IMG/VR virus record: IMGVR_UViG_3300010413_000085 | Span: 1 to 44,194 of that record | Length of the DNA stretch: 44,194 nt | Strand: one strand, 5' to 3' | From: a virus | Shown: in pieces, positions 1-44,194 of the stretch | How positions within the stretch are numbered: position 1 is the first letter of the stretch | Layout of the letters: the number at the start of each line of letters is the position of its first letter | The notes under the pieces: model-generated | What the model was told of the DNA's origin: nothing | What the model saw: only the letters and a program-made list of their open reading frames with translations | Database searches by the model: none | Position numbers and translations under genes: made by a program

Positions 1-144
1 CGTCTCCTTCACGCGGATGTCGGCCAGCCTCTTCTCCTGGTTGAACCGCTCGATCGGATAGTGCGGGTTCGCCTCCTTCGGATAGTGGAAATGCTCGATC
101 CCGAGGGAGGGATCCTTCTCGCCGCGCTCCTTCAGCTCCCGGAT
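1..144. repeat. Direct terminal repeat, copy 1 (circular junction)
   Basis: These 144 bases are identical to bases 44051-44194. The copy lies inside the large terminase gene, and the reading frame continues through the junction. This is what an assembler gives for a circular or circularly permuted molecule. A true terminal redundancy inside terL is less likely but not excluded. Confidence 0.97.
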
Positions 145-762
145 CCAGTCCGCAGAGGGCTTCGGAGTGGTAGGAAGGTTGATCTTCCAGCAGCGCGTCG
201 CGAGGTACTTTTGGAGGATGTGCGCCGGATGCTCTGCCGCCTCGGAGAGCGTCGCGGTCGTGACCTCCTCTCCCTGCATCGCCTTCTCGTTGTTGCAGGA
301 CATGCCCCGGATCACCGCCCGGCACTGATGGGTCTTCTTCTCGTTGAAGCCATAGTTCAGGACGATCAGCATGTCCCCGTTGCCGGGATTGTTCCGGGCG
401 CTCTCCACGGTGAGCCCATGCCGCTCGCGACCGTCCACGATCCATTCGTAGAGGTAGGAGAACTCCTTGTTCGTCGCGTAGTCCGTCCCGATGATCCAGT
501 GGAGCGAACTCATCAGCGGCTTCGTCGGCATGACATAGGCAAACGTATCGGCGGCGGTCGAGAGGGACTTGCTGGTTCGGGCCGGCGCAGAGGTGATCCG
601 GATCCTTGCGTCGGAACGGTGGTAATCGACCACCTGCTGCGCCTTCGGCCAGTAGGTCGTGCCATCGGCCAGCTGGAGGGTCTGGAACCAGAACGCCTTG
701 GCCTGGATCCAGTTGTCTCCAACCAGCGGCTTCGCCTCGACCTGCCCGAGAGTCTGGCTCAC
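1..762 (-). CDS. terL: Terminase large subunit, N-terminal part (continues at 44050)
   Basis: This is the packaging motor that cuts and translocates phage DNA into the prohead. Read in the minus direction from GTG at 762 it gives the first 254 residues, and the frame then continues from 44050 down to 43283, for 509 residues in all. The ATPase half has a Walker A-like loop at residues 58-66 (SAPARTSKS, with Ser where Gly is usual). A Walker B-like acidic stretch ends in LSEAAE at 172-177, and a coupling-type segment TTPKPSADW lies at 198-206. The GTG overlaps the TGA of the 73-aa gene upstream, so the two are translationally coupled. Identification rests on these motifs and on the nuclease motifs in the second half. 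Confidence is high despite the unusual Walker residues. Confidence 0.93.
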   Translation of the reverse strand, partial: MSQTLGQVEAKPLVGDNWIQAKAFWFQTLQLADGTTYWPKAQQVVDYHRSDARIRITSAPARTSKSLSTAADTFAYVMPTKPLMSSLHWIIGTDYATNKEFSYLYEWIVDGRERHGLTVESARNNPGNGDMLIVLNYGFNEKKTHQCRAVIRGMSCNNEKAMQGEEVTTATLSEAAEHPAHILQKYLATRCWKINLPTTPKPSADWIRELKERGEKDPSLGIEHFHYPKEANPHYPIERFNQEKRLADIRVKET

Positions 763-980
763 GCGGAGGCAAGCCTCTCCAGGAATCGGTAGCACTCCGA
801 GATCCGCTGGCCCGTATCGCCTCCCGTCCCCGGGGGCGGGAGTTCGTCCATCAGCTGCTCGATATCGGGCTTGCCGAGCTTCAGATCCCGGAGTGCCTGC
901 CGCCTCAGGTCCTTGTCGGGACCGGTGGAGCCCCAGTAGGCCCTGAGGATGTAGGACGCTTGCTCGATTGCGGTCGCCAT
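759..980 (-). CDS. Small protein upstream of terL
   Basis: This 73-residue protein, probably helical, overlaps the terL start by 4 bases (GTGA). It contains a Pro/Gly-rich hinge (LPPPGTGGDTG, residues 47-57) and a C-terminal helix. Its place immediately before terL is the usual place of a small terminase, but it is far shorter than that family and shows no helix-turn-helix. It could be a packaging accessory factor or a head completion protein. The 218-aa DNA-binding protein at 2983-3639 is a better small terminase candidate. The function is unassigned. Confidence 0.75.
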   Translation of the reverse strand: MATAIEQASYILRAYWGSTGPDKDLRRQALRDLKLGKPDIEQLMDELPPPGTGGDTGQRISECYRFLERLASA

Positions 981-984
981 CTTC

Positions 985-1371
985 CTAGCTCCCGTGGAGG
1001 ACCCAGAGCCAGCCCTCGCTGTTCGCGTTCTGAGCGACGAAGGTGATCGTCCCTGTGGACTTCGCGGTGCAGACCGCGCTCACCTTGTCATCCGTCGCAT
1101 CTGCCGGCTGCCAAGCACAAGCCTTGATGTTGGGCAGACCGCTCGTCCAGGTGTCCCCGGCTGCATCGATGTCCGAGAAGAAGAAGATCGAGAGCTTCAG
1201 CCCATTCCGGTTGGAGATCAGGTCCTTGACATCGGTCTTCAGGTTGTTCGTGGCGGTCGCGATGACCGAGGAGGAGTAGGTCTTCGTGTTCGGGCCGCAT
1301 CCGTATAGGCCCAGAGCGGGATCCACGTAGCCCGCGGTGGTCTTCGTGGTGGTCGGCGTCTTCGCTGCCAT
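985..1371 (-). CDS. Hypothetical 128-aa protein, first gene of the late operon
   Basis: The start is set at the ATG at 1371 because GGGAGAA lies about 5 bases upstream; an in-frame ATG at 1416 has no such site. The protein is Thr/Ser/Ala-rich at the N-terminus (MAAKTPTTTKTTAGYVD) and then looks like a small beta-sheet domain with four cysteines. Composition resembles the decoration-like protein at 37667-38407 (both Thr/Ala-rich with Trp near the C-terminus). A virion surface or head protein is possible, but this is inference. It ends 4 bases before the 73-aa gene and is the first gene after the candidate late promoter at 1473-1501. Confidence 0.8.
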   Translation of the reverse strand: MAAKTPTTTKTTAGYVDPALGLYGCGPNTKTYSSSVIATATNNLKTDVKDLISNRNGLKLSIFFFSDIDAAGDTWTSGLPNIKACAWQPADATDDKVSAVCTAKSTGTITFVAQNANSEGWLWVLHGS

Positions 1372-1426
1372 TGCGTTCTCCCATGCGGCTTCAAACCGCC
1401 CAACTAGGTGGGGCATTTTACCCCAA

Positions 1427-1444
1427 GTGTTCCAAACGGAACAC
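1427..1444. promoter_or_regulatory. Operator-like palindrome GTGTTCC-N4-GGAACAC
   Basis: This is a perfect inverted repeat with 7-bp arms and a 4-base centre (AAAC). It lies just downstream of the candidate late promoter start site on the minus strand. The core GTTCC-N4-GGAAC recurs at 2918-2931, including the trailing ACAC on one side. It looks like a dimeric repressor site. Confidence 0.65.
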
Positions 1445-1463
1445 TGTAACCGAAACGGTTACA
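1445..1463. promoter_or_regulatory. Operator-like palindrome TGTAACC-N5-GGTTACA
   Basis: This perfect inverted repeat has 7-bp arms around GAAAC and directly abuts the previous palindrome. Its sequence differs, so a second DNA-binding protein may use it. Both sit between the candidate minus-strand promoter and the first late gene, where a bound protein would block transcription. Confidence 0.6.
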
Positions 1464-1472
1464 CTTTCCGCT

Positions 1473-1501
1473 CCATTACTCCATCCGGATAAGGTTGTCA
1501 A
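1473..1501 (-). promoter_or_regulatory. Candidate late promoter (TTGACA-N17-TAATGG)
   Basis: On the minus strand a perfect -35 box lies at 1501-1496 and TAATGG at 1478-1473, with 17 bases between. The -10 match to the sigma-70 consensus is weak (first two bases only). The predicted start is near 1466, directly before the two palindromes, and the whole late operon lies downstream. The same layout occurs on the other strand at 1537-1565. Confidence 0.45.
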
Positions 1502-1536
1502 GGGAGGAATTTTCAGGACCAACCCGGATTTTCCGC

Positions 1537-1565
1537 TTGACACGGATATCCGGCTGCGGTAATGC
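1537..1565 (+). promoter_or_regulatory. Candidate promoter (TTGACA-N17-TAATGC)
   Basis: The -35 box is at 1537-1542 and TAATGC is at 1560-1565 with a 17-base spacer, giving a start near 1572. It faces away from the late promoter and would drive the leader, the 16-aa peptide, the HNH gene and possibly the cystine-knot gene. The -10 box is poor but has the same TAATG as the divergent promoter. Confidence 0.45.
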
Positions 1566-1577
1566 ACACTCAACCCA

Positions 1578-1643
1578 CCGCGGGGTACTCGGTCGAGAAC
1601 GGCCCCGGCCTGTATCCTTTCCGGGCCGGGGCCAACCCCGCGG
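1578..1643 (+). ncRNA. Structured 5' leader, three-way-junction-like
   Basis: An outer stem pairs CCGCGGGGT (1578-1586) with ACCCCGCGG (1635-1643). Inside it are a short hairpin CTCG-GT-CGAG (1588-1597) and a 10-bp hairpin GGCCCCGGCC/GGCCGGGGCC (1601-1610 with 1624-1633). The structure begins at about the predicted transcript start and ends about 5 bases before the GAGGAG ribosome-binding site of the next ORF. It may be a regulatory leader or a transcript-stabilising 5' structure. No known riboswitch class is recognised. Confidence 0.5.
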
Positions 1644-1658
1644 GAAAGAGGAGCCAAG

Positions 1659-1709
1659 ATGCCTTGCGGCAAGGGAAAGAAGGGCAAGAAGAAGGGCGGC
1701 GGAAGGTAA
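1659..1709 (+). CDS. 16-aa Lys/Gly-rich peptide
   Basis: The ORF encodes MPCGKGKKGKKKGGGR followed by TAA. A GAGGAG motif lies 5-6 bases before the ATG. The next gene starts at GTG on the very next base, so the pair is probably coupled. The peptide is almost entirely Lys and Gly with one Cys, so it could bind nucleic acid or be only a leader that couples translation. No family is assigned. Confidence 0.5.
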   Translation: MPCGKGKKGKKKGGGR

Positions 1710-2351
1710 GTGGGACGATCCAGCGGCGCCCGAAGAGGGAAGAAGAAGCCCTGGATTCCGGTCACCCAGACCGAGGAGTACGCGGCCTACATGAATTCCC
1801 CGAAATGGTTCGCCCTGCGTGATGCCACCCTCAAGCGCGATGGGCATATCTGCCGCTCCTGCTACCTCAAGGGCATCGCCCGGCCCGCTACCCAGGTCCA
1901 CCACATCACCTACGATTCCGTGTTCTTCGAGAATACGCGAGACCTGGTTTCGCTCTGCCGCTCCTGCCACGAGGCGGAGCACAGAGACTTCAGTTTACGT
2001 CGCAGGCGGCCTTTCTGGCATGAAAACACCGCCTCGATGCTGTTGCAGAGAGAAGCACGGGGACGCCGAGTCGCGACGGCCCCTGCCTCCCGGCGTCTAC
2101 GCCCGTTTGTCCAGCCGGCTGCGAAGCAGCTCGAAGGGCTGGCGCGGAGACCATGCGCCGACCGGGAGGACCTCCGGCCTGAACCGGGAGAGCCCGGGTT
2201 GCCCGAATCGGCAGCGGGCGCCGAACGTCGTGATGATGTCCGGCACGCTACTGGGGGGGGCACATCGTTCGGAGCACAGCACGCCCACGCTGCGGTCGGC
2301 TTGCCGATACCCTGGCCGCGGGAAGAGGCGCTGCCCGTGTCCAAGTTCTGA
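1710..2351 (+). CDS. HNH endonuclease-like protein
   Basis: Residues about 23-98 form an HNH domain: EYAAYMNSPKWFALRDATL, then RDGHICRSC (first CxxC), QVHHIT (HH of the HNH), and LCRSCHEAEH (second CxxC and His). HNH proteins near terminases often nick DNA during packaging, and others are homing enzymes. The GTG at 1710 follows the TAA of the 16-aa ORF directly, with GGAAGG upstream. The last ~113 residues are Arg/Pro/Ala-rich, low in complexity and unlike HNH partners. The gene may once have ended near residue 100, or a frameshift may have replaced its C-terminus. It is transcribed against the flanking late genes, which suggests a transferred segment. Confidence 0.8.
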   Translation: MGRSSGARRGKKKPWIPVTQTEEYAAYMNSPKWFALRDATLKRDGHICRSCYLKGIARPATQVHHITYDSVFFENTRDLVSLCRSCHEAEHRDFSLRRRRPFWHENTASMLLQREARGRRVATAPASRRLRPFVQPAAKQLEGLARRPCADREDLRPEPGEPGLPESAAGAERRDDVRHATGGGTSFGAQHAHAAVGLPIPWPREEALPVSKF

Positions 2352-2422
2352 AAAGCTCGCGACCAGGCGCAATCCCTCCCCCCCACCAAGCCCCCCCTCC
2401 CTTCGTGTATCTTCAATCCGGT

Positions 2423-2437
2423 TTGCAATTCTTGCAA
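2423..2437. repeat. TTGCAA-TTC-TTGCAA inverted/direct repeat
   Basis: Two copies of the self-complementary hexamer TTGCAA lie 3 bases apart, about 35 bases before the knottin-like gene. It may be a regulator site for that gene. No convincing sigma-70 promoter is seen with it. Confidence 0.35.
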
Positions 2438-2472
2438 AAAAGAGGTACCGAAGGCGTGAAAGGAGATCCACC

Positions 2473-2655
2473 ATGAGAATCCTTCTCATCGCAGCCCTCT
2501 TCGCCACAACCCTCCTCCTCCAACCCCAACCCAGCCGCTGCCAGACGGATATCTGCCCCCGCATCCCCTGCGTCAACTCCAACGTCTGCAACCTCGGCTG
2601 CGCCTGCATGAAACCCCCGACCCAAGGGCTCGGAGTCTGCGTGAGCGTGAGATGA
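2473..2655 (+). CDS. Secreted inhibitor-cystine-knot (knottin)-like peptide
   Basis: This 60-residue precursor starts at ATG 2473 behind a strong AGGAGAT site. Residues 1-16 (MRILLIAALFATTLLL) are a Sec signal peptide core. The mature part has six cysteines at 28, 33, 39, 43, 45 and 56, spaced C-x4-C-x5-C-x3-C-x1-C-x10-C, which fits the inhibitor cystine knot consensus. A seventh Cys at 23 lies near the probable cleavage region. The start CPRIP recalls the CPRI inhibitory loop of squash trypsin inhibitors, and C-x5-C-x3-C-x-C matches their spacing. What I infer is a phage-encoded, exported, disulfide-rich peptide acting in the periplasm or outside the cell, perhaps a protease inhibitor or a surface-active moron. 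It could also be another small disulfide-rich secreted protein. Its TGA overlaps the next ATG. Confidence 0.8.
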   Translation: MRILLIAALFATTLLLQPQPSRCQTDICPRIPCVNSNVCNLGCACMKPPTQGLGVCVSVR

Positions 2656-2762
2656 GCGAGCAAGAACCGATCCCGGAAGGGGCGGACCCGGTGTGTTTGG
2701 TGCGTCATCGCCCCACCAGACAAGATCCGTGCCAAGTAGCCCTTTTACCGAAGAAAAAATAG
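2652..2762 (+). CDS. 36-aa ORF coupled to the knottin-like gene
   Basis: The ATG overlaps the TGA of the cystine-knot gene (ATGA), which favours translation by coupling. The product has an acidic start (MSEQEPIPEGAD), two cysteines 12 residues apart, and a basic tail ending PKKK. There is no signal peptide, so it would stay in the cytoplasm. A function as an immunity or folding partner of the exported peptide can be imagined but is pure inference. Confidence 0.45.
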   Translation: MSEQEPIPEGADPVCLVRHRPTRQDPCQVALLPKKK

Positions 2763-2917
2763 CATTGCAGGAAAAATCGTAGGCGAGGGACTGTCGGTGT
2801 CGGCGACCCCCCGACCCCCCCCTGGCCCCCCTCGCGTGTCGCACTGCGTCATGGTCTGGCGGCACGAGATCACGTCCCCGCTGGTGTATTTAACATAATC
2901 CCTCTTATCGTACCAGC

Positions 2918-2931
2918 GTTCCGATCGGAAC
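2918..2931. promoter_or_regulatory. Operator-like palindrome GTTCCGATCGGAAC
   Basis: This perfect 14-bp palindrome shares the GTTCC-N4-GGAAC core of the site at 1427-1444. It lies in a 220-base intergenic stretch (2763-2982) between convergent genes. That stretch also holds C-runs at 2811-2830 and a CATAAT at 2894-2899 that could be a -10 box without an obvious -35. Together the two palindromes bracket the plus-strand segment with the HNH and knottin-like genes. Confidence 0.6.
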
Positions 2932-2982
2932 ACCTGAGTGAATTCGAGGTGTTACAGGGCCAAGCTGCGAGTGCTCGTGAAC

Positions 2983-3639
2983 TCAGTCACGGTCACAGTT
3001 GACGGTCTCGCCTTCCAGGGGCTCGGCAGCCCCCGAATCATGACGCAAGGCGTCGGCCGAGGCAGGAATTCGCGCGGGGGCGTTCTGTTGAGGCGTGCCA
3101 GCGATGCACAGTCCCTCCCCGTTCACCGCTCTATCCGCATACCCTGATTCCGGCTCCGCCGGGCTCAGGCTCACGTCGAGCCGCATTCCCGCACCCTTGA
3201 GGGATCCTGCGAGCTGCTCAAGAAAGGCTAGGGCGCCGCCGGTATTCGCTTGCTGGCGCTCGAAGTCCCGCACCTTATCGCTGGAGATGCCTGCGGTAAC
3301 GGCTAGATCTCGGAGGGACTCTTCCGAGAGCTTGCCTTCTCTTGCCCGTTCCAGCATTTCCTCAGTAGTCGCGATAGCGATTGCTCGGTGATTTGTAATC
3401 ACCCTATCGGTTCCATGTAGGACGTTGGTTAGTCCATGCCGGTGAGCTGCATCTCCTAGGGTGGTATGTTGGATACCGATTGCGCGAGACGCTTCTCTGT
3501 AGGACCAACCGCACAGCATGAGGTACAATCCATGGCGGCTTTTGCAGTCGCTCATACGCTTGCATAGGTCGTCCCAAACCTTCCGGTTTTCCTGCGGCAG
3601 TTCCGGCAGCTGAGCCAGTGCCTTAGCTTGTTCGTCCAT
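2983..3639 (-). CDS. Helix-turn-helix DNA-binding protein (candidate small terminase or regulator)
   Basis: This 218-residue protein has two HTH-like segments. The first is at residues about 43-70 (GWSYREASRAIGIQHTTLGD). The second is at about 103-125 (KLSEESLRDLAVTAGISSDK), whose LRDLAVTAGISSDKV pattern is common in phage small terminase and related DNA-binding proteins. The last ~60 residues are low in structure. It lies on the late strand upstream of terL, where a small terminase normally sits, but separated from it by the inserted plus-strand segment. It could instead be the regulator that binds the nearby GTTCC-N4-GGAAC sites. Start ATG 3639 has only a weak upstream purine site. Confidence 0.8.
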   Translation of the reverse strand: MDEQAKALAQLPELPQENRKVWDDLCKRMSDCKSRHGLYLMLCGWSYREASRAIGIQHTTLGDAAHRHGLTNVLHGTDRVITNHRAIAIATTEEMLERAREGKLSEESLRDLAVTAGISSDKVRDFERQQANTGGALAFLEQLAGSLKGAGMRLDVSLSPAEPESGYADRAVNGEGLCIAGTPQQNAPARIPASADALRHDSGAAEPLEGETVNCDRD

Positions 3640-3754
3640 GCCTGATGCTTAGCTTTTTGGGGCCGATCCGGCAAGCCCTATCCCTTGATTGCTTCCCTCT
3701 ATCGCTTTCTGCTCTGCGATCGAAAAATAGGATCGGGTGGGGCTCAAGTTTCGC

Positions 3755-3783
3755 TTGCGGGGGCCGATGATCTATTGTAGTAT
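3755..3783 (+). promoter_or_regulatory. Candidate early promoter (TTGCGG-N17-TAGTAT)
   Basis: TTGCGG at 3755-3760 and TAGTAT at 3778-3783 are 17 bases apart and lie just before the first gene of the small plus-strand cluster. The 167-base gap at 3640-3806 separates divergent genes, so a minus-strand promoter for the HTH gene should also be here. I could not identify it. Confidence 0.4.
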
Positions 3784-3806
3784 CTGCCAAGAGAAAGGGG
3801 GCACCG

Positions 3807-4043
3807 ATGGCAACGATCCAAGTATCTCAGGCAACCGCGCAGCGTGTTCTGCGCATGATCGAGGAATTCGAGACGCCGGCCCGGGCGGCGCATGAATTGC
3901 GGGTAGGCCAGACTGCAATCCAGCCGTATACCGATGTGGCATCGGAGCGCACCGAGTACATGCTGCGGCGCCTCGCGCGGGCAAGCGAGGAGACTCGCAT
4001 CCGCTGGCTCGGCCAGCTGCGGACGATTGCGGCGGGGGGCTAG
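3807..4043 (+). CDS. Hypothetical 78-aa protein
   Basis: This is the first gene of the plus-strand early cluster, behind an AGAAAGGGGG ribosome-binding site. The protein is mostly helical with many Arg residues (ATAQRVLRMIEEFETPARAA near the N-terminus; RRLARASEETRIRW near the C-terminus). No family is recognised. First-position early phage genes often encode host-takeover factors, but nothing in the sequence proves that here. Confidence 0.75.
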   Translation: MATIQVSQATAQRVLRMIEEFETPARAAHELRVGQTAIQPYTDVASERTEYMLRRLARASEETRIRWLGQLRTIAAGG

Positions 4044-4046
4044 CCG

Positions 4047-4139
4047 ATGTGGTCATGGCACGACCTACTGCTCGCTGGCTGGCTGGCTGCAAACATTCTC
4101 GTATGGAGCGTGGTGATCCGCCGCGCTCTGCGGGACTAA
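4047..4139 (+). CDS. 30-aa single-span membrane protein
   Basis: The ORF starts 3 bases after the previous stop. Residues 7-24 (LLLAGWLAANILVWSVVI) form one transmembrane helix, followed by a positive tail RRALRD, so the C-terminus should be cytoplasmic. Upstream is only a G-run, so translation may depend on reinitiation. Small hydrophobic proteins of this kind are common in early phage regions. The function is unknown. Confidence 0.55.
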   Translation: MWSWHDLLLAGWLAANILVWSVVIRRALRD

Positions 4140-4154
4140 CCAAGAGAGGGAAGC

Positions 4155-4538
4155 ATGGCACGATTCACCTACGGAATTCACCACGAGGGGCGCACGTTCT
4201 ACCCGGACAAGCCGGCCGAACGATTCACGCCCGAAGACACCGAGGCGCGGAACATCGAAACGTCACGCCTTGAGGTGGCGACGTTCAAGAGCGGGGTCTA
4301 CAGCCGCTACTTCGCCTATCTCTCCAAGGATCGGCGAATCACAACCTGGATGGGCGACACGCTCGCGACGGTAACATGGATGGGCGCCGAGTACCGATGC
4401 CCCGGCTTCGGTGGGTTCCCCTCGGTGCGCCAGAATTTCACGGCGCGCGGCATCGACGGCCGTGCATGGTACGGCACGTTCTACAAGTCCAGCGGGGACT
4501 ATGTGAGAATGCGCGTCAAGAAAGAGAGGGAAGCATGA
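4155..4538 (+). CDS. Hypothetical 127-aa protein
   Basis: It follows the leader GAGAGGGAAGC directly before ATG. The protein is rich in aromatic residues and Arg, probably a beta-rich fold (TTWMGDTLATVTWMGAEYRC at residues 64-83), with a basic C-terminus (VRMRVKKEREA). No motif identifies a function. Its TGA overlaps the ATG of the next gene. Confidence 0.75.
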   Translation: MARFTYGIHHEGRTFYPDKPAERFTPEDTEARNIETSRLEVATFKSGVYSRYFAYLSKDRRITTWMGDTLATVTWMGAEYRCPGFGGFPSVRQNFTARGIDGRAWYGTFYKSSGDYVRMRVKKEREA

Positions 4539-4864
4539 GCGAAACGAAACAGCAGGGACTCGACAGGGCACTAGGCGAAGACTTGATCGCTCTGCTCTCG
4601 TTGCACGTCAAGCGCAACGGGCGCGTGGATACGAGATGGGGAGATAAAACTCCGCTGGGGCTCGGCGCAACAGTTCGCCGGGTCGTGCGGAACAACGAAG
4701 GCCTCGCCGACCCGACCGGGCTGGCGGAGTTGGTGGAGGCGGCGGAGGCTGGCGAACGAAAGTTGAGAGTATGCCTTGCCATACGGGGTACGCAACCCGA
4801 ATTGGACCCGACCGTGCAAGCACTCCGCTCCGCGCTCGCCCGGGTGAAGGGGGAGGGGAAATGA
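4535..4864 (+). CDS. Hypothetical 109-aa protein
   Basis: The start is ATG 4535, overlapping the previous stop (ATGA) and preceded by the same GAGAGGGAAGC leader as its neighbours. A longer frame open from 4376 lies within the previous gene and is not used. The protein looks helical, with a central basic part (HVKRNGRVDTRWGDKTPLGL) and an acidic middle. It is unrecognised. Confidence 0.75.
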   Translation: MSETKQQGLDRALGEDLIALLSLHVKRNGRVDTRWGDKTPLGLGATVRRVVRNNEGLADPTGLAELVEAAEAGERKLRVCLAIRGTQPELDPTVQALRSALARVKGEGK

Positions 4865-5043
4865 GGGAAAACAAATACGAGTATCTCAAGGTCGTGCAAG
4901 GGTATTACGGCTGCGGCTGGGAAGACGTGACCGCTGAAACAGACCCGAGGGAAGCACGCGCACGCTTGCGGGAATACCGCGATAATGAACCGGAATACCC
5001 CCATCGGCTGATTTCCCGCAGGGTGAAGCGCACCGAGGGCTAG
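4861..5043 (+). CDS. Hypothetical 60-aa protein
   Basis: ATG 4861 overlaps the previous TGA. The protein has a beta-like start (YEYLKVVQGYYGCGWEDVTA) and then an Arg/Glu-rich helix (REARARLREYRDN), the layout of many small phage proteins that handle a surface-displayed beta hairpin. It is not assigned to a family. A strong hairpin follows its stop. Confidence 0.75.
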   Translation: MRENKYEYLKVVQGYYGCGWEDVTAETDPREARARLREYRDNEPEYPHRLISRRVKRTEG

Positions 5044-5052
5044 TCCGAGCCT

Positions 5053-5079
5053 ACTCCCCGTGGTGTGAGCACGGGGAGT
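5053..5079 (+). ncRNA. Intergenic hairpin with GTGTGAG loop, copy 1
   Basis: A perfect 10-bp stem ACTCCCCGTG/CACGGGGAGT (5053-5062 with 5070-5079) closes the 7-base loop GTGTGAG. A second 6-bp hairpin (GTCGGC/GCCGAC, 5083-5100) follows. There is no U-tract, so it is not a classic terminator. A protein-binding or transcript-protecting element is possible. Confidence 0.55.
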
Positions 5080-5111
5080 GCAGTCGGCGCTAGTGCCGAC
5101 GAGAGGGAAGC

Positions 5112-5750
5112 ATGAAACTTTCACATCGACTACTCAAAACCGTGATACGGAACAAGCTGGAAACTGGCGACTGCGAGCTTGAGTGGGCGCCTGGATATGC
5201 CGAACCAGGGTACGACGAACCTGAGTCGGGTATCCTGTTTGCAAACTGGAATCCGCAATCGTTCGGTGACTTCAATACCGGGAAGGGTCGCGTTGAATCA
5301 TTCTGCTCGCGCCTCGGAGCCCTGATCGAAAAGTCCGACGCTGGATACGCGCTTGAGTGGTCCGACGAATGGACCACTTGCTGTGACTGTGGCAAGGCTG
5401 TCCGCGTATCGCCCGACTCATACTCCTGGACTCCTAGCTATATGCTCGTGAATGAGTGTGAACCCGTGTGCAATGATTGCTTGGACCCCGGTACCGTCGA
5501 AGACGAGATCAAGAACAATCCGGATCGGTGCGACGTGTGTGGCATAAATTGGGAAGCACGCGGATGGGTCAAGTTCAACGGTGATTTTGAAACGGGATTC
5601 CACCCCGGACAGGATGACGACCCACGCGAGGTATTTAAGACGATCCGCAACAAACATATCGGAGTGGATGTGCTGTTCCAGCTCTCTGGAGTAGGGCAAT
5701 TCGACGCAACATGGGTGGCATTTTACAAAGACTTTGACGACGAGCAGTAG
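5112..5750 (+). CDS. Hypothetical 212-aa zinc-binding protein
   Basis: The GAGAGGGAAGC leader touches the ATG. Residues about 90-140 hold paired cysteines: TCCDCGKAV, then CNDC, then CDVCG, which look like one or two zinc-ribbon knuckles. The N-terminal half is acidic and aromatic (APGYAEPGYDEPESGILFAN), and the C-terminal part looks beta-rich. No catalytic motif is seen. The zinc knuckles suggest a role in binding DNA or a partner protein. Confidence 0.75.
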   Translation: MKLSHRLLKTVIRNKLETGDCELEWAPGYAEPGYDEPESGILFANWNPQSFGDFNTGKGRVESFCSRLGALIEKSDAGYALEWSDEWTTCCDCGKAVRVSPDSYSWTPSYMLVNECEPVCNDCLDPGTVEDEIKNNPDRCDVCGINWEARGWVKFNGDFETGFHPGQDDDPREVFKTIRNKHIGVDVLFQLSGVGQFDATWVAFYKDFDDEQ

Positions 5751-5765
5751 CCTCCACCTCGGCCG

Positions 5766-5792
5766 ATCGGCGCGTGTGTGAGCCGCGCCGAT
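5766..5792 (+). ncRNA. Intergenic hairpin with GTGTGAG loop, copy 2
   Basis: A 9-bp stem ATCGGCGCG/CGCGCCGAT (5766-5774 with 5784-5792) closes the loop TGTGTGAGC, which contains the same GTGTGAG as the hairpin at 5053-5079. The stem sequences differ between the two copies while pairing and loop are kept. It lies 15 bases after the stop of the 212-aa gene. Confidence 0.55.
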
Positions 5793-5826
5793 TAGCCGCG
5801 ATGGAACGCGGGAGAGGGAAGGAACC

Positions 5827-6156
5827 ATGCGAGTAACAATCAACGACGATAAGACACGCTGCACGATTGAGTCAGAGCCCGGTGACCCTGCCTTCCGAGA
5901 TGGCGGGTGGGGAGACGGTGAATCACGGCTCCTCTATCACGTCAAGCTTGCTCTTCGCGAGCAAGGCTATGACATGGTGAAAAAGCGTATGTGGAAAGAC
6001 GGCCATATGGTAGACGAGCGCCAGCAGTATCTTAGGACGCGAAAAGGAAAACCGATCTTGGCAATCTGGAATGATCGGTGGGTGATCGAAGGGGCCGACG
6101 ACATTCTGAGACGCGATGGGCACGTGTCCCTAACGATGGCCGATCTGAGTACCTAG
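5827..6156 (+). CDS. Hypothetical 109-aa protein
   Basis: GAGAGGGAAGGAACC precedes the ATG. The protein has an N-terminal beta part (MRVTINDDKTRCTIESEPG) and a middle helix (LLYHVKLALREQGYDMVKKR), followed by a basic beta strand and the segment LAIWNDRWVIEGADD. This pattern is seen in small phage proteins of unknown function. Nothing indicates catalysis. Confidence 0.75.
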   Translation: MRVTINDDKTRCTIESEPGDPAFRDGGWGDGESRLLYHVKLALREQGYDMVKKRMWKDGHMVDERQQYLRTRKGKPILAIWNDRWVIEGADDILRRDGHVSLTMADLST

Positions 6157-6179
6157 CGTCCCGCCCGCGCCTCACCCCC

Positions 6180-6209
6180 GCCCCCCGCTGGCATCCGCTG
6201 GCGGGGGGC
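6180..6209 (+). ncRNA. GC-rich intergenic hairpin
   Basis: A perfect 9-bp stem GCCCCCCGC/GCGGGGGGC (6180-6188 with 6201-6209) with a 12-base loop follows the 109-aa gene. The loop differs from the two GTGTGAG hairpins, and no U-tract follows. Position after a stop codon is shared by all three hairpins of this cluster. Confidence 0.5.
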
Positions 6210-6226
6210 ACTAGCATCGGGAGGAA

Positions 6227-6346
6227 ATGACATCGGCGATCGGTAGGGCGCTCAGGATCTGGATTTGCCCGGCATGCCGCGCGCAGAATGACGGCCGGCG
6301 GAAGCGGTGCAGGCTCTGCGGGGAGCTGCGGCCCGATCGGGGCTAG
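6227..6346 (+). CDS. 39-aa RanBP2-type zinc-finger microprotein
   Basis: ATG 6227 is preceded by GGGAGGAA. The whole protein is one zinc finger: W-x-C-x2-C-x3-N-x6-C-x2-C (Trp at residue 12, cysteines at 14, 17, 28 and 31), flanked by basic residues. That is the RanBP2-type (zinc-ribbon-like) consensus, whose eukaryotic members bind ubiquitin or single-stranded RNA. In a phage it probably binds nucleic acid or a host protein. It is the last gene of this plus-strand cluster and faces the rusA gene. Confidence 0.7.
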   Translation: MTSAIGRALRIWICPACRAQNDGRRKRCRLCGELRPDRG

Positions 6347-6355
6347 CCTGCCCCG

Positions 6356-6422
6356 GTCGCATTACAGGTCGAGGATCGAAACCGCTTTCCGACTGCGCAA
6401 GGGTCCCCCTGTCGCATTACAG
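6356..6422. repeat. 12-bp direct repeat GTCGCATTACAG
   Basis: Exact copies lie at 6356-6367 and 6411-6422, 55 bp apart, between the convergent zinc-finger and RusA genes. The second copy covers the last codons of the resolvase. It may mark a past duplication or insertion, or be a protein site. Confidence 0.5.
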
Positions 6423-6824
6423 CTCGCTATCCGTGCAGTCGATCGAGTGCGGGGGCTCGGCCTCGCGGACGTGGACGGAGACGGAGCCCTTCCCGCGCGG
6501 GGCCTTCTCCCACCGGTACCGGGGCTGCCCGATGCAGGACATCCGGTCGCTCTGGATGATCCCCAGCGTTTCGAGCGCATCTAGAATAGGCTTGAATGAG
6601 GTTACCAGGTTGTCCCAATCTGGCTCTCTCGCGCTGCATCTTACAAGCTCCAATGAGGCTAACCTAAGAGGAGCCTCTGGGTATAGCTTCCGTATCGCCA
6701 AAGAGACAGCCTTCCTCCATCGTCTATTCTCCGCGTGGATCGTTCTCCAATGACGCCTTGCGTTAAGCCCCATACTAGGCAATCCCGGCAGCGTGAAATG
6801 CAGCTCATAGGGCTCGTCAGGCAT
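6417..6824 (-). CDS. rusA: RusA-like Holliday junction resolvase
   Basis: This protein cuts four-way DNA junctions, here probably to resolve branched replication or recombination intermediates before packaging. The 135-residue product has the RusA layout: an N-terminal FTLPGLPSMGLNARRHWR strand-loop, then PDWDNLVTSFKPILDALETL with the DxDN acidic pair, and a following SDRM acidic residue. It ends with the typical beta strands (GSVSVHVREA). The start is ATG 6824, overlapping the previous TGA (TGATG) with GGGAG upstream; a GTG at 6836 is also open. It is the last gene of the minus-strand replication module. Confidence 0.88.
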   Translation of the reverse strand: MPDEPYELHFTLPGLPSMGLNARRHWRTIHAENRRWRKAVSLAIRKLYPEAPLRLASLELVRCSAREPDWDNLVTSFKPILDALETLGIIQSDRMSCIGQPRYRWEKAPRGKGSVSVHVREAEPPHSIDCTDSEL

Positions 6825-7006
6825 CACGGCTCCCACTTAAAGCGAATCTCGCCACGCGGCTCTGCCTCAAGTGCCCATGCAAGGAACTCGACACGCTCGG
6901 AGCGAGACATTCGCTTCCACGCCTGCCGCGCCTGCTCCGCTCCCGACCGGAGCCCCCAAAGCCTTCGCTCTTCCTCCACAGTCGCACTGAAGTCTACTTC
7001 GTCCAC
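6824..7006 (-). CDS. Hypothetical 60-aa protein
   Basis: The start is GTG 7006 because AAAGGAGA lies just upstream; a longer frame open to 7150 would overlap the previous gene. The protein is a Glu/Arg-rich helix pair (VEEERRLWGLRSGAEQARQA), then ERVEFLAWALEAEPRGEIRF. It overlaps both neighbours by a few bases, so it is probably co-translated with rusA. The function is unknown. Confidence 0.65.
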   Translation of the reverse strand: MDEVDFSATVEEERRLWGLRSGAEQARQAWKRMSRSERVEFLAWALEAEPRGEIRFKWEP

Positions 7007-7479
7007 TGCTGTCTCCTTTCTAGAGGGGTGGAATCCACCCGATCTAGGACGGAATCGCCAATGAGGGCAGGAAAAGGCCCGCCCCCTTGGCCGGATACCT
7101 CTTCTGGATTTTCTCCCTGCCACGGGCCATTTCTGGGCGTCTGGTGGCATCCAGAGGACCCCTGCTCCTCCCGATACCGCTCCAGCCTGGACTTGGCCGT
7201 CAGGATCCTCGCCCGGAGCGCCCGGCGCGTCTTCTCAGGGTCGAATCCCAGACCCGCCGAGAGCCAGTGAAAATGAGTTTCAGGATCCTCGAAGAAGCGG
7301 ACGGCCTCAGCGATGCTCTTCGCCGCGGTCTCCCGCCTGGAGGCCGCTTCCATCTCGGCCATCAGCGTGGGATATTGCACCCGGCGCTTGGGGATCCGGC
7401 GCTCCAGGTCCGCAATCGCATCGATGAGGACATGGGCCGCGACCCGGGCAGATTCGGAAAGCGTGAGGGGGTCGCTCAC
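6994..7479 (-). CDS. Hypothetical 161-aa protein of the replication module
   Basis: The start GTG 7479 overlaps the previous TGA. The N-terminal two thirds are helical and charged (DAIADLERRIPKRRVQYPTL; TRRALRARILTAKSRLERYR). The C-terminal third is Gly/Pro/Gln-rich and looks flexible. It lies between a loader-like protein and the 60-aa gene, so a replication or recombination role is plausible. No catalytic motif is seen. Confidence 0.7.
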   Translation of the reverse strand: MSDPLTLSESARVAAHVLIDAIADLERRIPKRRVQYPTLMAEMEAASRRETAAKSIAEAVRFFEDPETHFHWLSAGLGFDPEKTRRALRARILTAKSRLERYREEQGSSGCHQTPRNGPWQGENPEEVSGQGGGPFPALIGDSVLDRVDSTPLERRQQWTK

Positions 7480-7958
7480 AGAATTGCCTCTCCGTCGATC
7501 AGCCTTCGAAACCCTCCCGCTGCCTTGCGCCGGTTGACCCTCTCGCTCTTCTCCAGGAGCCCACGGATGATGAGATCATCCCCCGGCTGCGGACCTCGAT
7601 GGTCAAACCACGTCCGGCAATCGCCCTCGTGCCCGCGCGGCTTGCAGCAGATCAGGTTGCCGAAGGCTGTCCGGTGCAGCCTCTTCCGGCACTCGACGTA
7701 GCGGGGTTTCTCGTCATGCTCGTGGGAGAAATCCATCCGGCGGGCTCCTGCCTCAGCGACCCGCCGCCGGATCTCGGCCACCGTGGGCTTGCCCCGCTGC
7801 CCGCATTCGATGCAGCCTGCTACGGCCGCCCGGAGGGTATCGGTCGGGATGTCCTCCAGGTGCCGCAGGTAGCCCTTGATCTGTTTCTCACCAGGATTCT
7901 GCACGAAGAGAGCCAGCATCTCGTCGATGATTGCCATGCGAGGGTCAAGGCTTGCCAT
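7476..7958 (-). CDS. Helicase-loader-like replication protein
   Basis: Residues 1-70 (AIIDEMLALF, YLRHLEDIPTDTLRAAV, KPTVAEIRRRVAEAG) resemble the N-terminal helical domain of phage helicase-loader and loader-inhibitor proteins, where a short helix bundle contacts the replicative helicase. A second part has Cys/His residues (CRKRLHRTAFGNLICCKPRG, EGDCRTWFDH) that may bind zinc. No ATPase motif is present, so it is not a DnaC-type AAA protein. It follows the initiator gene with a 14-base overlap, the classic O-P order of lambdoid phages. The start ATG 7958 has GGAGG 8 bases upstream. Confidence 0.6.
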   Translation of the reverse strand: MASLDPRMAIIDEMLALFVQNPGEKQIKGYLRHLEDIPTDTLRAAVAGCIECGQRGKPTVAEIRRRVAEAGARRMDFSHEHDEKPRYVECRKRLHRTAFGNLICCKPRGHEGDCRTWFDHRGPQPGDDLIIRGLLEKSERVNRRKAAGGFRRLIDGEAIL

Positions 7959-8640
7959 TCTCGGCCTCCATCTCCCGCGAGATCCGCAGGAGCATCTGCT
8001 CGTGAGTCTCTGGCCGGGTCTCCAACGCCCAGCCGCGGCGCATCGCGCCCTGAATCGTCCGCCCCCAGTCCGCCTTGAGCTTGCCCCCGCTCACCGCCCA
8101 GTCTCCGACCACCTCGATCGCATGAGAGAGTTGAGGGGAAGAGAACCCGTGGGTGCTCGCCCACGCTTCCAGGGTCTCTCGAAGCTCGGAGGGGAACGGC
8201 TCGGGGAAGGGGGACTGGCAGGGCTTCTTGATCCTCTTCGCCTTTCCGTTTCCTGACTGGATCGGAGGGGGAGCGGCGATAGCCGCGGACTCTTTCTTCT
8301 CTTCTTCTGTCTCTTGTATCTGTCTCTGTCTCTCAGAAGGTGTCCGATGCCTGTCCGATGCCTGTCCGGTTGATGTCCGGTCCCTGTCCATACGGCAATC
8401 TTTTTCCTTTAGTTTCAGGGCATCTTGGGTGTCCATGTACTGTCTGATGCGTGTCCGACACCAGTTCCGTGAGTGTCCAAATAATCGGGAATAGGAGTTG
8501 ATGGATTGGAGCCCCGAGGGAGTCGAGCAGTCGAAGTTGATCTGGAGCAACGCCTCAATCTCCGTGTACTTCCTTTTTCTCGGCCGGTACTGTAGGAACA
8601 GGGCAGTGGAGATGCGGCGATGACCGTCTACGGGCGTCAA
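7945..8640 (-). CDS. O-like replication initiator
   Basis: The protein should bind the origin and recruit the loader and helicase. Of 231 residues, the first ~70 form a winged-helix-like domain (TEIEALLQINFD, then SYSRLFGHSRNWCRTRIRQY). Residues about 80-140 are a charged, low-complexity hinge. The C-terminal domain has the HGFSSPQLSHAIEVVGDWAV and KADWGRTIQGAMRRGWA pattern found in phage initiators of the O/DnaD-like type. The hinge is encoded by DNA with 11-bp iterons, just as lambda O carries its origin in the hinge. It overlaps the loader-like gene. It is inferred from architecture and context rather than a single diagnostic motif. Confidence 0.72.
   Translation of the reverse strand: MTPVDGHRRISTALFLQYRPRKRKYTEIEALLQINFDCSTPSGLQSINSYSRLFGHSRNWCRTRIRQYMDTQDALKLKEKDCRMDRDRTSTGQASDRHRTPSERQRQIQETEEEKKESAAIAAPPPIQSGNGKAKRIKKPCQSPFPEPFPSELRETLEAWASTHGFSSPQLSHAIEVVGDWAVSGGKLKADWGRTIQGAMRRGWALETRPETHEQMLLRISREMEAENGKP
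8341..8484. other. Candidate replication origin: two arrays of 11-bp iterons
   Basis: Units beginning TGTCCG or TGTCCA start at 8341, 8352, 8363, 8374 and 8385, exactly 11 bp apart. A second array starts at 8430, 8441, 8452, 8463 (degenerate, AGTTCC) and 8474, with the same period. The consensus of the best units is TGTCCGATGCC. Between the arrays lies a T-rich stretch (8398-8417) that could be the unwinding element. The period is not a multiple of three, so protein repetition does not explain it. It sits in the hinge-coding part of the initiator gene. Confidence 0.75.
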
Positions 8641-8643
8641 CCA

Positions 8644-8823
8644 CTAGCCCCCCGTCACCTTCTTCTCCCGCCCCTTCCGGTCCTTCGTGACCCACATCTT
8701 TCCGCTGTTCCGGCAGTCAGGGCAGTAGTGCGCCTGGGAGCAGTGGCCCCGGCACCGCGGGCAGGGGACGGAATAGGGTACAGCGGGGTTGGGCGGGGCG
8801 AGGGGCTTGGTGAGGTCGGTCAC
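8644..8823 (-). CDS. 59-aa zinc-ribbon protein
   Basis: The GTG start at 8823 overlaps the stop of the 20-aa ORF. Four cysteines in CPRCRGHC and CPDCRNSG form a DnaJ-like double CxxC zinc knuckle, followed by a basic tail (VTKDRKGREKKVTGG). Such microproteins bind nucleic acid or stabilise partner proteins. It lies directly before the initiator gene. Confidence 0.65.
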   Translation of the reverse strand: MTDLTKPLAPPNPAVPYSVPCPRCRGHCSQAHYCPDCRNSGKMWVTKDRKGREKKVTGG

Positions 8824-8882
8824 TCCAGCGCCCCCACAGCCCGCAGGGCGGCAACCTCAGGCCCCGGCTCGTAGTCAGGCAT
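8820..8882 (-). CDS. Possible 20-aa ORF
   Basis: ATG 8882 overlaps the end of the 66-aa gene, and its TGA overlaps the GTG of the zinc-ribbon gene. The product MPDYEPGPEVAALRAVGALE has no motif. Its exact overlaps with both neighbours suggest translational relay, but a peptide this short may be only a coupling device. Confidence 0.35.
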   Translation of the reverse strand: MPDYEPGPEVAALRAVGALE

Positions 8883-9075
8883 CGGGCTTTCCCCCCAGAT
8901 CCCGAGCGAGCTTGATCGCGTCCCGAAGCGGCAGGATCGTCTCCCCGCTCCCGTCGCGGTTCCATACCGCCCAGCAATTCTCGATGATGTGGTAGATCTC
9001 GTCCCCGTGCTCTTCCAGCCACTCCAGATCCCGGGCCTTCCGGTAGTCGTCCATCGTCGGGCGGATGCGGGTCAC
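8875..9075 (-). CDS. Hypothetical 66-aa protein
   Basis: The GTG start at 9075 overlaps the stop of the small membrane protein gene. A frame open to 9114 is less likely because it would overlap that gene fully. The protein is acidic and helical (DDYRKARDLEWLEEHGDEIY) with a second helix (PLRDAIKLARDLGGK). No family is assigned. Confidence 0.65.
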   Translation of the reverse strand: MTRIRPTMDDYRKARDLEWLEEHGDEIYHIIENCWAVWNRDGSGETILPLRDAIKLARDLGGKPDA

Positions 9076-9203
9076 GGCTTGAGGGCCATCAGGAAGTGGA
9101 TGAGGGCATCGCATAGGTCAGGATCTCCCCAAAAGAAGATGATGAGCAAGCAAACCCCCAGCCCGAATCCGCTTGAGGAAACCTCTTGCTTAACGTCCAT
9201 CAT
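9072..9203 (-). CDS. 43-aa small membrane-like protein
   Basis: Translated from ATGATG at 9203, overlapping the TGA of the regulator gene. Residues about 12-25 (GFGLGVCLLIIFFW) are strongly hydrophobic and could span or insert in the membrane, followed by an amphipathic helix (LCDALIHFLMALKP). Position directly after a Cro-like regulator is typical for host-directed small proteins. The function is unknown. Confidence 0.5.
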   Translation of the reverse strand: MMDVKQEVSSSGFGLGVCLLIIFFWGDPDLCDALIHFLMALKP

Positions 9204-9445
9204 GCCCCCCGTACATCCCGGACGAACTCACTGGGGAGAAATGCCTCAAACGGCAGGCCCGTTTCTTGCATGAGAAGGAAGATGGACTTCGCGTCCGCCG
9301 TCTTGCCGTAGCGGATCCGTGCCACCGTCTCCTTGCAGATGCCCTTCCCGCGGGGATCGAGCCGCTTCGTGGCCTCGGCCATCTCTGCGTCCGTCGCATC
9401 GCCCTCGAACCACCAGGAGTAGAATCCAGTCGGGTGCTCTTCCAT
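9200..9445 (-). CDS. Cro/CI-like HTH regulator
   Basis: This is probably a repressor acting at the divergent promoters next to it. The 81-residue protein has an HTH-like stretch in its middle (GICKETVARIRYGKTADAKS) followed by LMQETGLPFEAFLP, which matches the recognition-helix and post-helix pattern of the Cro/XRE family. The start is put at ATG 9445 because the predicted transcript starts at about 9448; an in-frame start at 9463 lies upstream of the promoter -10 box. The message would then be leaderless, as is known for lambda cI. It heads the replication module. Confidence 0.65.
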   Translation of the reverse strand: MEEHPTGFYSWWFEGDATDAEMAEATKRLDPRGKGICKETVARIRYGKTADAKSIFLLMQETGLPFEAFLPSEFVRDVRGA

Positions 9446-9454
9446 GATCGATCC

Positions 9455-9482
9455 GTATACCACGGAAAGAAATTGTTGACAA
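9455..9482 (-). promoter_or_regulatory. Divergent promoter for the regulator (TTGTCA-N17-TATACG)
   Basis: On the minus strand TTGTCA lies at 9482-9477 and TATACG at 9460-9455 with a 17-base spacer. The predicted start is about 3 bases before the regulator ATG. The -35 box coincides with that of the opposite promoter. Confidence 0.55.
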
Positions 9483-9503
9483 GCCCCGGAAAATCTGTAA
9501 AGT
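9476..9503 (+). promoter_or_regulatory. Promoter of the long early operon (TTGACA-N16-TAAAGT)
   Basis: A perfect -35 TTGACA is at 9476-9481 and TAAAGT at 9498-9503 matches the -10 consensus at four of six positions. The predicted start is near 9510, and the first gene begins at 9547 behind GGGAGGAGG. It shares its -35 bases with the minus-strand promoter, so the two directions should exclude each other. Confidence 0.6.
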
Positions 9504-9546
9504 CCCTCCCATGGTCATCCGATCAGTGAGGGAGGAGGACGAACCG

Positions 9547-10161
9547 ATGACCGATCACGAACGACCGATGAGCTTTTTCAGTGGAGCGCAGTCCGAGAGG
9601 AGCGCGGATGGTGACACCGCGCAGTTGAGTTCGACCCGGCGCTCGGTGCCCCATGTGCCGGATACCGAACCCTTCCCTCACCCTGCTCGGGCTGCGCTCC
9701 TCCAAGATCCCTTCGTGGCGAAGAGCTGCGGAGACGAGTCCCACCTGCACCGCCAACACCAGCGCGGGATCCACACCACGACATACTGTCTCGTCTGCGC
9801 CGTGACCGGAGCTTGCACGCTGGAGCTTCGTCCGACGGGCCGCATGATTCGCGAGGACACGGACGAGATCATGGAGTGGGCCTTCGATCTCGCCGAGGGC
9901 GGAGTCTGGATCGCGGAGAAGATCGCGAGATGCGCTGCGGAGCGGCCCCACATCTTTCTCTTGCAGTACGAGGTGGACACCGGAGGGGCGGGCAAGCGCC
10001 TGCTCAGGCGCGCGAAGGCCGAGCTGCACGGGGCCTACGGCGTGCTCGACGACCTGATCCACCTCCACGAGGAGCAAACCGCGAACACGGCGCTCGGTGC
10101 GTCGCTCCGCGTGGTGATCGACGCGCTGGGCTCGGGCCTGGCGCTGCTGGAGGAAATGTGA
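9547..10161 (+). CDS. Hypothetical 204-aa protein, first gene of the long early operon
   Basis: The start ATG 9547 follows GGAGGAGG. The first ~70 residues are disordered (SFFSGAQSERSADGD, then Pro/His-rich). The rest looks helical, with IMEWAFDLAEGGVWIAEKIA and LLRRAKAELHGAYGVLDDLI. A CLVCAVTGAC segment holds three cysteines. It overlaps the next gene by 4 bases. No family is recognised. Confidence 0.7.
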   Translation: MTDHERPMSFFSGAQSERSADGDTAQLSSTRRSVPHVPDTEPFPHPARAALLQDPFVAKSCGDESHLHRQHQRGIHTTTYCLVCAVTGACTLELRPTGRMIREDTDEIMEWAFDLAEGGVWIAEKIARCAAERPHIFLLQYEVDTGGAGKRLLRRAKAELHGAYGVLDDLIHLHEEQTANTALGASLRVVIDALGSGLALLEEM

Positions 10162-11045
10162 CGAAGAGTGATCTGGTGCTCCCTGCCTCTTCCGATCTGG
10201 AAGCCCTATCGGACCCCGGTAGCCGCATCATCGTCGCCTGCGAGCGAGCGAAAACGTGGCTCGCGCAAGCACTCGAAGGGGATCAGATCGAGCAGATCGT
10301 GGAACTCAAGTCCCAGGCCGAGGCCATGCGGATCTACGCCATGCAGAAGCAGCTCGGAAAGGACGCCCAGCTCTCGGCTGCTGAGATCGTGCGCCGTGCC
10401 GAGCGTTGCATCGGTCTGGCGATTCGGAAGGGGCAGAAGGAAGGGCGGATCGCGAAGCCAGGCCAAGGCAGCAGTGCAAGACCGCCGCGGGCAAAACGAG
10501 ATCGTCGCGACAAGAACATCTCGTTACCAAGTCAATATCTTGAGCACGGTCAGCAGATGACTGACACCTACGCCATGACCGACGGCGTGTCGGACGAGCA
10601 GTTCGAGAAGGCGATCGGCGAGGCGAAGACCGAGCGGAACCTCTCCCGGGCCAACGTCGTCCGTAAGGTGAAGGGCAACGGCAAAGCCGACCGCTGGGCG
10701 CCACTCGTGCGGCTCGCCAGCTCTGGAGCGACCTCCCACCAGATCGCCGCGAAGCTCGGTGTCAGTCCGAGCACGGTCAGGAAGAAGGCCCGGGAACTCA
10801 AAATCGAGATCCGCGCCGATCTGGTGGTCGGGAAAGCCACTCTGCCGAATCAAGCGCGGATCCTCACGAAGTTCGCTCTCTCGCTTGGAAGCCTCATCCC
10901 CACTTGCGACATGATCGACCCCAGCCGGATCGACAAGAAGGCGATCAAAGAATCGCTGTCGATCCTTGACGAGAGCATCCCCGCACTGACGAAGCTGCGG
11001 AGGAAGCTCAGGAGGGAAATAGAGAATGGCAGCAGGACAAAGTGA
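10158..11045 (+). CDS. HTH protein of the ParB-like gene pair, 295 aa
   Basis: The GTG start at 10158 overlaps the previous TGA. The N-terminal half is a long helical region (LKSQAEAMRIYAMQKQLGKD, SAAEIVRRAERCIGLAIRKG), then a basic linker. Residues about 195-225 hold an HTH (SSGATSHQIAAKLGVSPSTV) followed by RKKARELKIEI. The C-terminal helices end in a basic tail. It precedes and overlaps the ParB-like gene by 20 bases, so the two products may act as a DNA-binding pair, for example in regulation or host-DNA processing. The exact role is unassigned. Confidence 0.75.
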   Translation: MTKSDLVLPASSDLEALSDPGSRIIVACERAKTWLAQALEGDQIEQIVELKSQAEAMRIYAMQKQLGKDAQLSAAEIVRRAERCIGLAIRKGQKEGRIAKPGQGSSARPPRAKRDRRDKNISLPSQYLEHGQQMTDTYAMTDGVSDEQFEKAIGEAKTERNLSRANVVRKVKGNGKADRWAPLVRLASSGATSHQIAAKLGVSPSTVRKKARELKIEIRADLVVGKATLPNQARILTKFALSLGSLIPTCDMIDPSRIDKKAIKESLSILDESIPALTKLRRKLRREIENGSRTK

Positions 11046-11832
11046 TCGCGTTGCCCGCCAGACTTCGCACATGGAGTACGTGCCGCTCGACAAGATGCGC
11101 GTCCGGGAGGGTGTGAGCCAGCGCGAATTCAGGCAGGCGTGGGCTGACCACATCTACAAGACCTTCTCGCTGGAGAAGATGAAGGTCCCGGTCTTGAACA
11201 AGGTGGGCGAGTGGTACTGGATCGTCGACGGTCAGCACAGCATCGCCGCGCTCAAACGCTGGATCGGCGAGTGGAAGGGCCAGCAGATCGAATGCCAGGT
11301 CTACCGCAACCTGAGTGAGCAGCAAGAGGCCGACCTCTTCCTCTCGCTCAACGACACCAAGAAGGTCGACGCCTATGACAAGTACGTCAGCGCGTTGACC
11401 GCCGGACACGCCGACGAGACGAACACCGAGGCGATCGTCAGGCTGAAGGGTCTCAACGTTGGACGGAACCGGGCAGAGGGCTCGATCTCCTGCGTGACGA
11501 CGCTGCTCAAGGTCTACCGGATGGGCGCGGACTGCCTCGCGCGTGACCTGGAAATCGTCAGCAAGGCATTCGGAGACGCCGGACTCGAAGCAGACGTGAT
11601 TGCCGGCATCGGTTTGATGCTCTCGCGATACGACGGGAGAATCGATGACAAGCGCGCAATCCGCACACTGGGTTCCATGCGCGGAAGCATCAGCGGGCTG
11701 CGTGCCCGCGGCGCGAAACTTCGAGAGCAGTTTGCGAAGCCCCTTCCTGTTTGCATCGCAGCCGCCGCTGTCGAGGCGTACAACCGGGAGAAGGGCCGCA
11801 AGAAGCTCGAAAGCTGGTGGAAGACCGAGTGA
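11026..11832 (+). CDS. ParB/sulfiredoxin-like fold protein, 268 aa
   Basis: Residues about 20-110 resemble the ParB N-terminal fold: YVPLDKMRV, then KVPVLNKVGEWYWIVDGQHS with the conserved DGQH motif, then AALKRW. The segment LSEQQEADLFLSLNDTKKVD is typical of the related phage group that acts on DNA or nucleotides. Other members of this fold hydrolyse CTP or nick DNA. No terminal HTH of chromosomal ParB is present, but the gene just upstream supplies one. It could be a regulator or a nuclease-like host-takeover factor. Confidence 0.75.
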   Translation: MAAGQSDRVARQTSHMEYVPLDKMRVREGVSQREFRQAWADHIYKTFSLEKMKVPVLNKVGEWYWIVDGQHSIAALKRWIGEWKGQQIECQVYRNLSEQQEADLFLSLNDTKKVDAYDKYVSALTAGHADETNTEAIVRLKGLNVGRNRAEGSISCVTTLLKVYRMGADCLARDLEIVSKAFGDAGLEADVIAGIGLMLSRYDGRIDDKRAIRTLGSMRGSISGLRARGAKLREQFAKPLPVCIAAAAVEAYNREKGRKKLESWWKTE

Positions 11833-11975
11833 TCCGCCTCCGCGACATCGTGAAGTGGCGCGGCCGCGAGTGGCGTGTGGTGGGGATCGACGCGAAGGCC
11901 GGCAAGGTGGACATCCGGCCGGTGGACGGCGGGCACACCGAGACGGTTCCGGTGGGGGAGGTAGAACCGAAGTGA
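11829..11975 (+). CDS. 48-aa SH3-like small protein
   Basis: The GTG start overlaps the previous TGA. The sequence alternates beta strands (DIVKWRGREWRVVGIDAKAG, then KVDIRPVDGGHTETVPV), which suggests a small SH3- or KOW-like barrel. Such folds bind nucleic acid or proteins. It overlaps the next gene by 4 bases. Confidence 0.6.
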   Translation: MIRLRDIVKWRGREWRVVGIDAKAGKVDIRPVDGGHTETVPVGEVEPK

Positions 11976-12646
11976 CGCAAATGCATCTCGGCTGGCATTT
12001 CTGCGCGATGCGAGACGGCAAACCGATACTGCGCGATGGCACTCCGTTGGAGATCGGGCGGACCTACGAGCATCACGGCCCACTCGTGATGTGCGGTGCC
12101 GGCTACCACAGCTCGGGGCGGGTCATCGACGCGCTTCGGTACGCCCCAGGAGATTACCTGTGCCGCGTGCTCGCGAGCCATGACGTTGCGGACACAGACA
12201 AGCACGTTTCACGGTATCGTGTGGCCCTCGTCGGGTACGTCGCGACAGCGACGCTGCATCTCTTCTCAGCCCGCATCGCATATTGTGCCCTGCTCGCCGA
12301 GAGGGAAGCTGGGCGCGAACCGCATCCCGATTCATGGCGAGCCGTAGCGACCAAGGTCTCGTGGTGTCGCGGAGAGGCCACGGACGATGATCTGTACGCG
12401 GCCTTGAGCGCGGCCTGGAGCGCGGACTACGCGGCCAACAGCGCGTCCTACGCGGCCAGGAGCGCGGCCGGCGCGGCCAACGCGGCCAACGCGGCCAGGA
12501 GCGCGGCCTACGCGGCCAGCAACGCGGCCTACGCGGCCAGCAGCACGGCCAGCAGCGCGGCCGACGCTCTACTCCTATCCATGCTCCCGAAGAAGCTCGT
12601 TGACCCGAGCTTGATCGAGACGGCGCTCGCCGAGGTGGAGGACTGA
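11972..12646 (+). CDS. Hypothetical 224-aa protein with alanine-rich repeats
   Basis: The first ~130 residues are a compact domain (LGWHFCAMRDGKPILRDGTP, YEHHGPLVMCGAGYHSSGRV, DALRYAPGDYLCRVLASHDV), which resembles a family of phage proteins with a Cys/His-containing N-terminal domain and a repeat tail. Residues about 140-200 are short Ala-rich repeats (YAARSAA, NAANAARSAAYAA, SNAAYAASSTA). The function is unknown. The repeats are copy-number-variable in many phages. The start GTG 11972 overlaps the previous stop; ATG 11981 is an alternative. Confidence 0.75.
   Translation: MTQMHLGWHFCAMRDGKPILRDGTPLEIGRTYEHHGPLVMCGAGYHSSGRVIDALRYAPGDYLCRVLASHDVADTDKHVSRYRVALVGYVATATLHLFSARIAYCALLAEREAGREPHPDSWRAVATKVSWCRGEATDDDLYAALSAAWSADYAANSASYAARSAAGAANAANAARSAAYAASNAAYAASSTASSAADALLLSMLPKKLVDPSLIETALAEVED
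12400..12567 (+). repeat. Coding repeats of GCGGCC-type 12-15-bp units
   Basis: Imperfect tandem units around GCGGCC(T/A)ACGCGGCCAGC encode the Ala-Ala-Tyr/Asn/Ser repeats of the 224-aa protein. Units differ in length by multiples of three, so they keep the frame. The tract is prone to slippage and expansion. Confidence 0.65.
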
Positions 12647-13135
12647 ATGGCGCACCATGTATTCAAGCAGCAGGCCGCCTGCACTTCGTGCGGATCAACA
12701 GGTCTCTATGTCGGTATGGCAGAGCGGGACGGAGCAGCGGTCGTCTGCCATACGTGCAAAGGAACCGGAGAGAAAACGATCCGCGTCGAGTGGGACGACT
12801 TCGAGGGTCGCAAGCGACGCGATGGTGTCGAGCGTGTCTACGAGACGAATCCCGGGATCTGCATCGACATAGGGGAAGGCCGATTTGTACTCTCAGACTT
12901 CGGCGGGATGCCGTACCAGGATTGGCTCGACGGACGACAGTTCGAGCGCGGGATGGAGAACCGAGGCTTCACCTGCCCGGCGTGGTGGTATCAATCTGCG
13001 AACTACAATCTCAAGCCAAAATGGGATGCCTGCCTCATTGCCGGTCCGTTTTCCCATTGCCCGCACTTTCCGAACAAGGCCGCGTGTTGGGCGCGCTGGG
13101 ATCGTGAGAATCCGCTCGCCGAGGTGGAGGGATAG
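12647..13135 (+). CDS. Hypothetical 162-aa protein with DnaJ-like zinc motif
   Basis: An N-terminal zinc knuckle CTSCGSTGLYVGMAERDG...CHTCKGTGE (residues 12-41) matches the CxxCxGxG repeats of DnaJ zinc domains. The remainder is rich in aromatic residues and ends with an acidic PLAEVEG. No J-domain is present. It probably binds a partner protein or nucleic acid. Confidence 0.7.
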   Translation: MAHHVFKQQAACTSCGSTGLYVGMAERDGAAVVCHTCKGTGEKTIRVEWDDFEGRKRRDGVERVYETNPGICIDIGEGRFVLSDFGGMPYQDWLDGRQFERGMENRGFTCPAWWYQSANYNLKPKWDACLIAGPFSHCPHFPNKAACWARWDRENPLAEVEG

Positions 13136-13345
13136 ATGGATAAGTACGACGCTTTTTTTGGTTCGTGTGCGGCTCTTGTGGTGATTGTTCTGATCGGCTC
13201 CGCGACATTCTCATGCGCCGACGATAGGCGGCAGATCGTGCGCGCGATCGAAGCGGGGGCTGACCCCGTGATGGCTCGCTGTGCGGTCAAGGGCTACGGC
13301 GAGGGATGCGGCCTCTATGGGATCGCTGTGAGGGATCGTAAGTGA
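13136..13345 (+). CDS. 69-aa membrane or exported protein
   Basis: The ATG follows directly after the previous TAG. Residues 8-26 (FGSCAALVVIVLIGSATFS) form one transmembrane or signal segment, followed by Cys-Ala-Asp-Asp. That could be a weak lipobox (TFSC) or a cleavage site. The rest is a short domain with two further cysteines. The function is unknown. Confidence 0.6.
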   Translation: MDKYDAFFGSCAALVVIVLIGSATFSCADDRRQIVRAIEAGADPVMARCAVKGYGEGCGLYGIAVRDRK

Positions 13346-13455
13346 CCCCCTCCCACGCCCCCGAGCACCTGCGCACGGTGATGCTGTGCGCGGCAGCCGG
13401 CGCGTTCGTGTTGTGGCTGATCGGAGACTGGTGGCTGCGAAGGAGCGGGCGGTGA
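13342..13455 (+). CDS. 37-aa single-span membrane protein
   Basis: The GTG overlaps the previous TGA, and the stop overlaps the methyltransferase start. Residues 14-28 (MLCAAAGAFVLWLIG) form one transmembrane helix, followed by a basic tail (DWWLRRSGR). It is another of the tiny membrane genes packed into this operon. Confidence 0.5.
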   Translation: MTPSHAPEHLRTVMLCAAAGAFVLWLIGDWWLRRSGR

Positions 13456-14150
13456 GCCGCGGTCTCGTCCTGAGCCTCTTCCCCGGCATCGGGATGCTCG
13501 ACAAGGGCTTCGAGGAGGAGGGCTTCTGTGTCGTGCGCGGGCCGGATCTGCTGTGGGGCGGGGACATTCGGCGGTTTCATCCGCCCTATGGGAGATTTGA
13601 TGGCGTGATCGGGGGGCCGCCGTGTCAGAAATTCTCTCCCATCGGCAATGTCAATAGATCAAGATGGGGAGAGGATTCCGTCATGCCCGACCTCATTCCG
13701 GAGTTCAGGCGTTGCGTGCTGGAGGCGTCTCCCGAATTCTGGGTGATGGAAAACAGCCCTCGAGCCTACGGGCCTTTTGACGGAGAACGCTACGAACAGC
13801 ACCTCATCCATCTGGATTCTCAGTGGCTTGGAGAACAGCAGGCTAGACGACGATGTTTCTGGAGCAATCTACGACTACACGTTGAGGTTCTGGCTCTCGT
13901 TCCCCCTGTATCCGGTAGTGAGCGTGCCGTTTCCTCTCTCGGTTCGGTCGACTACCACGGATCGCGGGCAAAAGAACCTAGCCGGGATCTCGGAAGAATG
14001 CTCGAACTCCAGGGCTTCCCGCGCGACTGGCTTGACCATTCCCCGTTCACGATGCAAGCGAAAAAGAAGATGGTCGGCAACGGAGTTCCGCTCGCCATGT
14101 CCCGCGCCATCGCTCGAGCGGTGGTGAAGGCGCTAGAGGCGCGGAAATGA
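13452..14150 (+). CDS. C5 cytosine DNA methyltransferase
   Basis: It transfers a methyl group from AdoMet to carbon 5 of cytosine. The 232-residue protein has motif I (LSLFPGIGMLDKGFEEEGF), motif IV GGPPCQKFS with the catalytic Cys, motif VI as VMENS, motif VIII QARRRCFW, motif IX-like LQGFPRDW and motif X (KMVGNGVPLAMSRAIARAV). The region between VIII and IX, normally the target recognition domain, is short. No partner endonuclease is adjacent, so it probably protects phage DNA from host restriction. The start is GTG 13452, overlapping the previous stop. Confidence 0.92.
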   Translation: MSRGLVLSLFPGIGMLDKGFEEEGFCVVRGPDLLWGGDIRRFHPPYGRFDGVIGGPPCQKFSPIGNVNRSRWGEDSVMPDLIPEFRRCVLEASPEFWVMENSPRAYGPFDGERYEQHLIHLDSQWLGEQQARRRCFWSNLRLHVEVLALVPPVSGSERAVSSLGSVDYHGSRAKEPSRDLGRMLELQGFPRDWLDHSPFTMQAKKKMVGNGVPLAMSRAIARAVVKALEARK

Positions 14151-14326
14151 TCTACGCGGTCACCCTCGGCGGCTTCCTGCTCGTCTCGGGATTCTTCCTG
14201 CTCGGCATCGGCTTCGGAAAGATGATCGGGCGCCGGCAGGTGTACGACGAATGGACGCTCACGTTGGAGCGAGAGAGGTTGGAAAGGCTTGCGCGCTCGC
14301 AGAAATCCTGCGCGTGCGTGAGATAG
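14147..14326 (+). CDS. 59-aa membrane protein
   Basis: ATG 14147 overlaps the methyltransferase TGA. Residues 4-26 (AVTLGGFLLVSGFFLLGIGF) form one transmembrane helix. A long charged helix follows (EWTLTLERERLERLARSQ) and it ends CACVR. The shape resembles small inner-membrane proteins with a cytoplasmic coiled coil. The function is unknown. Confidence 0.6.
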   Translation: MIYAVTLGGFLLVSGFFLLGIGFGKMIGRRQVYDEWTLTLERERLERLARSQKSCACVR

Positions 14327-14331
14327 GAGTA

Positions 14332-14432
14332 GTAGACGAGAGTCGTCTACCTCGAAGTGTTGGTCTGACAAAGGGTCCCCGGGGGTCGCGATCGGGGTTT
14401 GGTTGCCCGGGGACCCGACCGCCCTTTTGGGC
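14332..14432 (+). ncRNA. Three consecutive hairpins in the 124-base gap before the annealing-like gene
   Basis: A perfect 8-bp hairpin GTAGACGA-GAG-TCGTCTAC occupies 14332-14350. An 11-bp stem GGGTCCCCGGG/CCCGGGGACCC (14373-14383 with 14406-14416) has a 22-base loop. A short GCCC-TTTT-GGGC follows at 14421-14432. The next gene starts at 14451 behind GGGGAGGG. The density of pairing suggests an RNA structure that controls downstream translation or partially terminates transcription. Confidence 0.5.
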
Positions 14433-14450
14433 TGAACGGCGGGGAGGGAA

Positions 14451-15227
14451 ATGAGCGAAGGCAAGCCGAGTGAACTGCAAGGCGAGGTGATCCTCGTGGA
14501 GCCGCACGATCGCAGCATCGTTCGCGCCGAGCCGGGCGATGTGATCGCAGCCGTCGAGGACTACCGGAACATTCAAAAGGCACTCGACGCCGCGATGCCC
14601 GACTGCCTCATCACCATCCAAGGTCGGAAGTTCCGCAAGAAGAACTACTGGCGCGGCATCGCAACCGCGTTCAACCTCACGGTGAAGCAGGTCTCCGAGC
14701 AGCGCGTCGAGGAGGGCGACGACTGGGGCTGGATCGCGACCTACACGGCGACCGCCGGCAACGGACGCAGCGCCGATGGAGACGGGGCGTGCTTTGCGAG
14801 CGAGAAGACCGACCGACAGGGCAAGATCATCGCCACCGTCCACAACGTCCGGTCTCATGCCCACACCCGCGCCTACAACCGCGCCGTCTCGAATCTCGTG
14901 GGCTTCGGAGAGGTGAGCGCCGAGGAGATGATGCAGCAGAAACCCGCGCGCCGATCTCCCGGACCCCCTCCCCAGAGTGGTGCGCCCACGATCACCGAGA
15001 AGCAGCAGAAGCGGCTCTTTGCGATCTCGTCAGCGACCGCCGAGCGGCTTCAGGTCCCCGCCGACGAGGTGCGGGGCTGGCTCCGCGAGCAGATCGAGGC
15101 CCTGGGGCTGGAATCCACCAAGGACCTGACGAAGGAGCCCTATGAGATGCTCTGTGACCGACTGGAGAAGATGCGGCTGGACGACCTCGTTCCGAAGCCC
15201 GCAGACGATGAGGAGGAGCCGTTCTGA
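14451..15227 (+). CDS. Candidate single-strand annealing or recombination protein, 258 aa
   Basis: The core at residues about 50-160 has a compact pattern: CLITIQGRKFRKKNYWRGIA, a beta segment (WGWIATYTATAGNGRSADGD), and HAHTRAYNRAVSNLVGFGEV followed by SAEEM. Such RAxNRAxSxLxGxGEVSAEE segments occur in phage and archaeal proteins in recombination gene clusters, near nucleases and Gp157-like proteins. The C-terminal ~80 residues are a charged helical domain. It is followed at once by a Gp157-like gene. The function is inferred and uncertain; it might bind DNA without annealing. Confidence 0.5.
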   Translation: MSEGKPSELQGEVILVEPHDRSIVRAEPGDVIAAVEDYRNIQKALDAAMPDCLITIQGRKFRKKNYWRGIATAFNLTVKQVSEQRVEEGDDWGWIATYTATAGNGRSADGDGACFASEKTDRQGKIIATVHNVRSHAHTRAYNRAVSNLVGFGEVSAEEMMQQKPARRSPGPPPQSGAPTITEKQQKRLFAISSATAERLQVPADEVRGWLREQIEALGLESTKDLTKEPYEMLCDRLEKMRLDDLVPKPADDEEEPF

Positions 15228-15709
15228 TGTCCAAGCTATTCGAGATCCACGATGCGATCGAGCGCGTGCTCGCCGAGGAGGTCGATTACGAGACCGGAGA
15301 GATCACGGACGAGACGCTGGCGAAGCTCGATGCGCTGGAGATCGCCCGCGACGAGAAGGCCCTCGCGGTCGCCCGCTACCTGATCGGCGAGGCGTCCGAG
15401 GGCGAGCGGGTGAAGGCCCAGGCCGATCGGCTCGCGACGCGGGCGAAGGCCCATGCGAATCGCGCCGAGCGCCTCAAGGGCTATCTCCAAGCGAACCTCC
15501 CGATCGGGCACAAGATCCGGGACGACGTGGTGCAGATCGGCTGGCGCAAGTCGAGCGCCGTCTACATCCACCACGAGGACGAGCTCCCGGAGGAGTTCTG
15601 GAGGGTGCGGCGCGAGCCCGACAAACAGAGGGCGAAGGACGCGCTGAAGGAAGGCCGCGAGGTGCCCGGCGCCGAGCTGGTGGTGCGTCATCACCTGAGT
15701 ATTCGCTGA
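15227..15709 (+). CDS. Gp157-like protein
   Basis: This matches the phage Gp157 family in size (160 aa) and design: a long N-terminal coiled coil (residues about 1-95, with ERVLAEEVDYETGEITDETL and AQADRLATRAKAHANRAERL), followed by a beta domain with VQIGWRKSSAVYIHHEDELP, EEFWRVRREP and the ending GREVPGAELVVR. The family lies in recombination and replication clusters and was linked in one phage to resistance; its biochemistry is not settled. ATG overlaps the previous TGA (TGATG). Confidence 0.85.
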   Translation: MSKLFEIHDAIERVLAEEVDYETGEITDETLAKLDALEIARDEKALAVARYLIGEASEGERVKAQADRLATRAKAHANRAERLKGYLQANLPIGHKIRDDVVQIGWRKSSAVYIHHEDELPEEFWRVRREPDKQRAKDALKEGREVPGAELVVRHHLSIR

Positions 15710-16074
15710 TGTCCGTCCTCGACGACCTCGCCTTCTGCGTCCAGCACGCGGCCCAAGACGAAGGCTACGAGGCCCTCGCACGGCGCTGCGGAATCGTCGG
15801 CGGCAACGGCCGGGGCATCAAGAACTACATCCACCGTGCGGCGCACCCCGGCGAGGCTCACAGCGAGACGCGCGAGTATAGCCCGGTCCTCTCGGAGAAC
15901 TTGGTCAAGCTGCTCGACGGGCTGGGGCTCACGGTCGCGCCCCGTGACGAAACCGTGCCCACCGTGGCCCACGTCTGCATGATGGTCTCGCGGATGGACT
16001 GCCACCGGGTTGCGAAGTCGATGGCGATCGATGCGGTTCACCGGGCGGGGCTGATACCGGAGGAGACGCCGTGA
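15709..16074 (+). CDS. Hypothetical 121-aa protein
   Basis: ATG overlaps the previous TGA. An N-terminal helix (SVLDDLAFCVQHAAQDEGYE) and the stretch NGRGIKNYIHRAAHPGEAHS suggest a helical DNA- or protein-binding fold, and the C-terminus (MVSRMDCHRVAKSMAIDAVH) is helical too. It probably belongs to the recombination cluster by position only. No family is assigned. Confidence 0.7.
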   Translation: MSVLDDLAFCVQHAAQDEGYEALARRCGIVGGNGRGIKNYIHRAAHPGEAHSETREYSPVLSENLVKLLDGLGLTVAPRDETVPTVAHVCMMVSRMDCHRVAKSMAIDAVHRAGLIPEETP

Positions 16075-16247
16075 CGCTCTTCCTAACGTCCATCCATTGC
16101 CCGGTGTGTGGAGAGGATACCGAGGCCGACATGCTGCATGACGGCTACCTCGTCGCCAGTGCAAGCGAAGCTACCCTGCGCTGCCGATCCTGCGCGACGG
16201 AGTTCAGGGTCGAGTTCTTTGAGGTTGGGCAGGAGGAGAAGCCGTGA
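16071..16247 (+). CDS. 58-aa zinc-ribbon protein
   Basis: The GTG overlaps the previous TGA. Two CxxC pairs (HCPVCGE at residues 9-15 and RCRSCAT near residue 40) frame a beta hairpin, the design of a small zinc ribbon. It is one of several zinc microproteins in this genome and may bind nucleic acid. It overlaps the next gene. Confidence 0.6.
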   Translation: MTLFLTSIHCPVCGEDTEADMLHDGYLVASASEATLRCRSCATEFRVEFFEVGQEEKP

Positions 16248-16465
16248 AGATCCGATCCAGCGTGCAGCGTGAAGGCAAACAGATTTGGTTGCTGTGGCGC
16301 AACGCGGAGGTTGGCTCTGCGCGAGGCTGGTTCTTGCTCGGAGCTTTGTGGGCACTGAACTGGGTTCTGCGAAGTCACAGCCGACCGGCGAAGTTCGCAG
16401 AAAGGGAATGGGAATGCGACCAAAAGCGATACTCGCCACCGTGGTCATGGAACAACAAACCGTAA
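16244..16465 (+). CDS. Hypothetical 73-aa membrane-associated protein
   Basis: The GTG overlaps the previous TGA. Residues about 28-43 (GWFLLGALWALNWVLR) could form a short membrane helix, with basic flanks on both sides. The C-terminus is rich in Trp and Pro. No family is known. Confidence 0.5.
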   Translation: MKIRSSVQREGKQIWLLWRNAEVGSARGWFLLGALWALNWVLRSHSRPAKFAEREWECDQKRYSPPWSWNNKP

Positions 16466-16478
16466 AGGAGACGCCGCG

Positions 16479-16658
16479 ATGACCGAAGCCGAGGCGCGGG
16501 AGCGTGCGGAGCGGATCGCTACTCAATTCTTCGGAAAGCTCAGCTACGCAGAGGTATGCGATCTGATCGACAAGATCGCCGCAGCGCAGATTGAGGCGTT
16601 CCGCAAAGGATGGGCAGATTGTCGCGAGGCGGTTATTCGTGAGATCGAACGCCAGTGA
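16479..16658 (+). CDS. Hypothetical 59-aa protein
   Basis: AAAGGAGACGCCGCG precedes the ATG. The protein is all helical and charged (MTEAEARERAERIATQFF, LIDKIAAAQIEAFRKGWADC). Similar helices ending in a Cys near a basic stretch occur in the 80-aa protein at 18225-18467. Its function is unknown. Confidence 0.6.
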   Translation: MTEAEARERAERIATQFFGKLSYAEVCDLIDKIAAAQIEAFRKGWADCREAVIREIERQ

Positions 16659-16699
16659 ACAGATCGCCGCCGCGCTCGTCGAGGCGAGTGGAGGGAAGG

Positions 16700-16891
16700 A
16701 TGGCTAAACTTGATGAACCGACCGAAGAACAAGTGCGTTCATTAGGCTGGAATTCACTACCCGCTGGCAGTGGCAACGACCACGTATTCGCGCAGCAGTT
16801 GAGCTACATCGGGGTGGTGCTGGTACAAATCCGCGAGCTACTCCGTCTGCTCGTCGAGGCGGGGAAGGAGCCCGGCGATGGCAACGGGTGA
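16700..16891 (+). CDS. Hypothetical 63-aa protein
   Basis: The start ATG 16700 is chosen because GGAGGGAAGG lies immediately upstream; a frame open from 16655 lacks such a site. The protein has an acidic start (MAKLDEPTEEQVRSLGW) and one longer helix (LSYIGVVLVQIRELLRLLVE), which is hydrophobic on one face. It is unassigned. Confidence 0.6.
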   Translation: MAKLDEPTEEQVRSLGWNSLPAGSGNDHVFAQQLSYIGVVLVQIRELLRLLVEAGKEPGDGNG

Positions 16892-17039
16892 ATACACGAC
16901 GGTTACGTTCGGACAGTACGGAGAGGTCTACGTATGGCGTACCGTCGTTCCGATTGTGGAGATCACACCGGGAACTGGTGGGATGGCGATGTTGTTAGAA
17001 ATTCTGAAGCAACAGGAGCGCAGCGATGCCGAAGCCTGA
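16878..17039 (+). CDS. Hypothetical 53-aa protein
   Basis: It overlaps the end of the 63-aa gene by 14 bases. The product starts with beta strands (EYTTVTFGQYGEVYVWRTVV) and ends with a helix (MAMLLEILKQQERSDAEA). It then overlaps the start of the 64-aa gene. It is too short to classify. Confidence 0.5.
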   Translation: MATGEYTTVTFGQYGEVYVWRTVVPIVEITPGTGGMAMLLEILKQQERSDAEA

Positions 17040-17220
17040 CCGACGACGGAAGCTGTGGGTGGTGGAGTATCTGGATAACATGACGGGGGAATGGTACGCG
17101 GGAAGCCGGGTCGCTCCGACACGTAAAAGACTTCGTCAGATTCAGCTTCAACTAGCACACGAGAACCCTTGGCTTGACACCCGCATCCGCTGCTACGTCC
17201 CGCGCGACGAGACCGACTGA
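17026..17220 (+). CDS. Hypothetical 64-aa basic protein
   Basis: ATG lies inside the previous gene. The protein is basic (MPKPDRRRKLWVVEYLDN) with a beta-beta-helix look and a central RVAPTRKRLRQIQLQLA helix. The charge suggests nucleic-acid binding, but no motif confirms it. Confidence 0.6.
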   Translation: MPKPDRRRKLWVVEYLDNMTGEWYAGSRVAPTRKRLRQIQLQLAHENPWLDTRIRCYVPRDETD

Positions 17221-17230
17221 GGAGGTTGCC

Positions 17231-17515
17231 ATGACCCGCCTACTCGCCCTCGCCCTGCTGCTACCTATCGCTTGTGATTACGCGAACCCCTACAAAGCCG
17301 GATTCGACGAAGGAGCAAAGAGCCAGATGGTGTGGGACGTGACTTTGCTCGCCTGTTCAGCGAATCGCCATGAAGAGGACGGTGATCGCCGTGGGGCAAT
17401 AGCTCTATGGGCAAGTGTTTCTGCCATTTGCGGGTGGGACAACATGCAAAAGATCAGAGCGTCCGACAACTGTCTTGAAGCAACCGCCCAAGTGCTCACG
17501 GGAGAACGACTATGA
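17231..17515 (+). CDS. Exported or lipoprotein-like 94-aa protein (secreted trio, gene 1)
   Basis: GGAGG lies just before ATG 17231. The N-terminus MTRLLALALLLPIAC is a signal peptide that ends in a lipobox-like PIAC, so it may be lipid-anchored. The mature part has three more cysteines and looks helical (YKAGFDEGAKSQMVWDVTLL). The DNA of its signal region matches that of the 27-aa ORF at 17822 in 25 of 26 bases. It would be exported to the periplasm. Confidence 0.65.
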   Translation: MTRLLALALLLPIACDYANPYKAGFDEGAKSQMVWDVTLLACSANRHEEDGDRRGAIALWASVSAICGWDNMQKIRASDNCLEATAQVLTGERL

Positions 17516-17811
17516 AGTTCCTAGCCCTACTCGCCCTCGCCTGCCTACTCGCCCCACTCGCAGCTTCCGCCAACGGTTTCCCGCTCTGCAAACTATGGAG
17601 AGAAATGCACCGCTGCCAAAGTGAGGAATGGTCTCAGTGTTGGAATGAGAAAGCTGAGCGGATCAGTAACTTCCTGCGTGAGACATTCGATGAGGAGACT
17701 GCCTATCGATTCTCGCGGATGTCTGGACCCCTCTCGACCTGTTCTGATCGTTCGTTCAAATGGACACCTCCTGGGTATTGGCCCGGACAGAATGACCCAG
17801 AAGCAAACTAG
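17512..17811 (+). CDS. Exported 99-aa protein (secreted trio, gene 2)
   Basis: ATG overlaps the previous TGA. The signal peptide core is LALLALACLLAPLAASA, with an Ala-x-Ala cleavage site near residue 20. The mature part contains four cysteines (FPLCKLWREMHRCQSEEWSQC...STC) in an N-terminal helix and a later loop, so two disulfides are possible. Its signal also repeats the CTACTCGCCCTC stretch found in the other two genes. The role is unknown; periplasmic or extracellular location is expected. Confidence 0.65.
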   Translation: MKFLALLALACLLAPLAASANGFPLCKLWREMHRCQSEEWSQCWNEKAERISNFLRETFDEETAYRFSRMSGPLSTCSDRSFKWTPPGYWPGQNDPEAN

Positions 17812-17821
17812 GAGGGGAATA

Positions 17822-17905
17822 ATGCGACGCCTACTCGCCCTCTCCCTGCTGCTCGCGATGCCGGCTGTCGCGCTTGACGGGCTGCGCTGGTACGTGGAGG
17901 ACTGA
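17822..17905 (+). CDS. 27-aa ORF with full signal peptide (secreted trio, gene 3)
   Basis: A strong GGAGGGG precedes ATG 17822. MRRLLALSLLLAMPAVA is a complete Sec signal with an AVA cleavage site, leaving a mature peptide of ten residues, LDGLRWYVED. Such a tiny exported peptide could be a signal, a toxin or a duplicated signal remnant of the neighbouring genes. The signal DNA is 25/26 identical to that of the gene at 17231, so duplication is likely. Confidence 0.5.
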   Translation: MRRLLALSLLLAMPAVALDGLRWYVED

Positions 17906-17907
17906 CG

Positions 17908-18228
17908 ATGGACTTCGACGTGGAGAAGGAAGCGAGTAAACTCGCCGAGCGGTTGCGTCCACAGCCATGCTTCCAAGACAGCTACACACGAAAGCTAACC
18001 GACTTCGCCCGCCGCGCCATCGCCGCCACCGAGGAGCGGGTGGAGGAGGAGCGGTCAACGTGGCGACTGAAGCGCCGTCGGTATCGCGAACACATCAGGA
18101 ATATGCAGGCAGCGTGTGAGAGGTGGAAGCGGCTCTACGAAGTCGTCGTGGCACGCAACTTGCTGAGATGTGAACAAGACGAGCGCCGCCGCCGCCGCGA
18201 AGCCGGGCGAGGGGAGGGAGAGGGGTGA
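17908..18228 (+). CDS. Hypothetical 106-aa basic coiled-coil protein
   Basis: The protein begins with MDFDVEKEASKLAERLRPQP, then a long basic helix (TEERVEEERSTWRLKRRRYR) and a C-terminal Arg/Glu-rich tail (RRRREAGRGEGEG). It is probably a coiled-coil DNA- or RNA-binding protein. The stop overlaps the next GTG. No family is assigned. Confidence 0.6.
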   Translation: MDFDVEKEASKLAERLRPQPCFQDSYTRKLTDFARRAIAATEERVEEERSTWRLKRRRYREHIRNMQAACERWKRLYEVVVARNLLRCEQDERRRRREAGRGEGEG

Positions 18229-18467
18229 GCGATTGGTCCGAGGTGCAGAGAACGCTTGAGCGTGTCCAGCAACAGATCGAACGTCTGGAGGCGCCGATGG
18301 GTGAGGCTATCTGCGATGCCGTTCTCGCCGAACGCGAGCGGTGCGCGAAGGTGGCGGACTATTATGACAGGCTGGAGCGCGAGGATCACGACAAGACTGG
18401 ATCTTCGATCCTCTGGTATTCCAGTTGCATCGCCGCCGTCATCCGCAGCGGGGAGGACCCTCAGTGA
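18225..18467 (+). CDS. Hypothetical 80-aa helical protein
   Basis: The GTG overlaps the previous TGA. A leucine-rich coiled coil (TLERVQQQIERLEAPMGE) is followed by AVLAERERCAKVADYYDR, a motif frequent in small phage proteins with an AxxxERERCA helix. The C-terminus is short. It is unassigned. Confidence 0.6.
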   Translation: MSDWSEVQRTLERVQQQIERLEAPMGEAICDAVLAERERCAKVADYYDRLEREDHDKTGSSILWYSSCIAAVIRSGEDPQ

Positions 18468-19066
18468 GCGAGAGGACGGAACTCGCCACCAAGATCGTCC
18501 GCGCCCTCTGGCCAAGCGAGCGGTGCGAGCAGGTGCTCGACGCGCGGGTGGAGCTGGTGCGGGGGGTGCTGGAGAGGGAGGAGAAGATGGAGAAGAAGGA
18601 GCCGAGCGAGCTGGCGAGGAAGATCGCCCATGCAGTCCATATCAATGCAGGTAGCTATCGCCGTGGTGTTTGGGTACACACACCTGAGAACATCATCGCA
18701 GAGATTGTTTCTGACAACGGCCTCTCCGACCTGGAGGCCAAGCTGGAGGCCGCGGAGAAGCTAGCCCACGATCGTCTCAACGAGATCATCGAGATATCGC
18801 ATGACCTGCACATCAAGCTGGAGGCTGCGGAGTGTGGGCGGGACGGCTACAAGGCGATGGTTTGCTCGCAGTCCTGCAAGATGCACTACCCGCCTCCCGA
18901 TGGTAAGCCGTTTCCGTGGGATGAGCTTAGACATGAACGGGATGAGGCGCTGGGGAGATTGAAGCTTATCGCTGAACTGACCGATGGTTGGCCTGGAGAC
19001 GGTTCCATACTCAACGAGAATACGCATCGGCGCGTCCACCGCCTCGCCACCGAGAAGGACGACTGA
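18464..19066 (+). CDS. Hypothetical 200-aa protein
   Basis: The GTG start at 18464 overlaps the previous stop. Helical, charged segments dominate (ELVRGVLEREEKMEKKEPSE, LSDLEAKLEAAEKLAHDRL), with a short CSQSCKMHYPPPDGKPF stretch that could bind metal. It looks like a modular protein of coiled coils, similar in style to the next gene. No function is known. Confidence 0.65.
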   Translation: MSERTELATKIVRALWPSERCEQVLDARVELVRGVLEREEKMEKKEPSELARKIAHAVHINAGSYRRGVWVHTPENIIAEIVSDNGLSDLEAKLEAAEKLAHDRLNEIIEISHDLHIKLEAAECGRDGYKAMVCSQSCKMHYPPPDGKPFPWDELRHERDEALGRLKLIAELTDGWPGDGSILNENTHRRVHRLATEKDD

Positions 19067-19067
19067 G

Positions 19068-19730
19068 ATGCGAGACCCCACGCTCACCGTGGAGTGCCCC
19101 GACTGCGACGCCCCCGCAGGCGAGACCTGCAAGCCCGACTGCGCGAACGATGGTGCCTTCAAGCGAGTGTCAGAGATCGAAGACCTCCGCCGGCAGCTCG
19201 CGGAGGCGAAGGCGGACTTGGAGGAACATGAGGGCTTCATCAGGCAGTGCGAGCAATTAGGCCAGCGCTTCCACCACATCAGAATCATCGAGTCAGGTGT
19301 GGGGAATGCGCCCTACTGTGTTCAGGTCTTGGAGCACATGACCTCGGAAGAGCGAGATGTCTTCCTCATGGCGGAAAAACTGGAATCAACAGTAGAGGAA
19401 AACCGGAGGCTCAAACTCTTCTTCGACCGTCTGCGGGGGAGCAAAATGCAAGCCGACCTTGCCACCCTCCACGCTCGGTACGAGGCGCTGCGGGAGGCGC
19501 TTATTGACTACGGTCAGCACACAGAGGAATGCGATCTCTCCCACTGCACCGCTGGCAGGCCGACCAAGGACGGTGGGTATGAGCACCAGGTTCGAGGGGA
19601 GTGGATCGATTCCAAGAAGCTTATGTGCACTTGCGGGTTCGACTCCGCCCTCGCCGACGCGCCGGAGGCCCTACGTCGCCGCCGAGATGGAGTAGACGAT
19701 CCAGAGGCAGCCGGCCCCGAAGGCGAATAG
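19068..19730 (+). CDS. Hypothetical 220-aa coiled-coil protein with zinc knuckles
   Basis: It is the last gene of the long plus-strand operon. An N-terminal knuckle (CPDCDAPAGETCKPDC) and a C-terminal set (CDLSHC, then CTCG) bracket a coiled coil (IEDLRRQLAEAKADLEEHEG). The last 60 bases overlap the end of the convergent membrane-protein gene. No terminator hairpin is seen there, so the two operons meet tail to tail with overlap. Confidence 0.65.
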   Translation: MRDPTLTVECPDCDAPAGETCKPDCANDGAFKRVSEIEDLRRQLAEAKADLEEHEGFIRQCEQLGQRFHHIRIIESGVGNAPYCVQVLEHMTSEERDVFLMAEKLESTVEENRRLKLFFDRLRGSKMQADLATLHARYEALREALIDYGQHTEECDLSHCTAGRPTKDGGYEHQVRGEWIDSKKLMCTCGFDSALADAPEALRRRRDGVDDPEAAGPEGE

Positions 19731-19970
19731 CCCGCCCATCGGCCAGAGCCAGGCCTCCGCGAGCTGGTGCGGGGTCAGCTCCCGCCAGTCGTGCTGACGC
19801 TTCTCGCGCCACCAACCGAAGCCCGCGAGCACCGGCACCATCCAGAAGCCCAGGATGAAGGGGATTCCGACGTTCGCGAGGCCGACTGTGACGATGGCGG
19901 TGACGATGAAGCCCACCGCGAAGTGGAGCAGGTAGTCCCAGTCCCATTCCCAGAGCGGCTGATGCGACAC
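19671..19970 (-). CDS. Multi-span membrane protein, 99 aa, last gene of the late operon
   Basis: GTG start at 19970. Two or three transmembrane helices are visible (YLLHFAVGFIVTAIVTVGLA, IPFILGFWMVPVLAGFGWW, MGGLFAFGAGCLWIVYSIS) separated by a charged loop with WREKRQHDWREL. It follows the spanins, so a holin-like or antiholin role is possible. Its 3' end overlaps the last early gene. Confidence 0.65.
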   Translation of the reverse strand: MSHQPLWEWDWDYLLHFAVGFIVTAIVTVGLANVGIPFILGFWMVPVLAGFGWWREKRQHDWRELTPHQLAEAWLWPMGGLFAFGAGCLWIVYSISAAT

Positions 19971-19971
19971 G

Positions 19972-20217
19972 TCAGTCCTCCCGCAGCGCGTTGTTGGCCC
20001 GGATCACCCGGTCGGCCTCCCTGATCCATGCCCGGATGGTGGGCGCCTTCCCGTCCCGCATCAGCTCCTCGTACTCGTTGAGGCGCTGCTCCGAGGCGAA
20101 GAACGGCTCCCCGGCGTAGGGCTCAAGACTTGGAATCGTCTTGCATCCGGTGCAGACGCTCGCGAGAGCGAGCAAGCCAGCCATGCTCGTCAGCCACCGG
20201 CTCCGACATGACCGCAT
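19972..20217 (-). CDS. o-spanin (Rz1-like lipoprotein)
   Basis: This outer-membrane lipoprotein would bridge to the i-spanin across the periplasm to fuse the membranes at lysis. The start is ATG 20217, inside the i-spanin gene in another frame, behind GGAGGAAAGGCG. The signal is LTSMAGLLALASVCTGC, with a TGC lipobox end. The mature 56 residues have little Pro, unlike lambda Rz1, but are short and helical (EQRLNEYEELMRD). The nested arrangement with the i-spanin is diagnostic. Confidence 0.85.
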   Translation of the reverse strand: MRSCRSRWLTSMAGLLALASVCTGCKTIPSLEPYAGEPFFASEQRLNEYEELMRDGKAPTIRAWIREADRVIRANNALRED

Positions 20218-20359
20218 CGCCTTTCCTCCGTTTGCCGAGGTCGTCCTTGAGCTGGTCACGCTCCGTCGTGGCCGTACCCGTCTTGCGCCCAGCGAAGTAG
20301 GCGAAGGCTCCAGCAGCTACGAGGATGACTAGACCGCCCACGATGAAGTAGACGGTCAT
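20123..20359 (-). CDS. i-spanin (Rz-like)
   Basis: This is the inner-membrane partner of the spanin complex. It has an N-terminal transmembrane helix (FIVGGLVILVAAGAFAYFAG, residues 5-24) and a coiled coil (TERDQLKDDLGKRRKGDAV) that would reach into the periplasm. At 78 residues it is short for the family. The o-spanin gene starts inside it in a different frame, as in Rz/Rz1. The ATG lies 3 bases after the holin-like stop. Confidence 0.82.
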   Translation of the reverse strand: MTVYFIVGGLVILVAAGAFAYFAGRKTGTATTERDQLKDDLGKRRKGDAVMSEPVADEHGWLARSRERLHRMQDDSKS

Positions 20360-20362
20360 TGG

Positions 20363-20530
20363 CTAGTGCCCGCCGTCCTTCGCCGTGATGAGCCCGACGC
20401 CACCGAGGGCCGTCAACAGCTCGGGGATCGCGCTGGCGATGTCCCCTCCGGTGAGAATCCGTGCCGCCACGGTCAGCACCGATGCCACGAGCATGATGTA
20501 TCCAGCGATCGTCGTCTTCTTGTTCTCCAT
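20363..20530 (-). CDS. Holin-like small membrane protein
   Basis: AAGGAGAACGTC precedes ATG 20530. The 55-residue protein has two hydrophobic segments (TIAGYIMLVASVLTVAARIL and IPELLTALGGVGLIT) separated by a short loop, with a lysine-rich N-terminus (MENKKTT). It sits between endolysin and spanins, the normal site of a holin. Holins form the membrane lesion that starts lysis. The assignment rests on context and topology. Confidence 0.65.
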   Translation of the reverse strand: MENKKTTIAGYIMLVASVLTVAARILTGGDIASAIPELLTALGGVGLITAKDGGH

Positions 20531-20540
20531 GACGTTCTCC

Positions 20541-20975
20541 TTAGATCGCGAGGAACGGATCTACGTACCCTGCGATCCTACCACGGCCCTCGATGGGCCG
20601 CACCTTGATGAAGGCGTTCTGTTCGATTGCAGCCTGAGCATCCCGGGTGCGGCTCCCCCCTCCGCTGGCTCCGATGGAGAGCCCGCTCCCGATGCAGAAC
20701 TCGACGTGCCGGATGCTTGTACCGGAGGACTTGAGCCAGAACACGAGGCACCCCTCATGGGGAGACTGGACTTGGTAGGGCGAGAAGCGCCCCCACAGAC
20801 CCCCCGCCGTCCAGTCCCCGCTGGGAAGGATCCCGACGCTCTGGAGAATCTCGATCACGAAGCCCGAGCAGTCGAAGCCCCTCACAGGGTCGTCCCCGCC
20901 CCAGATGTAGGGCAGTCCGTAGCACTCCCAAGCGACCCTCAAGGCGATGGCGCGGAGTGATTCGGGAAGGGCCAT
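20541..20975 (-). CDS. NlpC/P60 peptidoglycan endopeptidase (endolysin)
   Basis: This enzyme cleaves peptide cross-links in peptidoglycan. The 144-residue protein carries the catalytic Cys in GFDCSGFV (residues 33-40) after YGLPYIWGGDD. The His is in the segment RHVEFCIG. It has no signal peptide, so release through the holin lesion is expected. ATG 20975 overlaps the stop of the TM coiled-coil gene (TAATG). A longer frame open to 21257 belongs to that gene's shadow. Confidence 0.87.
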   Translation of the reverse strand: MALPESLRAIALRVAWECYGLPYIWGGDDPVRGFDCSGFVIEILQSVGILPSGDWTAGGLWGRFSPYQVQSPHEGCLVFWLKSSGTSIRHVEFCIGSGLSIGASGGGSRTRDAQAAIEQNAFIKVRPIEGRGRIAGYVDPFLAI

Positions 20976-21274
20976 TACTTCTTCAGGCTCTCTATCGCTG
21001 CGAGGATCTTCCCATGGTCGTCTTGGTTCCGGCTCTCGGTGAGCTTGTACCATTCTTTGAACTGGTCCCACTCCGTTGCGACCCGGTTGGACTGGGCCTC
21101 GGTCACGATGGCCCGGAGGCGAGTGTTCATCAGGGTCTCGTGGTCGGCCCCTTGGCGCTCCTCCACACGAGTGATGTCCTTGCTGATGGAGTTGGTGAAG
21201 GCCACAGAGGCACCGACGCCAACGACTATGAGAGAGCCCACGATTATTGAGATCCACTTCAACCAGCCGTTCAT
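20975..21274 (-). CDS. Membrane-anchored coiled-coil protein of the lysis cassette
   Basis: The 99-residue protein has one N-terminal transmembrane helix (WISIIVGSLIVVGVGASVAF, residues 7-26), then a charged coiled coil (ISKDITRVEERQGADHETLM ... ILAAIESLKK). It lies directly before the endolysin and overlaps it by the TAATG. It may be an accessory holin or another membrane partner in lysis. It is not nested like a spanin. Confidence 0.6.
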   Translation of the reverse strand: MNGWLKWISIIVGSLIVVGVGASVAFTNSISKDITRVEERQGADHETLMNTRLRAIVTEAQSNRVATEWDQFKEWYKLTESRNQDDHGKILAAIESLKK

Positions 21275-21318
21275 GTCACCGTCCCCCGGATGCCGTACTG
21301 TACCAACGAGTTAGCACG

Positions 21319-23361
21319 CTATGGAACGTATTCGTAAGCACCCATGTCTGGAGTGGACGAATCCCTGACGTTCCTGTTCACGTCCAAGATCATGCCACCC
21401 GGAAGAGAAGAATGTCCAAGCGTACCGGCTTCGTAGAGCTCCGAGTCCGTATCGATCTCGAAGTCAGCCCTGGTCATTGTCACAGCGCAGTTCGCCCAAG
21501 GACAGGCCGTCAGCTCCACCTGACCGTTACTAGGAGCATACGCCGCATAAGATCCACCGTTCTCGGCGTTGTTGGAGAAAGACGCATTTGCAGGGTTCTC
21601 GCTGCCACCAGCCACGACCTCGATTGTGCCTGTCCAGTTTGGAGCCCAGAGGACGTTGTTGTGCGCCCAGTCGATATCTCCGTATGCACACCGGCTGTTT
21701 CCCGCACCCGATGTCCTGAGATCCAGGCAACTGTTCCCGTATACAGCGGTGTAGTCGCCTCCACATCCGATCATAAACGCCTGAGTGCCGAGGTATCGAG
21801 CCGCAGAGCCACCAGCCCACAGGTTGTTTCGGATGACGGCGTAGTCGAAATCCCTACACTCTACGTCCTGTGTGAGCGAAACGGCAAGGAAGGTAGGTCT
21901 CGTATCGTCCCCCTCCTTGTAGAAGAAATTCCTCTCCACGATGACGTTGCGGGAGGAGAGCGGGTCTGTGCCTGTGCCGGCGTTGTGCCCAACATCTATG
22001 CAAGCTGACCCCTGGCATCCGATATTGTTGTCTTGGATGACAGTCTCCCAGACGCCGTGGTTGTCACACAACGGTCCTCCTGCGGTACAGCCGCTCCCCT
22101 CTGAGTACCCGTTGTGCCGAAGAGTCATCACGGACTTCCCGTCAGCAGAAGAGGTTTGAGCCGTTCCCTGGGGACCGAAATGGTTGTTCGTGATGAGCTG
22201 CGATCTTCCGTAGGTCCTGAACTCGTTCCCCCCGGTTTCGCAACCAGCGAGATCGTTCCCGGCGTAGAAAAGCCCGTATACTCCAAAGAGGTGACAGGCA
22301 TCCGGGTCAGCACTTCCACGCTTCCCGATCACATTATCGACGAAGAAGAGGTTCCTCGTGGCGTACTGGTCGTCCCCTGCCGACAGGTCTTGGAGTCTCC
22401 CGTTGATGATCCCACCGAACACATCATCTGCGTATTCTACGCGCTGGAACAGGAAATTCCTGGCACCGATTCCACCCTTGAGCAATAGGAACCCGAGATA
22501 GTGCTGTGCCACTCCGTCAACGTAGAAGTCCTGAAATCTCCAGTCGTCCGCGTCGTCGTTGATGAGAACCCGTGCCGTGTCGATCGTTACGTTGAGGTTC
22601 GCCTTCGACGCGCCAAAGCTCCCGATCAATCCAGGGCCAGCATCGATGGCACTTCTCAGATCCAACTCTCCGGCCCAATCCCACGTCTGTCCTCCGTGGA
22701 ATAGGATCCTCGTAAAATGGGCGGCTGCCTTGGCTAGTACGATGTCCTCGAAATCACCTGTCTCGGACGAGTGCTGTGCCGCTGCGCTTGGGCAATCTGT
22801 GAAGTCGGATGTCCTGGAGACGCAGACACTCTTCGTATTGGATCCCCACCCCTCTGTCGCATCCTCTGGATCGTAGACGTTTATGGTGACAGAATCAGTG
22901 TCAGACGAGCCTGCATCGTCACGTACAGTCAGACCAACTGTGAAGATCGCACAGTCCACCCCACCGCAATCGTCCGGGAACGAAGACGGTTCGAACACGT
23001 GCCCTGCAAGCGGTCCAGTCATCAGGTTCCGGCTGTTTCCAGTCGGATCCCACGTTCCACTGGCGGCGTCGTCGAAATCCCAGTTGTACGTGAGCATGTA
23101 GAAGCGAGCCGCGTTGATGGTCGTGTCAACGTGACTGGAGTTGAGCCATGCTTCGAAGAACACAGGAAGGGGGGATGGTCCGCTGTAGGAGGTCGTCTCG
23201 CACTCGCTGGTCCTGCTCGTGCTGGTGATGCAGATGGCGGCTGCCACATCTCCACCGCCCCCGCCGCCACTCCCTCCCTCACTGTCATTCCCACCCCCGA
23301 GGGTGGAAATACCCCATCCACCAAGGGCCAGGGACAGAATGACCAGGATGAAGTATCTCAC
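21319..23361 (-). CDS. Beta-helix fibre protein with N-terminal signal segment, 680 aa
   Basis: The start is GTG 23361, overlapping the TGA of the upstream gene. Residues 1-20 (VRYFILVILSLALGGWGIS) are a signal or anchor, then a Gly-rich linker. Residues about 60-170 resemble a PKD-like beta-sandwich (YNWDFDDAASGTWDPTGNS, then FTVGLTVRDDAGSSDTDSVT). The rest is rich in Asn/Gly repeats with RNNLWAG, VERNFFY and similar turns, typical of right-handed parallel beta-helix. Such proteins bind or cut surface polysaccharides. No catalytic residues can be assigned. A signal on a presumed tail protein is unusual. Confidence 0.72.
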   Translation of the reverse strand: MRYFILVILSLALGGWGISTLGGGNDSEGGSGGGGGGDVAAAICITSTSRTSECETTSYSGPSPLPVFFEAWLNSSHVDTTINAARFYMLTYNWDFDDAASGTWDPTGNSRNLMTGPLAGHVFEPSSFPDDCGGVDCAIFTVGLTVRDDAGSSDTDSVTINVYDPEDATEGWGSNTKSVCVSRTSDFTDCPSAAAQHSSETGDFEDIVLAKAAAHFTRILFHGGQTWDWAGELDLRSAIDAGPGLIGSFGASKANLNVTIDTARVLINDDADDWRFQDFYVDGVAQHYLGFLLLKGGIGARNFLFQRVEYADDVFGGIINGRLQDLSAGDDQYATRNLFFVDNVIGKRGSADPDACHLFGVYGLFYAGNDLAGCETGGNEFRTYGRSQLITNNHFGPQGTAQTSSADGKSVMTLRHNGYSEGSGCTAGGPLCDNHGVWETVIQDNNIGCQGSACIDVGHNAGTGTDPLSSRNVIVERNFFYKEGDDTRPTFLAVSLTQDVECRDFDYAVIRNNLWAGGSAARYLGTQAFMIGCGGDYTAVYGNSCLDLRTSGAGNSRCAYGDIDWAHNNVLWAPNWTGTIEVVAGGSENPANASFSNNAENGGSYAAYAPSNGQVELTACPWANCAVTMTRADFEIDTDSELYEAGTLGHSSLPGGMILDVNRNVRDSSTPDMGAYEYVP

Positions 23362-23807
23362 GGGGTTTCCTGAGTCCACGTTCCCGCTCTGCCCATCGTG
23401 ATCCATCCTGCGGAAGAATCACCAACCAGGCAGACGTAATCGCCACTCGCGGAGTTGCTGTAGATGGCCTCCCCATCGGAGAGTGCCGTTCCGTCGAGGA
23501 CGATCCGGTCGTTGTCGTCCGGGTTGACGTTCACCTTCTGCGCCTGGAGGGCGTAGACGCAGAGGTTGCAGCCATCCGAGCCGGTGCATCCAGACACGGC
23601 CGGAAGGTTGTAGGTCGTCTCCCCTGCATAGTTCGCGAGGTGCAGGATGCCACGGGACTCCGCGACGGTCAGCGAATCGCTCGCGGAGGTCAACGACTGG
23701 ACAGCGACCTCTCCGGAGATCGTGCCGGGCGTCGAGTGCTGGCAGAAGGCGTCGCACGCCACGGTTACCAGCAACAGAACCGATCCGAAGGCTATCCAAT
23801 GTCTCAT
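23358..23807 (-). CDS. Tail-associated 149-aa protein with signal peptide
   Basis: The N-terminus (WIAFGSVLLLVTVACDAF) is a signal segment, with a Cys that could be a lipobox or simple cleavage site. The mature part is beta-rich with Thr/Ser/Gly (TYNLPAVSGCTGSDGCNLC), resembling the small beta-domain proteins next to fibres in other phages. It sits between two beta-helix proteins. It may be a fibre-associated protein or chaperone. Confidence 0.65.
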   Translation of the reverse strand: MRHWIAFGSVLLLVTVACDAFCQHSTPGTISGEVAVQSLTSASDSLTVAESRGILHLANYAGETTYNLPAVSGCTGSDGCNLCVYALQAQKVNVNPDDNDRIVLDGTALSDGEAIYSNSASGDYVCLVGDSSAGWITMGRAGTWTQETP

Positions 23808-23817
23808 GTCGTCTCCT

Positions 23818-26178
23818 CTACGGGGTAACGAGATTGTCTACGTCCGTGCTTCCCACGCCAGCATCGAAGTCGAATACCACACCGCTCGTCAAGGATACGT
23901 TGTCCTTGCGGTTCAAATATGTCGATGCTGTCGTCTCGATTGCATCACCAGTCGAGGCAATGACATTAGTCGTAACCACCCCTCCCGTCATGCCATCGAT
24001 GTCGATGCCCTTCCCGCCGGCTCCGCTGATGTTGTTGCTCGTGACGACACCGCCTGCAACGCTGGCAATGTTGACTCCAGAGGTAGCCGAAACGATCTTG
24101 TTGAGTGAAATGACGGAATTCGCAGGCGGACTGTTGATCCCATATCCTCCTCCGCTGATCCTGTTCCCGATCGCTATGTTGCAATTCGCAATCGCAGCAT
24201 AGTCTGCGGAGGATATGTTGTTGAGAGATACGTTGGACCCTGCAATATCCTTGCAGTCGATGGCGTTGACATTCCCACCAGCAGCATTCTCTCCGACCAA
24301 CCTGTTGTCTACGATATTCAGCTTGGAGGCTGCCGATCCGTCATACACGCCGATCACGCCTCCGGCTGTGGCGGATCTTCCTTGCGCTGAACACCTGTTT
24401 CCTTCAATACCCACGACACCACTTGCAACGATGAAAATACACCCAAGCTCGTGGCCTGAGATGTTTGAGTTGTTGGAGATGTCAACCACCCCTCCGTCGG
24501 CCCTGACCCCTATGTCGTGGAGACCTTCAATCTTCTGGTTCCCTGTGATGGAGACATTGCCGAGCGTTGGGTCTGCTCTCAGGTAAACTTTCCCGGTGAT
24601 GCTGGCATTGGATACCTGAACCGCGTAGATGTCGTCTCCAGCTCCGCCTTCCGTGCCAATGATGGCTCCGCAAAAGGCGTATCCAGCGTCGCAGCTTCGG
24701 TTGTGAGTTCCGCAGAAGTTACCATCTAGGGTAGTTCCACCACAATCGGAGTCCTGGTCACACGCTGAAACCACTCCAGTAGTTGACCACGCGGCACCGT
24801 TGCATCGACATACGTGTGTATCCGCACCTCCACCAACCGTACAGTCCGTGGCATTGGCTCCGTTGCTCACGTAGTGCTGATCCCCGGTGGTTCCACCTGC
24901 ACAGGCGGGTAGATCAACCCCGATTTGGTAGGTGTCGTCGATGTCGCAGACACCCCACACGTCGATGTCCAGATCGATGGTTCCTCCATCGATAGACACA
25001 TTGTCGATGTCGCCAAGAGAGCTGGCAATGCTGATCCCAATCTCAATATCGGTGTGGTTGTTGTTCCCAGTGTCCTTGTCCCGGATGTGGTTGTTGGAGA
25101 AGGTAATGTTGTCGCTCGTACCAAGGGCCTGAGCGGAAATGCTCATACAGGCAGACGAGCCAACGGGGCCGGCAGAGAGACCACCCTCGCAAAAATTGTC
25201 AGAGATGGTCACCCCATCGGCTGACTGAACCGTCACGCCGCCGCCGCTGGAGGGGGTCGCCGGATTGTTGTCGAGGAAGTTTCTATCGATCAGGACGTTC
25301 GTGGAGAGCTTCCCAATATCGATGGGCTCATCCCCCATGAAAGAGATGCGAGTTCCCTCTACACTACAGTTATCGCACCTGGCGATCTGGATGCCGTGTG
25401 ATTCCTCACTGGCTACGGGGGTGGTGACCGAATCGACAACGGCCGTGCTTCCGGACTCATCTCCAGCAATCGTGTCCGTCGCAAGGACCGTACCCGACAG
25501 CGCCGTGAAGATCATGGCTTTGTCGTTTCCAGCCGCAGCACCCGTCGTGTCCTGCCAGTAGAAACGCGCAGTGGCCCCACCGCTTCCGCTCCCCACGTCA
25601 GCGAACGTGATGGTCTCTCCGTAATCGAAGGCCGCCGAGACACTATCCGCTTCGAGAACGAGGTTCCCAACTTTCAGCCCGTGCTTGAACGGATCATCGT
25701 CACGGATCGCGAGGTTCCTGATGTGTACGTTTTCCAGCTGTCCGGCACAGGTATCCGCATACTCGTCGCAGACTGCAATCGCGTAGTGAGGGTTCCCTGT
25801 CATGCGAGTCAAGAGCACAGAACATTCCCCATCACCTTCTATCGTGATGTTGCTCTGGTCTACCACGATTGCTGTTGCGATGCTGTACAGTCCACACGGG
25901 ATATAGACAACACCGCCACCAGCGGCTCCAGCGGCGGCAACCGCTGCACTGATCGCCGGACCATTGTCCGTTCCCGTTCCTACTGTGTCACAGTCCATCG
26001 GGGTGTCTTCGGCAGCGTCACAGTCCGTGGCCTCTACGGCATCGGCTACGGCGCCGTAGGAGAGAACATTGTATACAGCGTCGTCAGTTCCCCACTGATG
26101 CCACCCAATCGGCTTCTGCTCCCATGCCGCTCCTAGAAGAAGCGAGACGAAGAAGAGAAGAAGGAATAGATTGCGCAT
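23818..26178 (-). CDS. Pectate-lyase-3-like beta-helix protein with signal peptide, 786 aa
   Basis: MRNLFLLLFFVSLLLGAAW is a clear signal peptide. Then follows a GAVADAVEATDCDAAEDT and DNGPAISAAVAAAGAAGGG-type start, the pattern of pectate-lyase-3 domains in phage spikes. A long series of coils with NN/DN turns (VSIDGGTIDLDI, VNAIDCKDIAGSNVSLNNIS) forms a right-handed beta-helix. It probably degrades or binds a host polysaccharide. Catalytic residues cannot be identified by eye. The signal suggests export or membrane placement before, or instead of, virion assembly. Confidence 0.78.
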   Translation of the reverse strand: MRNLFLLLFFVSLLLGAAWEQKPIGWHQWGTDDAVYNVLSYGAVADAVEATDCDAAEDTPMDCDTVGTGTDNGPAISAAVAAAGAAGGGVVYIPCGLYSIATAIVVDQSNITIEGDGECSVLLTRMTGNPHYAIAVCDEYADTCAGQLENVHIRNLAIRDDDPFKHGLKVGNLVLEADSVSAAFDYGETITFADVGSGSGGATARFYWQDTTGAAAGNDKAMIFTALSGTVLATDTIAGDESGSTAVVDSVTTPVASEESHGIQIARCDNCSVEGTRISFMGDEPIDIGKLSTNVLIDRNFLDNNPATPSSGGGVTVQSADGVTISDNFCEGGLSAGPVGSSACMSISAQALGTSDNITFSNNHIRDKDTGNNNHTDIEIGISIASSLGDIDNVSIDGGTIDLDIDVWGVCDIDDTYQIGVDLPACAGGTTGDQHYVSNGANATDCTVGGGADTHVCRCNGAAWSTTGVVSACDQDSDCGGTTLDGNFCGTHNRSCDAGYAFCGAIIGTEGGAGDDIYAVQVSNASITGKVYLRADPTLGNVSITGNQKIEGLHDIGVRADGGVVDISNNSNISGHELGCIFIVASGVVGIEGNRCSAQGRSATAGGVIGVYDGSAASKLNIVDNRLVGENAAGGNVNAIDCKDIAGSNVSLNNISSADYAAIANCNIAIGNRISGGGYGINSPPANSVISLNKIVSATSGVNIASVAGGVVTSNNISGAGGKGIDIDGMTGGVVTTNVIASTGDAIETTASTYLNRKDNVSLTSGVVFDFDAGVGSTDVDNLVTP

Positions 26179-26187
26179 CGTGTCCCC

Positions 26188-26616
26188 CTATCGAACTGGG
26201 CAGGCGCGCATCGTGATCGTGACCGCGCTGCTGATTGTTCCGCAACTCGCCCAGATGTAGCCTGCGATGTCCGTCGCCGTCGCTGGAGCGAGATTCGCTT
26301 GGGTAAGAGATGATGTGTTGATCTTGTCTCCAGCGCCGCTGGCTGCGTCGTAGCCCTGCGAATTGGCGTAGATGTCACAAGTCCAGTTCCCAACGCTGGC
26401 ATCGTGGAAGAAGATCAGGTTCGAGACAGGACCCACATTGGCAACAATCTCGTCTCCTCCTGATGCGATCTTGCAGACACCGGTATCGGCTTCTGCAACG
26501 CACAAGTAATGATCGATACATCCATCAGCCAGGCGACGACCTGTCGTGGCCGTGCTATCCGCATGAGCAGGCCACGCGATCACGAGCAGCGCGATGATGA
26601 TGGTTAGATTCTTCAC
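26188..26616 (-). CDS. Exported 142-aa protein in the fibre cluster
   Basis: The signal peptide MKNLTIIIALLVIAWPAHA ends with an Ala-x-Ala site. The mature protein contains several cysteines (DGCIDHYLCVAEADTGVCK) and beta-rich segments (NLIFFHDASVGNWTCDIYAN). It overlaps the internal virion protein gene by 4 bases (ATGA). It may be a fibre accessory protein. No family is assigned. Confidence 0.65.
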   Translation of the reverse strand: MKNLTIIIALLVIAWPAHADSTATTGRRLADGCIDHYLCVAEADTGVCKIASGGDEIVANVGPVSNLIFFHDASVGNWTCDIYANSQGYDAASGAGDKINTSSLTQANLAPATATDIAGYIWASCGTISSAVTITMRACPVR

Positions 26617-28634
26617 GGTTGGACTCCCCTGTATTGGGCATTTTCTTCATCTGACTGACCCAATGCCCTCGATACTTCGGTTTTGACTTCGTTCACAATT
26701 CTTCCGAAACCTGCCCGTGCCGAAAGCTGCATAAATCTCGCTGCGGCAGCATCTCTCTGAGCAATCGGAAGATTTACGTCAATGGTTTTTATCAATGCCC
26801 TCATCGTCTCTGGATTCGTAAGTAGGCTTCCAACCTTTCTGAGTCCGATCATCACACCCAAAGACGCCATGGCAGTCATAATCTTGCTGGAAGATCCGGC
26901 AGCTCCCATCGAGGCAGCAATTCCACCTCCAGCAAACGATGCTCCAGGCATCACGGCACGAATGGCAGACCTGAAACCACCCAGAGTCGCCCTTCTTGCA
27001 ATGAATGTTGAAACATCCACAGAACCTTGCTCGCTAGCAATCTGCAAGACGTTCACCAATCGAGACAGATCATTGATCCGGATCCCAGTGTTCTTGAGAG
27101 CCACAGCCATCGATGCGTACTCTCCAGAGCTCTTGTTGAATATTCCGAGTCCGCGTCTCAGGGCATCGATATTCAGGATGGAATCTCGCGGACCAGCACG
27201 TTCTATGGCTGACGTGAATACATCATCGATGTGGGCACGCACAGCTCGATTGAATTCCGGTACACCAACGAGCTTCTTCAGATCCGTCATGGCACGAGGG
27301 CTTCCAGCATCGAAGACGGTCTTGAAGAATGCCTTTGTGTTCGGCTCCGTGGTCGTGAGATCCTCGAATCCGATTCCGAAGATTCTCCTGTCAACGCGAG
27401 TGAACTTTTGAGCTGTCGGCCTCTCGAAAAGGCGGTTCATCGTGAACCAATCCCGGTTGGCCTTCTGAAAGAGATCCTTCACAGCAGGCACGTTGATGTC
27501 ACCTAGATCCAGTTCCAAGGCCTTCTTCATTTCGAAAGCCTTCTTCATCGGAAATCCCTGCTTCCTTGAGAATTCGATGATGTCTTCAAGATCATCTGAA
27601 AGAGCCTGGTATTGCTCTATTCTGAGATCAGGTTCTATCTGGGAAAGCTTCTTCAGGAATGGTGTTAGCTTGTCTTTGACGGCTCTCGGAATCGGGATGT
27701 ATCGAATCCCTTCCTCCGTCTCGATCTCCATTCTCGGCCTGGATCCAGCCATCTCCTCGATGATTTCAGATGCCTTTACCCTGGTATGCTGCATCGGGAT
27801 TCTCGCCCCGGTCTTTCGAGCCAGTTCTATGGAATCCACATATTGCTTGCTGAAGATATTTTTCAGGTGAACGAATTTCCTACGTGCCGCCCTTTTCAGG
27901 TTGACTCCAGCCTGCGCCATCGTCACACTGGGAGCAATTTGACGGACTCGCTTCTCCAGAGCAGTCTCTACGGCAGAAGACTTCGCGACATCGGATTCTC
28001 TGAAGGGTTTGGACAGGAACGGGAACCTCCCGAGTACTTTCCTGAAGAACCGGATCCGCAACTTGTCAGAGATATCCTCGATTCCAAGCGGGATCCCCTC
28101 AGTGTCCGCAGCAGAAGCACGAGTCCTTGCTTGAGCCAAGTCTTCTACAGATCCACCGAAGGCAAACTTCTGGAATGCCCTCTTCACGAGGGGTCTGGCT
28201 GCCTGGGCGGCTCCAGCAAATGCAGCCTCCCAAGCCCCCTCCTTGATTGCTCTCTGGGTAGGGCCGAGTCCGGATAGCTCTGCGTGGCTTAGATTCGGAT
28301 CTGAAACCCCAGGCATGAATTTCTTCGCGGCCAACTCAGTCAGATCTGCAACGAGACTTCCTGCTCCCGCTCCGAGTATTCCTCCAGCGGCTGTACCAAG
28401 TGGGCCAGCTGCCGTTCCGATCACGCCACCTACCGTTGCCCCTCCCCCAACGATCGCAGGACGCCAATCTGCCGTACTTCGGGGAATGAACTTCGATGCA
28501 AATCCACCAGGATCGGAAGAAGCCGCCGAGAACTCAGCCTCGATGATCTTCGATTCCTCGGGAGTGGGGTAGTCTCCGGCAATTTCAACCGGAACGAGCT
28601 GCCCTGTCCTAGGATCTTCCACCTGGATAATCAT
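26613..28634 (-). CDS. Internal virion (ejection) protein, 673 aa
   Basis: The N-terminal region has a Gly/Ala-rich hydrophobic stretch (IVGGGATVGGVIGTAAG, continuing to GAGAGSLVADL) of the kind found in internal virion proteins that insert into the host envelope during ejection. The remainder is a long helical region with many Lys/Arg/Phe residues (ARRKFVHLKNIFSKQYVD, IEYQA-like segments). It overlaps the next virion gene with TGATG. The assignment is by size, composition and place; no enzymatic motif is visible. Confidence 0.7.
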   Translation of the reverse strand: MIIQVEDPRTGQLVPVEIAGDYPTPEESKIIEAEFSAASSDPGGFASKFIPRSTADWRPAIVGGGATVGGVIGTAAGPLGTAAGGILGAGAGSLVADLTELAAKKFMPGVSDPNLSHAELSGLGPTQRAIKEGAWEAAFAGAAQAARPLVKRAFQKFAFGGSVEDLAQARTRASAADTEGIPLGIEDISDKLRIRFFRKVLGRFPFLSKPFRESDVAKSSAVETALEKRVRQIAPSVTMAQAGVNLKRAARRKFVHLKNIFSKQYVDSIELARKTGARIPMQHTRVKASEIIEEMAGSRPRMEIETEEGIRYIPIPRAVKDKLTPFLKKLSQIEPDLRIEQYQALSDDLEDIIEFSRKQGFPMKKAFEMKKALELDLGDINVPAVKDLFQKANRDWFTMNRLFERPTAQKFTRVDRRIFGIGFEDLTTTEPNTKAFFKTVFDAGSPRAMTDLKKLVGVPEFNRAVRAHIDDVFTSAIERAGPRDSILNIDALRRGLGIFNKSSGEYASMAVALKNTGIRINDLSRLVNVLQIASEQGSVDVSTFIARRATLGGFRSAIRAVMPGASFAGGGIAASMGAAGSSSKIMTAMASLGVMIGLRKVGSLLTNPETMRALIKTIDVNLPIAQRDAAAARFMQLSARAGFGRIVNEVKTEVSRALGQSDEENAQYRGVQP

Positions 28635-30304
28635 CAGCGCATTCCCCCTGGGCGACCGCGGGGAGTCGGAAGTGACATGTTCCCCATGGAAGGAGGAAGG
28701 GGTGGCAATGCAGGAGTCTGAGGCATCTGGTTCTTCGGAACCAGCTTCCCGTTCCTGATTACGAATACAGGCGATTGGGCTCCTTCAGCGGCCGGAGGAG
28801 ACGCTCCAGCATTAGGAGGAATCTCAGGATTGTCTCTCGGGCCTTGGATTGGCCCGATCTCACCAGTCGGGAAGGACATCCCGAAATTCTCAGCAGCTCT
28901 CCTCTTGGTCGTCTCCTGCCTTCTTGCAAGGATTTCATCGATCTTGTTCAGCTTCGCGATGAACGCCTTGGGACCTCGGATATCCTTGAAGTTGAAGAGA
29001 TCCTTCATCTCTTCGACGGAACGAACCGTGAGTCTTCCTGTGCCCGTCCTGACTGCACCAGCCATCGCGTAGGCTAGAAGGGTTTGCTCCGCCTCCAGTC
29101 TGGGGACCTTCAGGGTGCTCGGGAGACCGGATTCTGAAGCCAGGCCGGACACGACATTCCCGTTCTTGTCTATGAGCCCAAGCCTGCTCGCATCGGACTT
29201 CGCGATTCCTCCGTGCATGGCGGCTTCCGCGAGAAGAGCCTGCTGCCCCTTCTGGATCAGCTCAAATCCAACGCGGCTGCCTGTGAGGGAGTACATGCTC
29301 TCTGCGATACCGGCTCCAGCCTGGAAGGTATTCAGGACCCGAGCACCGATCCCGGCCGTTTCAGGGCTTTGAGAGATCGTCTGTGCCATAGATCGGATGG
29401 ATAGCCTGGCCTCAGAAATCGAATCGATCGCATCCTGCACATCCATTCTCTGCTTGAGGAATTTCTGCGCTCCACCCCCACCGCTGTCGATCGTGACGGT
29501 TCCGTCTGGACCGATCGTAATGCTCTGCGAATTCCCGCCCGTTGCTAGGGTGATGAGACGAAGTTCCTCCAAATCGGAAGCCTTCCCCTCCGCAGACTTT
29601 CTAGCAAGCCTCTCGAACTCAGTCGTCGTTCCGCTTCCAGCGCGCCGCGCAATGCTTCGGATGTTGTCCGCGTACTGCTCGTTGTCTAGGAATCCGGATC
29701 GTTTCGCGAATAGATTTGTCCTTACGGACTCAGGCAGTTTCTGCTCGGCCTCCATTCTCGCCTTGGCTTCAGCTTCCCTCTGTGCCACCCTGGCAAGAGG
29801 CTCATTCAGGGCAATCTGCCTGGATAGATCCTGAAGCTGAGGAGCGATCTGGTTCGGGTTATTCGGGTCCCTCATCAGGTTTGCAGCTCTCTCCATGATC
29901 TGCTGAGCCGCTGAGAGATCCTGAGGATTCTTGGACGCGAGAAGACTGGGAACCTGACCGAGAGGCCCGGCTACCTCCGCTTCCTTCTGCATCTTCTTCT
30001 TCGACTGCTGGAGAGCAGAGAGCGAATTCCACACGTCAAGCGTCGTGTCGTTCGGAAGGAACTTGCTCAGATCGATGGAGGGGTCCTGGCTCAGCGCCTG
30101 CATTCCCATCTGGAGAATCTGGGCCTGCCGCTGCTGCATCTGCTGCTCTCTGCCCTGCCTCGCAGCAACGATCCGAGGCCCAACTCGTCCCAGATAGGCC
30201 AGCGGATGCGGCCTATACGGGGCAGGCATAGGAGGGTACGCCCTTCCAGAAGACTGCTGGGGAAGGATCGGAGGGGCCGGAACGATCTGGGGTCCGTCTG
30301 CCAC
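28634..30304 (-). CDS. Internal virion or structural protein, 556 aa
   Basis: The N-terminus is Pro/Gln-rich (PPILPQQSSGRAYPPMPAPY) and then helical, with a Gln-rich coiled stretch (REQQMQQRQAQILQMGMQAL) and long helices. The tail end (SFPTGEIGPIQGPRDNPEIP) is flexible. It is placed between two other proposed internal proteins. A part in the ejected core or tail interior is probable, based on size and context only. Confidence 0.65.
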   Translation of the reverse strand: MADGPQIVPAPPILPQQSSGRAYPPMPAPYRPHPLAYLGRVGPRIVAARQGREQQMQQRQAQILQMGMQALSQDPSIDLSKFLPNDTTLDVWNSLSALQQSKKKMQKEAEVAGPLGQVPSLLASKNPQDLSAAQQIMERAANLMRDPNNPNQIAPQLQDLSRQIALNEPLARVAQREAEAKARMEAEQKLPESVRTNLFAKRSGFLDNEQYADNIRSIARRAGSGTTTEFERLARKSAEGKASDLEELRLITLATGGNSQSITIGPDGTVTIDSGGGGAQKFLKQRMDVQDAIDSISEARLSIRSMAQTISQSPETAGIGARVLNTFQAGAGIAESMYSLTGSRVGFELIQKGQQALLAEAAMHGGIAKSDASRLGLIDKNGNVVSGLASESGLPSTLKVPRLEAEQTLLAYAMAGAVRTGTGRLTVRSVEEMKDLFNFKDIRGPKAFIAKLNKIDEILARRQETTKRRAAENFGMSFPTGEIGPIQGPRDNPEIPPNAGASPPAAEGAQSPVFVIRNGKLVPKNQMPQTPALPPLPPSMGNMSLPTPRGRPGGMR

Positions 30305-30321
30305 GATTCATTCTCCTATCG

Positions 30322-31332
30322 CTATCCCATCATCCCACCGATGCCACCAACCAGATCCGCAGCCGCCTGGATGGACTGCGTGTTTGCCTGCTGCTGGCGA
30401 GCCGCAGCATTAGTGGACAGCTCGTACGCCTGGGAGAAGAGCGACGGCTGGACCTGCTGAACGGTCTGCATCGCCGGGACGTTTCCTCCGCCCATCCGGA
30501 TTGCAGCCAGCTGGGCCGCCGTCTGCGTCGGAGCGTTGATGTAGTTCTGGAGCAAGGACGATCCGCTCACGGCAAGGTTCTGCTGTCCGCCGAGCGCATT
30601 CAGGGCGTACTCCAGGGCCATCAGGTCCGCATCCTGGGTTCCTCTGAGACGCGCCTCTTCCAGATCACCCAGAACCCGACCCGGGTTGTAGTTGGCGTAG
30701 TTCGCCTGCATGAGCGCATTCTGCGCCTGCTCGTCCACGCTGCGGTTCAACTCGCGCAGGATCCGGTCCTTCTCCTGCTGCTTGTATGCCTCGATCCCGG
30801 CTGCACTCACGTCAGGCAGGTTGGACATCAGGCTGTAGAGATCCTGGTAGGCTCCCACCTGACCCTTGCGCTGAAGCTCCGCAATCTGGGTCATCTGCCT
30901 CTGGATCTGATCGGCCTGCACCGTGTACTGCTTCTGGGCATCGATCAGCTGTCCGAAGTCCATCCCGATGGCAGCCGCCACGTTGTCGAGCAGGAAGCCC
31001 CTCAACGGGAAATCCGGGGTCTCCCCACGCGCCAGAGCCGCCGAGGCATCCGACATCATCTGGTAGACCTCGGTAATCGTCTCCCGGTCGGCAGGCTTCG
31101 TGTTGAGCCAGGTCGCCAGCGCCTGCGCGAACGGACTGCTCATCATCGTGGTCGCTTGCGAGGGAGGCTGACCGAACCCAAGAAGGGCGTAGTTCGTAGC
31201 CGCACCGAGGAGCGGGTCGGATAGCGGACTTCCCGTTCCTACGGTCACGATGGGGGCATCTTCCTGCCCTCCCAGCATCGTGCCAGCAAATCCAGCGAGT
31301 CCAAGGGTTCCCGCAGCCGGGTCAAGACTCAT
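30322..31332 (-). CDS. Gln/Ala-rich internal virion protein, 336 aa
   Basis: The protein has an N-terminal Gly/Pro segment (AAGTLGLAGFAGTMLGG), long helices, and Gln-rich stretches (QKQYTVQADQIQRQMTQIA, QQEKDRILRELNRSVDEQ). The end (QSIQAAADLVGGIGGMMG) is small and hydrophobic. Short internal proteins of this composition occur with the long ejection proteins of short-tailed phages. It overlaps the GNAT gene by 11 bases. Confidence 0.65.
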   Translation of the reverse strand: MSLDPAAGTLGLAGFAGTMLGGQEDAPIVTVGTGSPLSDPLLGAATNYALLGFGQPPSQATTMMSSPFAQALATWLNTKPADRETITEVYQMMSDASAALARGETPDFPLRGFLLDNVAAAIGMDFGQLIDAQKQYTVQADQIQRQMTQIAELQRKGQVGAYQDLYSLMSNLPDVSAAGIEAYKQQEKDRILRELNRSVDEQAQNALMQANYANYNPGRVLGDLEEARLRGTQDADLMALEYALNALGGQQNLAVSGSSLLQNYINAPTQTAAQLAAIRMGGGNVPAMQTVQQVQPSLFSQAYELSTNAAARQQQANTQSIQAAADLVGGIGGMMG

Positions 31333-31813
31333 GGTCTGTCTCCTCTACCAGCTCGTTGATCTGGATGGATCCAGAGAGGGTCTCGAAGGCGAATCCCTCT
31401 GCAACGAGGCTTGTCCTACCGGGCATGTTCGAGATCAATACCCCGGTGGTCATTGTCTTGAATCCCATCCCTCCAAGGATCTTGAACGCCGCTTCGTATA
31501 GCGCACGGGAGATCCCCATCTCCCGGTACTCCGGCTTGACGTAGATCCCCCAGCTTCGTGCCTGCGGATCGTGCTTGGAGTCGAACGGAGGGTCCGCCAT
31601 CCCTTCCCCCCAGAGCATCACCGCCTTGTCCTCATGGAGAAGAACCACTCCCCTCCTCGCTCCAGTCGTGTAGGCCGAGAAGACGAGCGTGAAGAAGCTG
31701 ATCGTCCTGGGAGTAGGCAGAAGATCCCCACCGCTCCGGGCCTGGTCCTCCAGGTAGTCGAGCCAGAGCCTCAAGAACGTCGGGAAGTCTTCTTTTGTTG
31801 CCTGTCGAATCAT
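31322..31813 (-). CDS. GNAT acetyltransferase
   Basis: This transfers an acetyl group from acetyl-CoA to an amine. The 163-residue protein has a GNAT fold with motif A at SWGIYVKPEYREMGISRALY (the R/Q-x-x-G-x-G/A signature is degenerate) and the following helix FKILGGMGFKTMTTGVL. It ends SNMPGRTSLVAEGFAFE, the usual motif B region. GNATs occur in the tail regions of several short-tailed phages, where they may modify a virion or host protein. The substrate is unknown. Confidence 0.8.
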   Translation of the reverse strand: MIRQATKEDFPTFLRLWLDYLEDQARSGGDLLPTPRTISFFTLVFSAYTTGARRGVVLLHEDKAVMLWGEGMADPPFDSKHDPQARSWGIYVKPEYREMGISRALYEAAFKILGGMGFKTMTTGVLISNMPGRTSLVAEGFAFETLSGSIQINELVEETDHES

Positions 31814-31815
31814 CG

Positions 31816-33273
31816 CTACCTCGGTGGGATCGCCATCACGCGAAGGCTTGAGATAGTGCTCTCACCGTTCGCTTTGATGTCGGTTGTTCCTCCAGTGAAC
31901 TCCACTGCATAAGTACACTCTTCTCCAGCGGTAGGAGATGTGTTCACATAGTTGAGTGCTATGCTAAAATCTCCGTTGGAATTTGTTATAACTGTTGCGC
32001 AAGCACTGCCCTGCGCTACAACGACTGCTCCTCCTCCACAATCCTCTGAAAGCCGTCCATTCATACAGCTTTCCGCCCCACCGTTCGCATCTTTCTCTCC
32101 AGCTACCACTCCTACAACGTCAATCACCCATCCAGAAGTAGGCGGAGTCACAGCCAAATCATCAAGTCCGTCAACATTCTCCCATGTATTTGCGATTGTT
32201 ACATCGTCATCAGTAGAGCTACTATCGAATGCAACTAGAGGTTGGTACGGAGGCATCGGGTCCGCATTGATCTCGTAGACCCCAGCGTTGTCGAAGACGC
32301 AATCCGAGCTGTTGTCCACGGCGAGAAGCTGGATGATAACATCCGTGGGAACCGCATCCGTCTCGAACGTCCCGGAGAGAACCTCCCAAGTTCCGGTTCC
32401 ATCCCCAGACACGACGGTCAGCTCGTTGGTATCCGCACCGGAAGTACCCAAGCTGCACGTATGATCATCCGGGCGCACCCAGACGATCGCGAGGTAGCGG
32501 GTTGCGGCCTTCAGCCCGTCCAGGGTCTGCTGGACTCCCTCGTTCGTGTCCGCCGCCCCGGCAATGACATTGATCCCGTTCCCGTCACCCTGCTCCTCCA
32601 CCTCGATGAGCGCCTCGGATTGCACCGTATCCGCAGCCGAAGCCGTAGCAGACCATCCGTCCCCAACGGTAGGCGTGGTGGAGTTCCAGATGTCGAAGCC
32701 TCCGTTCTGAAGCATGTTGCTCCTACGAATCGGACCATCCGCCCATGAGGTATCCGTGGCCGTTGCCGCCGCTGCGGCCACCGCGCTGGCGCTGATCCCG
32801 ACGGTCAGCTCGTGGATCTTGTACCGGAGCATCGCGATTTCTTCTTCCAGGTTCGTCGCGTTCGTGAGCGCATCGGTCGTCCCGGGAGTGGTCTCCGTGA
32901 TCTGCTCCGCATCGTTCGTCGAGTAATCGTCCACGACATCCGCATCGAGCGCAGCCGGAACGGTTTGGTCGAGCTTCGTGAAGACGATTCCTGCCGCAGC
33001 ATTGATGTCCGCGTTGACAATCGTACCATCCAGGATCTGTCCGCTTGTAATCCCAGCGGTGGGAGACAGATTCGTGCTGTCAATGTTCCCGTCCTGAAGT
33101 GTGTAAAGCGTATTGAAGTCAGCGTTGACCTCGGCAGCGGTGATGACCTGACCTGCCGTGTAATCTGTACTCCCACCTGCCTTCAGGGCACGAGTCTGTA
33201 CCGCGGCGTAAGATCCGATGCAGAAGAGAAAAGAGAGGATGATGAGCCACCCCCATCTATGTACTCGATACAT
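31816..33273 (-). CDS. Tail fibre protein with signal peptide, 485 aa
   Basis: The N-terminus has a signal core (WLIILSFLFCIGSYAAV) after MYRVHRWG. The stretch VITAAEVNADFNTLYTLQDG, with INAAAGIVFTKLD downstream, matches the tail fibre N-terminal pattern seen in many phages. A Thr/Ala-rich coiled region follows (LRYKIHELTVGISASAVAAA), and then beta domains with carbohydrate-binding-like features (NSTTPTVGDGWSATASAADT; TWEVLSGTFETDAVP). A start at 33276 is also open. A signal peptide on such a fibre is unusual. Confidence 0.8.
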   Translation of the reverse strand: MYRVHRWGWLIILSFLFCIGSYAAVQTRALKAGGSTDYTAGQVITAAEVNADFNTLYTLQDGNIDSTNLSPTAGITSGQILDGTIVNADINAAAGIVFTKLDQTVPAALDADVVDDYSTNDAEQITETTPGTTDALTNATNLEEEIAMLRYKIHELTVGISASAVAAAAATATDTSWADGPIRRSNMLQNGGFDIWNSTTPTVGDGWSATASAADTVQSEALIEVEEQGDGNGINVIAGAADTNEGVQQTLDGLKAATRYLAIVWVRPDDHTCSLGTSGADTNELTVVSGDGTGTWEVLSGTFETDAVPTDVIIQLLAVDNSSDCVFDNAGVYEINADPMPPYQPLVAFDSSSTDDDVTIANTWENVDGLDDLAVTPPTSGWVIDVVGVVAGEKDANGGAESCMNGRLSEDCGGGAVVVAQGSACATVITNSNGDFSIALNYVNTSPTAGEECTYAVEFTGGTTDIKANGESTISSLRVMAIPPR

Positions 33274-34939
33274 CACCCGTATCCTCCCCGATCCCCATCA
33301 CCTGATGATCGATCTTGCTGATCTGCCACGGCTCGTCTTCGCCAGGATGGCTGATCTCGAACCCGATGGTTCTTCCCGACCCAGACGCATAAACCTTCTC
33401 GTCTCGAACATGGCTCGTTTCAGACCACACGCCCGATCCCCACACAGCCGCGTCCCACTTTGACCCGCCAAGAGGCTGCATGTTCAGCGGATGCGTGGCG
33501 GACTGCCTCGCTCCGTAGTCGAAGATGGCCCTGAACTGTGGTTTGTAGGAGCCTCCGGGACGCATCGTAATCATCACGTCCCCGAGCCTCTTCGTGACAA
33601 GAGTGGACCCGTAGTCATTGTGAGAGGTTCTCAGCTCGGCCACGTAGATCCCGCTCGTAGAGCCATCCACGCTGATGTCGCTGAATGTACTGGTGGATAG
33701 ATACAGAATGTCCCCGAGATGCGTGGCGATCACGAGCTTCCAGTTGTCCGAGGAATCCCGCATGAACTTCATGTCCTGAATCCGAATCCCGCCTGCCATC
33801 TTCCAGACGTACCAGATTGCATCCTTCGACGTGAGGCTTTCGACGCTCTTCACGTCCAGGCATAGGATCGTGTCGTTGTAGGTATTCGATCCTGTCGGAA
33901 CGGCGAAGAGAACGAACCCGTTCACATGATCGTAGGCGCCAACGATGTACTTCAGGCGAGACCGGTTCAGCGTGTCGAATGTGGGCCGGATCTTCCAGGA
34001 TAGGAACGTGTCCGCTCTCTCTCCATGCTCCTGGCTCTGGCGCAGAGAATGAATCCCCTTGTCCGAGACGTAGATCGCCTCTCCTGAATCGAGCCCTAGG
34101 GAGACATAGGCACGTTGAGAGACGCAACCGTTCGCCACGGCATCGGTGATCGAGAAGTTGTCGTAAGCATTCAGCATCACGGCCTGAAGCGTCTTGTTCC
34201 CAAGGATGATGAGGTAGTCACCCTGGTTGTCCCGGTAGGTTCCGAATCCGGTCGTGAAGTTGTCACCGTAGGCGTTGAATCCAACAGTATTCCCTGTCGC
34301 CCAGCTTGCAGCAGCCGTGGGGTCAGATCCGAGGGTGCAGAAACGTGTGGATGTGGGGTTACAGTCGGCCACCGTGTTCCCCCTGAATCCGTTGGCAAGC
34401 AGGTAGTTCCTCCATGAGATCACGTACTTTGGATACGCATTGCCCGCACTCACAGGAATCGCCAACGCCACGGGAACATTGGCAGGATTCGACGGATCGA
34501 GATGCCAGAAGCTGTCCGTCCCGGCCCCCCCGGCACCCCAGATCAGGTTGTTGTGCTCAGTCATGTGCCAGATGTTGTCCGCAGCAGGAGTGAGCGTCGC
34601 CCCATCCGCGAAGGCAGCGTTGTCCTCGTAATAGACTGCGCACCCCGCGTAGGCGTTTCTCTCCGCGATGCACAGCAGGTATCGGCTTGCATCGAAATTG
34701 CTGCGCCACTCGTAGATTCCCTGGATGGGAACCGCGCCAACTGTCCCACCAGCCACAAGCGCAGTCGCGTAGTCCTCCGTGGCACCGGGCCTCACCGTTC
34801 CAGGACGAGTTCCTACCATCGTCCCGTATCGAGCCACGTTGTTGGCCTTCACGAGATCATTCGGCTGGAGGGCATGGGGGTCTTCATCCTCGTTGAGCCC
34901 TCTGAGCAAGCCGGTCGTCTGGTTCTGGTAGAGACTCAT
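33257..34939 (-). CDS. Tail hub/stabilisation-type protein, 560 aa
   Basis: The N-terminus (SLYQNQTTGLLRGLNEDEDP) leads into a beta-rich body with propeller-like repeats (FDASRYLLCIAERNAYAGC, FNAYGDNFTTGFGTYRDNQG). This is the pattern of tail proteins such as P22 gp10 or T7 gp12-type components that close the portal. It follows the adaptor gene, the usual order. No tail-tube or tape-measure gene precedes it, which supports a short tail. Confidence 0.75.
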   Translation of the reverse strand: MSLYQNQTTGLLRGLNEDEDPHALQPNDLVKANNVARYGTMVGTRPGTVRPGATEDYATALVAGGTVGAVPIQGIYEWRSNFDASRYLLCIAERNAYAGCAVYYEDNAAFADGATLTPAADNIWHMTEHNNLIWGAGGAGTDSFWHLDPSNPANVPVALAIPVSAGNAYPKYVISWRNYLLANGFRGNTVADCNPTSTRFCTLGSDPTAAASWATGNTVGFNAYGDNFTTGFGTYRDNQGDYLIILGNKTLQAVMLNAYDNFSITDAVANGCVSQRAYVSLGLDSGEAIYVSDKGIHSLRQSQEHGERADTFLSWKIRPTFDTLNRSRLKYIVGAYDHVNGFVLFAVPTGSNTYNDTILCLDVKSVESLTSKDAIWYVWKMAGGIRIQDMKFMRDSSDNWKLVIATHLGDILYLSTSTFSDISVDGSTSGIYVAELRTSHNDYGSTLVTKRLGDVMITMRPGGSYKPQFRAIFDYGARQSATHPLNMQPLGGSKWDAAVWGSGVWSETSHVRDEKVYASGSGRTIGFEISHPGEDEPWQISKIDHQVMGIGEDTGDVSST

Positions 34940-35962
34940 CTACGGTGACGGCACCTCCCTAGTCTGCCATCGGTAGTTCGGGTGACGATCCACATGAGCG
35001 CCAACAGGACGCATCACGCGCCTGCGGTTCGGAGCCGCGCGGTCCTCCCTGGATGCAAGCTCCAGATCGATCCGGTACTGCTTGGCTGACGCAGCTGCCC
35101 TCACGGGGTCTGCCTCAATATCAGAGTTCAGACAGTGGTAGAAGGATCGATCGACGATCAGTTGGATGATTCGCTCTGGAACTCCCAGCAGCGTGTCTGT
35201 GGCAGTCGACATATCCGGATGCGCGTACACATAGTCGTAGTACAGAATGTAGTCCGTATCCGGAGCAGGCCGGATCGACATGACCATCCCAGAGTCACCA
35301 CCATCCGTCTCCAGGAGATTGTTGTAGGTATTGGTCCCGGTTCCTCCGATGATGACCGTGTAGGGCTGCCCAGTGCTGTCCGTGACGCGCGGCTCGATCC
35401 GGTCCCAGAAGATCTCCTTCTCGGAGAACTCGACCTGGATGGGCTGCTCCTCATCCCTGACGGATAGAACCTTCTTGACTGTGCTCGGAAGCACGTAATC
35501 GACGCAGAAAAGCTGCCACGTTGCATCCGTAACCGTAATAGATGTCTCGCCAATCCAATAAGGATCGGTATAGAGGGTCAGCCTTCCCAAGTACTTGAGA
35601 GGGTCAACGTAGATCACACGATAGGTCAGGTCTGGATGAAGCGTATCGTTGGAGACCCTGAAACGAGTGATCCTACCGGTCAGGATCGCATTCGCACCGG
35701 CCGCAGCATCGATTACTACATTGTCCGACCCGGCCGCGTGAGTGGTCAGCTCTGTTCCCTCCACAGGGCCCAGGAAGGTTGCGCTGCCATCCGTCCTCTT
35801 GTCGAAGCTCCAGGTCTTGTACCCCAGAACCTCCTTCGTGGACTTGTTGATAAGGCGAATCAGGGCTTGGGTCAGCTGGTCCGTGGCGGAAATCGCCGAG
35901 ATCTGCTCCTCACGCAGAAGAACGCGGAGATCATTGACCATCGTGAGAAGCGTGGATGCCAT
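34940..35962 (-). CDS. Head-tail adaptor/tail tubular A-like protein, 340 aa
   Basis: The helical N-terminus (LLTMVNDLRVLLREEQISAI, LTQALIRLINKSTKEVLGYK) followed by a beta region (YRVIYVDPLKYLGRLTLYTD) and a late helical part is the design of adaptor proteins of short-tailed phages. It would bind the portal and connect it to the tail hub. It ends at the tail hub gene and begins next to the 306-aa gene. The function is inferred from size, fold and gene order. Confidence 0.72.
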   Translation of the reverse strand: MASTLLTMVNDLRVLLREEQISAISATDQLTQALIRLINKSTKEVLGYKTWSFDKRTDGSATFLGPVEGTELTTHAAGSDNVVIDAAAGANAILTGRITRFRVSNDTLHPDLTYRVIYVDPLKYLGRLTLYTDPYWIGETSITVTDATWQLFCVDYVLPSTVKKVLSVRDEEQPIQVEFSEKEIFWDRIEPRVTDSTGQPYTVIIGGTGTNTYNNLLETDGGDSGMVMSIRPAPDTDYILYYDYVYAHPDMSTATDTLLGVPERIIQLIVDRSFYHCLNSDIEADPVRAAASAKQYRIDLELASREDRAAPNRRRVMRPVGAHVDRHPNYRWQTREVPSP

Positions 35963-36882
35963 TACGTCACCTCTGGCGGATTGCAGCTAGGACATCGCCG
36001 CTGATGAAAGCGGACGGCTCCCAGCGCACCCCGTTCCGTCTTCTTGGTGAAGGTCTTCCCGCACCGGGCCGTCTCGGTGAAGCTCATGGGTGCCTGGATC
36101 TCTGGCTTCTCCTCGGGCTCGACCGAAGCAGGCTTCGCTTCCTTCTCCATGGGCTTTGCGGTCAGAAGAGCCACCTGCTTGCTGTGCGCCTCGGGGCTTA
36201 GATCCCCGGCCTGAAGCATGGAGTTCAGAAGCTCCAGCTTGGAGGCAATCCCATCACTGCCGGAGTTCTTCGCGATCCCGAGGGTGGATTCCACCTCGGC
36301 AATCTCGTATGGCTTCATCTTCGCCCTGAGCTTCGGATCGGCATAGGAGGCAGTGAGAATCTCCAGTCTCTCCTTGTCGAGCTTCTCTCCGTCCCGGCTG
36401 TAGAATGAATCGGGACGTGCCCCGGCCGTCTCGTGCGGGGCGTAGTTCACGGGGACGAACTTCTTGGGGTTCGTCGGGTCCACCTGCACCGCGACAAAGC
36501 GGACTGGATCCGGAATGTCGTAGTCGGGCTGTCCACCCACCATCTTTCCCTTCAGATCGGGCTGCAACCGAACCAGCTCCCGAAAATACTCCTCGTACCA
36601 CTGGATGTGGAGCTTTCGGAAGTTCAGCTCGTCCACCACCTCTCCGTCGTACCCGATGGCCCATCTCCGCTCGATTGGGACCTGACCCACCGTGAAGGGC
36701 TTCCCACAGGAGAGAATCGGCTCTCCCTTGTGCTTCACCACGATATCCTTGTTCGGGTGGTCGTTGTAGAACGACGGGACCATCCCTCGGACGTGCTCGT
36801 CCTCCAGCACGACGAAGATGCCGTGCTTGGGGTGGGCGAGATCCTGAAGGCTCTCCTCTCCGGGAAACGGGGCTGAACTCAT
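35962..36882 (-). CDS. Hypothetical structural 306-aa protein with C-terminal zinc motif
   Basis: AAGGAGAATCAGC precedes ATG 36882. The N-terminal third has beta segments (GIFVVLEDEHVRGMVPSFYN), the middle is helical, and residues about 225-260 are Pro/Glu/Lys-rich. The C-terminus has CGKTFTKKTERGALGAVRFH followed by RCPSC, a C2HC-like zinc site. It may be a head or connector protein with a zinc-bound tail. It is unassigned. Confidence 0.7.
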   Translation of the reverse strand: MSSAPFPGEESLQDLAHPKHGIFVVLEDEHVRGMVPSFYNDHPNKDIVVKHKGEPILSCGKPFTVGQVPIERRWAIGYDGEVVDELNFRKLHIQWYEEYFRELVRLQPDLKGKMVGGQPDYDIPDPVRFVAVQVDPTNPKKFVPVNYAPHETAGARPDSFYSRDGEKLDKERLEILTASYADPKLRAKMKPYEIAEVESTLGIAKNSGSDGIASKLELLNSMLQAGDLSPEAHSKQVALLTAKPMEKEAKPASVEPEEKPEIQAPMSFTETARCGKTFTKKTERGALGAVRFHQRRCPSCNPPEVT

Positions 36883-36893
36883 GCTGATTCTCC

Positions 36894-37538
36894 TTATTCG
36901 TACCCGTAGCGCTCCGCCATCTCGCGGACTCTCGCTGCGGATGCGTAATCGATCTTCTCCATGTCCTCCCAGCTCATCGGAACGGGCTTAGTTGGCCCAT
37001 CCACCTGAGACCCGTAATCACGGTTGATCGGAGGAATTTCCGACCCTTCTGGAAGGCTCAGAAGCTCGCAGATTCTGGGCCAGACCGAATCGATCTCTTC
37101 GATCCTGAAGAAAAGATCGATCTTCTCGTTCTTCTCGATCATCTCGTTCCACGCAACCCAGAAGAGCATCGCGCGAAGCTCCTTCGGGAAGAGCCCAGAA
37201 GAAATCCCGGTATGCCGCTCCTGCCAGCACCATACCGTTCCAGGAAAATGACGGTTGGCAAGAGAGGGAATCACCTTCCTGGGATCCCTCACGAAATGCC
37301 AGACCTGCTCGAACTCAAAATGGCTCCTGTGCTGCTGGCTCTCGTCGTTCGTGTCGTTGTACCAGTGGTGGCCTGGATACCAGCAATCCTCTACGGCAAA
37401 AAACATTCCAACGGTTCCATCACGCTTGATTCCCTCGTGCCCTACCTTGATTCCGCAGTTGCGAAGGATCTTCACGAGATAGCGGGTTCCGCTTCGCCCA
37501 GTAGCCAGACCGAGCAGTTTGTGGTGGCTCTTCTCCAT
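36894..37538 (-). CDS. Sulfotransferase-like protein, 214 aa
   Basis: The start ATG 37538 has AAAGAGG upstream; longer frames run into a hairpin and the upstream gene. The N-terminus (LLGLATGRSGTRYLVKIL) matches the 5'-phosphosulfate-binding loop, and WHFVRDPRKVIPSLANRHF matches the 3'-phosphate-binding segment of PAPS-dependent sulfotransferases. Conserved residues are Gly-x-x-Gly-Thr and Arg-Asp-Pro. The enzyme would transfer sulfate to a carbohydrate or protein. In a capsid operon it might modify a virion component or host glycan. Family membership is fairly firm; the substrate is unknown. Confidence 0.75.
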   Translation of the reverse strand: MEKSHHKLLGLATGRSGTRYLVKILRNCGIKVGHEGIKRDGTVGMFFAVEDCWYPGHHWYNDTNDESQQHRSHFEFEQVWHFVRDPRKVIPSLANRHFPGTVWCWQERHTGISSGLFPKELRAMLFWVAWNEMIEKNEKIDLFFRIEEIDSVWPRICELLSLPEGSEIPPINRDYGSQVDGPTKPVPMSWEDMEKIDYASAARVREMAERYGYE

Positions 37539-37614
37539 GTCTGGCCTCTTTGTTGCCGCTACGAGCGCAGGATTATAGCGAGTGCTTCCAAGGGCCACGT
37601 AGGAAATGGGAGCC

Positions 37615-37634
37615 GAGCCGGGTTGACCCGGCTC
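37615..37634 (-). terminator. Hairpin between decoration-like and sulfotransferase genes
   Basis: GAGCCGGG/CCCGGCTC (8 bp) closes a 4-base loop TTGA on the plus strand (TCAA on the transcribed strand), in the 128-base gap 37539-37666. No U-run follows, so it may act as a weak terminator, attenuator or 3'-end stabiliser for the highly expressed capsid messages. Confidence 0.5.
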
Positions 37635-37666
37635 CCAATCCTTCTTCTCTGCGAATCCAGGCATCC

Positions 37667-38407
37667 CTACGGAGCGATCTGGAGGAAGACAGGCTGGTAC
37701 TCGTCGATCGTCCCGGTGTAAAGCTCCGTACCGATGATGCACTCCGCCACGGCGTCCTGGGCCTCGCACTGCCCGGCAGTCGTTCCGGAAGTCAGGAGAG
37801 AGCCGATCGCACTGGCCTCATCCTGCCACACCGCAGCGACTCCCCACGTCTGGCACCAGAAGAACTGCTTCGTAGTGCTCCCCGCTGCGACTGCCACGTT
37901 CGAGACGCCGCACGGGAAGTGGGTCTGGCCGGACGCCGCGATCACGACATCCGCCCACGGGTTCTTCATCAGCATGACGGTCGTTCCTGCAGCCGTTGCC
38001 ACGCAGATCGGATCCTTCAGCGTCAGCGTCGAAGCCGTGGTGGCCGCGATGGCGGCATGCGAGGCGATCTTGTATGTGATCCCCTCACCCGTGTCGTCGA
38101 TCACGACCATGTAGCCACCCGCGAAGTCATTCGCGGATGCCGTTCCGGAACCGGACGTGTACGAGATCTCGGTAGTCCCGATCGTCTCCGCTCCGATCAC
38201 CAGATCCTCAAACCCGGCCAGCAGAACTTCCGACATCAGAAGGTTGCCAGCCACGATCGCCACGCCAGAGTTTCTGGCGTAGTAGTAGACCCGGCCATCC
38301 GATAGAGCCGCTCTGGTTCCGACCTCGTGGGACTGCGTGGAGCCGGTATCCCAGATCCCCTGCCCAGAGGCCATACCGTTCGCAAGAATGGGATAAGGCC
38401 CTGCCAT
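37667..38407 (-). CDS. Capsid decoration-like protein, 246 aa
   Basis: It follows the major capsid gene. The N-terminus (NGMASGQGIWDTGSTQSHEV) and the many beta strands with Thr/Ala/Gly (GYMVVIDDTGEGITYKIASH, ASTLTLKDPICVATAAGTTV) resemble head decoration or capsid-associated proteins of podoviruses. Such proteins bind the capsid surface and stabilise it. Other structural roles cannot be excluded. Confidence 0.65.
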   Translation of the reverse strand: MAGPYPILANGMASGQGIWDTGSTQSHEVGTRAALSDGRVYYYARNSGVAIVAGNLLMSEVLLAGFEDLVIGAETIGTTEISYTSGSGTASANDFAGGYMVVIDDTGEGITYKIASHAAIAATTASTLTLKDPICVATAAGTTVMLMKNPWADVVIAASGQTHFPCGVSNVAVAAGSTTKQFFWCQTWGVAAVWQDEASAIGSLLTSGTTAGQCEAQDAVAECIIGTELYTGTIDEYQPVFLQIAP

Positions 38408-38478
38408 GATTCATCTCCTTATTGCTGTGCAGGCGGTCCCGCACATTTCCTACGCGGCTGATTCCGCGAGGAGTTGCC

Positions 38479-39488
38479 TCAGTCGGTGATCGACGTGAGC
38501 TTGTTGTTTCCGTATCTCCGGTTCCCGATCGTCAGGGCGCAGGTCACTTCGAGCGGCCTCACCATGACGTTCTGGTTGCTCGACGGCTTCCAGTCGCCGA
38601 ACGAAAAGTCCGCGCCTTCGAGTACGCGGAACTTGATCCCGTTGTTGTCCGAAACCCGTACCATGTAGAGGTATCCGGACCCTTGAAGGCCAGGGCATTG
38701 AATGAGCCGTCGGCCACCCGGACAGCCCCCGCGAAGCGCTCCTGGGGCTGAAGTACGCCTTCGTAGCGTTCGTGGGTCGGGTAATCCGTGATGATGGCAT
38801 CGGGCTGGATCATCCCTTCACTGGCGTTGTTGAAGCAGGTCCGCATGTCGGCCAGACCCTGCGCCGCGAAGCTCCCGCTTGCGAAGCTGATCGAGCCGGC
38901 GACGGTTCCTCTTGCGGAGACGCCACGCGAGTTGTAGTTCGTGTAGCTCGCTCCGGAGAGGCCCTGGATCGTGTCGTTCGCGGAGATCAGATCGTCGATC
39001 GGAGTGATGGCATTGGCCGCTGCGGTCGTGGCATGGATGTCATCCGCCACGAGATCCGCGAGCGCCAGCATCACGCTGACCGTCTGGTCCTCCAGGAACG
39101 AAGCCATCGCGGCCTCACCGCGGTTCACCCGCAGATCGTGCTCCGAGACGACGAGCGCGTGGTTGTAGAAACGCCAGTTGGCGCGTGCGAACCGCGTGTT
39201 GTCGTCCGGGCTCACGGTGTGCGTGTCGAAACCGCTGCCTGCCCGCTTGGCCCCAGAGTGAGCACCGAGGCGAACCCTGTGGCTCACATCGATGCCTCCG
39301 GTCTGGGTGACGTGACCAGCCCCTCTCAGCCTCACCCCGCCGAAATCGCCGAGCGTCTGGTCGGCGAAGATGGCGAGCGAAGGAGAGTTGCTGAACACAT
39401 GGTCGATGTTGTCGCGGAGAATGACGTTCGTGGTGAACGCGAACTCCCGCCAGTTGCTGTTCGTGAAATCGAGTGCAGCAACGCCCAT
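38479..39488 (-). CDS. Major capsid protein, C-terminus in the -1 frame
   Basis: The 0-frame ORF runs from ATG 39488 (GGAGGAAAC upstream) to a stop at 38559. After Gly270 (38681-38679) it turns into a low-quality sequence. The -1 frame continues with SGYLYMVRVSDNNGIKF and ends near EVTCALTIGNRRYGNNKL, a typical capsid C-terminus. Re-reading one T at GGT/TCC joins the two into 336 residues without any odd residue. The body has the expected capsid character (VRLGAHSGAKRAGSGFD, then helices such as MLALADLVADDIHATTAAAN). The junction is either a true -1 frameshift or a one-base deletion in the data. It is the shell protein by position and composition. Confidence 0.85.
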
Positions 39489-39527
39489 TTCAGTTTCCTC
39501 CGAATCGAATCCGGAAGGAGCAATCCG

Positions 39528-40436
39528 CTAGATCTTGTCCGGGTTCGCCTTGGCGTATCGCAACGCATTCAGCGCGCCCTTCACCTCTGCGGGAGGCTCC
39601 TTGCCCGTGGTCGAGAGGCCAGACGGAACGTCCGTCCTGAACCCATCGACTCTCTTCTGATCGTGGAGGCGCTTGCGTTCTCCCAGCTGGAAGCGAACCT
39701 CTTTCGGAACGAACTTCCACGCCACGGCTTCCACCGTGTCGTAAGCCGTCGGATTCTGAAGGCTCCGAAGCAGCGCGAGTCCTTGCTCGTTGTTCCCCCA
39801 TTGCCTTGCCTGGGAACCCATTCCCTGCTTCACCTTCTCGAACTCGTCCGGCTTCAGGAAGTTCTCCTGAGCGAACCGCTCCAAGTGATTCTGCAATGCC
39901 GCACTGCCCGTGCTCTGCGTGAGACCTGCTGTCTCTTCTCGGACCCGTTTCAGCTCCGTTCTCAGCTCACGGATCTCACGCTGCTCGTCGGTCAGATACT
40001 CGTCCTCGATCTCGGATGCGTTCTGCGAGTTTCCGTCCGGAATCATGCCTGTCCTCTCCAGTCCCAGAACCTTGTCTTGCAGGTTCGGGTGGGATCTCAA
40101 CGCGAAGTAGTTCGTGACGGCTGCCGCGATCATTTCCGGTGTGAGACCCTGAGAGAGAAGGCTCCGGATGGCTTCGCTGTCCTCACCTGTCGATTGGGAG
40201 AGCTTGCGGACCTCTGCCTCCATCTTGTCGGCGCGACTCTGGTGCTTGCGAACCTCTTCCGCCGCAAAGTCGCCGCCTGCTCGGATTCGACCGAGGTAGT
40301 CCTGGGAACCCTGATCCCCAGTGCTAGGCGTAATCTGAGACGCATCCACCTGATCTCCGGGAATGGACTCACCACTCCCCGGTCCAGGCGTCACACCCTC
40401 CAACCCCACGCCAGGGGTAGGCTCTGCTGCCGACAT
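39528..40436 (-). CDS. Scaffolding protein, 302 aa
   Basis: The start ATG 40436 has TAGGAGG upstream; an in-frame ATG at 40499 lacks this. The product is Pro/Gly-rich at the N-terminus, then helical and highly charged, with acidic stretches (DKMEAEVRKLSQSTGEDSEA, EIEDEYLTDEQREIRELRTE), and ends in a basic C-terminal segment (EVRFQLGERKRLHDQKRV). A charged helical protein immediately before the capsid gene is the usual scaffold. It organises prohead assembly and leaves before packaging. Confidence 0.8.
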   Translation of the reverse strand: MSAAEPTPGVGLEGVTPGPGSGESIPGDQVDASQITPSTGDQGSQDYLGRIRAGGDFAAEEVRKHQSRADKMEAEVRKLSQSTGEDSEAIRSLLSQGLTPEMIAAAVTNYFALRSHPNLQDKVLGLERTGMIPDGNSQNASEIEDEYLTDEQREIRELRTELKRVREETAGLTQSTGSAALQNHLERFAQENFLKPDEFEKVKQGMGSQARQWGNNEQGLALLRSLQNPTAYDTVEAVAWKFVPKEVRFQLGERKRLHDQKRVDGFRTDVPSGLSTTGKEPPAEVKGALNALRYAKANPDKI

Positions 40437-40497
40437 GGAACCTCCTACATCGGTGTAAGTGACGGCAAAAGAAAAGACGGCTCTCGGGCTTTCGTCC

Positions 40498-40526
40498 AAG
40501 AAGCCGCCTTCTAGAAGGCTTCTTTT
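40498..40526 (+). other. Palindromic hairpin with XbaI-site core
   Basis: GCCTTCTAGAAGGC (40506-40519) is a perfect palindrome, with outer AAGAA (40498-40502) and TTCTT (40520-40524) pairing around a GCC bulge. A TTTT run follows on the plus strand (40523-40526). On the late strand it lies in the 147-base gap 40437-40583 before the scaffold gene. It could be an RNA processing or attenuation site. Confidence 0.45.
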
Positions 40527-40583
40527 GCCGCTCGCGCCCCGGGCGTCCCCGAGGCGATCGAGATTGTCTACCGCGCTCTCGCG

Positions 40584-41045
40584 CTATCCAACCATTCCTC
40601 CCTGATTTCCTTGCATCAGGAGCTGCAAAATCATGTCCAGGGAAAGCTGGTGCCGTTGCCCAAGGCCGGCCAGTGGGTTTCCCTGAGGTGCGGCCATCGG
40701 GACGAACTGCGGAAGATCGAACGGTGTCGGTGTCGCAACCTGACCCATAGGAGTCGGGTACGTGAAGCTGTACTGACCGATCGGAACTGGGCTCGGGTAG
40801 AAGCCTTGAGAGGTATCGTAGGCGTTCTCGTCCTGCTTCCCGAACTCCTTCTCGATCTGGCTCTTCAGCCCCTTGTTCGAGGGCTTCTTCGGCTTCTTCT
40901 TCCCGGTTCGCACGTCCTCCGCGTGCTTCTCCTCCATCATGCGCTCTTTACGCATCTCCTCGTCGAAATACTGCTGGAAGGTTCCCAGATCCTTCTGGGC
41001 CTCTCCAGAGAGAAGCATCGCTAGGGCGGTCGAATCCGGCATCAT
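40584..41045 (-). CDS. Hypothetical 153-aa late protein
   Basis: ATGATG start with GAAGGGG upstream. The N-terminal half is helical and charged (LGTFQQYFDEEMRKERMMEE, then lysine-rich TGKKKPKKPSNKGLKS). The C-terminal half is Pro/Gln-rich and flexible (VPIGQYSFTYPTPMGQVATP, ending QLLMQGNQGGMVG). It may be a minor structural or scaffold-linked protein. No family is assigned. Confidence 0.65.
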   Translation of the reverse strand: MMPDSTALAMLLSGEAQKDLGTFQQYFDEEMRKERMMEEKHAEDVRTGKKKPKKPSNKGLKSQIEKEFGKQDENAYDTSQGFYPSPVPIGQYSFTYPTPMGQVATPTPFDLPQFVPMAAPQGNPLAGLGQRHQLSLDMILQLLMQGNQGGMVG

Positions 41046-41070
41046 CTGACCCCTTCAGGCTCTGCGCACG

Positions 41071-41229
41071 TCAGTCCGTGTATCCCATCTGCTTGAGAAG
41101 TTTCCGCGTGTTCTTGTTCGCACCCATCGTCTGCGTCACGTCCCGCCGAATGGTCTTGGGCTTGTAGCCACGCTTCGGCTCCGTGATCTGGATCTTTCCG
41201 CGCTTTCCCTGTATCATTCCCTTAGCCAT
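41071..41229 (-). CDS. 52-aa basic protein
   Basis: AGGAGAACGAT precedes the ATG at 41229. The product is strongly basic (MAKGMIQGKRGKIQITEPKR, then NKNTRKLLKQMGYTD). It overlaps the FmdB-like gene by 8 bases. Small basic proteins in late operons may bind DNA in the head, but no motif confirms it. A longer frame to 41400 overlaps the neighbour and is not used. Confidence 0.6.
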   Translation of the reverse strand: MAKGMIQGKRGKIQITEPKRGYKPKTIRRDVTQTMGANKNTRKLLKQMGYTD

Positions 41230-41566
41230 ATCGTTCTCCTGTGCTCTCGCGGTGCTTCTGCCCCGCGTAGCTGAAGCCGGTTCTCTTGATCGAAAGATCC
41301 GGACGGGCTCCATGCTCCTTGTCTCCCTTCGGATGGTATCCGAGGTCGCGCATGGCCCGTTCCTTGTCTCGCTGCGAAGAGTGCCATTCTCCGGTTGCAT
41401 CGCTGTACTGAGGAGTCCCGAAGAGATCGGTCGTCATCTTGGACGGAACCCAGACCGTCTTGCCTCCACAGAGCGGGCACTTCGGGTATTCGTGGTTCTC
41501 GATCACCACGTCCAGCTGGATCGTCGCACAGCGCGTACAGCGGATGTCGTGGAGGGTTCGCGTCAT
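41222..41566 (-). CDS. FmdB-like zinc-ribbon protein
   Basis: The 114-residue protein starts with a zinc ribbon, IRCTRCATIQLDVV followed by YPKCPLCGGKTVWVP, the FmdB-type CxxC...CxxC pattern. The rest is charged with a flexible end (SYAGQKHRESTGERYG). Zinc ribbons of this type are frequent next to portal genes in short-tailed phages and may help assembly or regulation. It overlaps the portal stop by 4 bases. Confidence 0.8.
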   Translation of the reverse strand: MTRTLHDIRCTRCATIQLDVVIENHEYPKCPLCGGKTVWVPSKMTTDLFGTPQYSDATGEWHSSQRDKERAMRDLGYHPKGDKEHGARPDLSIKRTGFSYAGQKHRESTGERYG

Positions 41567-43290
41567 TGCGGTCTCCCTCCCTGCGAGAAGATCGCAAGCG
41601 CAGCCGGGTCGATCTTCATCCCTTCCGGGCTCTCCTGCATCGGGTTCGCAATCTGCTGCTCGGCCTGCTGCGCCTTCTGCTGGCTCAGGTACTCCCTCGG
41701 ATTCTTGCCGCGCGCCACGAAGTAGTCCTCGTAGGGCTTCGCGACGTTGCAGATCTGCATCCCGAGCTGCGTGGAAACCACCTGGATGTCGGCCAGCGCC
41801 TCGGCGGATTTCTGCTGGTGGCTGTCCGGACGGGTCGAGCCGACCACGATCTTGTAGTCGAGATCCTCGGAGAGATCTTCCGGACTGACGCGAACGAAGT
41901 CCTCCGCACCCGGTCCCACCACCGGGATCAGCTCCTCCTCCATCGTCACCGCACGCCGGCCGTGCATGTAGTTCCGGACGCTGGAGGTGATGAACTTCTC
42001 AAACGCCTGCTGGTTCCGAAGCGTATGGATGTCGGATCCCACCTGGACCTGCGCGGCCTCCTGGGCCGTCTCGACATTGATCCGCTGTGCCCGGTCCATC
42101 TGGGACTGCCCGATGGTCTCCCGGAAGTCGCGCTCCAGCAGCTCGTTGTAGGGGATCAACTCCTGCGGGAAGCCTCCGGCGCGAATCTCCTGGATCACCT
42201 CGGAGGCCACGCCGTTCACCTCCAGGATCTCCAGCACCTCGGAGTCCTCCAGCTTGTCCAGCTCGTCCTCATCCATCCCGCCCTTCTGAGCGGCAATGAT
42301 CCGGCGCGTGTTCCGGGCGATGATCGACATGATGGTACGGAGACGATTCAGTTCCAGCTGGATCGGAATGGCCTCCTCCATCACCGGAACCGGGAAGGGA
42401 GAGTCCATCTGCTCGTTCACGGCGAGGATATCCACCGGAAGATGCTCCCAGGGAAGCGGCCAGTCAGCCTGCTCCCGGACGGGGCCGGAGACCTCATCAT
42501 CGAGCGTCATCTGGAACCACGTCCGTTCCCAGATCTCATAGACGGAGTAGATCTCGATCAGGTCCCCCCAGTCCTCGTTCCGCTCATCGAGCAGCCCCGG
42601 ATCCCGCATGTGCTTGTACGCCTGCGAGACGTTCGGAGCGAGCCCCTTCTTCACGACCATCCCGGGCGTATTCTCGATCTGCTCCTCGGTCATCAGGTTC
42701 CGGAAGGCTACCCAGCGAAGCTCTCCATCGTTGTGCCAGGAGCTTGCCAGAGGATCGAGCAGGCAGTCCCACATCGGGATCCGCTTGATCCACGGACGAT
42801 TCCGCTTGGCAGGACGATACAGCTCCAGGAGCTTCCCGTTCTTTCCGATGTAGGCGTCATCCGGCGTGAACCCATGCCGGCAGATCCCGATCGGAGCGAA
42901 GAAGTGGTCTCGAAGAGAAGCGTTCCACTGACGCATGAAGTTCAGCTCTTCGATGTCGTAGTTCACGAGCTTTGCGGCCTTCGGAGCCGACATCACCGCT
43001 CGATCGCTGCGCGGGAAGACCTGCACCTCCGGGTCTCGTGCGGCCACCTGAGCCTGGAGTGTATTCGCTCCGGAAAAGACCTTGTTGATCGTGACCAACT
43101 CGCCAGTGCTGAGACCGAGAAGGGGCTTCACCAGCCCCCAGTGGTTCCCCCGGTACATCTCCAGAAGGATCCGCATCGCGGACATCTGGCTGTTCCCGAT
43201 GATCCCCTTCTCGGTCCAGACATCCCGGGCGTGCTTCAGGCGCACGCGCCAGCGATCGAAATCCTTCTGGGAGAGCTTGGAATCAGGCAC
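41563..43290 (-). CDS. Portal protein, 575 aa
   Basis: The portal forms the dodecameric ring for DNA entry and exit and binds terminase. The GTG start at 43290 overlaps the terL stop. The N-terminal helix region (LSQKDFDRWRVRLKHARDVW), a beta core with YDIEELNFMRQWNASLRDHF, and the middle segment MEEAIPIQLELNRLRTIMSI (the long central helix of portals) are all as expected. The C-terminus is Gln/Ala-rich (YLSQQKAQQAEQQIANP). Size and order after terL support it strongly. Confidence 0.88.
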   Translation of the reverse strand: MPDSKLSQKDFDRWRVRLKHARDVWTEKGIIGNSQMSAMRILLEMYRGNHWGLVKPLLGLSTGELVTINKVFSGANTLQAQVAARDPEVQVFPRSDRAVMSAPKAAKLVNYDIEELNFMRQWNASLRDHFFAPIGICRHGFTPDDAYIGKNGKLLELYRPAKRNRPWIKRIPMWDCLLDPLASSWHNDGELRWVAFRNLMTEEQIENTPGMVVKKGLAPNVSQAYKHMRDPGLLDERNEDWGDLIEIYSVYEIWERTWFQMTLDDEVSGPVREQADWPLPWEHLPVDILAVNEQMDSPFPVPVMEEAIPIQLELNRLRTIMSIIARNTRRIIAAQKGGMDEDELDKLEDSEVLEILEVNGVASEVIQEIRAGGFPQELIPYNELLERDFRETIGQSQMDRAQRINVETAQEAAQVQVGSDIHTLRNQQAFEKFITSSVRNYMHGRRAVTMEEELIPVVGPGAEDFVRVSPEDLSEDLDYKIVVGSTRPDSHQQKSAEALADIQVVSTQLGMQICNVAKPYEDYFVARGKNPREYLSQQKAQQAEQQIANPMQESPEGMKIDPAALAIFSQGGRPQ

Positions 43291-44194
43291 GGTAGAGCCC
43301 CGACTGGAGCCTACGTGCGCTGAAGGCCCCGAACTTGTCTTGTGTTCCGAAGCGGCGACGCTTCACCTTGCGTAGATGCTGCTTGATCCAGTCCTCGTCC
43401 GTCCCTTCCCGGCTCGGAAGTGGACGGCTCATCACGAAGTAGCGGGCAGAGTCCGCGGCATGATCGGCCCCGATGAAGGAGCCGTTCGCGAACTCGTTCT
43501 TGCATCCCTCGCGGAAGCGAAGGGTCTTCCACTCAGCGATCGTATTCTTGCAGCTCGCGGTGACGTATAGGCCCGGGAAGCCCTCCACCGGGCCTTCCGT
43601 CATCAGATCACGAAGCCGGGTGAAGCCTGCGGAGCGATCCCGCATCGCGTTCTTGTTCCTGTCCCAGACGTTGAGACCCGCATCCCGCATGATCTGGGCT
43701 ACCTGTGGCTTGCTGGGATCTCCAACGATGTAGGACGTGTTCCCGTATCTCTCCATCCTCTCTCGGATCCCGTCCACGAGCTTCGGAGAGGTGAGCAGGC
43801 GCTCGTAGATCTCATCGAAGAGGACGAGAATCCCGTTCGACAGGATCGCCCAGAAGTGCGCCACGGCCGAATCCGAGTAGCCGTAGTCAATCGAGACCGC
43901 CTTCGGAGCAAACTCGACCTCATCGGGAGCCTTCGCGAGAACATGTCGCTCCTTGTTGAACGGAAGAACCATTCCGGTGTAATAGACCCAGAGACCGAGG
44001 AATTGCTCGGCGAAGTAGGGATCATCCCGGTAGGTGGCATGGGGTCCGACCGTCTCCTTCACGCGGATGTCGGCCAGCCTCTTCTCCTGGTTGAACCGCT
44101 CGATCGGATAGTGCGGGTTCGCCTCCTTCGGATAGTGGAAATGCTCGATCCCGAGGGAGGGATCCTTCTCGCCGCGCTCCTTCAGCTCCCGGAT
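43283..44194 (-). CDS. terL: Terminase large subunit, C-terminal part (continues from 762-1)
   Basis: The last 255 residues of TerL are encoded at 44050-43283, and 44194-44051 repeats the 5' copy. The nuclease half has the RNase H-like acidic residues: SIDYGYSD (Asp309), VLFDEIY, IVGDPSKP (Asp365) and GADHAADSARYF (Asp451/454). The C-terminal tail is basic (LRKVKRRRFGTQDK). It overlaps the portal gene by 8 bases. The nuclease motif is intact although the Walker motifs in the first half are unusual. Confidence 0.93.
   Translation of the reverse strand: MRELKERGEKDPSLGIEHFHYPKEANPHYPIERFNQEKRLADIRVKETVGPHATYRDDPYFAEQFLGLWVYYTGMVLPFNKERHVLAKAPDEVEFAPKAVSIDYGYSDSAVAHFWAILSNGILVLFDEIYERLLTSPKLVDGIRERMERYGNTSYIVGDPSKPQVAQIMRDAGLNVWDRNKNAMRDRSAGFTRLRDLMTEGPVEGFPGLYVTASCKNTIAEWKTLRFREGCKNEFANGSFIGADHAADSARYFVMSRPLPSREGTDEDWIKQHLRKVKRRRFGTQDKFGAFSARRLQSGLYRA
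44051..44194. repeat. Direct terminal repeat, copy 2
   Basis: Identical to bases 1-144. With this copy removed the circle is 44,050 bp, and the terL reading frame is unbroken through the join. Confidence 0.97.

What the first reader, a model, noticed from the sequence alone, without database searches (positions are those of the whole stretch)
2473..2655. Phage-encoded secreted knottin-like (inhibitor cystine knot) peptide
Seen: a 60-residue ORF behind a strong ribosome-binding site, with a hydrophobic signal core and six mature cysteines spaced C-x4-C-x5-C-x3-C-x1-C-x10-C, starting CPRIP. Known: this fits the inhibitor cystine knot consensus, and squash trypsin inhibitors share the C-P-R-I loop and the C-x5-C-x3-C-x-C spacing. 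Knottins are mostly known from eukaryotes. Inference: the phage exports a disulfide-rich miniprotein into the periplasm or medium, perhaps to inhibit a protease, alter the envelope or exclude other phages.
Basis: partly seen in the sequence, partly recalled or inferred. Interest (0 to 1): 0.9.

Follow-up and report, generated by a model that had tools for sequence, protein, structure and literature searches.

The report
Phage-encoded secreted knottin-like peptide family
A virus of bacteria carries a real gene for a small exported peptide held together by cysteine bridges, much like the knotted 'knottin' peptides of plants and venoms, and relatives turn up in six other uncultured phages and a few bacteria, so this kind of peptide seems not to be confined to eukaryotes.

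Summary
Window 2473-2655 (+) encodes a 60-residue peptide with an AAGGAG ribosome site and a signal-like hydrophobic core. It is the only ORF of 40-80 aa in the window with a hydrophobic N-terminus and at least six later cysteines; 40 randomised windows gave none. Cysteine-pattern scans of IMG/VR recovered six relatives in other phage records. One is a distant relative of this phage (terminase 34% identical) that carries the peptide at the same place, beyond the terminase and on the opposite strand. A profile search of bacterial genomes added five more (Myxococcota- and Acidobacteriota-like assemblies). Conserved core: C-x4-C-x5-C-x3-C-x1-C-x10-C with G-x-C at the end. Two AlphaFold models and profile-PDB searches point to inhibitor-cystine-knot peptides, squash knottins above all, though no match is statistically significant. 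Corrections: ten of twelve members, this one included, have a seventh cysteine near the mature N-terminus. The CPRI 'trypsin-inhibitor' loop is not conserved, and loop 1 has 4 residues instead of 6, so protease inhibition is unsupported. Most likely: an exported, disulfide-knotted binding scaffold acting at the cell envelope; its target is unknown. Disulfide connectivity could not be tested.

The parts
2460..2465 (+). Ribosome-binding site AAGGAG, 7 nt before the ATG
   Evidence: Direct reading; found by the gene-calling script
2473..2655 (+). Gene for the 60-residue exported cysteine-rich, knottin-like peptide
   Evidence: leave-one-out profile from the 11 relatives picks exactly this ORF out of the window (E 1.3e-9, next best 0.96); syntenic relative in G011
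2473..2538 (+). Signal-peptide-like N-terminus (residues 1-22: MRILLIAALFATTLLLQPQPSR). Relatives show A|x-C, typical of signal peptidase I; no lipobox
   Evidence: Alignments; cleavage site inferred, no signal-peptide predictor available
2539..2541 (+). C23, the extra (seventh) cysteine, conserved in all 7 phage members and 3 of 5 bacterial-genome members
2554..2640 (+). Six-cysteine core C28-C56: C-x4-C-x5-C-x3-C-x1-C-x10-C with G42 before C43 and G54-x-C56
   Evidence: Invariant columns of the 7- and 12-member alignments; AlphaFold2 strands at core positions typical of knottins
1710..2351 (+). Neighbour: HNH endonuclease gene upstream, same strand
   Evidence: phrog_144 E 1.7e-15, PF01844 above cut-off
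2983..3639 (-). Neighbour: helix-turn-helix regulator-like gene, convergent with the peptide gene
   Evidence: phrog_638 transcriptional regulator E 0.0022, weak
43283..44194 (-). Neighbour: large terminase gene, running across the record ends to about window position 762. The peptide gene starts about 1.7 kb beyond its start codon, on the opposite strand
   Evidence: phrog_2 E 1.4e-10; circular gene call

Best explanation
The gene makes a small exported peptide of a family that no library used here contains (12 members found: 7 in phage records, 5 in bacterial genome assemblies). A signal peptide sends it through the Sec pathway. Oxidation outside the cytoplasm ties its cysteines into an inhibitor-cystine-knot-like core (three disulfides, C28-C43, C33-C45, C39-C56 if the knottin order holds), leaving one conserved extra cysteine near the N-terminus that could link two copies. 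The core is conserved while loop 1 and the long last loop vary, as in binding scaffolds. It therefore most likely works by binding and blocking a protein in the host envelope or just outside it during infection, for example a receptor or a periplasmic factor, to exclude competing phages or modify the surface. Shown: gene, family, synteny, cysteine core, sequence-level signal peptide. Supported by prediction: knottin-like fold (about 0.7). Inferred only: connectivity, dimer, target and role (envelope binding about 0.3; superinfection exclusion about 0.15).
For: Real gene: only such ORF in the window, none in shuffles; strong SD. Family: pattern scans plus ORF and signal filters gave six phage members with no look-alikes passing the filter; non-pattern columns agree far beyond shuffles (z = 13); leave-one-out profile E 1.3e-9 and jackknife E (Z=1000) from 1e-13 to 0.003 for all 12. 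Conservation: relative G011 shares TerL 34%, portal 30%, major head protein 33% and the peptide 37%, at the same place. Bacterial-genome members found by profile. Export: hydrophobic N-terminus and A|x-C junction in relatives. Fold: AlphaFold2 pLDDT 81.7 and 79.5 with knottin-like strands. Foldseek hits are dominated by ICK peptides for the second model (EETI-II, CPTI-II, MCoCC-1, Evasin-3, PcTx1) and about half so for the first. The 12-member profile against the PDB returns almost only squash and related ICK peptides. Exact C-x5-C-x3-C-x1-C-x10-C match to MCoCC-1.
Against: No fold or sequence match to the PDB is significant on its own (best E 0.22 profile, 0.57 Foldseek, the latter not a knottin). 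Seven cysteines is an odd number for a simple three-disulfide knot. One relative (L354) weakly matches the TIL domain (E 0.0029, below cut-off), whose disulfide order differs. The window's own cleavage site (QPSR|C) is poor, though the relatives' are good. No neighbour names a target; gene neighbourhoods differ between phages. No host is known.
Confidence: 0.55

Rival explanations
1. Secreted serine-protease inhibitor of the squash type: the CPRI segment is the reactive loop (P1 Arg) and blocks a host or environmental protease.
For: C-P-R-I letters; x5-x3-x1 spacing and the core resemble squash inhibitors (profile comparison E 0.00036 but probability only 37%, 18 columns covering loops 2-4); PF00299 weakly touches one bacterial relative (E 0.025, below cut-off).
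Against: Loop 1 is 4 residues, not 6; P1 Arg/Lys-Ile is not conserved in the phage relatives; no PF00299 match for the window peptide. [quoted passage not shown]
Confidence: 0.08
2. Exported disulfide-rich miniprotein with another fold (granulin-, TIL- or EGF-like half-domain), the extra cysteine being part of the fold.
For: Seven conserved cysteines; L354 hits TIL at E 0.0029; some Foldseek hits are EGF-like or Dickkopf-like; AlphaFold disulfide topology is unreliable for such peptides (PMC11035057).
Against: Two bacterial relatives lack the extra cysteine but keep the six-cysteine core (L391); profile and fold searches favour ICK peptides.
Confidence: 0.22
3. Lysis accessory of the outer-spanin (Rz1) type: a short proline-containing exported peptide with cysteines.
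For: Size; KPP segment; one relative (L186) lies 1.8-2.6 kb from genes that look, from their sequence alone, like a peptidase and a membrane protein of a lysis region.
Against: No lipobox (residue before C23 is R; D/E/K/Q/R/V in relatives), no inner-spanin partner gene recognised next to it, and a conserved globular cysteine core. Other relatives sit in early-gene regions, e.g. next to RecT (L034).
Confidence: 0.05
4. Antibacterial or other outward-acting peptide released to harm competitors or predators of the host, acquired from bacteria that make similar peptides.
For: Bacterial homologues next to a thioredoxin-like gene and a MacB/FtsX permease (L391); defensin-like peptides are known in actinobacteria and myxobacteria (PMC8819291).
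Against: Net charge ranges from -3 to +3 in the family, not generally cationic; no immunity gene recognised.
Confidence: 0.12
5. Spurious ORF in GC-rich DNA.
For: Codon usage score about zero; only 60 codons; no hit in Pfam, PHROGs or NCBIfam.
Against: Relatives with start, signal peptide and full cysteine pattern in unrelated phages; synteny in G011; tight gene packing around the relatives in L034, L358 and L363.
Confidence: 0.02

Closest known systems
MCoCC-1 and MCh-1, cystine-knot peptides of Momordica seeds (PDB 2knp, 2m2q)
   Same: Six-cysteine core; MCoCC-1 shares C-x5-C-x3-C-x1-C-x10-C exactly, and both appear in the 12-member profile search. MCh-1 has mapped ICK connectivity and is not a trypsin inhibitor (PMC3792974).
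   Different: Plant seed peptides; no extra N-terminal cysteine; sequence match to this family not significant.
Squash serine-protease inhibitors (PF00299; CMTI-I, EETI-II, MCoTI-II)
   Same: x5-x3-x1 spacing, D/N-S in loop 2, A/V/I between cysteines 4 and 5, G before the last cysteine; matches in profile and Foldseek searches.
   Different: Loop 1 has 6 residues with Lys/Arg-Ile and loop 5 has 5; here 4 and about 10, with no conserved reactive site and an extra cysteine.
TIL (trypsin-inhibitor-like) domain, PF01826
   Same: GC-x-C ... G-x-CV segment; L354 matches at E 0.0029, below cut-off.
   Different: From general knowledge, TIL has ten cysteines and a different disulfide order; six of seven phage members show no match.
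Bacterial defensin-like peptides (actinomycesin; PMC8819291)
   Same: Precedent for eukaryote-like disulfide-rich peptides in bacteria, including myxobacteria.
   Different: Defensins, reported only from actinobacteria and myxobacteria; not phage-encoded and not this cysteine pattern.

Membership tests
Inhibitor cystine knot (knottin) | At least six cysteines fitting the ICK loop consensus | tested here: met
   x4-x5-x3-x1-x10; largely kept in relatives found by profile
Inhibitor cystine knot (knottin) | Disulfides I-IV, II-V, III-VI with III-VI threading the ring | not testable with these tools
   Needs mass-spectrometric mapping or NMR; AlphaFold coordinates not exposed, and unreliable on this point (PMC11035057)
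Inhibitor cystine knot (knottin) | Small antiparallel beta sheet at cysteines II, IV-V and VI; structural match to known knottins | tested here: inconclusive
   Strands as expected, pLDDT about 80; hits enriched in ICK peptides, but none with E below 0.5
Inhibitor cystine knot (knottin) | Exported to an oxidising compartment | tested here: inconclusive
   Hydrophobic N-terminus in all phage members and A|x-C junction in relatives; no signal-peptide program or experiment
Squash serine-protease inhibitor (PF00299) | Six-residue first loop with P1 Lys/Arg followed by Ile | tested here: not met
   Four-residue loop; PRIP is unique to the window peptide
Squash serine-protease inhibitor (PF00299) | Match to the family model above its cut-off | tested here: not met
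   No match for the window peptide even at E 10; one bacterial relative 15.0 bits against 22
TIL domain (PF01826) | Ten-cysteine domain matching the model above cut-off | tested here: not met
   Seven cysteines; best member 18.1 bits against 24.5
Phage outer spanin (Rz1-like) | Lipobox cysteine and a partner inner spanin gene | tested here: not met
   PSR-C is no lipobox; neighbours are HNH and HTH-like genes

The most novel reading that the evidence does not exclude
A family of true knottins native to phages and some bacteria, whose conserved seventh cysteine makes covalent dimers outside the cell, used by phages as loop-variable envelope binders (for example to exclude rival phages), and an origin or parallel invention of the ICK fold outside eukaryotes.
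Probability: 0.15. Interest if true: 0.87.

Novelty: new variant of a known kind. Interest (0 to 1): 0.68.

Why it matters
Knottins are drug scaffolds described almost wholly from plants, animals and fungi. My paper searches found no phage-encoded family (open-access papers only). A family spread over unrelated phages and at least two bacterial phyla, with one copy kept in place while the terminase diverged to 34% identity, suggests selection for an exported disulfide scaffold in prokaryotic viruses. It gives a concrete set of 12 sequences for testing disulfide order, dimerisation and effects on infection.

Tried and rejected
Single-sequence searches found nothing: tblastn of four members in 50,697 phage genomes, IMG/VR by exact peptide words, Pfam, PHROGs and NCBIfam. 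Relatives by neighbouring genes also failed (portal, HNH). The tail-appendage hit and cyanophage hits are chance (E 6 to 10). Most pattern matches were cysteine-rich low-complexity frames without a signal or start and were discarded. A pattern scan of 84,980 bacterial and archaeal species genomes gave 63 stretches, none of them a member, but that pattern demands C-x2-C-P and would miss this very peptide; the profile search later found bacterial members, so absence there must not be read as absence. No member in sampled genomes of three other phyla (with the first profile), which is weak evidence. Promoter and terminator scan found nothing. Papers that looked relevant ('knottin' in phage articles) held only the word 'knotting'. 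Rejected: spurious ORF, lipoprotein/spanin, squash-inhibitor membership.

Full report
What was checked. The ORF at 2473-2655 (+) is exactly as described, with AAGGAG 7 nt before its ATG. The window is a whole phage genome: its first and last 144 bases are identical, and it carries large terminase, portal, major head protein, RusA-like, ParB-like and Gam-like genes. The peptide gene lies between an HNH endonuclease gene (same strand) and a convergent helix-turn-helix-like gene, about 1.7 kb beyond the start of the terminase gene and on the opposite strand.

Chance. In six frames and all start codons, it is the only ORF of 40-80 aa with a strongly hydrophobic N-terminus and at least six later cysteines; 40 Markov resamplings of the window gave none. 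The loose ICK consensus is easy to meet once six cysteines are given (3.3% of random orders), so it is weak evidence. The exact x5-x3-x1 spacing is not (0.015%). Codon usage is uninformative for so odd a composition.

Finding relatives. Ordinary searches failed. Degenerate DNA patterns for the cysteine spacing scanned over 2.9 million IMG/VR contigs, then filtered for open frame, start codon and hydrophobic leader, left only true relatives: L034, L169, L186, then L354, L358, L363. All have a leader, a cysteine two residues before the first core cysteine (four in the window), the six core cysteines, G before C4, and G-x-C at the end. The last cysteine, the final G and the leader were not demanded by the patterns. 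Non-pattern columns agree beyond shuffles (z = 13). An alignment-based scan returned L034, L169 and L186 again.

Synteny. The L354 record (G011) is a distant relative of the window phage: terminase 34%, portal 30%, major head protein 33%, a 246-aa late gene 33% and a 60-aa early gene 51% identical. The peptide (37%) sits beyond the terminase start on the opposite strand, as in the window, with its own AGGAGA site. In that record the reading frame opens only shortly before the ATG, so the longer in-frame ORF of the window is an artefact. The other phage records have no match to the window terminase, though several are fragments, and they carry the peptide in compact gene strings, e.g. next to a RecT-like gene in L034.

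Bacterial members. A profile of the seven phage peptides found three in 284 genomes of one phylum (the group of L199, a Kofleriaceae MAG, hence Myxococcota-like) and one in 247 of another (the group of L233, an Acidobacteriia MAG); inspection of the last gave a second next to it. The two in L391 lack the extra cysteine, one has an uncleaved-looking membrane anchor, and they flank a thioredoxin/AhpC-TSA-like gene next to a MacB/FtsX permease. One (L390) shares the window's longer C-x4-C start (ARCQGSDC against SRCQTDIC). The members in L388-L390 lie on draft contigs and their host assignment is not certain. A leave-one-out profile of the other 11 picks the window ORF out of 970 frames at E 1.3e-9, with the next at 0.96.

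Fold. AlphaFold2 with the seven phage sequences gives pLDDT 81.7 (window peptide) and 79.5 (L354), with short strands at the knottin positions. Foldseek against the PDB returns mostly ICK peptides for the L354 model (EETI-II, CPTI-II, MCoCC-1, Evasin-3, several spider toxins), though its top hit is a transglutaminase, and a mixed list led by an ICK toxin for the window model; none is significant, as expected for 40 residues. The 12-member profile against PDB sequences returns 18 hits with E 0.2-8, almost all squash-type or other ICK peptides. Agreement of several methods makes a knottin-like core likely (about 0.7), but a published case shows AlphaFold confusing granulin and ICK orders (PMC11035057), so the topology is open.

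What it does. The residues that would make it a squash-type trypsin inhibitor are not conserved and loop 1 has the wrong length. Core conserved, loops variable, leader present, charge variable (-3 to +3): this is the profile of a secreted binding scaffold rather than an enzyme or a generic cationic antimicrobial peptide. Acting in or outside the host envelope, possibly against competing phages, is the best guess, at low confidence. The conserved odd cysteine suggests an intermolecular disulfide, but nothing here tests it.

Known or new. No library family holds it, and the paper searches found no phage knottin family, within an open-access library only. It works, by prediction, like a knottin; it is not a member of the squash inhibitor, TIL or spanin families. 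I rate it a new variant of a known kind.

Noticed in passing
L391 7417-8977 (-) and 4972-7413 (-): Bacterial assembly of the same phylum as an Acidobacteriia MAG: two six-cysteine knottin-like peptides around a thioredoxin/AhpC-TSA-like gene, next to a MacB/FtsX permease gene; looks like a bacterial operon for making and exporting such peptides.
   Followed up: partly
window 1662-1709 (+): Tiny, very basic ORF MPCGKGKKGKKKGGGR with a good ribosome site just before the HNH gene.
   Followed up: no
window 1-144 and 44051-44194: Identical 144-bp ends: the record is a complete (circularly closed) genome and the terminase gene crosses the record boundary.
   Followed up: yes
window 4861-5043 (+) and L377 10341-10526 (-): 60-aa conserved protein (51% identical) in both distantly related phages, on opposite strands relative to the late genes; function unknown.
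   Followed up: no
L026 6121 (+), L069 1955 (+), L351 (-): Large proteins in viral contigs with repeated C-x5-C-x2-GC-x-C-x4-C units, close in pattern to this family's core; a possible source of single-domain peptides.
   Followed up: no
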